Shown: positions 1 through 37,897 of the stretch, one piece after another | How positions within the stretch are numbered: position 1 is the first letter of the stretch | Layout of the letters: each line of letters begins with the position of its first letter | Assembly (NCBI GenBank): GCA_003220225.1 | Contig: QHRU01000073.1 | Span: 1 to 37,897, forward strand | Length of the DNA: 37,897 nucleotides | Direction of reading: 5' to 3' | From: Candidatus Rokuibacteriota bacterium | Lineage (GTDB): Bacteria > Methylomirabilota > Methylomirabilia > Rokubacteriales > CSP1-6 | Notes under the pieces: generated by a model | Databases searched by the model: none | Told to the model about the DNA's origin: nothing | The model's input: the letters and a program-made list of their open reading frames with translations, nothing else | Position numbers and translations under genes: made by a program

Positions 1-166
1 TCACTGCGTCGGCGCCCGGGTAGCGCGCGGTCAGGAGAATTTCCGGCGGCGCGATGTTCGGGTACAGCGCGACCGGCAGCTGCACCATCGCCACGACGCC
101 GACGATCACCATGAGGATGGAGATCACCATCGCGACGATGGGCCGGTTGATGAAGAACTTCGCCAT
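1..166 (-). CDS. RND efflux pump inner-membrane permease, N-terminal part (runs off the window)
   Basis: Only the first 55 codons are inside the window. They read MAKFFINRPIVAMVIS, then a hydrophobic first transmembrane helix and the LPVALYPNIAPPE segment, which is the classic start of AcrB/MexB-type (HAE1) proton-driven drug exporters. The family is about 1,040 residues and forms the trimeric inner-membrane pump of a tripartite efflux system. The start lies 9 bases downstream of the stop of the membrane fusion protein gene, so the two are one operon. Substrate cannot be told from this piece. The family call is secure; the rest of the gene is not visible. Confidence 0.93.
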   Translation of the reverse strand, partial: MAKFFINRPIVAMVISILMVIVGVVAMVQLPVALYPNIAPPEILLTARYPGADAV

Positions 167-175
167 GGCGGGCGT

Positions 176-1537
176 CTACTTCGGCGCCGCGGGGTCGGAC
201 GGGGCGCTCGCGGCCAGCCGGATCTTCTGGCCCTGGCGCACCCGGTCGCCTCCCTCCACCACCACGCGCTCGCCGGGCTTGAGCCCGTCCGCGATGACCC
301 ACAGCGGGCCCACGCGCACGTCGCACTTCACCGTGCGGACGTCGACGGTGTCGTCCGCCTTGACGACCACCACCTGCTGCGTGCCCTGCACGTCGTGGAC
401 GGCCCGCTGCGGGACCAGCAGCGCACCCTTCCGCGTCTCCACGACCGCGCGGACCTTGGCGTACTGGCCGGGGCGCAGCACGTTGCCGGGATTCGAGAAG
501 ACGCCCCGCGCCAGCACGGTGCCGGTGGTCACGTCGACCTGTCGATCCAGAGCGGCGGCCCGCCCCCGCGTGGGATAGACGCTGCCGTCGGCCAGGACCA
601 GCTCCAGCTCGATGTCCCGCGGCGCGCGCGGATCGGCGTCCCATCGACGGAACACGGCCAGCGCCCGCTGCTCGCTGATGGGGAACTCCGCGTAGATGGG
701 ATCGACCTGCGAGACCGTGGTCAGGGGCGCGGCGTCGCTCGGCCCGACGAAGTCCCCGATGTTCGCCACGCGGAAGCCCGCGACCCCCGCGACCGGCGAC
801 GACACCCTCGTGTAACCGAGGTTGAGGCGGGCGTCGGCGAGCGCGGCGCGCGCGGCGCCGATGTTGGCTTCTTGCGTCTTCACGTCGGCCTGCGACTTCT
901 CGAGCGCGGCCCGCGCCTGCGACACGCTGGCCCTCGCATTCAGCACTGCGGCGTTCGCGGCCGCCACCCCCGCCAGGTTGGCGAGGTTGCTCTGGACCGC
1001 ATTGTCGAGCTCTTGCTGGCTGACCGACCCGCGCTGGGCCAGCGGCGTGTAGCGGCCGACATCCAGCTCCGTCTGACGCTGGGTGGCCTCCGCCCGCTTG
1101 ACCTGGGCCTCGGCCTGGACGACGGTGGCCAGGGCCTGTTCGACCTGTGCCTGGCTGGCGCTCACCTGGGCCTTGGCCTGGCTCAGCTGCGACTCCGCCA
1201 GCTGGAGCCTGGCGTCGGCCTGATCGGCGGCGGTCTGAAACGGCCGCGGATCGACCTGGAACAGCAGGTCGCCGCTCTTGACGAGGGCGCCCTCCTTGTA
1301 GTTCTGGCTCACGAGATGCCCGCTGACGCGGGCACGGATCTGCGCGTTGATGTACCCGACCAGCGTCCCCACATACTCGAAGGTGATCGGCACGTCCCGC
1401 TCGACGACTGGCTCGACCTTGACCACCGGGGCCGGGGGCGGCGCGGCGGCGCGGGACGCGTCGCCACAGCCGGCGGTGACCGCCGCCATCAGGCCGATCA
1501 GCAAGCCCGCCAAGAGCGAATGGCCGTCGTGCGTCAT
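176..1537 (-). CDS. RND efflux membrane fusion protein (AcrA/MexA family), lipoprotein
   Basis: A 453-residue periplasmic adaptor that links an RND permease to an outer-membrane channel. The first about 25 residues are a signal peptide ending in the lipobox VTAGC, so the protein should be lipid-anchored to the inner membrane. A biotinyl-lipoyl-like half (RARVSGHLVSQNYKEGALV) is followed by a long Ala/Gln-rich alpha-helical hairpin (about residues 105-235), then the second lipoyl half and the beta-barrel and membrane-proximal domains, ending in the VVVEGGDRVRQGQKI region typical of the family. A GGGAGG ribosome site precedes the ATG. The RND permease gene follows 9 bases downstream. No TolC-like gene is in view. 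Confidence 0.94.
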   Translation of the reverse strand: MTHDGHSLLAGLLIGLMAAVTAGCGDASRAAAPPPAPVVKVEPVVERDVPITFEYVGTLVGYINAQIRARVSGHLVSQNYKEGALVKSGDLLFQVDPRPFQTAADQADARLQLAESQLSQAKAQVSASQAQVEQALATVVQAEAQVKRAEATQRQTELDVGRYTPLAQRGSVSQQELDNAVQSNLANLAGVAAANAAVLNARASVSQARAALEKSQADVKTQEANIGAARAALADARLNLGYTRVSSPVAGVAGFRVANIGDFVGPSDAAPLTTVSQVDPIYAEFPISEQRALAVFRRWDADPRAPRDIELELVLADGSVYPTRGRAAALDRQVDVTTGTVLARGVFSNPGNVLRPGQYAKVRAVVETRKGALLVPQRAVHDVQGTQQVVVVKADDTVDVRTVKCDVRVGPLWVIADGLKPGERVVVEGGDRVRQGQKIRLAASAPSDPAAPK

Positions 1538-1601
1538 GAACGCCTCCCGCGGATGTAGGGCTCACAGCCTACGCGCTCCCGCCTCGGTCGTTTGGTGATT
1601 A

Positions 1602-3026
1602 TCACGCGACCGGCCTCTGATCGTCAGTCGTCCGATAGCCGAAGAGCTTCTTGGTCTTGATCATCTCGGCCACGACGGGCGGCACCATCTCTTCCCATGA
1701 CGGGTCTCCCGTTTCGATTCGGAGGCGCGCCTCCGGCGTGTGAATAGAGAGATAGGTCTCGTCGTAGTGGCGAATCGGCTCGATGCGACCGATCTCGATC
1801 AGGAGGTCGCGCAGGTGGTGCCAGGGAGGGGAGAGGGGCGCGCCCTCCACCGAATGGATTTGCCGTGAAGCGGGATCCCGGGTGGGATACACGTACATCT
1901 TCACCGAGCGCTTGAACAGGCGTCCCGCCGACTCGAGCACGCCGCCCGGCAAATCGGCGTAGTACTTCTCGTCGGCGATCTGTCGCACGCTCGGGAGCCC
2001 GACGGCGATCCCGATCGGCCGTTCGGTATATCTGGCCAGGTACTCGGCGACCTGGTAGTAGGGTTCGAAGCGCGAGATCAGGACGTCCAGGCCGAGCGCG
2101 CCCAGGATGTCTGCCCGGGCCAGAAAGTCGAGGTGCCCGACGTCGGCGCCGGCGTTCAAGCTGCGCAGCGTCATCTCGGCCAGGACCACCGGCTCCTGGT
2201 CGCGCACTTCGGGTTCCTCGACGAACTGCTGGCGCGCGCGCTCGAGCAGATCGAGCGTGAGCTTGGTGGCGGGCCGGAAGCTTCCCCGCTCCACCAGGAT
2301 CGGCTTTCCGTGGAGCACTTCGGAGGGCTGCACGACGTCGCCCGTCGCGGTGAACATGGCGGCGTCGGTCAGCCCGCGCTCCACCAGCTGCAGGGCCATG
2401 AGCCGGTTATCGATCCCGGCGAAGGCAGGGCCGGCGAACCTGATCATGTCGATCTCGACGCGCTCCCTGGAGAGATCGTCGATCAATGACGCGATCAGCC
2501 CCGAAGGCGTCTCCCGCTGGTAGAACGCGCCATAGAGCATGTTCACGCCGAGGACCCCGAGCGCCTCCTTCTGGTGCAGTGCGCTCGCGTGGAGCAGGTG
2601 GACGTGGAGGACGATCTCGGACGGTGGATCGTGAGGGTGAGCCTGGAACCGAACGCCCATCCAGCCACGACCGTTCGCCGGGCGACCGTAGCTGCGAGTC
2701 GCCACGGTATCGGCGAACACGAAAAACGTGGTCGCGTCCCCGCGTCGCGGCCCCAGCTGTTGGGACAACTGAGCGAACTCGTGCTCGAGCATCGCCTCGA
2801 GGCGTTGGCGGCTGACGTAGTGTTGCGCAGGGCCATACAGGCCATCGCTGACCGCCATGTCGTACGCCGAGATGGCCTTTGCGACACCGGTGGCGGCGGC
2901 GCCGACCGAGAAGAACCACCTCGCCACCTCCTGACCGCCGCCGATCTCGGCAAACACGCCGTACGTCGCGGGATCGAGATTGAGCGCCAGGGCCTTCTGT
3001 TGTGTGGTGAGAGGTGCGTCGCCCAT
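1602..3026 (-). CDS. conserved protein of unknown function (474 aa)
   Basis: I do not recognise a characterised function. The protein has no signal peptide or clear membrane helix. It starts with a segment LTTQQKALALNLDPATYGVF followed by an AEIGGGQEVARWFF motif. I recall this opening from a widespread bacterial family that databases label inconsistently (including, implausibly, TonB-dependent receptor); that memory is not verified. Further in it is a mixed alpha/beta soluble protein. It begins 10 bases after the stop of a small membrane protein gene, which itself follows an ECF sigma factor gene, so the three probably form one operon. It could be an effector of the sigma-controlled response; that is inference. 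Confidence 0.7.
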   Translation of the reverse strand: MGDAPLTTQQKALALNLDPATYGVFAEIGGGQEVARWFFSVGAAATGVAKAISAYDMAVSDGLYGPAQHYVSRQRLEAMLEHEFAQLSQQLGPRRGDATTFFVFADTVATRSYGRPANGRGWMGVRFQAHPHDPPSEIVLHVHLLHASALHQKEALGVLGVNMLYGAFYQRETPSGLIASLIDDLSRERVEIDMIRFAGPAFAGIDNRLMALQLVERGLTDAAMFTATGDVVQPSEVLHGKPILVERGSFRPATKLTLDLLERARQQFVEEPEVRDQEPVVLAEMTLRSLNAGADVGHLDFLARADILGALGLDVLISRFEPYYQVAEYLARYTERPIGIAVGLPSVRQIADEKYYADLPGGVLESAGRLFKRSVKMYVYPTRDPASRQIHSVEGAPLSPPWHHLRDLLIEIGRIEPIRHYDETYLSIHTPEARLRIETGDPSWEEMVPPVVAEMIKTKKLFGYRTTDDQRPVA

Positions 3027-3036
3027 GGTGGCCAGA

Positions 3037-3537
3037 TCAGATCCGCGCGATGGGTTCTCGACGGAACCGTCTTGTGGCGAGGACGGCGAGGACGATGAAC
3101 AGCGCCAGCACGACGAGCTGTGCGAGCAGGAATGGCGGCTCCGTCTGCCGGGGAGCGAGCGCGTGCAGCGCGGACACCTTCAGGAACGCCTGAACGACGC
3201 CGACGAAGACGTTGAGGTAAAGGGCGACGGCAGCGCAGATGACGTAGATCGGGCGCCACGCGCCGCTGAGGCGCCGACCGTAGCGAGCGAGGATCGCGAC
3301 GGCCAGGACCACCAGCGAGACGACGCCGACGACGTGGGACGGCAACAGGTGATCGACCGGAAAGCCGAACCCGGTGATGCTGGTGGCCACCGTGGTCACG
3401 AGGAAGACCGCGGTCCACCCGGTGCGCTCTCTTCCGCTCAGCAGACCGGACAGGACGACGAATCCGGCGCCGATCCCGACGAGGCTCAGCACCACGTGCA
3501 CAAACGAGAACGTCGCGAGCGGCATCCCCCAGGCCAT
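3037..3537 (-). CDS. small integral membrane protein, unknown function
   Basis: About 166 residues with four to five hydrophobic helices (near residues 7-28, 40-60, 70-85, 100-125 and 135-155) and a basic C-terminus. The chosen ATG has a strong GGGGGAG ribosome site just upstream; a GTG six codons earlier is possible but would place the site inside the gene. It sits between the ECF sigma factor gene (75 bases upstream) and the 474-residue gene (10 bases downstream) on the same strand. Placement next to the sigma factor raises the possibility of a membrane partner or signal sensor, but it does not look like a zinc-finger anti-sigma factor. Function unassigned. Confidence 0.7.
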   Translation of the reverse strand: MAWGMPLATFSFVHVVLSLVGIGAGFVVLSGLLSGRERTGWTAVFLVTTVATSITGFGFPVDHLLPSHVVGVVSLVVLAVAILARYGRRLSGAWRPIYVICAAVALYLNVFVGVVQAFLKVSALHALAPRQTEPPFLLAQLVVLALFIVLAVLATRRFRREPIARI

Positions 3538-3612
3538 GGCTCTCCCCCCGGTCACAGTGACCGCCCACCGCGTAGGCGTTGTTCTTTAGAGCACTTGCCG
3601 ATGCCCGGCGTT

Positions 3613-4263
3613 TCAGCTGGCCATACTGGCCGTAAGTGTCGACAGATGCTTGCGAAGAAACAGTCGGCCGCGGTGCGCCCGGGTCTTTGCTGTCGCCACC
3701 GTGATCCCCAGCGAGGCGGCCGCCTCGGCCATCGACAAGCCCTCCACGTCGTGCAGGACGATCACGGCGCGGTAATGGGCCGGGAGCTCTTCGAGCGCCG
3801 CATCCAGCGCGGCCCGAAGCTCGGCCTGCACGGCCGGGTCGCCGGTGCTCGCCGACCAGTCGCTGATCGGCTCAGCATGACGCCCGTCCTCGTGGAAGGA
3901 GGGAAGGACCTCGTCCAGCGAGATGTCGTCGCGCCGGCGTGCGCCGCCGCGAAGCTTCTGGTAGGCGGCGTTGGCGGTGATCCGGTAGATCCACGATCCC
4001 AGAGACGAATCCCCCCTGAACGTGTCGATCTTGCGGACCACGTTCCAGAACGCGTCCTGGACGGCTTCCTCGGCATCCGGCCTATTCCCTGTGATCCCGA
4101 TCGCCAGGCGATACGCGCGGTCGCCGTAGGTGGCGACGAGACGCTCGGCGGCGGTCGGCTCGCGCAGGCGCAACGCCTCCACGAGTTGCTGGTCACGATC
4201 GACTCTCACCGGAGTGGTCGCCGCGGCTTCTGTTGCTCGATATCGCAGCTGATGGACTTCCAT
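3613..4263 (-). CDS. ECF-type RNA polymerase sigma factor
   Basis: A sigma-70-family extracytoplasmic-function factor of about 216 residues. Region 2 is visible as AERLVATYGDRAYRLAIGI followed by DAEEAVQDAFWNVVRK and the TFRGDSSLGSWIYRITANAA stretch; region 4 is visible as LPAHYRAVIVLHDVEGLS and an AAASLGITVATAKTRAHR helix-turn-helix. I chose the ATG at 4263 because GGAAGG lies seven bases upstream; an in-frame start at 4368 would add 35 residues without family resemblance. It directs polymerase to a specific set of promoters in response to a signal. No anti-sigma gene of the usual zinc-finger type is adjacent; the two genes downstream are a membrane protein and a soluble unknown. Confidence 0.93.
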   Translation of the reverse strand: MEVHQLRYRATEAAATTPVRVDRDQQLVEALRLREPTAAERLVATYGDRAYRLAIGITGNRPDAEEAVQDAFWNVVRKIDTFRGDSSLGSWIYRITANAAYQKLRGGARRRDDISLDEVLPSFHEDGRHAEPISDWSASTGDPAVQAELRAALDAALEELPAHYRAVIVLHDVEGLSMAEAAASLGITVATAKTRAHRGRLFLRKHLSTLTASMAS

Positions 4264-4387
4264 GAGACGCCTTCCGCAAGGTGGGTTCGGTAGGTCGATC
4301 GCGCCGAGGCCCGTCTTCGCCGCGAGATCGTTCTGGATGCTTCTCGGTGGACGGTTCATCGCTGTCACCCTCGTCCGTCGTGACCGG

Positions 4388-5356
4388 TCAATACAGACGC
4401 TTCTTCAGCTCGACCGAGGCGTGTAGCAGCGCCGAGCGAACGCCCGGGACCCGGCTGATGGGATTGAGCAGGCCGTAGTCGTGGATCAGGCCGTTGTAGC
4501 GTGTGGAAGTGACATCGACGCCGGCCCGATCGAGCTTGCGCGCGTAGGCTTCGCCTTCGTCGCGCAACACGTCCATTTCTGCGGTCTGGATGAGCGCCGG
4601 CGGCACGCCCTTGAGCCGCTCGATCGAGGCCTGCAGGGGCGAGGCGTAGACGTCCTGCCGCTCTCGCTGGTCAGTGGTGTAGCTGTCCCAGAACCACTTC
4701 ATCATGTTGCGGGTCAGGAAGTGGCCGTCGGCGAACTGGTCGTACGACGCCGTGTCGAAGCGCGCGTTCGTCACCGGCCAGAACAGGATCTGGAAGAGGA
4801 TGTTCGGCGTTCCCCGGTCTTTGGCCATCAGGCTGACCACGGCGGCCATGTTGCCGCCGACGCTGTTGCCGACGGCCGCGAGGCGCCGGCCGTCGACGCC
4901 GATCTCGTTGCCGTGAGCGGCGACCCACTTCGTCGCGGCATACGCCTGGTTGATGGCGACCGGATAGTGTGCCTCGGGCGAGCGGTCGTACTCGACGAAC
5001 ACCGCGGTCGCGCCAGATCCGGCGACGAGGTCGCGGACGAGACGCTCGTGGGTCGCGTAGTCGCCGAGCACCCAGCCACCGCCGTGGAAGAACATGAACG
5101 CGGGGAGCGCGCCGGTCACGCCGGTGGGGCGCACGACAACCAGCTCGACAGTCTGGCCGTCGCTGGTGATCGTGCGCTCGGTGACGTCGGCCTTCGGCAG
5201 GTCGACCGGGGCACTCGATTGCGCCCCGACGAGCACGGCGCGGGCGTCCGTCGGCGTCATCTGCTCCATCGGCTTGCCACCGCCCGCCGCGAGGGCCTCG
5301 AGAAACTTCTGGATATTCCGCTCGACGCCGTCGCTTCCCGCCCGCTGGTTCGTCAT
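4388..5356 (-). CDS. alpha/beta hydrolase, hormone-sensitive-lipase (esterase) family
   Basis: A 322-residue cytoplasmic serine hydrolase that probably cleaves short-chain carboxylic esters. The oxyanion motif HGGGW is at residues 91-95. The nucleophile elbow is GNSVGG with Ser165; most relatives have GDSAGG, so the Asp-to-Asn and Ala-to-Val changes are noteworthy but not disabling. The acid Asp262 is in the MDVLRDEGE segment and His292 is in LIHDYG, which completes the triad. A GGAGG ribosome site precedes the ATG. It lies upstream of the sigma factor gene on the same strand with a gap of about 125 bases, so it may be transcribed separately. Natural substrate unknown. Confidence 0.92.
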   Translation of the reverse strand: MTNQRAGSDGVERNIQKFLEALAAGGGKPMEQMTPTDARAVLVGAQSSAPVDLPKADVTERTITSDGQTVELVVVRPTGVTGALPAFMFFHGGGWVLGDYATHERLVRDLVAGSGATAVFVEYDRSPEAHYPVAINQAYAATKWVAAHGNEIGVDGRRLAAVGNSVGGNMAAVVSLMAKDRGTPNILFQILFWPVTNARFDTASYDQFADGHFLTRNMMKWFWDSYTTDQRERQDVYASPLQASIERLKGVPPALIQTAEMDVLRDEGEAYARKLDRAGVDVTSTRYNGLIHDYGLLNPISRVPGVRSALLHASVELKKRLY

Positions 5357-5724
5357 CTCCGGCCTCCTCGTCGACGCGTTTCGTACGTCGTGAGGGGCAC
5401 GGTACGTCGTCGGGGCTGAGGAGTCCTTGCCGCGGACTGAATCGTTATGAAAACTGCTGCGGCCGCTCGGTCAGGGTGCGCTCACCGTAACATCGGCGTA
5501 AGCCCTCGGGCTCAGCGGCCCCGCGGTGAAGACGCGCGTGCATCGCGCCAGGTTGTTTCTCCGGAATCGACTGGGACGCTCCATGACGGCGCTGGGCGCG
5601 CCGACGGCCACCGCCTCATGACGACGACCGTAGGGGAGCGACGAAGAGGCGGTGGCCGATGGCAAGCGGTGAGACGTGAAACGAAGGCGAGGCGAGCCGC
5701 CTCCTAAGATGCGGGAGGGTGGTC
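5357..5724. other. intergenic stretch without recognisable gene
   Basis: About 370 bases between the minus-strand esterase gene and the small plus-strand genes. Open frames here have no ribosome site and read as Arg/Ala-rich shadow translations. I see no tRNA, terminator-like hairpin with a T tract, or clear promoter pair. The promoter of the esterase must lie at its left end, but I cannot point to boxes. Confidence 0.4.
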
Positions 5725-5886
5725 ATGAATGAGCTGACCACGGGGCACCTCGTGCTGTACGCCGTGCTCATCGTCGTCACGACAGCCGTGCTCGACTGGG
5801 TCGAGTCGAGACGAACCCGCATCGCTCGCGCGCGCCAGGATCGTCGCGAGCAGCTGGACCCAAGACCAGCAAGGAAGGCGGCATGA
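5725..5886 (+). CDS. very small single-pass membrane protein (53 aa), hypothetical
   Basis: An open frame of 53 codons preceded by GGGAGGG at good distance from the ATG. The product has a hydrophobic helix at about residues 8-25 (HLVLYAVLIVVTTAVL), then WVE and a strongly basic, Arg-rich cytoplasmic tail ending PRPARKAA. This is the layout of a small bitopic membrane protein with a positive-inside tail. The next small gene starts four bases after its stop, suggesting cotranscription. No family recognised; a chance open frame cannot be excluded, but the ribosome site plus helix plus basic tail argue for a gene. Confidence 0.5.
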   Translation: MNELTTGHLVLYAVLIVVTTAVLDWVESRRTRIARARQDRREQLDPRPARKAA

Positions 5887-5890
5887 AGAG

Positions 5891-6085
5891 ATGAGTCTCT
5901 GCCTCCAGTGTGGGCACCCCACGTCCGCGGGGCGCGACCTTTGCTCCCATCACGACTCCTGCCACGCAGACGACTGGGCGACGGGAAACAGGATCATGTG
6001 CGACTTCCTCCATCGCAGAATCGTGTCCCCATCGCGGGCTGAATTCTTTATCGGTCGGCTCGAGGCGGCCTCGAGGGATCGATGA
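5891..6085 (+). CDS. small Cys/His-rich protein with MCDFLH motif, hypothetical
   Basis: A 64-residue protein. Its N-terminus carries CLQC (Cys4, Cys7), then LCSHH and a further Cys/His pair, which looks like a small zinc-binding fold. The middle contains GNRIMCDFLHRRIV. The DNA for the IMCDFLH core occurs again, 25 bases identical, at 8434-8458, where it is only a remnant. The start is ATG four bases after the preceding small gene; its own ribosome site is weak, so translation may be coupled. I recall similar small proteins from uncultured soil bacteria but no function. Moderate confidence that it is a real gene. Confidence 0.55.
   Translation: MSLCLQCGHPTSAGRDLCSHHDSCHADDWATGNRIMCDFLHRRIVSPSRAEFFIGRLEAASRDR
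5991..6015 (+). repeat. 25-base direct repeat, copy 1 (inside the small Cys/His-rich gene)
   Basis: Identical to 8434-8458. The shared bases code for the I-M-C-D-F-L-H core. Similarity beyond the exact core continues weakly downstream (both continue to a GTCGTG or ATCGTG step) but not upstream. Confidence 0.85.
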
Positions 6086-6324
6086 AACGGCCAGGTGATT
6101 TCGGGTCGCGCCGGCGGGAGGGTCATCGCGGCAGTGGTCACCCTGAGGGCGGCACCGTTGGTGGAGGCCGACAGCGGGCTGCACACGTAAGTCACCAGAT
6201 TGGCTGAAGACGGCCGGAAGGTCCGGAACGTGTTGGACCCGGCAACACCGCATTCAGCGACCGCTTTCTCCGAGCGACCGTTCACGATGACTCGTGCGCC
6301 TTCAGGTTCATAGAGGCGAGCTCG

Positions 6325-6747
6325 TCACGGCATCACGGCCGCAGACTCGATGTGTCGGTAGTCCCACACGAAGACTTGGTAGTGGTCCGACGCCGGCAGA
6401 TGACGGATGTCGAAGTACGCGCGCCCGAAACCGCCGACTCCGGTTGGGCCCCACACGATGCGCTGATCGACGACGACGCCGGAGGCGTCGAGCGCTTGCA
6501 CGAGAAGACGGACGTCCGCAGCGTACTCGCCGTATCGGTTGAAGATATACCCGTCGAGTCGGCGGGAGCCCCCGTGTTCGGGCTCGACGGTCCATTCGAG
6601 CATGAAGTGGCGCTCCCAGCCGGGAATCAACGTTGTCATGGGTCCGGATGGGATCGGGTAGTGGGTGCTGAGCCCGCATGCCGTCAAGACGACGGCGATC
6701 AGTCCCACTCGTACTACGGTGAACATCGACTTCGGCACTGGTTTCAT
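6325..6747 (-). CDS. lipoprotein with FxLYD-like beta domain, paralogue of the gene at 8865
   Basis: A 140-residue protein with a signal peptide and lipobox VLTAC at about residue 24, so it should be anchored in a membrane facing the periplasm. The mature part has the pattern FMLEWTVEP..., LDGYIFNRYGEYAADVRLLV, LDASGVVVDQ, FGRAYFDIR and YQVFVWDYRHIE. This is a small beta-sandwich layout like FxLYD-type domains. The gene at 8865-9275 has the same series of motifs in the same order, so the two are distant paralogues 2 kb apart in opposite orientation. AAGGA lies before the ATG. Role unknown. Confidence 0.75.
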   Translation of the reverse strand: MKPVPKSMFTVVRVGLIAVVLTACGLSTHYPIPSGPMTTLIPGWERHFMLEWTVEPEHGGSRRLDGYIFNRYGEYAADVRLLVQALDASGVVVDQRIVWGPTGVGGFGRAYFDIRHLPASDHYQVFVWDYRHIESAAVMP

Positions 6748-6886
6748 CGATCCTTACGATGGGATAACGCGGACTATGGTTTCTCCTATGGCGAGTCTCA
6801 TGTCGAGCGCAACGGTTCCGGTCGGCGCGTCATCTCAAGGGCAACACGCGTTGGCACTGGCCTGCTGAGAGGGAAGGGCGAGCTCC

Positions 6887-7179
6887 ATGACTGACGCTCG
6901 AGTGAAGGTTGCCATTGTCACCGGTGCCTCAGGCGGTATCGGCCGTGCGGTGGCCCTGCGACTGGCTCGCGACAGCTTCGCGGTCGTCCTGAACTACGCC
7001 GGCAATGCCGGCAAGGCCGAAGAGGCGATGGCCCTCGGCCCGGTGTCGACGGCAGGCTTTCTCCGCTCGAGCGCCTCGGCCGGCCTGAAGACATTGCCGA
7101 CGTGGTCTCGTTCCTGGCCGGCCCTGCTGGCGGCTGGGTGAGCGCGCAGGTGCTCCGCGCCAATGGCGGCTATGCGTGA
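6887..7179 (+). pseudogene. short-chain dehydrogenase remnant with large internal deletion
   Basis: The first about 43 codons are a perfect SDR start: VKVAIVTGASGGIGRAVALR (Rossmann TGxxxGIG) followed by AVVLNYAGNAGKAEE. From about 7063 the C-terminal end of an SDR continues in a different frame: PLERLGRPEDIADVVSFLAG then WVSAQVLRANGGYA and a stop at 7179. The middle of the enzyme, including the NNAG, catalytic Ser and YxxxK parts (about 150 residues), is missing, and the join is out of frame, so the first frame stops at 7141. It cannot be a working oxidoreductase. The deletion joint lies between roughly 7025 and 7062. Confidence 0.9.
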
Positions 7180-7229
7180 GCCGGACGGGCGAGGATCAGC
7201 AGCTGACGCATCGTCGACACGATGACGAA

Positions 7230-7553
7230 GTGAGCAGAACGGCGGCATCCGCCGATCAAACACTGGCTGGCGCGATCGATCAGTTCGCGCGGGATGGGTT
7301 TACCGCGAACCTGTCGGTCGTCGGCAATCGACTTCGAGGCGCCGCGACGCAGACGACGTTCGGGGCCGAGGACATCGTCATCCGAGACTATCGCCGGTTC
7401 GAGGGCATCTCGGATCCGGACGACATGGCGATCGTATATGCGATCGAAGCCAAGGGTGGCGTCCGGGGGACGCTGGTCGATGCCTACGGCGTCTATTCAG
7501 ATCCAGCGATCAGCGCCTTCCTCGGCCCGGTTCGGATCATGAGAGCCTGCTGA
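7230..7553 (+). CDS. conserved small protein of a family sometimes labelled phosphoribosylpyrophosphate synthetase
   Basis: About 107 residues from a GTG start. The recognisable part is IVIRDYRRFEGISDPDDMAI, VYAIEAKGGVRGTLVDAYGV and a closing YSD. From memory, this is a widespread short family (common in Bacteroidetes and Proteobacteria) with an E/D-x-Y-RFEG-S-PDD signature and a VDAYGVYSD end; the synthetase label is not supported, since there is no phosphoribosyltransferase fold signature and the length is far too short. Start is uncertain: an upstream ATG at 7176 overlaps the SDR remnant. The reading frame is intact here, in contrast to its left neighbour. Function unknown. Confidence 0.65.
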   Translation: MSRTAASADQTLAGAIDQFARDGFTANLSVVGNRLRGAATQTTFGAEDIVIRDYRRFEGISDPDDMAIVYAIEAKGGVRGTLVDAYGVYSDPAISAFLGPVRIMRAC

Positions 7554-7743
7554 ACCCAGCATGGCCGTGTCGGCGGTCAACGCCCTCGCGTGCGTGCCGC
7601 GTCGAGGAAGCGACCGCATCGGAAGCGGGAGGGTGCGGGGTGGCACCGGCCAATGTCGATTTCGGCCGGCCTCGTTCGACATCTCAGTAGAGACAGAGAC
7701 CAGCGGGGCCGGTTGCACGCCGGACGAGAAGGGGAGGACATCC

Positions 7744-7890
7744 ATGGGAGCGAAGACGGAGGCACTGGCCAGGCAGTTCGAGGGGAAGGCCCAGGACGCC
7801 GTGGCGACGCTGGAGAAGCTTGGCGACGGGGACTGGAAGAAGGTGACCGCGGCGGAGAGATGGACGGTGGGGGTGACCGTCGGCATGTGA
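7744..7890 (+). pseudogene. DinB-like protein, N-terminal fragment
   Basis: After a GGGAGGA ribosome site an ATG opens 48 codons: MGAKTEALARQFEGKAQDAV, then LEKLGDGDWKKV, then AERWTVGVTVGM and stop. This is the first helix and the loop before helix 2 of DinB-like four-helix proteins, where the next residues should be the metal-binding His pair (T-A-H-H style) at the start of the second helix. The frame instead ends at VTVG. The remaining about 110 residues are absent. Reads as a 3-prime truncated gene; a short functional peptide is unlikely. Confidence 0.7.
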
Positions 7891-8001
7891 CGCGAATCGC
7901 GCACGGCATACGGCTCACGTCGGGTTGCTGCGGGCACGGAGAACTCCTCACGCAGGAAGCTCGGGCTTCGCTTGCCGGCATCGTCAGGGGAGAGAAAGGC
8001 C

Positions 8002-8064
8002 TTACGCACAACCGGCGAGGAACGTGAGAGCGGCCGCCAGCAGTACCGAGCCAAAGCGTGCCAT
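8002..8064 (-). CDS. 20-residue lipoprotein-signal-only peptide, possible remnant
   Basis: After GGGGAAG the ATG opens MARFGSVLLAAALTFLAGCA and then a TAA. The product is a complete signal peptide with the lipobox LAGC followed by one residue. Known analogues with almost no mature part include entericidin-like and colicin-lysis lipoproteins, but those keep 20 or more residues after the Cys. It is therefore either a minimal lipopeptide or the left end of a lipoprotein gene cut off by a deletion like others in this region. It lies 99 bases beyond the stop of another tiny secreted-peptide gene on the same strand. Confidence 0.4.
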   Translation of the reverse strand: MARFGSVLLAAALTFLAGCA

Positions 8065-8121
8065 GAGATGTCTTCCCCGTGCGCGATGGGCGGGTTGCGG
8101 AAGGCGACGAGCCGAAATGCC

Positions 8122-8154
8122 GTGGGCGAGGGAACGTTGCCGTTCCCCGCCCAC
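8122..8154 (-). terminator. GC-rich stem-loop behind the small secreted-peptide gene
   Basis: The arms GTGGGCGAGGGAACG and CGTTCCCCGCCCAC pair across a four-base loop with one bulge. It begins ten bases after the stop of the minus-strand gene at 8164-8277. The following T run is short (ATTTC), so it is a weak intrinsic terminator or a transcript-end stabilising hairpin. Confidence 0.55.
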
Positions 8155-8163
8155 GATTCGGGA

Positions 8164-8277
8164 TCAGGGCGACTGGGTGCCGACGATGCCGCTACCGGTC
8201 TCCGTGTCGGCCAGGGCCACGCCCACGCCGCTGAACGCGACCAGCGCCAGGATCAGTGCGAAGGTCAACTTCTTCAT
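8164..8277 (-). CDS. 37-residue secreted peptide, hypothetical
   Basis: A short gene with AGAGGTGAG upstream of the ATG. The product starts MKKLTFALILALVAFSG, a textbook Sec signal peptide, with a cleavage site after VALA, leaving a mature peptide of only about 14 residues (DTETGSGIVGTQSP). A strong hairpin follows the stop. Small exported peptides with such a tiny mature part are common but unclassified in environmental genomes. No neighbour explains it; the nearest genes are lipoproteins. Because ribosome site, signal peptide and hairpin all agree, I think this is a real gene. Confidence 0.65.
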   Translation of the reverse strand: MKKLTFALILALVAFSGVGVALADTETGSGIVGTQSP

Positions 8278-8433
8278 CGCGTCTCACCTCTTTCTTTCTT
8301 CGACTCTCACTTCTTGAGACGGAGAGGCGAGCATCGAGGTTTCACCCGACTTTGGCGGTCGGGCGAAACCGCGGTCGCGCTGGCGGCGTCCCAAAAGCGA
8401 TGGACGAGACTCCGGTCGGAGGCTCCGGCAACC

Positions 8434-8458
8434 GGATCATGTGCGACTTCCTCCATCG
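8434..8458 (+). repeat. 25-base direct repeat, copy 2 (coding remnant)
   Basis: Identical to 5991-6015. In the matching frame it reads GNRIMCDFLHRGVVREVGG and stops at 8486, with no related sequence upstream. It looks like the stranded C-terminal part of a second copy of the Cys/His-rich small gene. Confidence 0.8.
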
Positions 8459-8487
8459 TGGGGTCGTGAGAGAGGTGGGAGGCTGAC

Positions 8488-8868
8488 ATGCGCGTACATC
8501 ACGTTCTCGTCTTCGCCGCCGCGCTGCTGACCCTGTCCGGATGCGCGGCGCTTCGCCGGCATGAGGCCGCCAGCACCGAGCAGCTCCTCAGCGCGGCGGG
8601 ATTCCAGATGCGGACCGGCGACAGTCCCGAGCGGCGCGACGACCTTGCCACGATGCCGCCGCTCAAGATCGTCGCGCGGACGCAAGGCGACGGCGTCGTG
8701 TATACATTCGCTGACCCGGACAAGTGCCGCTGCCTCTATGTGGGCGGATCGAAGGAGTACTCGGCCTATCAGCGCCTGGTGACGGAGCGGCGGATCACGC
8801 AGGAGCGGATCTGGGCCGAGCAGGACGCGATCGACTGGGCGCTGTGGAGTCCCTGGTACTGGCGATGA
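8488..8868 (+). CDS. lipoprotein, unknown function (126 aa)
   Basis: GGGAGG precedes the ATG. The signal peptide MRVHHVLVFAAALLTLSGCA has the lipobox LSGC. The mature part contains STEQLLSAAGFQMR, then PPLKIVARTQGDGVVYTFAD and DPDKCRCLYVGGSKEY, ending in an aromatic tail WALWSPWYWR. The pattern of an amphipathic first helix, a KIVAR strand, a YTFADP strand and CxCLYVG is one I have seen in short proteobacterial lipoproteins of unknown role. The Cys-x-Cys pair could form a disulfide or bind metal. Its stop overlaps the next start (ATGA), so the two genes are translationally coupled. Confidence 0.8.
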   Translation: MRVHHVLVFAAALLTLSGCAALRRHEAASTEQLLSAAGFQMRTGDSPERRDDLATMPPLKIVARTQGDGVVYTFADPDKCRCLYVGGSKEYSAYQRLVTERRITQERIWAEQDAIDWALWSPWYWR

Positions 8869-9275
8869 AAGCCTTCTGGCCCGGATCGGCGGCCGGCCGG
8901 CAGACGATGGTCCGGTATTCCCTGGTGCTCGGATTGCTCATCACCGGACTCTTCGGGCCGATCGTCGCGGCGGCGGAGACTCCTGTGGTTCGAGGGCCGT
9001 TTCGCTTCGAGCTGGAGGAAGCCATGAGCTCACATCGAGGGCCGGCCGTGGAGGGATACCTCCACAATGACCTGCCCTGGAGGATCACCAATGTTCGCTT
9101 GCGAGTCGAGAGTGTGGACCCGGCCGGAAGGGTGACCGGCCAAGCCGCCGGGTGGGTTCTGGGTGACGTGGCGGCTGGCGGTCGGGCGTACTTCTTCGTC
9201 CCCGTCTCGTCGCCTGCGGCCACCTATCGTGCCACCGTCGAGTCTTTCGACAAAATCTCGCGCGAAGCTCCCTGA
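8865..9275 (+). CDS. secreted protein with FxLYD-like domain, paralogue of the lipoprotein at 6325
   Basis: 136 residues from an ATG that overlaps the stop of the upstream lipoprotein gene. The signal sequence is VRYSLVLGLLITGLFGPIVA with cleavage near AAAE. No lipobox Cys, unlike its paralogue. The domain has FRFELEEAM, VEGYLHNDLPWRITNVRLRV, VDPAGRVTGQ, GGRAYFFVPV and YRATVESFDKIS, matching the motif order of the gene at 6325-6747. An alternative ATG 14 codons later (MVRYS) would give a cleaner signal peptide. Coupling to the upstream lipoprotein suggests joint periplasmic function; what that is cannot be told. Confidence 0.75.
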   Translation: MKAFWPGSAAGRQTMVRYSLVLGLLITGLFGPIVAAAETPVVRGPFRFELEEAMSSHRGPAVEGYLHNDLPWRITNVRLRVESVDPAGRVTGQAAGWVLGDVAAGGRAYFFVPVSSPAATYRATVESFDKISREAP

Positions 9276-9345
9276 CCGTGCACGGGTGCACCAACTCGAG
9301 TGCTCCTCGAGACCAGTAAGATAAGCGGAGTAAGGGGGGAGTAGA

Positions 9346-10209
9346 GTGGCCAGTTCCCGAAGGAGCGCCGCCCAGCCCGCCGGCTTCACCGAGCGCTTCG
9401 CCAAGGTCAACGGCGTGCGGCTGCGCTATCTCGTCGGCGGGCGGGGCAGCGCGGTGGTCCTGCTGCACGGCTATGCCGAGACCGGCCACATGTGGCGCCC
9501 GCTCATGCCGTTGCTCGCCGAGCGTCACACCGTCGTCGTGCCCGACCTGCGCGGCGCCGGAGGCTCGGCCAAGCCGGCCACCGGATACGACAAGAGGAAC
9601 ATGGCCGTGGACATCCACGAGCTCACGGCGTCGCTCAAGCTCGATCGCGTCCGCATCGTCGGCCACGACATCGGGCTGATGGTGGCCTATGCCTATGCCG
9701 CGCAGTTCCCGGAGGCCACCGAGCGGGTGGTGCTGATGGACGCGTTCCTGCCCGGCATCGGCAACTGGAAGAACGTGTGGCTCTTGCGTGACCTGTGGCA
9801 CTTCCATTTCTACGGCGACGTGCCGCTGGCGCTGGTGAAGGGGCGCGAGCGCATCTACCTGGAGCATTTCTGGAACGACTTCGCTGCAGATCGGACGCGC
9901 TCCGTACCCGAGGCCGATCGCCGGCTCTACGCCCGGGCCTACGCCCAGCCTGGGGCCATGCGGGCGGGCTTCGAGTACTTCCGCAATTTCGAGCGTGACG
10001 CGGAGGATTTCGCCCGCATGGGCAGCACGCGGCTTACCATGCCGCTGCTCGTCCTGTCGGGCGAGAAGGCCGGCGGCGCCTTCCTCATCGAGCAGGCCAA
10101 ACTGGTCGCGTCGGACGTCCGCGGCACGGTGGTCACCGGCGTGGGCCACTGGCTCATGGAGGAAGCGCCCGATACCGTGATTCCCGCCATAAGCGACTTC
10201 GTCGCCTGA
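9346..10209 (+). CDS. alpha/beta hydrolase, epoxide hydrolase / haloalkane dehalogenase-like
   Basis: 287 residues from a GTG start preceded by GGGGGGAG. Oxyanion-hole motif HGYAE near residue 45, then PDLRGAGGSAKP. The nucleophile elbow is GHDIG with Asp108, not Ser, which points to epoxide hydrolases, haloalkane or haloacetate dehalogenases rather than esterases. The base is His268 in GVGHWLMEE. A cap domain lies between about residues 135 and 205 (WHFHFYGDVPLALV). No Trp follows the nucleophile Asp, which argues against haloalkane dehalogenase and for an epoxide-hydrolase-like role. The NTF2-like gene follows 42 bases downstream on the same strand. Confidence 0.9.
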   Translation: MASSRRSAAQPAGFTERFAKVNGVRLRYLVGGRGSAVVLLHGYAETGHMWRPLMPLLAERHTVVVPDLRGAGGSAKPATGYDKRNMAVDIHELTASLKLDRVRIVGHDIGLMVAYAYAAQFPEATERVVLMDAFLPGIGNWKNVWLLRDLWHFHFYGDVPLALVKGRERIYLEHFWNDFAADRTRSVPEADRRLYARAYAQPGAMRAGFEYFRNFERDAEDFARMGSTRLTMPLLVLSGEKAGGAFLIEQAKLVASDVRGTVVTGVGHWLMEEAPDTVIPAISDFVA

Positions 10210-10251
10210 CCGCCACGCTGAGGATCCAAAATGGTGACGGAGGGAGTGGAC

Positions 10252-10671
10252 ATGAGTATTGCGTCGGATTTGCTGCTGCAACATTTCGAGACGCTCGTTG
10301 CTGACAACGCGCGATGGCAGACGTTGATTGCCGATGAGATCGTCTGGGAGCTGCCCTATGCGCCCGCGATTGGCCATCCGGAGCGGCTATCCGGCCGCGA
10401 AGCGGTCGTTAGACACGTAACTTGGTTCCTGGGAACAGTGGAGAAGTTCCGCTTTTCTGACGTGAGAGTGCATGCCTTCGCCGACCCAGCAGCCGCTGTC
10501 GCCGAAGTGAAGGCGGAAGGTCTCATCGAGCGGACCGGACGTGTGTACCGGCAGGAGTATGTCGTGTTCCTTCGTGCCAGGGCCGGGAAGATCACGTTTC
10601 TTCGCGAGTACTTCGATCCGGTGCGTGCGGCCAAGGCGCTGGACGCGTCGATCGTCGGCCTCCAAGGGTAA
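10252..10671 (+). CDS. NTF2-like / SnoaL-like protein (PhzA-type)
   Basis: 139 residues. The start ATG at 10252 has GGAGGGAG directly upstream, better than the ATG at 10231. The order LLLQHFETLVADNARW, DEIVWELPYAP, LSGREAVVRHVTWFL, VHAFADPAAAVAEVK, YRQEYVVFLRARAGKITFLR and EYFDPV is the cone-shaped NTF2/SnoaL fold used by ketosteroid isomerases, polyketide cyclases and PhzA/B-like proteins. Catalytic residues are not fixed across the family, so substrate is unknown. It follows the Asp-nucleophile hydrolase, and such pairs often act on the same small molecule. The C-terminus abuts a thioesterase remnant on the other strand. Confidence 0.85.
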   Translation: MSIASDLLLQHFETLVADNARWQTLIADEIVWELPYAPAIGHPERLSGREAVVRHVTWFLGTVEKFRFSDVRVHAFADPAAAVAEVKAEGLIERTGRVYRQEYVVFLRARAGKITFLREYFDPVRAAKALDASIVGLQG

Positions 10672-10924
10672 GGAGCACCACGGTGACCCACGTCTCCTCG
10701 GCGCCGCGGCGGGTGACGACGGCGAGCCAGATCGCCACGTCCGCGGCCGCCATGAAAACCGGCCCGCTGATGGCGCCCCCCGGGCGCTTGAACTCGTCGC
10801 GAAACGGCACGTCGATCGTGCATTCGCCTTCGCCGAACTCGCGCAATCGGAATCGGTAGTACGTGTTGAACGCGGCGGTGGCGAGCCAGCGTTCCAGCTC
10901 TCGCCGGCTGGTGGCGGGTGTCAT
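10672..10924 (-). pseudogene. PaaI-type hotdog thioesterase, C-terminally truncated
   Basis: The minus strand opens ELERWLATAAFNTYYRFRLR, then ECTIDVPFRDEF and RPGGAISGPVFMAAADVAIW, then LAVVTRRGAEETWVTVVLL. This is the first two thirds of a PaaI/YdiI-like acyl-CoA thioesterase including the central hotdog helix. After WVTVVLL the homology should continue into the T-x-x-L-x-x-x-F strand, but the sequence runs straight into the 3-prime end of the NTF2-like gene on the other strand and the frame becomes nonsense (Arg/Pro/Ser-rich). The joint is within about 10672-10690. Not expected to be active. Confidence 0.75.
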
Positions 10925-10966
10925 CCGCGCACCGCCGGCACCGACACGTCAGTCGGCCAGGCTCTT

Positions 10967-11596
10967 CTACCGAACGATGAGAGCAATCGATAGGGCAAGA
11001 AGGGCTCCCATGACGATGTTGAATATTCTCAGACTGCGACGGCCACGGACGACGCGCTGGACGGCGGCTCCGAACGCCAGCCACAGGAAGCAGCTCGGCA
11101 GCGCGGCCAGAACGAACAGGCCCCCCAGGGAGGCGGCCTGCACGATGGGGCTCCCCGCCTCGGCGCTGAGGAAGGCACTGGCGGCGCTCGCACTCACAAG
11201 CCAGGATTTCGGGTTGACCCACTGAAAGAGCGCAGCGCCCAGGTAACCGACCGGGTTTCTTTCCGGCATCGATTCGACGCGGCTGGAGGACGTCGCGATC
11301 CTCCACGACAGCCAGAGCAAGAACGCGGCCCCACCCCAATTGAGTGTCTTGAGCACCAGAGAATGTTTGAGGACGAGACTCCCGAGCCCGAGCGGCACGA
11401 GGAACATCATGAGACCCATGCCGGTCGTGACGCCGAGGAGGCAGGGAAGTCCTTTCAGGACGCCCGCGTGGGCGCCGGCCGCGGTCAGCATGACATTGCT
11501 GGGACCCGGCGTGACGGCGGCCACGACGGCGAAGAGAAGAAACGCCACGACCTGCTCCGCAGTCGTGCGATACCTCCACGGATCGGGCAGACTCAC
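10967..11596 (-). CDS. LysE/RhtB family amino-acid (or metabolite) exporter
   Basis: 209 residues and six hydrophobic helices. The N-terminal VVAAVTPGPSNVMLTAAGA motif is the hallmark of LysE-type exporters, followed by GLPCLLGVTTGMGLMMFLV, LKTLNWGGAAFLLWLSWRI and a FQWVNPKSWLVSASA motif. Members export amino acids or related toxic metabolites. The start is GTG. An AraC-type regulator gene starts only about 18-27 bases away on the opposite strand, which makes it the likely regulator. The short gap means that the promoter must overlap coding DNA. Substrate unknown. Confidence 0.92.
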   Translation of the reverse strand: MSLPDPWRYRTTAEQVVAFLLFAVVAAVTPGPSNVMLTAAGAHAGVLKGLPCLLGVTTGMGLMMFLVPLGLGSLVLKHSLVLKTLNWGGAAFLLWLSWRIATSSSRVESMPERNPVGYLGAALFQWVNPKSWLVSASAASAFLSAEAGSPIVQAASLGGLFVLAALPSCFLWLAFGAAVQRVVRGRRSLRIFNIVMGALLALSIALIVR

Positions 11597-11614
11597 TCAG
11601 GGCCTGTCCCAAGG

Positions 11615-12499
11615 ATGCGAGCGATGCGTCTCGAGCAAACCAGATCGGCCGGCAAGGGTCTTGAACGATCGTGCCAGGGGACGGTTGCGGGCTGGATCGC
11701 CAGTACGAGGCCGGTCGATGGCGTCGAGCTATTCAGGGCGTGGTTCGCCGGCCAGGCCTACCAGAAGCATCGCCACGACACGTATGCGATTGGCGTGACC
11801 GACTGCGGCGTCCAGGTATTCGACTACAAGGGCTCGGTCCGGGCGAGCACGCCCGGGCAGGTGGTCGTGCTGTATCCGGATGAGGTCCACGACGGACGCG
11901 CGGGTACCAACGAGGGCTTCGGGTATCGGATCGTCTATGTGGCGCCATCGCTTCTTGCCGAGGCGGTACGGGTGCTGCGCGGAAAGCCTCATCCGCTCCC
12001 GTTCGTGAGCGAGCCGGTGTCGATGAACAGGAGGCTGTCGCAAGCCATCGAGGGCGCCTTTCGCGCTCCACTGGAGTCGTTGGCGGTGGATACCCTCATC
12101 GTGGACCTGGCGGAAGGATTGATGGCTGCAGAGCGGGGTGGTGCGAGACGGGTGGTCTCCCGACGCGTCGACGTCCGGGCCAACGAACGAGCTCGACAGT
12201 TCCTGGACGCCGAGAGGACCCGTATCGTGCATTCAACGGAGCTGGAGTCGATCACGGGATTGACACGCTATGACCTGTCCCGCCAGTTCAGGATCATGTT
12301 CGGGACCAGCCCATACCGTTATCTACTCATGCGCCGTCTCGAATTCGCGCGGGAGCGGATGCTTCGGGAGCGGCCACTGGTCGAGGTGGCATGCGACGCC
12401 GGATTCGCCGATCAGGCGCACTTCACCCGAGCGTTCAAATCGGCGTTCGGCCTGACTCCCGCCCGTTATCGTGCGTTGACGCACCACTCGACGACTTGA
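11615..12499 (+). CDS. AraC-family transcriptional regulator
   Basis: About 294 residues (ATG at 11615 or 11624). N-terminal cupin-like sensing domain: LFRAWFAGQAYQKHRHDTYA, then VVVLYPDEVHDGRAG, with the HRHDTYAIG metal- or ligand-pocket motif typical of this class. The C-terminal DNA-binding domain has two helix-turn-helix units: LESITGLTRYDLSRQFRIMF then GTSPYRYLLMRRLEFARERM and VACDAGFADQAHFTRAFKSA, finishing FGLTPARYRAL. It is divergent from the LysE exporter gene and probably activates it. An XRE-cupin gene follows on the same strand. Confidence 0.93.
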   Translation: MRAMRLEQTRSAGKGLERSCQGTVAGWIASTRPVDGVELFRAWFAGQAYQKHRHDTYAIGVTDCGVQVFDYKGSVRASTPGQVVVLYPDEVHDGRAGTNEGFGYRIVYVAPSLLAEAVRVLRGKPHPLPFVSEPVSMNRRLSQAIEGAFRAPLESLAVDTLIVDLAEGLMAAERGGARRVVSRRVDVRANERARQFLDAERTRIVHSTELESITGLTRYDLSRQFRIMFGTSPYRYLLMRRLEFARERMLRERPLVEVACDAGFADQAHFTRAFKSAFGLTPARYRALTHHSTT

Positions 12500-12511
12500 C
12501 GCCGTATCCAA

Positions 12512-12536
12512 CATGGTGGACAGTGCGTCCATCATG
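12512..12536. promoter_or_regulatory. inverted repeat at the XRE-cupin start, candidate operator
   Basis: The arms CATGGTGGAC and GTCCATCATG pair over a five-base spacer with one mismatch. The right arm contains the ATG used as start of the XRE regulator. A dyad of this size overlapping the start suits autorepression by the helix-turn-helix protein it precedes. It also explains why the upstream in-frame ATG at 12513, part of the left arm, need not be a start. Confidence 0.5.
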
Positions 12537-13133
12537 GGAGAAACGGCGTCCGACCTGAACCAGCGCATCGCCGAGCGCGTGCGCGAGCTGCGCGCCGCGC
12601 ACGGCCTCTCGCTCGAGGCGCTGGCCGGCAAAAGCGGCGTGAGCCGCTCGATGATCTCGCTCATCGAGCGTGGTGAAAGCAGCCCCACCGCGGTGGTGCT
12701 CGAGAAGCTCGCCGCGGGTTTGGGCGTGATGCTGGCCTCGCTGTTCGACGCGCCGGCCGCCGCCGCCCAGGCGCCCGGCGGCCCGGTGGCGCGGCGTGAT
12801 GACCAGCCGCAGTGGAAAGACCCGGCCTCGGGCTACCTGCGGCGCAACGTCTCGCCGCCGGGCGTGACGCAGCCGATGCAGATCGTCGAGGTGCGTTTCC
12901 CGCCCGGGGGGCGCGTGGCGTTCGAAACCGGCGCGCGCGAGACGCGCGTGCACCAGCAGGTGTGGGTGCTCGAGGGCGCGATCGACATCACGCTGGGCGT
13001 GGAGCGCCACCGCCTGCGCGAAGGTGATTGCCTGGCCATGCAGCTCGACCGCCCGACGATATTCCACAACCCCACACGAAAAGCGACGCGCTATGCCGTG
13101 GTGATTGCGTCGGAGACGCCCTCGCGACGATGA
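12534..13133 (+). CDS. XRE-family regulator with C-terminal cupin domain
   Basis: 199 residues. The helix-turn-helix is LNQRIAERVRELRAAHGLSL, then LAGKSGVSRSMISLIERGES and SPTAVVLEKLAAGLGV (about residues 8-62). After an Ala/Pro linker a small cupin barrel follows: VEVRFPPGGRVAFE, then VHQQVWVLEGAIDITLG and LREGDCLAMQLDRPTIFHNP. Such regulators sense a small ligand through the cupin. The GNAT gene starts inside its stop codon (ATGA), so the two form a transcriptional and translational pair: the regulator probably controls its own expression and the acetyltransferase. The start at 12534 was chosen over 12513 because the latter is part of a dyad. Confidence 0.92.
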   Translation: MGETASDLNQRIAERVRELRAAHGLSLEALAGKSGVSRSMISLIERGESSPTAVVLEKLAAGLGVMLASLFDAPAAAAQAPGGPVARRDDQPQWKDPASGYLRRNVSPPGVTQPMQIVEVRFPPGGRVAFETGARETRVHQQVWVLEGAIDITLGVERHRLREGDCLAMQLDRPTIFHNPTRKATRYAVVIASETPSRR

Positions 13134-13657
13134 TCGCGCCCACCTGGTCCCTGCGACGCCTGCACGCGCTCGATGACATGCAGATCGACGGACTCGCCGA
13201 CGTGTTGATCGACTGCGTCGAAGGCGGCGCGTCGGTGAGCTTCATGCACCCGCTGCCGCGCGACCGCGCCGCGGCGTTCTGGCGCCGCGTGGCGCAAGGC
13301 GTGGCCGCGGGCGAACGCGCGCTGCTGATCGCCGAAGATGCGCGAGGCGTGTGCGGCACCGTGCAGCTGGTGCTCGACCAGCCCGAGAACCAACCGCACC
13401 GCGCCGAGCTGTCGAAGATGCTGGTGCATCGCCGCGCGCGGCGCCAAGGGCTGGGGGCGGCGCTGATGCGAGCGGCTGAAGCCACGGCGCGCGAATGCGG
13501 GAAGACGCTGCTGGTGCTCGACACCGCCAGCCCCGAGGCCGAACGCCTGTACGAGCGCCAGGGCTGGGTGCGTGTCGGTGTGATCCCCGGCTATGCTTTG
13601 CTGCCGCGCGGCGGGCTCTGCGGCACGACGGTGTACTACCGCAATCTCGGCGGTTAG
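13130..13657 (+). CDS. GNAT-family N-acetyltransferase
   Basis: 175 residues starting in the stop of the XRE-cupin gene. The acetyl-CoA fold is visible: LLIAEDARGVCGTVQLVL (beta 2-4), then ELSKMLVHRRARRQGLGAAL with the pyrophosphate-binding R-R-x-x-G-x-G-A signature, then TARECGKTLLVLDTASPEAE and YERQGWVRVGVIPGYALLPR. The last stretch is typical of the RimI-like group that acts on small molecules or antibiotics. The VDL-F-Y-R-N end CGTTVYYRNL is also typical. Tightly coupled to a cupin regulator, so it may detoxify the ligand the cupin senses. Base composition is even richer in GC runs than its neighbours, which could mean transfer. Confidence 0.9.
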   Translation: MIAPTWSLRRLHALDDMQIDGLADVLIDCVEGGASVSFMHPLPRDRAAAFWRRVAQGVAAGERALLIAEDARGVCGTVQLVLDQPENQPHRAELSKMLVHRRARRQGLGAALMRAAEATARECGKTLLVLDTASPEAERLYERQGWVRVGVIPGYALLPRGGLCGTTVYYRNLGG

Positions 13658-13859
13658 TCCGGGCCCCGCGTGGACGGCGCGCACGTCTCGGCTGGCTCGT
13701 CCGTGAGCGCCGCGCCTCGCATGCCGCGGTCAGGAATCAACCATGGTGCGCACGCCCTTCACATCAACCCTGCGGAATGTTGACGGGTCTTCGTATGGCA
13801 CGACAGACGCACATGTGGTCGAGGCCACAGGGGGCCTGGCGTCGAGATTTGGAGGTCAT

Positions 13860-14072
13860 ATGAAGCCTCGTGGAGCGCTGTTGTTCTTCACGCTGCTCAT
13901 CGCGTTCGTGTCCGCCGGATGCGCTACGAAGCCGTCGACCCAGTGGTGGCGCGTCGGGAACTGTCTCGTTCTCTACGACCAGACCAAGGAGGAGAAGCAG
14001 GTCGTGGCCGTGGGACAGGGCTGTGACATCAAGCGGGACACGATTACCGCGACGGGGGATATACAGAAGTAG
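13860..14072 (+). CDS. small lipoprotein (70 aa), unknown function
   Basis: GGAGGTC precedes the ATG. The signal peptide MKPRGALLFFTLLIAFVSAG ends in the lipobox SAGC. The mature part is about 50 residues: STQWWRVGNCLVLYDQTKEE, then KQVVAVGQGCDIKRDTI. Two Cys residues in the mature part could pair. The roughly 200 bases upstream hold no other gene I can support. Family not recognised; presumably periplasmic. Confidence 0.75.
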   Translation: MKPRGALLFFTLLIAFVSAGCATKPSTQWWRVGNCLVLYDQTKEEKQVVAVGQGCDIKRDTITATGDIQK

Positions 14073-14150
14073 CCGTCCGGCGCCTGCAACCTGGGGGCGC
14101 GGTGTGCGCGCCGTCGCACCGCGCCTTCGGATGGAAGAATCAGGCGGGCC

Positions 14151-14564
14151 CTACTTTGCCGAAGCGGTCGGAGAAAAGATCACCCGGCTCGCAGTCAGCT
14201 CAACATAGGTGAACCAGAGCCCCTCCCAGACCAGAATCTGGAGCGCGTTCCCGTCCTTCTCATAGACCTGCGCGGTGCCATGCTGAGGGTTGCTGGTGAT
14301 GGTGACGTAGCGCCATCCGTTGCCCTCCAGAATAGTCCGCAGCGCGAGCCCGAGACTTCGAGGCTCGATCCGGCCTCGGTAGACGAGGCGGGCGGCCCTG
14401 ACGGACGGCGACTCGATCACGATGGAGTCGGTTGGCTGGTAGGTCAGGCCGCGGGGTATCGGGATGTCCTCGAACTCGCTCCGCACCGTCCGAGTAGGTG
14501 CGGAGGCGCAGCCGGCAGCCACGATCACGACAAGAGCGGCGAGAAGCACACGTGGTATTGACAT
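14151..14564 (-). CDS. lipoprotein with IPIPRGL motif, unknown function (137 aa)
   Basis: The signal peptide MSIPRVLLAALVVIVAAG has the lipobox AAGC near residue 20. The mature part carries EFEDIPIPRGLTYQP, SARLVYRGRIEP-like YRGRIEPRSLGLALRTILE and GNGWRYVTI, followed by a strand that ends in WFTYVELTASRVIFSP. This small alpha/beta layout (short IPIP motif, then a YRG..P....F...L...GW.. unit) occurs in delta-proteobacterial lipoproteins; no function known to me. The start codon lacks a ribosome site but has TACGAT six bases before it, suggesting a leaderless transcript. It lies 77 bases after the NicO gene on the same strand. Confidence 0.75.
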   Translation of the reverse strand: MSIPRVLLAALVVIVAAGCASAPTRTVRSEFEDIPIPRGLTYQPTDSIVIESPSVRAARLVYRGRIEPRSLGLALRTILEGNGWRYVTITSNPQHGTAQVYEKDGNALQILVWEGLWFTYVELTASRVIFSPTASAK

Positions 14565-14570
14565 GCCGCG

Positions 14571-14576
14571 ATCGTA
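14571..14576 (-). promoter_or_regulatory. -10 box TACGAT, leaderless-type promoter of the lipoprotein gene
   Basis: On the minus strand TACGAT is followed by six bases (CGCGGC) and the ATG at 14564. That spacing puts transcription start at or next to the start codon. There is no purine-rich ribosome site. Confidence 0.5.
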
Positions 14577-14641
14577 GCAACGGGGGGAGGCCAGCGCCCA
14601 ACTATTTTCACGCCGGTGATGAACGCGCGCCAAGTCCACGG

Positions 14642-16141
14642 TCACGACGTCATCGGCGGCAGGACGCCGGCCGTCGCCAGCGCCTGCAGGGCGATCGCCA
14701 GCCCCAGCAGCGTAATCACCGCGGCGGACGTCATCGGTAGCCACCGGGTGACGAGAGGGCCGTCCTCGTGGAACCGCGACATCAGCCTCCGCGCGTACAC
14801 CATGAGGATGCCGATCGTGACGAGCACGGCGGCCAGGCCGACGCTGAAGGCCACGATCAGCAGCAGGCCGAAGCCCACCCGGCGGAGAGAGACCGCGCTC
14901 AGGAGCACGACGAGCGCGGCCGGGCAGGGGATGATGCCGCCGCTGATGCCGAGCGCGAACAGCGAGCGAAGCGAGACGGGTTCACCCTCGTGGTGGTGAT
15001 GATGCGTGCCGTCGTGATGATGGTGATCGGCGGGATCGTGCCGGTGCCCGTGCCCGTCACTGCCGTGGTGATGGTGGGCATGGCCCTCGACTCCTCCGCT
15101 GTAGCGGCGAACGAAGAGGACGAAGCCCAGCACCGCGATCGTGAGCCCGGAGGCGAGCCCGAGCCACGGGTACAGGCGCTCGGGGACGACGTGCCGGGAG
15201 GCGTAGAACGTGATGCCGCCCAGGAGGTACACGCCGGCGGTATGCGACGCGGTCACGATGAGGCCCAGGATCAGCGCGTGTCGCGCGGTCCCGCGCGAGC
15301 CGACGAGGTACGCGGCCACGACCGTCTTGCCGTGGCCCGGCTCGAGGGCGTGGAAGGCGCCGAGGGCCGAGGCCACGAGCAACGCGATGGCGACGACGCC
15401 GAGGCTCGCATCGGGCGTCCCGACGAGCTCGGTGAAGCGATCACGAGTCGGCCGGCGCGCGCCGGCGCCGCCGCCGAAGATGGGAGGTTCACGCTCGCTC
15501 GACGGGAAGCCGGCGACGGCTGACGCCGCCGGGAGGACGACGATCTGGGCCTCCAGATCCTGGGGCGGACTGCCGAGCAGGTCCGTCGGGTAGCTCGCGA
15601 GACCTCCGCTCCGGTCGCGGCTCGGCACGGTGCTGCGAACCAGCGTCACGCCGGGCCGGACGACGGCGATGATCTCCTTCCATCCGGCCCGCCCGGGGAA
15701 ATTCTCGTCTCGGTAGCGGAGGGTCAGCTCGCGGCCGGCGGCGTCGGCAGGGAGCTGGGCTCGGAAGAGGACGCCGAGCTTGAGCGTCGGGAGGTCCCCG
15801 ACCCCGGGCGGAAACACGATCTCCTGCGCCCGTTGCTCGAGTGCCAGCCGGCGGCCGTCGACCTCGAGTGTCAGTCCCCGCCCGAGCGCTTCAGCCTTGT
15901 CCGTGGCATACCGGGCGGCGCTCGGATGGCCGACGTCGGCGACGACGCCCGTCTCCTGGATCTCCTGGAAGGTGGGGATCTCGGCCAGGTCGATGATGTA
16001 GCGGACGTAGACGACTGGCGGGGCGATCTCGAGCGCCGCGTAGTGGTTGATGCTGAAGTTGCCGAGGGGATGGGCGGCCGCACCGGCGGCGCCGACGAGG
16101 ACGGCAAGCCCCACCGCCGTCGAGAGCGCTCGGGCGCTCAC
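14642..16141 (-). CDS. NicO-type nickel/cobalt (metal) transporter with periplasmic N-terminal domain
   Basis: About 499 residues from a GTG start 16 bases after the TPR gene. A signal sequence (LSTAVGLAVLVGAAGAAA) is followed by AHPLGNFSINHYAALEI and a beta-rich periplasmic domain to about residue 215. The membrane part has ALGAFHALEPGHGKTVVAAY, with the H-x-x-x-P-G-H-G-K signature of the HoxN/RcnA/NicO superfamily, then LIVTASHTAGVYLLGG and ISGGIIPCPAALVVLLSAVS. Between helices (about residues 350-386) lies a loop with over fifteen His residues in H-x-H and HHHH clusters, a likely metal reservoir or sensor. The fusion of a periplasmic domain to a NicO permease is the form seen next to DUF4331 genes. 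Confidence 0.9.
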   Translation of the reverse strand: MSARALSTAVGLAVLVGAAGAAAHPLGNFSINHYAALEIAPPVVYVRYIIDLAEIPTFQEIQETGVVADVGHPSAARYATDKAEALGRGLTLEVDGRRLALEQRAQEIVFPPGVGDLPTLKLGVLFRAQLPADAAGRELTLRYRDENFPGRAGWKEIIAVVRPGVTLVRSTVPSRDRSGGLASYPTDLLGSPPQDLEAQIVVLPAASAVAGFPSSEREPPIFGGGAGARRPTRDRFTELVGTPDASLGVVAIALLVASALGAFHALEPGHGKTVVAAYLVGSRGTARHALILGLIVTASHTAGVYLLGGITFYASRHVVPERLYPWLGLASGLTIAVLGFVLFVRRYSGGVEGHAHHHHGSDGHGHRHDPADHHHHDGTHHHHHEGEPVSLRSLFALGISGGIIPCPAALVVLLSAVSLRRVGFGLLLIVAFSVGLAAVLVTIGILMVYARRLMSRFHEDGPLVTRWLPMTSAAVITLLGLAIALQALATAGVLPPMTS

Positions 16142-16157
16142 GGGCCCGGGCTCGCGA

Positions 16158-17429
16158 TCACCGCCGGGCCGCGCGGAGCCGCTCGAGCGTCCGGGCGGCG
16201 GTCTCCGCGTGCAGGACATGGAAATCCGGGTTCAACGCCAGCGCCCTGGCGACGTGCCGAGCCGCGCCGTCGGCATCGCCGCGCGCCTCGTGGATGAGTC
16301 CCGCATGGAAGTGCAGCCGAGGGTCGGGCGTGCCGAACCGCAGAGCCTCCTTGATCGCGGCCTCCGCTTCCACGAACCGGCCGTTGCGGTAGAGGGCCCA
16401 CGCGAGGACGTCCTGAGTATAGATGTCGCGTCGCACGTCCAGCTCCTTGCGGGCGAGATGCAGGGCCTCGACCGGTTTGATGTCATGGTCGGCGTAGAAG
16501 AGTGCCAGCTCCCGGTTATAGACCGTCTTGTTGAGCGCGTTCAGCGCGCCGATGTATTCGACGAGCGCATACTGCCTGCGCGCCTCGTCGCGCTGGCCCA
16601 GCTTCGCCTGGACATCACCGAGGGCGGCCGCGTACTCCGGCAACGGGATGGCCGCCAGCGCCTTCCGGTAGAGGTCGACGGCGTCCACGTACCGGTGCTG
16701 CGCGCCGCGGACGCGCGCCAGGCCGGCGAGCGCGCGGTGGTAGCCCGGATACGTCGCGAGCGCGGCGGCGTACGCCGCGTCCGCCTCTGCGGTCCTTCCG
16801 ATCTGAAACGCCAGCTCGCCGAGCTGCGCCTGACTCCACGCGAGCGGCTCGCGGCTGGTGGAATCGCCGCGGGCGGCCTCGACGGCCCGCCGCATGCCGG
16901 CGAGCGCCGCCTCGGCGTCGCCCTGCAAGAACCGCAGGTACGCGAGACGGCCGTGCGGGTGCCGCGGTCCCGTGAGCCCGAGCAACCGCGAGTACGCTCG
17001 GCTCGCGCCGTCATAGTCGCCCAGCTCCACCAGAGCGTCGCCGGCGATGGCGTGAGGGGAGACGTCGGCGCCGCCGAGCTGCAGCGCCTGTTGAGCCTGG
17101 CCGAGCGCCTCCCGGAACTCGTGCCGGGCGTGATGGACGAGGGCGAGGAGCGTGGTCGCGGCGGCGGCGGAAGGCCCCTGAGGCACCAGCTGCGTGGACC
17201 GCCGGGCGGCTTTCTCGGCGAGCGCGTAGTAGGTGAGGTCGCCGCTCTCGCGAGCCTTCTGGACGTAGACCGCGCCGAGCTTGTTGTAGCTGAAGACGTC
17301 GTCGGGATCTCTCGCGACGCGGGACTGAAAGAACTTGATGAGCTGATCGGTCGCCTGGGGCTGGGCAGCGAGCGTGGCCGGCGAGAGCGCCGCGAGGAGG
17401 AGGGCGACTGCCATCTCCCTCCGCCTCAT
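16158..17429 (-). CDS. secreted tetratricopeptide-repeat protein
   Basis: 423 residues. The N-terminus MRRREMAVALLLAALSPATLA is a signal peptide, so the protein should be periplasmic. Repeats of the 34-residue TPR type follow throughout (for example VFSYNKLGAVYVQKA, HAIAGDALVELGDYDGASRA, EPLAWSQAQLGELAFQIGRT, DVLAWALYRNGRFVEAEAAI and RLHFHAGLIHEARGDADGAA), giving a protein-binding solenoid. It starts 39 bases after the DUF4331 gene and ends 16 bases before the NicO transporter gene, so it is the middle gene of a three-gene operon. It probably scaffolds the DUF4331 protein and the transporter; that is inference from order alone. Confidence 0.9.
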   Translation of the reverse strand: MRRREMAVALLLAALSPATLAAQPQATDQLIKFFQSRVARDPDDVFSYNKLGAVYVQKARESGDLTYYALAEKAARRSTQLVPQGPSAAAATTLLALVHHARHEFREALGQAQQALQLGGADVSPHAIAGDALVELGDYDGASRAYSRLLGLTGPRHPHGRLAYLRFLQGDAEAALAGMRRAVEAARGDSTSREPLAWSQAQLGELAFQIGRTAEADAAYAAALATYPGYHRALAGLARVRGAQHRYVDAVDLYRKALAAIPLPEYAAALGDVQAKLGQRDEARRQYALVEYIGALNALNKTVYNRELALFYADHDIKPVEALHLARKELDVRRDIYTQDVLAWALYRNGRFVEAEAAIKEALRFGTPDPRLHFHAGLIHEARGDADGAARHVARALALNPDFHVLHAETAARTLERLRAARR

Positions 17430-17468
17430 CGACTCACCCTCTTGTTTCGCCTGACCCGCCCCACGCTG

Positions 17469-19106
17469 TTACGTCGGGTCGTTCGGCGTGCTCGGATAGC
17501 CGACCGTGCCGGGCGCGGGCGTCGTGTTCCCGGGCAGCGGGTGCGGCTCGGCGAAGAACGGAAAGTCATGGAGCAGCGGCCGGTCTTGCCCGCTGTTGGC
17601 GAGATTCGCCACGTCGGCGTCCGTGTTTTCGATGAAATCGGTCCCCTGGAGGACGGCGAGGACCCGTCGGTCGGGGCAGTTGGGCAACACGGTGCAGTTC
17701 AGCGCCCCTGGCCGAGGCGCCCCGTTGCCCCCGGGGATACCGGGCGGGAAGTTCACGTCGGCGAGCTGACGGGCGAGCCTCAGCAGGATGTCGGTCACGT
17801 CATCGTCCAACCGCCGGCCGTTTTGCAACCCGTTCGCCGCCACGACCAGGTCGCCGGGAGGCGCGATGGCGAGATCGATGCGGAGGACATCCGGGAAGAT
17901 GACGTGACGGATGAGGTCCCGACTCGTGCTCGGCAGGGCCGCCAGCCCGGGCAATAGTGGCGCGCCGTTCGGAAGCGTCGCCACGCCGATGGCCGTCAGG
18001 AGGTCCGCTCGCGCGGCGATCGTGTTGCCGGCGTCGCCGGGAGTGCCGGAGGTGGTCAGGGCGTCCGGGATGAAGCGGCTGAAGCCTGGAGCGCCGGGAG
18101 GAAGCGAGAACTTGTTCGGGTTGTTCAGGTCGGCCAGGTCGTGTGCGGGGACACTCGCGTTGTAGCGGTCTCGTTGCGTGACGGGAATGAAGACCGTCTT
18201 GACGAGCGTCTGGCCCATCCGCTGAATCTGGACGAACGGTGCGCTCCCCTTGTTGTCGTCGTCGTCGTCGTTCCTGTGGAAGTTCTTCTGGCGGCTGGTC
18301 GTGCCCCAGAAGCCGATCGTCGTGTTGTTCCCGAGATACGTGCCCACTCGATTTCGACTGCCTTGAACCGCGCTTCTCGGAACCTCGACCACGAGCGCCG
18401 AGACGTTGAACCCGCCGAAGGTATCGAAACCGCTCCGCGGACCGCTCGGCACGGCGACGACCGGTCGGCCGTCGAGGGGCCCCAGAATGGGCGAGGTCAT
18501 CTGCCTGAACACCTGCTCGGCGCCGCCGAGGATCCGGTTGAGCTGGGCGGGGTCCGTGACGAACGGATCGTCCCGCAGCCCGGCGAACACGCGAATGCCC
18601 GGCCCGGTGATGACTTGATTCGTGCAGCCCGTGACCACGGGCGCGCCCCGCAACTCGTCATTCACGGCGCCCGTCTTTCGCGGTCGCGCGGGGCCCAGCA
18701 CGGTGACGAACTGGCCACCGGGAGCCGTGGCACACCGCGGATCACGGAACGATTCGTAGCCCTCGAAACGCGCCTGGATGACCAGGCTCTCCTCCGCGTT
18801 TCCCGTGTTGTCGATCTTGATCTGATAGAGCACGTCGTTGCTGAAGGAGTACGAGGAGCGGACCCCGGGGACCGCGAAGGGGTTCACGTCCAGCGCGAAC
18901 ACGACCTTCGTCGGGTCGTTCGGGTTGAGGAACGCGAACACGTCCGGGATGTCGGCCGCCGGGTCCTCGCTGATCAGCGGCGCTTCCCGATGATCGGCGC
19001 CGCGGACGCGTACCGTCGATGGGGAGACGACGAGAAGAGCGAGCAGCACCGTGAGCATTCCGACGAACAGGATCGTGAACGGCTTCGGCCTGCGCATCGT
19101 CCCCAT
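17469..19106 (-). CDS. DUF4331 family secreted protein
   Basis: 545 residues. The start at 19106 has AGGAGG directly upstream. MGTMRRPKPFTILFVGML opens a signal sequence ending near VRGA, then ADHREAPLISEDPAADIPDV, the hallmark D-H-R-E-A-P start of DUF4331 proteins, followed by DVFAFLNPNDPTKVVFALDV and NPFAVPG. Later, a charged stretch RNDDDDDNKGSAPF and the family end GYPSTPNDPT are present. The family is secreted or outer-membrane associated and uncharacterised. First gene of an operon with a TPR protein and a NicO transporter; the same trio recurs in many bacteria to my knowledge. The Asp-rich loop may bind a cation. Confidence 0.9.
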   Translation of the reverse strand: MGTMRRPKPFTILFVGMLTVLLALLVVSPSTVRVRGADHREAPLISEDPAADIPDVFAFLNPNDPTKVVFALDVNPFAVPGVRSSYSFSNDVLYQIKIDNTGNAEESLVIQARFEGYESFRDPRCATAPGGQFVTVLGPARPRKTGAVNDELRGAPVVTGCTNQVITGPGIRVFAGLRDDPFVTDPAQLNRILGGAEQVFRQMTSPILGPLDGRPVVAVPSGPRSGFDTFGGFNVSALVVEVPRSAVQGSRNRVGTYLGNNTTIGFWGTTSRQKNFHRNDDDDDNKGSAPFVQIQRMGQTLVKTVFIPVTQRDRYNASVPAHDLADLNNPNKFSLPPGAPGFSRFIPDALTTSGTPGDAGNTIAARADLLTAIGVATLPNGAPLLPGLAALPSTSRDLIRHVIFPDVLRIDLAIAPPGDLVVAANGLQNGRRLDDDVTDILLRLARQLADVNFPPGIPGGNGAPRPGALNCTVLPNCPDRRVLAVLQGTDFIENTDADVANLANSGQDRPLLHDFPFFAEPHPLPGNTTPAPGTVGYPSTPNDPT

Positions 19107-19281
19107 GGCAGCCTCCTTTGAGGCGGTCCAGCGTCCGAGAGCGACCCGTGCGAGAGTCGCAAGACTATGCGCGCCCGGCGATCGTTCCGCAACCGCAAAA
19201 AACACTCCGCAGCCCCTTGCCGATCGGCCCGTGTTCGTCCTACCCTGAAGCCTCTTTCGGAGAGCGGAAGAAGGAGCGCCT

Positions 19282-19584
19282 GTGACCGAACTGCCATCCG
19301 AGCGGCTGAGCCTCGCCGATTTCGTCTTCAGCGAGACGTCCGATCCGTCGGTGCCGCCCGAGGAGTTCACGCAGTGGCGTCGAGCGACCGCGTGGGCCAC
19401 GTCGCTCTACGAGCCGAGCCTCCTCGGCCCGCCGATTCCGCGCACCCGGCTGGAGACGGCGGGCGTCTCACGTCCGATCATCAACCTCGGCTCGTATAAC
19501 TACCTCGGATTGGCGACGCATCCGGAGACGATCGCCGCGGCCCAGGAGGCACTGGCCACGTACGGCACGGGCGCGTGCGGCTCA
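19282..19584 (+). pseudogene. serine palmitoyltransferase / AONS-like PLP enzyme, N-terminal fragment
   Basis: GTG start with AAGGAG upstream. About 100 codons read as the N-terminus of an alpha-oxoamine synthase: LSLADFVFSETSDPS, RPIINLGSYNYLGLATHPET, then AQEALATYGTGACGSG. In intact enzymes (serine palmitoyltransferase, KBL, BioF) the next residues are R-x-x-x-G-T-x-x-x-H and then the PLP-lysine domain, about 300 more residues. Here the sequence turns into the reverse strand of another broken gene at about 19582. Enzyme activity is impossible without the lysine. The extended N-terminus with F-x-x-W-R resembles the serine-palmitoyltransferase type rather than BioF. Confidence 0.85.
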
Positions 19585-20135
19585 GGACGCGTTGTAGATC
19601 TCTTTCATCCGGGCCACCTCGCCGTTGAAGTCACGCTTCCGGATCGGCCGGACCACCAGCCCCGGCATTCGCCGCAACACGCGATCGGCGAGGGGGGCCA
19701 GGCGCGCCACGTGGCCCTGGGTGGGCTCGAGGTGGTAGGCCCACAGGTCTCTTGCTTTGCGGAGGCCCTGAGCCTCGAACAGGTCCACGTAGTAGGGCGG
19801 GTTGTGCGTCGTCATGAAGAACGGCGATGAATCGAAGCCCTCGATCAGGAGGCCGCAGTCCTCGTCCATCGAAGAACCCGAATGATGCCGCGAAGCTCGT
19901 TGTGACGGTGGTCGATTATCGCGGCGATGCGGCCAACGTCGCGGCCCGCACGGCAGGCGACGAACAGCTGGGCCTCGGCGTGCTCGAAGAAGGGATTCTC
20001 CCGGGACAGGACCGTCCGGACCTCGCCGCCCAGCGGGGCGACCCAGAGCGGATCGCCGAGGTAGATGGTGTGAGGGACACGGAGAAACCGGCGGAGGCCG
20101 GCGCCGTCACGAGACAGAGATTCCACATGACGCAC
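19582..20135 (-). pseudogene. GNAT-like acyltransferase (bacterial ceramide synthase-like) with internal deletion and lost 3-prime end
   Basis: After AGGAGG a GTG opens RFLRVPHTIYLGDPLWVAPL, then ENPFFEHAEAQLFVACRAGR and VGRIAAIIDHRHNEL. This is the start of the roughly 380-residue N-acyltransferase family that includes the bacterial ceramide synthase. The frame then breaks at about 19845-19880. The continuation in another frame is DEDCGLLIEGFDSSPFFMTT, then HNPPYYVDLFEAQGLRKARD, LWAYHLEP and DFNGEVARMKEIYNAS, after which a stop comes where relatives continue W-x-x-N-W-G-F-V-P. So about 60 residues are missing inside and roughly 100 at the end. Its 3-prime end meets the truncated PLP-enzyme gene. 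Confidence 0.8.
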
Positions 20136-20284
20136 GACGAATCCTCCTCGTCCCTCGAATTTGCTCCCGGTCCCGCGACCAAGACACCACTTCCTTCCTA
20201 GTACGGGAAAATATTTTCACACATCGGTAGCCGCATGGCAGCTTCCCTCTGATCGGCATTCGCTTTTTCGTAGGTTTACCAATA

Positions 20285-20299
20285 TGGCGCAACTGTTGC
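20285..20299 (+). promoter_or_regulatory. sigma-54-type -24/-12 promoter upstream of the gvpA operon
   Basis: TGGCGCAACTGTTGC matches the sigma-54 consensus TGGCRC-N5-TTGC with exact GG to GC spacing. Start of transcription would fall near 20311, giving a short leader before the GGGGGAG ribosome site and the GTG at 20327. The DNA just upstream (20200-20285) is AT-richer than the surroundings, suitable for activator or IHF binding. Confidence 0.6.
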
Positions 20300-20326
20300 G
20301 TAGCGTGCACTCTTCTGGGGGAGACT

Positions 20327-20767
20327 GTGGAGAACGGACAAACGCGCAGCCAAAGCGGCGACCGAGACACCACCCTCCGGCAGGCCGACGCCTCGAATCA
20401 CCGGGAGCCGTGGATGCCTGACCTCCGCTCCTGGCCAGCGGCGCGGCTCCGGCTGGACTCCGCGGCGCGGCCGGCGCCCATGCCCTCCACAGCACTGTCG
20501 GGACGAAGGAGTGCGCTCGGTGGCCGCGTCATGGTGCCGGAGCAAACGCTCGCGGCGATGGACGAGGCGACGGAGGCGCTCCTGCGCGACCTCCGGGGAA
20601 GCCCCACAGACCTGGCGAAGCTGGTGAAGAGGATGCACGAGCGACGTCGTCCTGTCGTGGCAATCTCATCGAAGGCCATTGCCCGCTGGAACAAAGACGA
20701 TCCCGACTCATGGGGGCGTGTGTGCGATTGGCTGACTCGACAGGGTGTACGCATCATGGTCGGCTGA
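20327..20767 (+). CDS. conserved hypothetical protein (146 aa), first gene of the gvpA operon
   Basis: Starts at GTG with GGGGGAG upstream and shortly behind a sigma-54-type promoter. The first about 65 residues are Arg/Ser/Pro-rich and low in structure (SQSGDRDTTLRQADASNHRE). The C-terminal half is a compact domain: PEQTLAAMDEATEALLRDLR, then LVKRMHERRRPVVAIS, SKAIARWNKDDPDSW and CDWLTRQGVRIMVG. I recall this half from hypothetical proteins in uncultured bacteria. A later ATG at 20531 would give only that half but lacks a good ribosome site. GvpA follows 12 bases after its stop. Function unknown; a regulator or chaperone of the GvpA-like product is one guess. Confidence 0.65.
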   Translation: MENGQTRSQSGDRDTTLRQADASNHREPWMPDLRSWPAARLRLDSAARPAPMPSTALSGRRSALGGRVMVPEQTLAAMDEATEALLRDLRGSPTDLAKLVKRMHERRRPVVAISSKAIARWNKDDPDSWGRVCDWLTRQGVRIMVG

Positions 20768-20779
20768 GGTTGTGCGCGT

Positions 20780-21019
20780 TTGAGCGTTGACCGCGAGCCT
20801 AGCAGCACCAGCGTCGTCGACGTTCTCGACCGCGTACTCGACAAAGGCATCGTGATCGACGCCTGGGTCCGCGTGTCGCTGGTCGGAATCGAGCTCGTCA
20901 CCGTGGAAGCCCGCGTCGTCGTCGCCTCGATCAGCACGTACTTCTCGCATGCCGAAGCCATCGCTGAATTACCCCGCGCATCGACGGCAACGCGTGATCT
21001 GCTGTCCGCACAGGGCTGA
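20780..21019 (+). CDS. gvpA: gas vesicle structural protein, GvpA/GvpJ family (orphan)
   Basis: 79 residues from a TTG start, 12 bases after the preceding gene. The core [20 protein letters not shown], then [20 protein letters not shown] and [13 protein letters not shown], is the amphipathic helix-strand-strand-helix unit that polymerises into the gas-vesicle wall; length and the D-K-G-I-V-I-D-A-W-x-R-V-S-L-V-G-I-E motif are family-typical. No gvpF/L, gvpN, gvpK or gvpG gene is in the window, so this is an isolated copy. Isolated GvpA/J/M-like proteins may serve something other than buoyancy. Controlled with its upstream partner by a sigma-54-type promoter. Confidence 0.93.
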
Positions 21020-21103
21020 CCGGCCGGGCGCGCCGCGAGTGTTAGGATATCGCCGGCCCGGACGGATCGCTCATCCGACGGGTCTTCCCCGGGGAGGGCG
21101 ATT

Positions 21104-21336
21104 GTGGGTGAGCGTCAGCATGGTGGGCGCAAGACTGACGGCGGTTCGCCCGCCCACGGGAGGTCGTGGCAGCCGCCCAGCACGCTGCCGCCGCTCTACG
21201 CAGGCTGGATCGACGATCTGCTCGGCGGCCCGCTGCCCCACGAGTCCGAGGCGACGTGCGAGGACTGCGCGATGCGCCCGAGCGGCCCCGCCGCGGCCGG
21301 GGCTCTCGTCTTCGCGGCCGAGACGAAGTGCTGCAC
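21104..21336 (+). pseudogene. N-terminal fragment of a Cys-rich TKCCTY-motif protein
   Basis: GTG start with GGGGAGGG upstream. After a basic leader the frame reads LPPLYAGWIDDLLGGPLPHE, then SEATCEDCAM and FAAETKCCTYV. I know this as the start of a family of unknown function in which C-x-x-C is followed by T-K-C-C-T-Y-x-P-x-L-P-N-F-L-V-G and a further about 250 residues; the four Cys may hold a metal cluster. Here the frame leaves the family exactly after TKCCTYV and runs into the 3-prime end of the minus-strand parvulin-like gene. The joint lies at about 21335-21340. Confidence 0.7.
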
Positions 21337-22248
21337 CTACGTTAGCCGCTTGTTGCCTACGGCCAGGATCAGGTGGCCCTCCTTCAAGGCGAGCGGCCCG
21401 AGCACGTCGCCTGGCATCGCGCCGACCAGCGCCTCCCGCACGGCGGGCTCGACGTCTTCCAGCCACCATTCGATCGTCTCGGCGCGTAGTCTCGCCGCGG
21501 CCGCGACCTGTTCGATGGGGCGACCGTCCTCCCGCACGCAGAGCGTGACCTCGCGGGCCACTTCGACGTCGGGCGCCAGGACGGTCTGCACGGTGAAGCG
21601 CATCCAGTCCAGCTGCCGGGCGGCGATCAGTGCACGCAACGCCTCGGGAGGCGCGTTCCTCGCGGTGAACTCTCGCCATGCCGCCTCCAGCCGCGAGAGC
21701 ATCTGCACCCGCTCGCGGCGCGCCTGCGCAACGTCCTTCGGGGGCTCGGGCGTCAACGCCGTCGCGTCGCCGCCCTCGTCGCGCATGCGCGCATAGACGG
21801 CGGCCCGGGCGGCGAGGCGCTCGGCGAGGCTCGCCGCCATGCCACTGCAGACCGCCTCGCACGGCACGGCCTCCGCGACCTCGTCCTCGTCGAGCTCGTA
21901 CGCTGCGCGGATCTCGTCGAGATCGTTCGCCCAGCGCCGGAGCAGCAGCGAGCGCCGGATGAAGTCGAGCCACGCGTCGATCGTGACGCCGCGGCGCTCC
22001 AGCCACGCCTCGAGGTCGGAAGCGGCGACGAGATCGCGCGCATAGCGGAAGTCGCACGCCGCCGCGTCGACGTCGGCCTCGTCGAGCGCGTCGTCGTCGA
22101 CATCGTCGAGCCGCGCCAGGCAGGCCAAGCCGTCGCGCACCCGCTGCTCGAGAGTCGTCCAATCCCCCCACACGTGCCCGGCGATGACGACGTCTTCCCA
22201 GACGTACGCCATCCGGTCGACCGTGAAGATCACCTCGTCCGCTTGCAT
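21337..22248 (-). CDS. parvulin-related (PpiC/SurA-like) protein, probably missing its C-terminus
   Basis: 303 residues, no signal peptide. The N-terminal two thirds are acidic and helical (RVRDGLACLARLDDV, ACDFRYARDLVAAS, LEAWLERRGVTIDAWLDFIR, then DEDEVAEAVPCEAVCSG), like the chaperone half of SurA-type proteins. The last about 90 residues resemble a degenerate parvulin fold: RFTVQTVLAPDVEVAREVTL, CVREDGRPIEQVAA and AMPGDVLGPLALKEGHLILA. Relatives continue VxxKRxPSLDDPxVRxRAE..., but here the frame ends at VGNKRLT, where the TKCCTY gene is also cut. Such proteins occur beside peptide-export or peptide-maturation genes. The 46-residue peptide gene lies divergently 325 bases away. Confidence 0.65.
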   Translation of the reverse strand: MQADEVIFTVDRMAYVWEDVVIAGHVWGDWTTLEQRVRDGLACLARLDDVDDDALDEADVDAAACDFRYARDLVAASDLEAWLERRGVTIDAWLDFIRRSLLLRRWANDLDEIRAAYELDEDEVAEAVPCEAVCSGMAASLAERLAARAAVYARMRDEGGDATALTPEPPKDVAQARRERVQMLSRLEAAWREFTARNAPPEALRALIAARQLDWMRFTVQTVLAPDVEVAREVTLCVREDGRPIEQVAAAARLRAETIEWWLEDVEPAVREALVGAMPGDVLGPLALKEGHLILAVGNKRLT

Positions 22249-22500
22249 GGGGCCCTACTATCCATAGCTGCCCCTCACGATGCAAGCGCCGGGCGCTTCT
22301 CGAGCATTCCCGGTGCCACGCGAGAACGTGGGGATTTCGCACCAGGCATGCGGTGCGCCCGGCTCCGACGGTCGACTCAGCAGGCAGCTCTCCCTCCGCC
22401 GTCGGGCGGTTCGCCCGGGTCCGGCGCCGGCGTCCCTGCGCGTTGGCCGCGAAAATCAGGACAACCGTACATTTGTCAGGTTTTCGGCAGGCGACGAGGC

Positions 22501-22515
22501 TGGCAGGCGTCTTGC
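22501..22515 (+). promoter_or_regulatory. sigma-54-type -24/-12 promoter of the small peptide gene
   Basis: TGGCAGGCGTCTTGC has the invariant GG and GC at the correct 10-base interval and matches TGGCA-N6-TTGC. Transcription would begin near 22527, giving a leader of about 46 bases with a GGAGGG ribosome site before the ATG at 22573. Together with the downstream terminator this frames a one-gene transcript. Confidence 0.6.
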
Positions 22516-22572
22516 GAACCTCAGAGCGCACGGGAGCAACAAGCCAGAGAGGAACGAAAGATGGAGGGAGCC

Positions 22573-22713
22573 ATGGCCAACACGAAGTCGGCGGCATCGA
22601 AGCGGGACGGGCTCAAGGACCTGACGCCGAAGAACCCCAGGCAGGTGAAGGGGGGCAAGGTCCAGATGCAGGACTTTCATTTCGTCGCGCGGGCGACTCG
22701 CGCCACACCATAG
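22573..22713 (+). CDS. 46-residue peptide with Gly-Gly leader-like motif, candidate modified or exported peptide
   Basis: The start ATG is preceded by GGAGGGAGCC. The N-terminal 28 residues, MANTKSAASKRDGL then KDLTPKNPRQVKGG, are Lys-rich with a D-L-x-P-K-N-P-x-x-V-K-G-G motif, which resembles double-glycine leaders of peptides handled by peptidase-containing exporters. The remaining 18 residues are KVQMQDFHFVARATRATP, with no Cys. The Q-M-Q-D-F-H-F string is also reminiscent of a strand in Hcp-like type VI tube proteins, though the rest of that fold is absent. The gene sits between its own sigma-54-type promoter and a perfect terminator. The neighbour is a parvulin-like protein; no exporter is in the window. 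Confidence 0.7.
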   Translation: MANTKSAASKRDGLKDLTPKNPRQVKGGKVQMQDFHFVARATRATP

Positions 22714-22731
22714 CTTTGATTGGACGAGACC

Positions 22732-22770
22732 GGGGTCAGGAAGCCGCGCTTCCTGGCCCCTTTCGTTTTA
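22732..22770 (+). terminator. intrinsic terminator of the peptide gene
   Basis: GGGGTCAGGAAGC and GCTTCCTGGCCCC form a 13-pair stem (one G-U) around a three-base loop, followed by TTTCGTTTTA. It starts 18 bases after the peptide stop and ends before the mlaC start, separating the two transcripts. Confidence 0.9.
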
Positions 22771-22796
22771 TCCGCCGAGGCCTCAGTATCCTCGCC

Positions 22797-23483
22797 ATGA
22801 CCTCGACCCGTTTCCTCATCCTCGCGCTCAGCATGGGAGTGACGCTGCTCATGGTCTCCGACGCGCTGGCCGGCCCGGCCACGGACCAGCTCCGTACGTC
22901 GGTCGACCTCGTGGTGAAAATCCTGTCGGATCCCGAGCTCAAGAAAGAGGCGAGGTCGCTGGAGCGTCGGCGGGCGATCCGCGCCGTGGCGAACCAGATC
23001 TTCGACTTCGGCGAGATCTCCCGGCGGAGCCTCGCGCAGCACTGGCAGGCGCGACCCCCCGCGGAGCGCGAAGAGTTCACGCGTCTCTTCGGCGACTTGC
23101 TCGAGCAGTCGTACATCTCGAAGATCGAGAATTACTCCGGCGAGAAGATCCAGTATCTCGGCGAGGCGGTGGACGGTGACCGCGCCGTGGTCCGGACCCT
23201 GATCGTGACGAAACAGGGCACGGCGATCCCGGTCGACTATCGCATGTTCCTGCAGGGCGAGCGCTGGCGGGCGTATGACGTCACCCTGGAGGGCGTCAGC
23301 CTCGTCGCCAACTACCGCGCGCAGTTCAACGCGATCATCCAGCGCTCCGGCTACCCGGACCTCGTCGCGAAGCTGAAGACGAGGTACGACGAGCGTCCCG
23401 GGCCGCGCGAGACCGGCCCCCGCGTCGAGACCGGGGCGGCGGTGACCGCGCCCGCGCCGGCGCCGCCGCGGCAGTCGCCCTAG
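22797..23483 (+). CDS. mlaC: MlaC/Ttg2D-type phospholipid-binding periplasmic protein
   Basis: 228 residues. Signal peptide MTSTRFLILALSMGVTLL to about residue 23 (DALAGP). The mature part has the MlaC order: IRAVANQIFDFGEISRRSLA, QHWQARPPAEREEFTRLFGD, LLEQSYISKIENYSGEKIQY, VDYRMFLQGERWRAYDVTLE and GVSLVANYRAQFNAIIQRSG. MlaC shuttles phospholipid between the outer membrane and the MlaFEDB complex. The C-terminus ends with a Pro/Ala-rich tail absent from E. coli MlaC. No mlaA, B, D, E or F lies nearby, so it is a detached family member; hopanoid-linked relatives (HpnM) are an alternative label. A terminator upstream separates it from the peptide gene. Confidence 0.9.
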   Translation: MTSTRFLILALSMGVTLLMVSDALAGPATDQLRTSVDLVVKILSDPELKKEARSLERRRAIRAVANQIFDFGEISRRSLAQHWQARPPAEREEFTRLFGDLLEQSYISKIENYSGEKIQYLGEAVDGDRAVVRTLIVTKQGTAIPVDYRMFLQGERWRAYDVTLEGVSLVANYRAQFNAIIQRSGYPDLVAKLKTRYDERPGPRETGPRVETGAAVTAPAPAPPRQSP

Positions 23484-23773
23484 GCGCCGCCGCTCCCGGC
23501 CATCCTTAGAAGAAGCACGACGACGCCGGTCTCGTAGAGCTCCTCGGCGAGAAACACGACGCCGAAGACGAGCAGCCACGTCTGCCCGAACAGCCACCCG
23601 CCCGCGAGCGCCCAGACGGCCACCGCCACCACGAGGCCGCGAATGCCCCCGATGATCCACAGCGACGACGACGGGTCGTCGGCGTGGCGCACGGCGCGGA
23701 CCACGAGTCCGGCGCCGTGCACCGCGGCCCACGCGCCGCCGAGCGCGAGCAGCGCGGCGACGACAGGCGCCAT
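23480..23773 (-). CDS. small integral membrane protein (97 aa), hypothetical
   Basis: Three hydrophobic segments: APVVAALLALGGAWAAVHGA, LWIIGGIRGLVVAVAVWALA and TWLLVFGVVFLAEELYETGV, with a last short one. The start at 23773 has TGAGG seven bases upstream; earlier frames have no family-like sequence. The E-E-L-Y-E-T acidic patch inside the third helix is unusual for a pure structural helix. Its stop overlaps that of mlaC on the opposite strand, tail to tail. Family not recognised. Confidence 0.6.
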   Translation of the reverse strand: MAPVVAALLALGGAWAAVHGAGLVVRAVRHADDPSSSLWIIGGIRGLVVAVAVWALAGGWLFGQTWLLVFGVVFLAEELYETGVVVLLLRMAGSGGA

Positions 23774-23868
23774 CAGCGCCTCACGTTCATGTCGTTCTCC
23801 TCTCGCGTTCGTTGCTGAGGGCATCGTGACGCGGGGAGCGAGACGTCTCAATTACGCGCGGGGTCATG

Positions 23869-23874
23869 TACACT
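23869..23874 (+). promoter_or_regulatory. -10 box TACACT upstream of the SDR gene
   Basis: TACACT preceded by TG lies 28 bases before the ATG at 23903, giving a leader of about 20 bases with the ribosome site CAGGAGAGG. No clear -35 match. Confidence 0.4.
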
Positions 23875-23902
23875 CCCGTCAACCCACGTTCAGGAGAGGG
23901 CG

Positions 23903-24685
23903 ATGGCACTGCTCGACGGAAAAGTCGCGATCATCACCGGAGCGTCGAAGGGCATCGGGCGCGTCCTGAGTCTGACGTTCGCGCGCGAAAAAGCGGCCGT
24001 CGTCTGTGCGGCGCGGTCCGCCGACCTCGTGCGCGAGACGGCCGACCTGGTCGGCAAGGCGGGCGGGCGCGCCATCGCCGTCACGTGCGACGCCGCGAAG
24101 GAAGCCGACGTCAAGCGCATGATCGAGGCGGGGGTGAAGGCCTTCGGCAAGATCACCACGCTGATCAACAACGCGGGCGACGGCGGGCCGACGAAGCCGG
24201 TGGAGGACTACACGATGGACGACTGGATGTACACGATCCATTCGTGCCTGACCAGCTCGTACGTCTGCACCCGCTTCGCGGTGCCGGAGATGATCAAGGC
24301 GGGCGGCGGCGCCATCGTCAACATCTCGTCGGGGGCGGGCCGGCGCGGGCTGCCCTACCGGATCGGCTATTGCTCGGCGAAGGCGGGCCAGGTCGGAATG
24401 ACGTACGGCATGGCGCTCGAGCTGGGCCCGCGCGGGATCCGGGTCAACTGCGTCGCGCCCGGCGCCGTCGCAGGCGACCGCATCGACCGCGTGATCGCCG
24501 GCCAGGCCCAGGTGCGCGGCGTGAGCGAGGAGGCGATGCGCAAGGCCATGATGGAGCGCTCGCCGCTCAAGCGGATGACGGAGGCCGAGGACATCGCGGA
24601 GGCGACGCTGTTCTTCGCGAGCGACCTCGCGAAGAACATCTCGGGCCAGGTGCTCGCGGTGAACGCCGGCGAGCCCGCGGGCTAG
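23903..24685 (+). CDS. short-chain dehydrogenase/reductase (SDR), classical
   Basis: 260 residues. Rossmann glycine motif TGASKGIG at residues 12-19, NNAG at 89-92, a catalytic Ser in NISSGAG (142-143) and Tyr156-x-x-x-Lys160 in GYCSAKAG. The C-terminal SPLKRMTEAEDIAEATLFFA and SGQVLAVNAGE are family typical. All catalytic residues are intact, unlike the SDR remnant at 6887. The C-S-A-K and the A-A-R-S after beta 2 suggest NADP preference. It is a monocistronic gene with a good ribosome site. Substrate unknown: many such proteins in this kind of genome act on 3-oxoacyl or hydroxy compounds. Confidence 0.93.
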   Translation: MALLDGKVAIITGASKGIGRVLSLTFAREKAAVVCAARSADLVRETADLVGKAGGRAIAVTCDAAKEADVKRMIEAGVKAFGKITTLINNAGDGGPTKPVEDYTMDDWMYTIHSCLTSSYVCTRFAVPEMIKAGGGAIVNISSGAGRRGLPYRIGYCSAKAGQVGMTYGMALELGPRGIRVNCVAPGAVAGDRIDRVIAGQAQVRGVSEEAMRKAMMERSPLKRMTEAEDIAEATLFFASDLAKNISGQVLAVNAGEPAG

Positions 24686-24703
24686 CGCCCGCGCGTCAGG
24701 CGG

Positions 24704-25414
24704 TTACCAGCGCGCGCCGAGACCGACGAGGCCGGTGTGGCTGTCGAGCTCCGTCTTGAACGTGGCCCGGGCCGCCGCGGAATCGCGGATCCGGAACTCG
24801 GGCTCGGTGTGCGTGTAGCGGTACTCGCCGAAGACCATCAGGTTCTTGTAGACGTAGACGGCCAGGCCCGCGCCGCCCTTGTAGCCCCAGGTGATGTCGG
24901 TGTCGCCGTCGGCGTTGCGGAACAACCGCGTCGTGCGCGGCGTCAGCGTGGTGATGAACACCGGCGCCCCGCCGAGGATGTACGGCTGGATCCGCCCGCC
25001 GGGCGCGTCCTCCGACCTCATGAGCGGCAGGCGCAGGAACAGATCCAGCGAGACCGCCTGCGAGCCCAGGTCGTACGAGCCGAACCCGATCTTGTTCGTT
25101 CCGCAGCCGCCACTGGGCACGCAGCCGTCCACGCGCACCGTCTGGGGACCGATGTTGGGCGAGAAGTTGAAGTAGTCGACGGCGAGGCCGAGGAAGGGGA
25201 CGGCGTCGAAGTAGCGGCCGAAGCGGCCGCCGTACGCCAGCCCCGTGTCGAATTCGATGCCGTGATACGTCGCGTGCCCCGACATCTGGTCGACCACCTT
25301 GACGTTGTGCTTGTCCGCGAGGCTGGCGCCGGCGTAGATATCGGCGAACCACTCCGCCGCGCACGGCTGCGCGGTCAGGGCAAGGCAGGCGACGGCGAGC
25401 AGGGCTGTCCTCAT
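24704..25414 (-). CDS. outer-membrane beta-barrel protein
   Basis: 236 residues. Signal peptide MRTALLAVACLALTAQPCAA, then EWFADIYAGASLADKHNVKV. Alternating hydrophobic and polar stretches form about eight strands: FDTGLAYGGRFGRYFDAVPF, LGLAVDYFNFSPN, VSLDLFLRLPLMRS, IQPYILGGAPVFIT, WGYKGGAGLAVYVYKNLMVF and GEYRYTHTEPEFRI. It ends LVGLGARW with an aromatic C-terminal residue, the outer-membrane targeting signal. Class is OmpW/opacity-like. A Cys pair in a loop (about residues 97-103) may form a disulfide. GGAGGG precedes the ATG. Role unknown; barrel of this size usually structural or small-molecule passage. Confidence 0.85.
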   Translation of the reverse strand: MRTALLAVACLALTAQPCAAEWFADIYAGASLADKHNVKVVDQMSGHATYHGIEFDTGLAYGGRFGRYFDAVPFLGLAVDYFNFSPNIGPQTVRVDGCVPSGGCGTNKIGFGSYDLGSQAVSLDLFLRLPLMRSEDAPGGRIQPYILGGAPVFITTLTPRTTRLFRNADGDTDITWGYKGGAGLAVYVYKNLMVFGEYRYTHTEPEFRIRDSAAARATFKTELDSHTGLVGLGARW

Positions 25415-25480
25415 CTGATCCCTCCGAGGTGCACAGTGTAGCCGAGTCCCGCGAGCGCCTCGTAACTTTTGTGAGCCGCC

Positions 25481-25804
25481 CTACCTCGGCCAGTACATGA
25501 CGACGAAGACTCCGGCCAGGCAGAGCGCGCCGCCCAGCAGGTCGAACCGATCGGGCGCGATGCGGTCGACGCTCCAGCCCCACAGGATCGAGAGCACGAC
25601 GAACATGCCGCCGTAGGCGGCGTACACGCGGCCGAAGTGCTGCGGCTGGTAGGTCGGCACGATTCCGTAGAGGACGAGGACGGCGGCGCCCAGCACGCCG
25701 ACCAGCCGCGGCGCGCCGTTGCGCCACCACTGCCACACGAGATAGCCGCCGCCGATCTCGCAGAGGCCGGCCAGCACGAAGAGCGCGAGCGAGCGGAGGA
25801 TCAC
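25481..25804 (-). CDS. ynfA: YnfA family small membrane protein (UPF0060)
   Basis: 107 residues from a GTG preceded by GGGAGG, which equals the usual length of about 108. An ATG start at 25921 would add 39 residues and overlap the divergent amidohydrolase gene. Sequence [20 protein letters not shown], then [40 protein letters not shown] and [20 protein letters not shown], then VFVVMYWPR. Four transmembrane helices with the small-multidrug-resistance-like C-E-I-G-G-G motif in helix 1. Homologues have been proposed to act as efflux proteins; role here unproven. Confidence 0.92.
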
Positions 25805-25879
25805 GAGGGGCCTCCCGGGCCGCCGAACCTCGGCGGCGTTTTTCGCGAAGAAGGCGCGCACGCGGTCACGGCGCGATCG

Positions 25880-25885
25880 TATCAT
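25880..25885 (+). promoter_or_regulatory. -10 box TATCAT, leaderless-type promoter of the amidohydrolase gene
   Basis: TATCAT, seven bases, then ATG at 25893. No ribosome site lies between. The spacing fits transcription starting at or beside the A of ATG. Confidence 0.5.
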
Positions 25886-25892
25886 CGGCGCC

Positions 25893-26912
25893 ATGCAGAA
25901 GATCGACGTGTTCCCCCACATCCTGCCGCGCCGTTACTTCGATCGGATGCTTGCGGTCGCCCCGGCCGGGATGGCGCTGCAGAAGCGGATGTCCGGCATC
26001 CCGGTCCTGGTGGACGTCGATCTGCGGTTCCGGATCATGGATCGCTACGAGGGCTACGTGCAGGTGCTCACGCTGGCCAACCCGCCGATCGAGGTCGTCG
26101 GCGGTCCCGACGCCAGCCCGGATCTCGCGCGGCTCGCCAACGACGAGATGGCGGCGCTCGTCGAGCGCCACCCGGAACGCTTTCCGGCGTTCGTCGCCTC
26201 GCTGCCGATGAACAACCCGGAGGCCGCGCTGCACGAGATCGATCGCGCGATCGGCACCCTGGGCGCCACCGGCGTGCAGATGTTCTCGAACGTCGCGGGC
26301 CGCCCGCTCGATCGGCCCGAGTACCGGCCGCTCTTCGCCCGCATGGCCGAGCGCGACCTGCCGATCTGGCTGCACCCGGCGCGGCCGGCCACGGTGGCTG
26401 ATTACGCCGGCGAGCCGCGCAGCAAGTACGACCTCTGGTGGGCGTTCGGCTGGCCGTACGAGACGAGCCTTGCGATGGGCCGACTCGTCTTCTCCGGCCT
26501 CTTCGACCGGCATCCCGAGCTCAAGATCATCACCCACCACATGGGCGCGATGATCCCGTTCTGCGCCGGGCGCGTCGGCGGCGGGCTCGAGCAGCTCGGC
26601 ACGCGCAGCGACGATCCCGACGACGGGGCGGCGCTGGGCCGGCTGGCGCGGCGGCCGATCGACTACTTCCGCCTCTTCTACGGCGACACCGCGCTGTTCG
26701 GCGCCTGGCACGCGATGGAGTCGGGCCTCGCGTTCTTCGGCGCCGAGCGCATCCTGTTCGGCACCGACATGCCGTTCGACCCGGACAAGGGGCCCGGCTT
26801 CATCCGCGACACGATCGCCGCCATGGAGAAGATGCGCGCGAGCGACGCCGAGCGGGCGGCCATCTACGAGGGCAACGCCCGCCGGCTGCTGCGCCTGCGT
26901 CGCGCGCGATGA
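25893..26912 (+). CDS. amidohydrolase-superfamily protein (ACMSD-like)
   Basis: 339 residues, TIM-barrel metal-dependent hydrolase or decarboxylase. The N-terminal metal motif reads IDVFPHILP instead of D-x-H-x-H: His9 is present, but the first His is Phe. His161 in IWLHPARP, His215-His216 in [12 protein letters not shown] and Asp292 in FGTDMPF supply the other expected ligands and base. The same Phe variant is one I recall in many environmental members, so it may define a subgroup. The start shows TATCAT seven bases before the ATG and no ribosome site. The methyltransferase gene starts within its stop codon, so both are coexpressed. Substrate likely an aromatic or oxo acid; unproven. Confidence 0.9.
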
Positions 26913-27658
26913 GCCGGCAGCTCTACGACACGATCGGCCGCGGCTACGACGCCTATCGGCGGCCCGACCCCCGGCTGGCCGCCGCCATCGCGGCGGCGCT
27001 CGGCGCGGCCGCGAGCGTGGTGAACGTCGGCGCCGGCGCCGGCTCCTACGAGCCGGCGGACCGTCCGGTCCTCGCCGTCGAGCCCTCGGCCGCGATGCTC
27101 CGTCAGCGCCGGCCCGGCGCGGCGCCGGCCGTGCAGGCGTCGGCGACCGACCTGCCGTTCCGCGACGCGACGTTCGGCGCCGCCCTCGCGGTGCTCACCG
27201 TGCACCATTGGCCCGATCGGGCGCGCGGGCTGGCCGAGCTGGGGCGCGTGGCGCGCGAGCGCGTCGTGGTCCTGACGTGGGATCCGGCGGCGACCTCGGG
27301 ATTCTGGCTCGTCGACGACTACTTCCCCGAGATGGTGGCCATCGATCGCGAGATCTTTCCGACGCTCGAGGAGCTGCGCCGGTCACTCGGCCCCGTCGAC
27401 GCGCGGCCGCTGCTGGTGCCCCACGACTGCGTCGACGGCTTCCTCGGCGCGTACTGGCGACGGCCCGAGGCGTATCTGGACGCCGGCGTGCGCGGCGCCA
27501 TCTCCACGTTCACCAAGCTCGCCGACGTGGAGTCGGGGCTGGCGCGCCTGCGCGCCGATCTCGCCGACGGCACGTGGGAGCGCCGGCACGTAGATCTACT
27601 GAGACGCGACGCCCTCGACCTCGGCTATCGGCTCGTCGTCGCGGAGCGACGCTTGTGA
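26909..27658 (+). CDS. SAM-dependent methyltransferase (class I, ubiE-like type 11)
   Basis: 249 residues starting in the stop of the amidohydrolase gene. LYDTIGRGYDAYRRPDPRLA opens the protein, then VVNVGAGAGSYEPADRPVLA carries the SAM-binding G-x-G-x-G motif, VEPSAAMLRQRRPG is motif II, QASATDLPFRDATFGAALAV is the post-motif Asp and LTVHHWPDRARGLAELGRVA ends the core. The C-terminus is fused to a duplicated 21-base tract that contains its stop codon. Coupled to an amidohydrolase, it may methylate a catabolic intermediate. Alternative: demethylmenaquinone-type methyltransferase, but length and context argue against it. Confidence 0.9.
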   Translation: MSRQLYDTIGRGYDAYRRPDPRLAAAIAAALGAAASVVNVGAGAGSYEPADRPVLAVEPSAAMLRQRRPGAAPAVQASATDLPFRDATFGAALAVLTVHHWPDRARGLAELGRVARERVVVLTWDPAATSGFWLVDDYFPEMVAIDREIFPTLEELRRSLGPVDARPLLVPHDCVDGFLGAYWRRPEAYLDAGVRGAISTFTKLADVESGLARLRADLADGTWERRHVDLLRRDALDLGYRLVVAERRL

Positions 27659-27724
27659 GGCGCGGAGCGACGCCTGTGAGGCGCGGAGCGACGCCTGTGA
27701 GGCGCGGAGCGACGCCTGTGAGGC
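27641..27724 (+). repeat. four tandem 21-base repeats spanning the methyltransferase stop codon
   Basis: Unit GCGGAGCGACGC(C/T)TGTGAGGC, four head-to-tail copies (27641, 27662, 27683, 27704); the first has one T-for-C change, and a ninth-base fragment follows. Each copy contains the same in-phase TGA, so in frame it repeats A-E-R-R-L-stop. It looks like slippage duplication of the gene end. Confidence 0.9.
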
Positions 27725-27748
27725 GCGGGGAGGACGTGACGGCGCCGC

Positions 27749-27754
27749 TACACT
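27749..27754 (+). promoter_or_regulatory. -10 box TACACT, leaderless-type promoter of the RibD-C gene
   Basis: TACACT, six bases (GGCGCC), then GTG at 27761. No ribosome site. Confidence 0.5.
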
Positions 27755-27760
27755 GGCGCC

Positions 27761-28615
27761 GTGGGAGATCTCACCCGGATCCAGTGGACGCGATATCGCA
27801 GCTCAGGGCCCGAGGTCGGCACGCCCGATCCCGAGCGCTGGGCGCCGCTGGGATTCCCGGCGCCGCCGCCCGACCGGCCATGGATCTTCGGCGTGGTGGT
27901 GGCGTCGGCCAACGGCGTGGTCGCGTGGCGCCGGCGTGACGCGCGCGACGACCCGGTGCGCGAGATCCTCGGCGGCGAGCCGCGGCTCGATCGCATCGCC
28001 GATCGCCGCCTCATGCGCTACTTGCGGACGATCGGCGACGCCGGCATCGGCGCGCAGACGGTTCGCGAGCAGCCGACGCTGATCCTCAGCCCACAGGAAC
28101 CGGGCGACGAGCGCGCGCCCGAGCTCTACGCCTTCCGCGTGGCGCGCGGATTGTCCCACCACCCTCGCAACGTCATCTATTCGCTCTACGGTCGCGTGCC
28201 GTCGCAGCATCCGATGCTGACCACGCCCGGGCTGTCGACGATCATCCTCACCACCCCGGCGGGACGCTCGGAGCTGACGCGTCGGGGGATCCGCGAGCCC
28301 GCCGTGATCGTCGAGGCGCTCCTCGAGCCCGAGGGTCTCGAGCGCGCGCACGCGCGGCTGCGCGCCGAGCACGGCGTGCGCTACCTGGCGTGCGAGGGCG
28401 GCCAGACGCTCTTCGCCGCGCTCCGCGCGGCGCGGCTGCTCGACGAGATGTTCGTGACGACGACGGATGTGGTGGTGGACCGCGCGGCCCACGAGAGCGT
28501 GCTGACGACGTTCGACTTCGTGGCGGAGGGCGCTACCCTGGTGGCGGAGGGGCGGCTGGAGCCCGGCGGCGTCTACACGTTCAAGCGCTGGCGGTTCGGC
28601 GCCGCCCGGCGCTGA
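27761..28615 (+). CDS. RibD C-terminal / dihydrofolate-reductase-like reductase
   Basis: 284 residues from GTG. The core is a RibD-C (DHFR-like) fold: PWIFGVVVASANGVVAWRRR (substrate-side D-G motif is N-G here), RLDRIADRRLMRYLRTIGDA with an A-D-x-x-x-x-G-A-x-T counterpart IGAQTV, then YLACEGGQTLFAALRAARLL (E-G-G-x-x-L NADPH motif) and LLDEMFVTTTDVVV. The family reduces a pyrimidine or pterin-like ring with NADPH; a RibD deaminase half is absent. TACACT six bases before the GTG and no ribosome site suggest a leaderless mRNA. Stand-alone RibD-C proteins are often of unknown substrate. Confidence 0.85.
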   Translation: MGDLTRIQWTRYRSSGPEVGTPDPERWAPLGFPAPPPDRPWIFGVVVASANGVVAWRRRDARDDPVREILGGEPRLDRIADRRLMRYLRTIGDAGIGAQTVREQPTLILSPQEPGDERAPELYAFRVARGLSHHPRNVIYSLYGRVPSQHPMLTTPGLSTIILTTPAGRSELTRRGIREPAVIVEALLEPEGLERAHARLRAEHGVRYLACEGGQTLFAALRAARLLDEMFVTTTDVVVDRAAHESVLTTFDFVAEGATLVAEGRLEPGGVYTFKRWRFGAARR

Positions 28616-28618
28616 CGC

Positions 28619-30265
28619 TCAGTCCGCGCGGCGGGGGCGGTCGAGCCCGCGGAAGCGACGGATCAGCGCGCTGGTCGACGAGTCGTGCGCGAGCCGCGGC
28701 TCGTCGCGCGCCGTCAGCTCGGGCGTGATGCGATTCGCCAGCGCCTTGCCGAGCTCCACGCCCCACTGGTCGAAGGAGTTGATGCGCCAGATCGTGCCCT
28801 GCACGAAGACCTTGTGCTCGTAGAGCGCGATGAGGGCGCCGAGCACGGCCGGCGTCAGCCGCTCGGCGAGGATCGTGTTGGTGGGGCGGTTGCCCGCGAA
28901 CGTGCGGTGCGGGACCGACAACGCCGGCACGCCTTCCGCCGCGACCTCCTCCGCCGTCTTGCCGAAGGCGAGCGCTTCCGTCTGCGCGAAGAGGTTGGCC
29001 ATGAGCAGCGGGTGGTGCTCACCGACCTCGTCGAGCGGCCGCAGGAAGCCGATGAAGTCGCACGGGATCAGCCGCGTGCCCTGGTGGATGAGCTGGTAGT
29101 ACGCGTGCTGACCATTGGTGCCCGGCTGGCCCCAGACGATCGGCCCCGTCGGGTACTCGACCTCTCGGCCGTCGAGATCGACGTGCTTGCCGTTGGACTC
29201 CATGTCGAGCTGCTGCAGGTACGCGGGAAAGCGGCCGAGGTCGTGGCTGTACGGCAGGATGGCCAGGGTCTCGGCGCCGAAGAAGTCGTCGTACCAGATC
29301 CCGAGGAGGGCCAGCAGCACGGGCAGGTTCGTCTCGAAGGGGGCTCCGCGGAAGTGCTCGTCCATGGCATGAGCGCCGGCGAGGAGCTCGCCGAACCCCG
29401 CGGGGCCGATGGCGATCATCAGCGACAGGCCGATGGCCGACCAGAGCGAGTAGCGGCCGCCGACCCAGTCCCAGAACTCGAACATGTTCGCGGGGTCGAT
29501 GCCGAACTTCCGCACCTCGGCGGTGGCGGTGGAGACGGCCACGAAGTGCTTGGCCACCGCGCGCTCGTCACCGAGCGCGCGCACGCACCAGGCACGCGCC
29601 GTGCGCGCGTTCGTCAGCGTCTCGATCGTCGTGAACGTCTTGGACGCCACCACGAAGAGCGTCTCTTGGGGATCGAGGTCCCGCGTCGATGCCACGAAGT
29701 CGGCGCCGTCCACGTTGGACACGAAGCGCAGCGTGAGGCGCCGGTCGCCGTACCAGCGCAGCGCGTCCGCGGCCATGGCGGGGCCGAGGTCGGAGCCGCC
29801 GATCCCGATGTTGACGACGTTGCGGATCGGGCGGCCCGTGAAGCCCGTCCACCCGCCGCTGCGCACGCGGCCCGCGAAATCGGCCATGCGGTCGAGCACG
29901 GCGTGGACGCGCGGCACGACGTCCTCGCCGTCCACGACGATGCGCGCGCCGCGCGGCGCCCGCAGCGCCACGTGCAGCACCGCGCGCTGCTCGGTGACGT
30001 TGATCTTCTCGCCCGCGAACATCGCGTCCCTCCGCGCGGCCACGCCGGAGGATCGCGCCAGGTCGAGCAACAGCCTGAGCGTCTCGTCGGTCACGCGGTT
30101 CTTGGAGTAATCGAGGTAGAGCCCGGCCGCCTCCGCGACCAGCCGCTCGCCGCGCCGTGGATCCTTCGCGAACAGCTCCCTCAGGTGGAGGCCACGAACC
30201 GACTCGTAGTGGGCGGCGAGCGCCTTCCACTCCGGACGGCTCGTCAATGGACCTCGGGTCGTCAA
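28619..30265 (-). CDS. pgi: glucose-6-phosphate isomerase
   Basis: 548 residues, the normal length. The enzyme interconverts glucose 6-phosphate and fructose 6-phosphate in the cytoplasm. Visible signatures: [48 protein letters not shown] (signature 1 zone with the catalytic segment), [40 protein letters not shown] and [16 protein letters not shown] (PROSITE-type signature 2). The start is TTG at 30265, overlapping the rpiA stop (TTGA) with GAGGGAG upstream; another TTG lies at 30246. A plus-strand open frame across this region is only a shadow. Confidence 0.97.
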
Positions 30266-30966
30266 TTCCGATTCTCCCTCGTCAGCGTGCGGCAGCGGGA
30301 ACCGTCCCACATCAGCACGGCCGGCATCATGCCGATGAAGAGTCCGGTGCCGACCACGCCCGGGGTCGCGCGCAGCGCGGCCTCGAGCGCGGCCGGATCG
30401 GCGATCGGGCCGACGCGGCAGTCGAGCAGGCGGTTGCCGTTGTCCGTCACCACGGGCGCGCCGTCGGCCGTGCGCAGGGTCGCCGGATAGCCGAGCGCCT
30501 CGAGCCGCCGCCGGCACGGGCCCGCCGCGAACGGCACGACCTCCACCGGCAGCCGGCCGCGGCTGCCCAGCACGGGGACGAGCTTGTCGGCGCCGACCAG
30601 GACGAGGAAGCGCCGCGCGAGGGTCGCCACGACCTTCTCGCGCAGCAGCGCGCCGCCGTAGCCCTTGATCAGGTCGCCGCGGGGATCCACCTCGTCCGCG
30701 CCGTCGACGGCGACGTCGATCGTCTCGATGTCGTCCGGCGTGAGCAGCTTGATGCCGAGCCCGCGCGCGAGCGCCGCCGTCGCCTCGGAGGTCGGCACGC
30801 CGCGCACGTCGAGGCCGGCCGCGACGCGCTGGGCGAGCGCGCGCACGAAGGCGGTGGCGGCGTGACCCGTGCCCAGGCCGACGACCTGGCCGCTCGCGAC
30901 GTGCCGCATGGCCTCGGCGGCCAGCGCCGCCGCGCCGTCGTCCGTGAGTCGGGCATCCTCGTGCAT
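30262..30966 (-). CDS. rpiA: ribose-5-phosphate isomerase A
   Basis: 234 residues. It converts ribose 5-phosphate and ribulose 5-phosphate in the pentose phosphate pathway. Key motifs: [20 protein letters not shown] (usually GLGSGSTA, so T-G-H is a variant), then [40 protein letters not shown] (K-G-x-G-A-x-x-R-E-K) and [12 protein letters not shown]. All active-site segments are intact. Its stop overlaps the start of pgi, so the two sugar-phosphate isomerases are coupled. The gene is divergent from the next plus-strand gene with a 75-base gap. Confidence 0.96.
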
Positions 30967-31028
30967 GCGGCGACAGCATCGCTCAGGCGCGGGCCGTCGT
31001 CCAGCGCGCCGCGCCTCGCCTGCGAAGT

Positions 31029-31034
31029 TACAAT
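31029..31034 (+). promoter_or_regulatory. -10 box TACAAT, leaderless-type promoter
   Basis: TACAAT, seven bases, then GTG at 31042. This is a near-perfect -10 hexamer with no ribosome site behind it. Confidence 0.55.
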
Positions 31035-31041
31035 CCGCGCC

Positions 31042-32019
31042 GTGACCCCCGACGCGTCGGATCCGATCGAGGAGCTGTTCGCGCGCGGCGTGACCGACGG
31101 CCTGCCCGTGGTGCCGCCGACGGCGGAGCGTGTCGGGGCGACGGTGGCGGCGAGCGGGCGCGGCGGCGACGAGCTGATCGGCCTGGTGGCGCCGGCCAAC
31201 GGCCGCGCCACCGTCGAGCGCGTGGCCGTCAACGCCGTGATGGCGGGCTGCCGTCCGGAATACATCCCCGTGGTCATCGCCGCCGTGAGCGCGATCTGCG
31301 ATCCCGAGTTCTCCCTCGTTGGCGTGTCCGGCACGACCGACGCCGTCACGCCTCTCGTCATCGTCAACGGCCCGATCCGCCGCGCGCTCGAGGTGAACTG
31401 CGCGGCGTCGGTGTTCGGCGCCGGCTTCCGCGCCAACGCGACGATCGGCCGCGCCGTGCGCCTCGTCTGGGTGAACGTGGGCGGGGCGCGTCCCGGCGTG
31501 ATCAGCATGTCGACGTTCGGCCAGCCGGGCCGCTACTCCTACTGCATCGGCGAGCACGAGGAGGCGAGTCCGTGGGAGCCGCTCTCCGTCGAGCACGGCT
31601 TCGCCGCCGCCGACAGCACGGTGGCCGTCCTGGCCGCGGAGGCGCCGCAGATCGTCGTCAACGCCGGGGGGCGCCGCGCGCGCGACATCCTCTCGACCGT
31701 CGCGCGAGCCGGGGCCGTCATCGCGAGCCCCGACCTGGCGCCGCTCGGCGACACGCTGCTCGTGATCGGGCCCGAGCACGCCGCGACCATCGCGGCGGAC
31801 GGCTGGTCGAAGGCGGACGTGCGGCGCTTCGTCTGGGAGCAGTGTCAGGTCACCGTCGACGGCGCGCGCACGCCGAAATTCCGGGAGCCGGCCTGCCTGC
31901 ACGTGCTCGTCGCCGGCGGCACCGCCGGCCGGTTCTCGGCGTGGGTGCCGGGCTGGCCGTTCCGCGGCGCGCCGTCGCGGCTGGTGTTCAGGGGCGTGGC
32001 GACCTCCGGGCTACAATAG
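31042..32019 (+). CDS. conserved protein of unknown function with DGLPVVPPT motif
   Basis: 325 residues from GTG. Opens [20 protein letters not shown] with [13 protein letters not shown], then [40 protein letters not shown] and [20 protein letters not shown], later [20 protein letters not shown]. These motifs belong to a family that I have seen in soil and deep-sea genomes near selenoprotein or thiol-disulfide genes, but I cannot name a function. No signal peptide. Cys113-type residue in A-G-C-R-P is conserved in my memory and might be catalytic. TACAAT lies seven bases before the start. The sensor kinase follows at four bases' distance. Confidence 0.7.
32012..32017 (+). promoter_or_regulatory. 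-10 box TACAAT, leaderless-type promoter of the sensor kinase gene
   Basis: TACAAT, six bases (AGGTTC), then GTG at 32024; no ribosome site. It overlaps the end of the preceding gene. Confidence 0.5.
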
Positions 32020-32023
32020 GTTC

Positions 32024-34117
32024 GTGCCCCTCGCCGACGACGCGAGCTTTCGCCTCCTCTTCGACGCCAACCCGCTGCCCATGTGGGTGTACGACGTCGC
32101 CAGCCTGGCCTTCCTCGAGGTGAACGCCGCCGCCGTCGAGCACTACGGCTACTCGCGCGAGGAATTTCTCCGGATGAAGGTGACGGCGCTCTTCCCACCC
32201 GAGGAGGACGCCCGCGTGCGTGAGGCGGTGGCCCGGCTCTCCGAGACGCCGCAACCCGGCCTCCGTCACTACGCGTCGGCATGGAAGCATCGCCACAAGG
32301 ACGGTCGCGTCATCGACGTCGACATCGTCGCGCACGACCTGTCGTTCGGCGGGCGGCGCGCCGCGCTCGTCGTGGCCAACGACGTCACGAGCCTCAAGGC
32401 GGCGCAAGCCTCGCTGGCCAAGTCGACGCAGCGGCTGCGCGTCCTGCACGAGATCGACCGGGGCATGATCGCGGCGGCCGAGCCGGTGACGATCGCCGAG
32501 GCGGCGCTCCGGCCGCTGCGCGATCTGCTGGGCGTGCCCCGAGCCATCGTGAACCTGTTCGACTTCGAGGCGGGCGAGGTGGAGTGGCTGGCGGCGATCG
32601 GACGCCGCCGCGTGCACGCGGGCCCCGGTGTGCGGTATCCGATGAAGCTGGCGGGCGACGTGGAGGCGCTGCGGCGCGGCGAGATGCAGGTGATCGACGT
32701 GGACGCGCTGCCCGACAGCCCCGAGGCGCAGGCGCTGCTCGCCTCGGGCGTCCACGTCTACATGGTCGTCCCCATGCGCGCGCGGGGCGAGCTGATCGGC
32801 TCACTGAGCTTCGGCGGCGCGCGCGGACAGTTCTCCGACGAGCAGATCGAGATCGCGCAGGAGGCGGCCGCCCAGCTGGCCATCGCCATCACCCAGGCGC
32901 GCCTCTACGAGCAGGTGAAGCGCTATTCCGAAGAGCTCGAGCAGCGCGTGCGCGAGCGCACCCACGAGCTCGCGGAGGCCAAGGCCGAGGCGGACCGCGC
33001 CAACCAGGCGAAGAGTGAGTTCCTCTCGCGCATGAGCCACGAGCTGCGGACGCCGCTCAACGCGATCCTCGGCTTCGGGCAGCTCCTCCAGATGCAGCCC
33101 GACGGCGGACCCGACCGCGAGAGCGTGGAGCAGATCCTCAAGGGCGGCCGGCACCTGCTGGAGCTGATCAACGAGGTCCTCGACATCTCGCGCATCGAGG
33201 CCGGGCGGCTCTCGCTCTCGCAGGAGCCCGTCCAGATCGGCGAGGCCGTCGCCCGCGTCGTGGACCTGGCCCGTCCGCTCGCCGCCGAGCGGCGCATCGA
33301 CGTCCAGGTCTCCGGCGGCACGCTCCACCATCGCTACGTGCTCGCGGACACCCAGCGGCTGCAGCAGGTGCTGCTGAACCTGGTCTCCAATGCGATCAAG
33401 TACAACCACCAGGCCGGCCGCCTCGTCGTCGGCTGTCACGAGGTGGCCATCGGCCGGATCCGTCTCACGGTCGCCGACACGGGCGCGGGCATTCCGCACG
33501 ACCGGCGCGCGCGGCTCTTCACGCCGTTCGACCGCCTCGGCGCCGAGACGAGTCCCGTCGAGGGCACCGGGCTCGGGCTCGCGCTCTCCAAGCGGCTCGT
33601 GGAGGCGATGGGCGGCACCATCGGTTTCGACGACGCGGAGGGCGGGGGCAGCCTCTTCTGGGTCGAGCTGGCCGAGACGATGTCGCCCGACGCGCGCGCC
33701 GGCCTGGACGCGTCGCGCGCGCCGACGCCGGGCGACGCCACGCGCCGGGGCACGGTCCTCTACATCGAGGACAACCCGTCGAACCTGCGGCTCGTGGAGC
33801 GCGTCCTGGCCGAGCAGGCCGCGATCCGCTTCATCCCCGCCATGCAGGGGCGGCTCGGGCTGTCGCTGGCGCGCGAGCATCGGCCCGACCTGATCCTCGT
33901 GGACCTCCACCTTCCGGACATCTCCGGCGAGGACGTGCTGCGCGAGATCAGGAGCGATCCGCTCCTCGCGCGCACGCCGGTGATCGTGCTCAGCGCCGAC
34001 GCGACGCCGGGACAGGTGCGGCGCATGGTGGCGGCAGGCGCGCGCGCGTACCTGACGAAGCCGCTCGACGTGCGGCAGCTCCTCACGCACATCGACCAGG
34101 CGCTGTCGGGCGGATGA
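32024..34117 (+). CDS. hybrid sensor histidine kinase: PAS-GAF-HisKA-HATPase-REC
   Basis: 697 residues from GTG, cytoplasmic (no transmembrane helix). Domains in order: PAS (about 1-125; [20 protein letters not shown]), GAF (about 145-290; [20 protein letters not shown]), a coiled coil (about 300-330), HisKA with His339 in [14 protein letters not shown], HATPase (about 430-545; [16 protein letters not shown], then DTGAGIP and [17 protein letters not shown]) and a receiver domain with phospho-acceptor Asp627 in [10 protein letters not shown] and Lys in YLTKPLD. All catalytic residues are present. It overlaps the next gene by ATGA. Stimulus unknown; no binding residues for haem or flavin are evident. 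Confidence 0.95.
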
Positions 34118-35136
34118 GCGCCCCCTTGCCCGCGTTTGCCGCCGCGAAGATCCTGATCGTCGACGACGAGCGGGCGAACGTGCTGCTGCTCGAGCGGTTG
34201 CTGCAACAGGCGGGCTACCGGCACCTCGCGAGCACGACCGACTCGCGGACGGCCCTCGAGCTCTACCGCGGCGTGCGGCCCGACCTGATCCTGCTCGATC
34301 TGATGATGCCGCACGTCGACGGCCTCGCGGTGCTGGCGCAGCTGCGCGCCGAGATCCCGGAGACCGTCTTCGTGCCGGTCCTCGTGCTCACGGCCGACGT
34401 GACGCCCGACTCGCGTCGGGGGGCGCTCGCCGCCGGCGCGCACGACTTCCTCACCAAGCCGTTCGAGGCGTTCGAGGTGCTGCTCCGCATCGGAAACCTC
34501 CTGGCCACGCGCCGCCTCTACCTGGCGCTCGAGGAGCACAACCGCGCCCTCGAGGACACCGTCAGGCAGCGGCCCGCAGGCGAGGGGACGGGGCTCGGGC
34601 TCTCGTTGTGCCGCGGTATCGTCGAGGAGCACCACGGGACGATCACGGTGGACAGCGAGCCCGGCCGCGGCACCACGCTCCTCATCGAGCTGCCCGTCGA
34701 GACGCCGCCGCGCGCCGCCCCGCGACCGGCCGCCGCCTCCGCGCCGTCTGCCGTCCGACCGGGGAAGGTGCTGCTCGTGGACGACGAGCGGGCGGTGGCC
34801 GAGGCGCTGGCGGAAGCGATCCGGCGCGACGGCCACGAGGTCGAGATCGCCGGCGACGGCGCCGAGGCGCTCGGGCTCCTCGCCGCGCGGCCGTACGACC
34901 TGATCGTCTCGGACACGAAGATGCCGGTGCTCGACGGCGAATCGTTCTACCGCGAGCTCGAGCGGCGCCACCCCGCGCTGCGCGAGCGCATCGTGTTCCT
35001 CACCGGTGACGTCCTCAGCCGCGACAAGCGCGACTTCCTCGAGCGCACCGGCGCGCCCTTCCTGACGAAGCCCTGCGACCTCGACGAGCTCCGACGCGTC
35101 GTCGGCCGCGTCATGGCCGCCCCGCCCGCCCCGTAG
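34114..35136 (+). CDS. double-receiver protein with residual histidine-kinase ATPase tail (kinase core lost)
   Basis: 340 residues. Receiver 1 at 11-127 has Asp17-Asp18, acceptor Asp62 in [10 protein letters not shown] and Lys115 in FLTKPF. Then [15 protein letters not shown] should lead into a HisKA domain, but at about residue 153 the frame jumps to [20 protein letters not shown] (G2 box) and [11 protein letters not shown]: HisKA and the N and G1 boxes of HATPase (over 150 residues) are missing. Receiver 2 at 217-335 has Asp267 in [12 protein letters not shown] and Lys319 in FLTKPCD. It cannot phosphorylate itself; it may receive phosphate from the upstream kinase, with which it overlaps by ATGA. 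The joint is in frame at about 34565-34580. Confidence 0.9.
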
Positions 35137-35142
35137 GCCCAC

Positions 35143-35898
35143 ATGAGCCCTACCTTCGGTAGGACAAGCGCGCTCCTCGAGATCCGGGGTCTCGCCAAGC
35201 GCTTCGGCGGCGTGATCGCGGTGGACGGTCTCGACCTCAGCGTCGAGGCCGGCGAAGTCCGCGGGCTCATCGGCCCCAACGGCTCCGGCAAGACGACGAC
35301 GATCAATCTGGTCTCCGCCCTCTATCGCCCCGACGCCGGTCAGGTCTTTCTCGACGGCGAGCGCATCGAGCGCCTGCGCCCGCACGAGATCGCCGGCCGC
35401 GGCGTGGCGCGCACGTTCCAGATCTCGAAGCTCTTCGGCAACATGACCGTGCTCGAGAACGTGCTCGTGCCGGCGCTCGCCGAGCTGGATCGCGGCGCGC
35501 GGCGCGCCCCCGAGCAGATCCGGGAGCGCGCGCGGCGCCTGCTCGACCTGGTCCTGCTCGACGGCCTGCGCGACGCGCCGGCCAAGGAGCTGTCGGGCGG
35601 CCAGAGCATGCTGCTGCAGATCGCGCGCGGGCTCATGCTGCAGCCCATCCGGCTGTTCCTGATGGACGAGCCCTTCGCGGGCGTCCACCCGACCATCAAG
35701 GACACGATCATGGAGACGATCCTCAACGCGAACCGCGACGAAGGCGTGACCTTCCTGATCGTGTCGCACGAGATGGCGACCCTGCGGCGGCTGGCCTCGC
35801 GCGTGTCGGTGATGCACGAGGGCCGGCTCATCGCCGAGGGCTCGTTCGAGGCAGTCGCCAACCAGCCCGCGGTGCTGGAAGCGTACCTCGGAGGCTGA
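35143..35898 (+). CDS. livG: ABC transporter ATP-binding protein, LivG type
   Basis: 251 residues. Walker A GPNGSGKTT at 44-52, signature LSGGQ at 149-153, Walker B LFLMDEP at 170-176 and the H-loop His208. VARTFQISKLFGNMTVLENV and the extended C-terminus are typical of the branched-chain amino-acid (HAAT) LivG subfamily. It starts seven bases after the receiver protein gene. LivF follows directly after its stop codon. LivG and LivF power import through LivH and LivM. The signature motif is followed by S-M-L-L instead of the more common Q-K-L-L, a mild variant. Substrate may be amino acids, urea or aromatic acids. Confidence 0.95.
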   Translation: MSPTFGRTSALLEIRGLAKRFGGVIAVDGLDLSVEAGEVRGLIGPNGSGKTTTINLVSALYRPDAGQVFLDGERIERLRPHEIAGRGVARTFQISKLFGNMTVLENVLVPALAELDRGARRAPEQIRERARRLLDLVLLDGLRDAPAKELSGGQSMLLQIARGLMLQPIRLFLMDEPFAGVHPTIKDTIMETILNANRDEGVTFLIVSHEMATLRRLASRVSVMHEGRLIAEGSFEAVANQPAVLEAYLGG

Positions 35899-36621
35899 AT
35901 GGCCCTCCTCGAGGTGCACGACGTCGTCGCGGGGTACGTCGAGGGCATCGACGTCCTCACCGGCGTGTCCGTGGCGGTCGAGCGCGGCAGCATCACGGGG
36001 ATCATCGGCGCCAACGGAGCGGGGAAGTCGACGCTGCTCAAGACGATCTTCGGCTTCCTGCATCCACGCCGCGGCCGGATCGTCCTCGACGGTCACGAGA
36101 TCCAGGCGCTGCCGCCGCACGCCGTGAAGCGGCAGGGCGTGAGCTACGTGGCCCAGGGCGCCAGCGTGTTCCCGCAGCTCACGGTGCAGGAAAACCTGGA
36201 CCTGGGTGCCTGGGTCTTCCGCGCCGACCGCGCGCGCATGGCCGCCATGCTGGAGCGCGCATGGGCGGCCTTTCCGCGCCTGCGCGAGAAGCGCCGGTCG
36301 CGCGCCACCACGCTGTCGGGCGGCGAGGCCAAGATGCTGTCGCTGGCCAAGGAGCTCGTCACCGATCCGAGCCTGCTGCTCGTGGACGAGCCGTCCGCCG
36401 GGCTGTCGCCGAAGATCACCGAGCAGGTCTACACGCGGCTGCTCCAGGCACGCGACGCGGGCGCGACGATCCTCCTGGTGGACCAGAACATCGCCAAGGC
36501 GATCCAGGTGAGCGACTACCTCTACATGATCGAGATGGGGCGCGTGCGCCATCACGGGCCGCGGCACGTCTTCGCCGAGCAGGTCCGCGACCTCGTGCGC
36601 GATGCCCTCCTCGGCATCTGA
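35899..36621 (+). CDS. livF: ABC transporter ATP-binding protein, LivF type
   Basis: 240 residues. Starts with the base after the livG stop. Walker A GANGAGKST at 37-45, signature LSGGE at 139-143, Walker B LLLVDEP at 159-165, and QNIAKAIQVSDYLYMIEMGR as the C-terminal HAAT-type region. All catalytic residues are intact. Forms the second nucleotide-binding subunit with LivG. livM starts 20 bases before its end in another frame, so all three are translationally linked. Confidence 0.96.
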   Translation: MALLEVHDVVAGYVEGIDVLTGVSVAVERGSITGIIGANGAGKSTLLKTIFGFLHPRRGRIVLDGHEIQALPPHAVKRQGVSYVAQGASVFPQLTVQENLDLGAWVFRADRARMAAMLERAWAAFPRLREKRRSRATTLSGGEAKMLSLAKELVTDPSLLLVDEPSAGLSPKITEQVYTRLLQARDAGATILLVDQNIAKAIQVSDYLYMIEMGRVRHHGPRHVFAEQVRDLVRDALLGI

Positions 36622-37579
36622 GCTGATCCCGCCCCTGGCGCGTCGCATCGGGCTCGCGCTCGCCGTCTACGCGGCGCTCGCCTGGCTGCCGTGGGCGGTG
36701 TCGGAGTACCACCTGCACGTCCTCGTCACGAGCTTCTACTACGTCGTGCTCGCGATCGGCTGGAACCTCCTGGCCGGCTACACGGGCCAGTTCTCGCTCG
36801 CGCACCACACGTTCGCGGGCGTCGGCGCTTACACCTCCGCCCTGCTCGTGCTCCACGCGAAGGTGCCGATCGTGGTCGGGGTCGCCGCCGGCGGCGCGCT
36901 GGCCGCGCTGCTCGGCTGGGGACTCGGCACCCTGTGTCTCAGAATGCGCGCCATCTACCTGGCGCTCGCCACGTGGGCGTTCGCGGAGTCGGTGCGACTC
37001 TTCGTCGCCGTCGAGTACCAGATCACGCGCGGCGACCTCGGGCTGATGACCCCGTTCTTCTTCGGCACCCCGCGCCCGACGCCACACTACTACGTCTTCC
37101 TCGCCCTGGCCCTCGGCGCCATCCTCGCCGCCTGGCAGCTCGTGCACTCGCGAGTCGGCGTCTATCTGCGGGCCATACGCGACGACGAGGAGGCGGCCGC
37201 CGTGATGGGCGTGGACACCTTCAAGTGGAAGCGCGTCGTCTTCGCCGTCTCCGCCGTCTTCGCCGCCATCGCCGGCGGCTTCCAGGGGCATTACGTCGGG
37301 CTGCTCTCGCCCACGCCGATGAAGTTCAACGAGATGGCGATCATCGTCATCATGGTGATCCTGGGGGGCCTGCGGACGTTCTGGGGCCCGGTGGTGGGCG
37401 CGGTTTTCATCGAGGTGCTGTCCGAGGCGCTCCGCCCCTGGGGCGAGACGCGCATGGTTCTCTTCGCCCTGCTGGTGATCCTCGTCGCGCGCGCCTACCC
37501 GGCGGGCCTCGTGGGTTTGGGCGCCGGAATCGCCGGCTATTGGCGCGCCAAGCGTGACCGCCGCCGAGCGAGCCCTTAG
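36602..37579 (+). CDS. livM: ABC transporter permease, LivM type
   Basis: 325 residues with eight to ten transmembrane helices. GWNLLAGYTGQFSLAHHTFA and GVGAYTSALLVLHAK form the family signature near the N-terminus; RDDEEAAAVMGVDTFKWKRV is the EAA-like loop that contacts the ATPases; GGLRTFWGPVVGAVFIEVLS marks the end. It should pair with a LivH permease and a LivK-type binding protein, neither of which is in this window, so the transporter is incomplete here: their genes must lie elsewhere. Start overlaps livF by 20 bases. Ends tail to tail with an HNH gene. Confidence 0.94.
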   Translation: MPSSASELIPPLARRIGLALAVYAALAWLPWAVSEYHLHVLVTSFYYVVLAIGWNLLAGYTGQFSLAHHTFAGVGAYTSALLVLHAKVPIVVGVAAGGALAALLGWGLGTLCLRMRAIYLALATWAFAESVRLFVAVEYQITRGDLGLMTPFFFGTPRPTPHYYVFLALALGAILAAWQLVHSRVGVYLRAIRDDEEAAAVMGVDTFKWKRVVFAVSAVFAAIAGGFQGHYVGLLSPTPMKFNEMAIIVIMVILGGLRTFWGPVVGAVFIEVLSEALRPWGETRMVLFALLVILVARAYPAGLVGLGAGIAGYWRAKRDRRRASP

Positions 37580-37897
37580 CTGTTGGAAGCGGCCAGCGGG
37601 TGCAACACGTCGATCGCCCAGCCGAGGTCCAAGCGCTCTCCGGACCAGTCCGGTATCGCCACGCGCGGGTGGATGTGCAGGTCTTCGGCCTCGTTCTGCG
37701 CCCGCAGCCGCTCGGCGGGATCGGGCGGTACCGGAGCTCGCGGCGGGACGTCAGGGAATAGCCGGCCGTCAGGCCGCCTGAACTGCAGCTCGCCATCAGG
37801 GAGTCGTTCCACCTGGTAGCCGTCCTCGTGGACTGCGCGGTGGTGCCGGCGACACAGCATCGCGAGATTCGACAACGTGGTGGGGCCGCCGTTGGCC
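37576..37897 (-). CDS. HNH endonuclease, C-terminal part (runs off the window)
   Basis: About 105 residues of the C-terminus are inside the window. Reading in from the edge: ANGGPTTLSNLAMLCRRHHR, then AVHEDGYQVERLPDGELQFR and RPDGRLFP. The L-x-N-L-x-x-L-C-x-x-H-H motif is the zinc-and-catalytic end of HNH nucleases of the DUF222-linked type, which commonly have a long N-terminal helical domain outside the window. The stop overlaps the livM end by four bases. Such genes are often multicopy in a genome and are linked to mobile or recombination functions, but no such element is seen here. Confidence 0.85.
   Translation of the reverse strand, partial: ANGGPTTLSNLAMLCRRHHRAVHEDGYQVERLPDGELQFRRPDGRLFPDVPPRAPVPPDPAERLRAQNEAEDLHIHPRVAIPDWSGERLDLGWAIDVLHPLAASNS

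Follow-up and report, generated by a model that had tools for sequence, protein, structure and literature searches.

What is made from a 46-residue peptide gene that stands on its own behind a sigma-54-type promoter, and where does the short stretch behind its Gly-Gly leader come from? The gene lies in the window (the whole 37,897-nucleotide stretch of DNA analysed here), which is contig C137 of a 6.03-Mb genome that is 97% complete, is divided into 167 contigs and was apparently assembled from a metagenome. Its relatives and its gene content suggest that it comes from a soil-type bacterium of the Rokubacteriales (Methylomirabilota). The sigma-54-type box, the GGAGGG site, the 46-codon gene and the 13-pair terminator described in the earlier note were all present (Table 1). 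Translation from the ATG at 22573 gives the 46-aa product MANTKSAASKRDGLKDLTPKNPRQVKGG followed by KVQMQDFHFVARATRATP, and an alternative upstream ATG at 22561 would make the peptide 50 aa long. The entire 46-mer had no match in Pfam and NCBIfam or in PDB, and Rfam and tRNA scans were likewise without a match. Window ORFs on the opposite strand that overlap the peptide gene were unsupported and were rejected.

Table 1. Coordinates of the peptide gene, its signals and its divergent neighbour in the window.
Feature	Position	Strand	Remark
303-aa protein, distantly TIGR04500-like (PpiC-related peptide maturation), divergent	21337..22248	-	
Another sigma-54-type box, TGGCACCGGGAATGC, oriented towards the divergent PpiC-like gene	22304..22318	-	sole other TGGCA-N7-TGC in the window
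Inverted repeat CGGGCGGTTCGCCCG, proposed enhancer-binding protein (activator) site	22403..22417		midway between the two boxes
Sigma-54-type -24/-12 box TGGCAGGCGTCTTGC	22501..22515	+	upstream of the peptide gene; same box type at the paralogues
Ribosome-binding site GGAGGG	22563..22568	+	
46-codon peptide gene, stop included	22573..22713	+	paralogues on C49, C28 and C133
Leader part MANTKSAASKRDGLKDLTPKNPRQVKGG	22573..22656	+	K-[DS]-L...V-[KV]-G-G kept in the paralogues
Tail KVQMQDFHFVARATRATP, copy of one Hcp strand	22657..22710	+	Hcp model positions 50-67
Intrinsic-terminator-like hairpin, 13 pairs	22732..22760, T-rich tail to about 22770	+	

A family of leader peptides within one genome

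A genome-wide search with the window peptide retrieved a paralogue on contig C49 (MDKKSRSQRNPAVKDLTPRNPTGVKGG followed by APAPKLYETACKGTHLPEVTLELW), a search of the genome with the Pfam model T6SS_HCP retrieved another on C28 (MAKNNKAGKKAKDLPIKSLAADQAKQVVGG followed by TARKAGGGQQEYLVMKMNDIIITGVTPS), and a fourth member on C133 (MDKKSGNGERTVKDLPARETQDVKGG followed by RDAATGLPTGKRQHAPV) was recognized on reading all 67 sigma-54-type boxes of the genome. The four stand-alone peptides have a common leader type and a sigma-54 box, and their tails are numbered 1 to 4 in the order C137, C49, C28 and C133. The last three peptides scored E-values from 2.5e-26 to 1.6e-19 in a profile search, all three being part of the query profile. 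The leader pattern had a 7-residue spacing in all members except C28, whose leader deviates by a VVGG ending and a longer spacing. The earlier view of the locus as a stand-alone leader peptide gene with a sigma-54-type promoter was thus borne out by paralogues in the same genome that carry the GG motif (of the K-G-G type, with VVGG as the one variant) and boxes of their own, with the leader kept and the cores different, and by an encoded RpoN (E = 4e-60).

Between C137 and C49 the leader core differed in 8 of 14 codons, five of them silently (dN 0.22, dS 1.0, calculated from 14 codons only). The ribosome-binding site, start, stop and promoter box were intact in all four peptide genes, and no convincing terminator was detected at the C49, C28 and C133 loci. 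The same leader occurs with a frameshift on C154 and as a remnant on C97.

The family appears private to the source genome, as none of 387 others had a convincing member in the profile search (388 genomes in all), and the leader pattern and profile gave convincing members in the source genome only among 95 genomes of the phylum. The window peptide yielded no convincing member in a single 8-mer scan across 84,980 species, and three of the peptides yielded no relative in scans of viral contigs, short peptides being easily missed by such scans. Matches of the 46-mer in phages and plasmids (tblastn) were chance matches only, and chance reading frames accounted for the weak matches that the first search had given in G094 and in relatives (L003-L005).

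Hcp segments in the tails

Hcp is the protein that builds the tube of the T6SS, a bacterial injection weapon. When tails 1, 2 and 3 were joined in order they matched T6SS_HCP at positions 46-110 (E = 8.2e-16) as well as solved Hcp structures (down to 4e-10). T6SS_HCP was also the top-ranked Pfam family for tail 2 (E = 0.038) and for tail 3 (E = 0.019) when each was searched singly, and the C49 tail matched the solved structure 7fcf, which was also matched by the joined tails together with structures named Hcp. On an HMM built from eight Hcps for the placement of the tails, tails 1-3 occupied positions 50-67, 66-84 and 85-111, with no gap and hardly any overlap, and they are encoded on three separate contigs. 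Tail 3 matched annotated T6SS Hcp genes in tblastn. In genomes of Acidobacteria and Thermoleophilaceae the string KVQMQDFHFV forms a strand of Hcp; since these Hcps were chosen for holding the string, they do not test tail 1 independently. Measured against a single Hcp chosen by tail 3 (L148), the score of tail 1 was reached by 8 out of 4000 random protein stretches. The derivation of tails 1-3 from Hcp is shown by these sequence comparisons. Of the earlier description of the tail, the 18 residues behind the GG motif stood and the undescribed class did not, since the tail is an Hcp fragment and the sister genes hold adjoining fragments.

For tail 4 an Hcp origin is suggestive. Its sole tblastn match in 72,556 plasmid records (7.3 Gb) was an annotated Hcp (11 of 16 residues, E = 3), and it had no match to the Hcp HMM built from another Hcp type; the annotated Hcp as sole match weakly indicates that tail 4 probably comes from a different Hcp type. 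None of the tails reaches the full-length Hcp fold (about 130 model positions), all being fragments of 17-28 aa.

The only full Hcp match of the T6SS_HCP search in the genome was a protein encoded on C1 (77700-78155, minus strand; L006), which is Hcp-like over its full length and whose N-terminus, by inspection, resembles a Sec-type signal. The host seems to be without a canonical cytoplasmic Hcp, and given that its sole full Hcp carries a Sec-type signal, it probably lacks a canonical T6SS of its own, as judged from Hcp matches only. In other genomes the strand GKVQMQDFHFV was observed embedded in mosaic-looking ORFs, in a Gemmataceae (L111 1015-1830) and a Kapaibacterium (L115 4146-4745) genome, with subtilase-, RTX- or FG-GAP-like pieces recognized by eye.

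Promoter boxes, a proposed activator site and the divergent neighbour

The box CTGGCA-N7-TGC occurred at 67 sites in the 6.03-Mb genome, fewer than for the reversed control (163), and each of the four peptide genes had one located 36-80 bp upstream of the start codon; the boxes of C49, C28 and C133 retain TGC and are without TTGC. The chance of a box in a given 100-bp upstream stretch was 5.6e-4 (about 6e-4 per locus), and C133 was left out of this test since it had been found through its box. In the 37.9-kb window 0.85 sigma-54-type boxes were expected and two were found, and the box alone is within chance. Both boxes of the window fall in a single 250-bp gap that extends from the start of the 303-aa neighbour to the peptide's box. 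This shared gap, the boxes at paralogues that were found by sequence, and an inverted repeat at a fixed 98-99 nt together put the window box beyond chance.

The inverted repeat is 98.5 nt from one window box and 99.5 nt from the other. A similar inverted repeat was present at the C49 and C133 peptide genes, 98.0 and 98.5 nt from the box, and these two are not independent because their upstream DNA is 76% shared. Among 79 boxes examined no other had an inverted repeat at that distance, and none was present at 98 nt at the C28 locus. The inverted repeat is likely to be a shared activator site of the peptide loci and the PpiC-like gene, and the peptide and the PpiC-like protein are likely induced jointly via one enhancer-binding protein. 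On C3 (L012-L015), closely similar boxes that contain CTGGCACGA (CTGGCACGANNTCTGC) are clustered before apparently secreted proteins, perhaps as another sigma-54 regulon.

The 303-aa protein matched TIGR04500 with an E-value of 7e-5 and 22 bits, which is far below the curated cut-off of 180 bits. It also resembled the C-terminal part of a 613-aa TfuA encoded on C142 (SW score 69 versus a shuffled mean of 41.5, sd 6.2; 1 of 2000 shuffles equal), and this part of TfuA in turn matched TIGR04500 (E = 2.9e-9). The structure of the 303-aa protein predicted from the single sequence was too poor for a structure search (mean pLDDT 38) and was set aside. On C142 (L107 1133-4391, minus strand) the leader peptide MAKKKWSKKVKIKDLPIKKGSAVKGGALRRASAQ is located directly before YcaO (E = 1.7e-78) and TfuA (3.6e-47), and the YcaO-TfuA operon behind the same leader type is a RiPP setting. 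This is the only member of the leader family beside YcaO-TfuA, the window peptide is beside the PpiC-like gene, and among the genes checked no maturation gene adjoins C28, C49 or C133.

Collinearity with the congener G002 starts at 22756 and runs onward, and neither the peptide gene nor the PpiC-like gene had a DNA match at the corresponding place of G002. Downstream, a MlaC-like gene (22797-23483, plus strand) has many diverged copies in the source genome and relatives. On the other side of the locus, the product of 20780-21019 (plus strand) is a gas vesicle protein (PF00741, E = 5.8e-17), and some of the DNA of this gene recurs elsewhere in the genome. A Cys-rich ORF at 21104-21349 (plus strand; ATCEDCAM...ETKCCTYV) is represented by its N-terminal part and is seemingly cut off at the end of the PpiC-like gene; the break is perhaps an insertion boundary.

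Possible roles of the peptides and comparison with known systems

Sequence comparisons establish the leader-peptide family and its promoter boxes, the derivation of three of the tails from Hcp, and the constant distance at which the proposed activator site lies. As an explanation we tentatively favour that the peptides are sigma-54-induced precursors of the RiPP type with Hcp-derived cores that may act as Hcp mimics. The locus would then be a divergent two-gene unit switched by sigma-54, in which a precursor peptide and a PpiC/TIGR04500-like maturation protein are served by one activator site between them. The four sigma-54 members would present different short Hcp segments behind a [KV]-G-G leader. 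As in RiPPs, this leader would be recognized and cut off in trans, and the segments might be modified by enzymes acting in trans. Once the activator senses a trigger, for example a T6SS attack by neighbours, the freed mimics could act by binding or capping either Hcp itself or some other partner of the same surface. The narrower proposal that the inducible leader peptides release contiguous Hcp strand and hairpin segments, which would serve as decoys by binding or capping the tube subunits of the T6SS, is rather improbable; if true, the decoys would constitute a peptide-based anti-T6SS system that copies a part of the weapon itself.

That the leader genes picked up pieces of Hcp through recombination and are now transcribed without any selected function is somewhat unlikely. 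The occurrence in a single genome, the frameshifted copy on C154, the remnant on C97 and the Hcp strands within mosaic ORFs of Gemmataceae and Kapaibacterium genomes are all compatible with such debris, whereas the intact signals of the four genes (ribosome-binding site, start, stop and promoter box), the spacing of the proposed activator site, fixed in three loci, and the conserved leader amino acids (most codon changes from C137 to C49 being synonymous) argue against it, as does the fact that the tails tile Hcp and are not random fragments. We also consider it unlikely that the peptides are RiPPs without mimicry, in which Hcp segments are mere raw material for a modified product (e.g. one that the YcaO-TfuA pair thioamidates in trans) with a signalling or antibiotic use unrelated to T6SS. 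An arbitrary core would leave unexplained why all four sigma-54 members hold Hcp-like pieces (the fourth weaker), three of them contiguous, and no modification enzyme was identified adjoining the four genes, even though the same leader type directly before YcaO and TfuA at C142, the similarity of the PpiC-like neighbour to the TfuA C-terminus and the association of TIGR04500 proteins with graspetide clusters (PMC13097080, PMC8939145) all point in that direction.

The model of the earlier note, in which a C39-containing ABC exporter cleaves and exports a classical double-glycine peptide, would account for the leader ending in GG and for the basic N-terminus. Given that no C39 peptidase match was obtained in the 97%-complete genome, this mode of cutting and export is unsupported, and with no exporter identified beside the peptide genes we regard it as highly improbable. 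An assembly artefact that joined leaders to Hcp reads is the sort of error that 167 contigs of apparently metagenomic origin and the lack of members among 387 other genomes might suggest, but it would have to account for four independent junctions with a stop codon of its own closing each tail, for consistent promoter boxes and for a gene next to the window locus that is 88% identical to its counterpart in the congener, and it is extremely improbable.

RiPP-type leaders carry small natural-product cores. Having neighbouring segments of an unrelated structural protein as cores, all controlled by a single sigma-54 switch, would put such leaders to a new use, and the family is a directly testable candidate for natural interference with T6SS that gene finders would probably overlook. 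Searches of the literature for Hcp in connection with GG or KGG leaders turned up nothing relevant, and no earlier description of leader-plus-Hcp-fragment peptides was found.

Compared with Hcp (PF05638), tails 1-3 are segments of 18-28 residues collinear with model positions 46-110, but the peptides hold fragments only, each behind a leader and on a contig of its own; the N- and C-terminal parts of Hcp are lacking, and a single tail is unlikely to form the Hcp ring alone. With GG-leader and RiPP precursors the peptides share a short basic leader ending in GG, a leader type that also precedes a YcaO-TfuA operon, and, for the window peptide, an adjacent putative PpiC-like maturation gene; they differ in that the core is a segment of a structural protein, there is no C39 exporter and the precursors mostly stand alone. 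TIGR04500 is known from rosaritide-type graspetide clusters (PMC13097080), and although the scores are far under the family cut-off and no ATP-grasp gene was identified among the checked genes near the peptide, both the window neighbour and the C-terminus of the C142 TfuA match parts of this model. Thioamidated RiPP clusters contain YcaO-TfuA (PMC8120280); the window locus differs from them in being without a YcaO and a TfuA gene, whereas C142 resembles them in having a leader peptide, YcaO and TfuA in a row.
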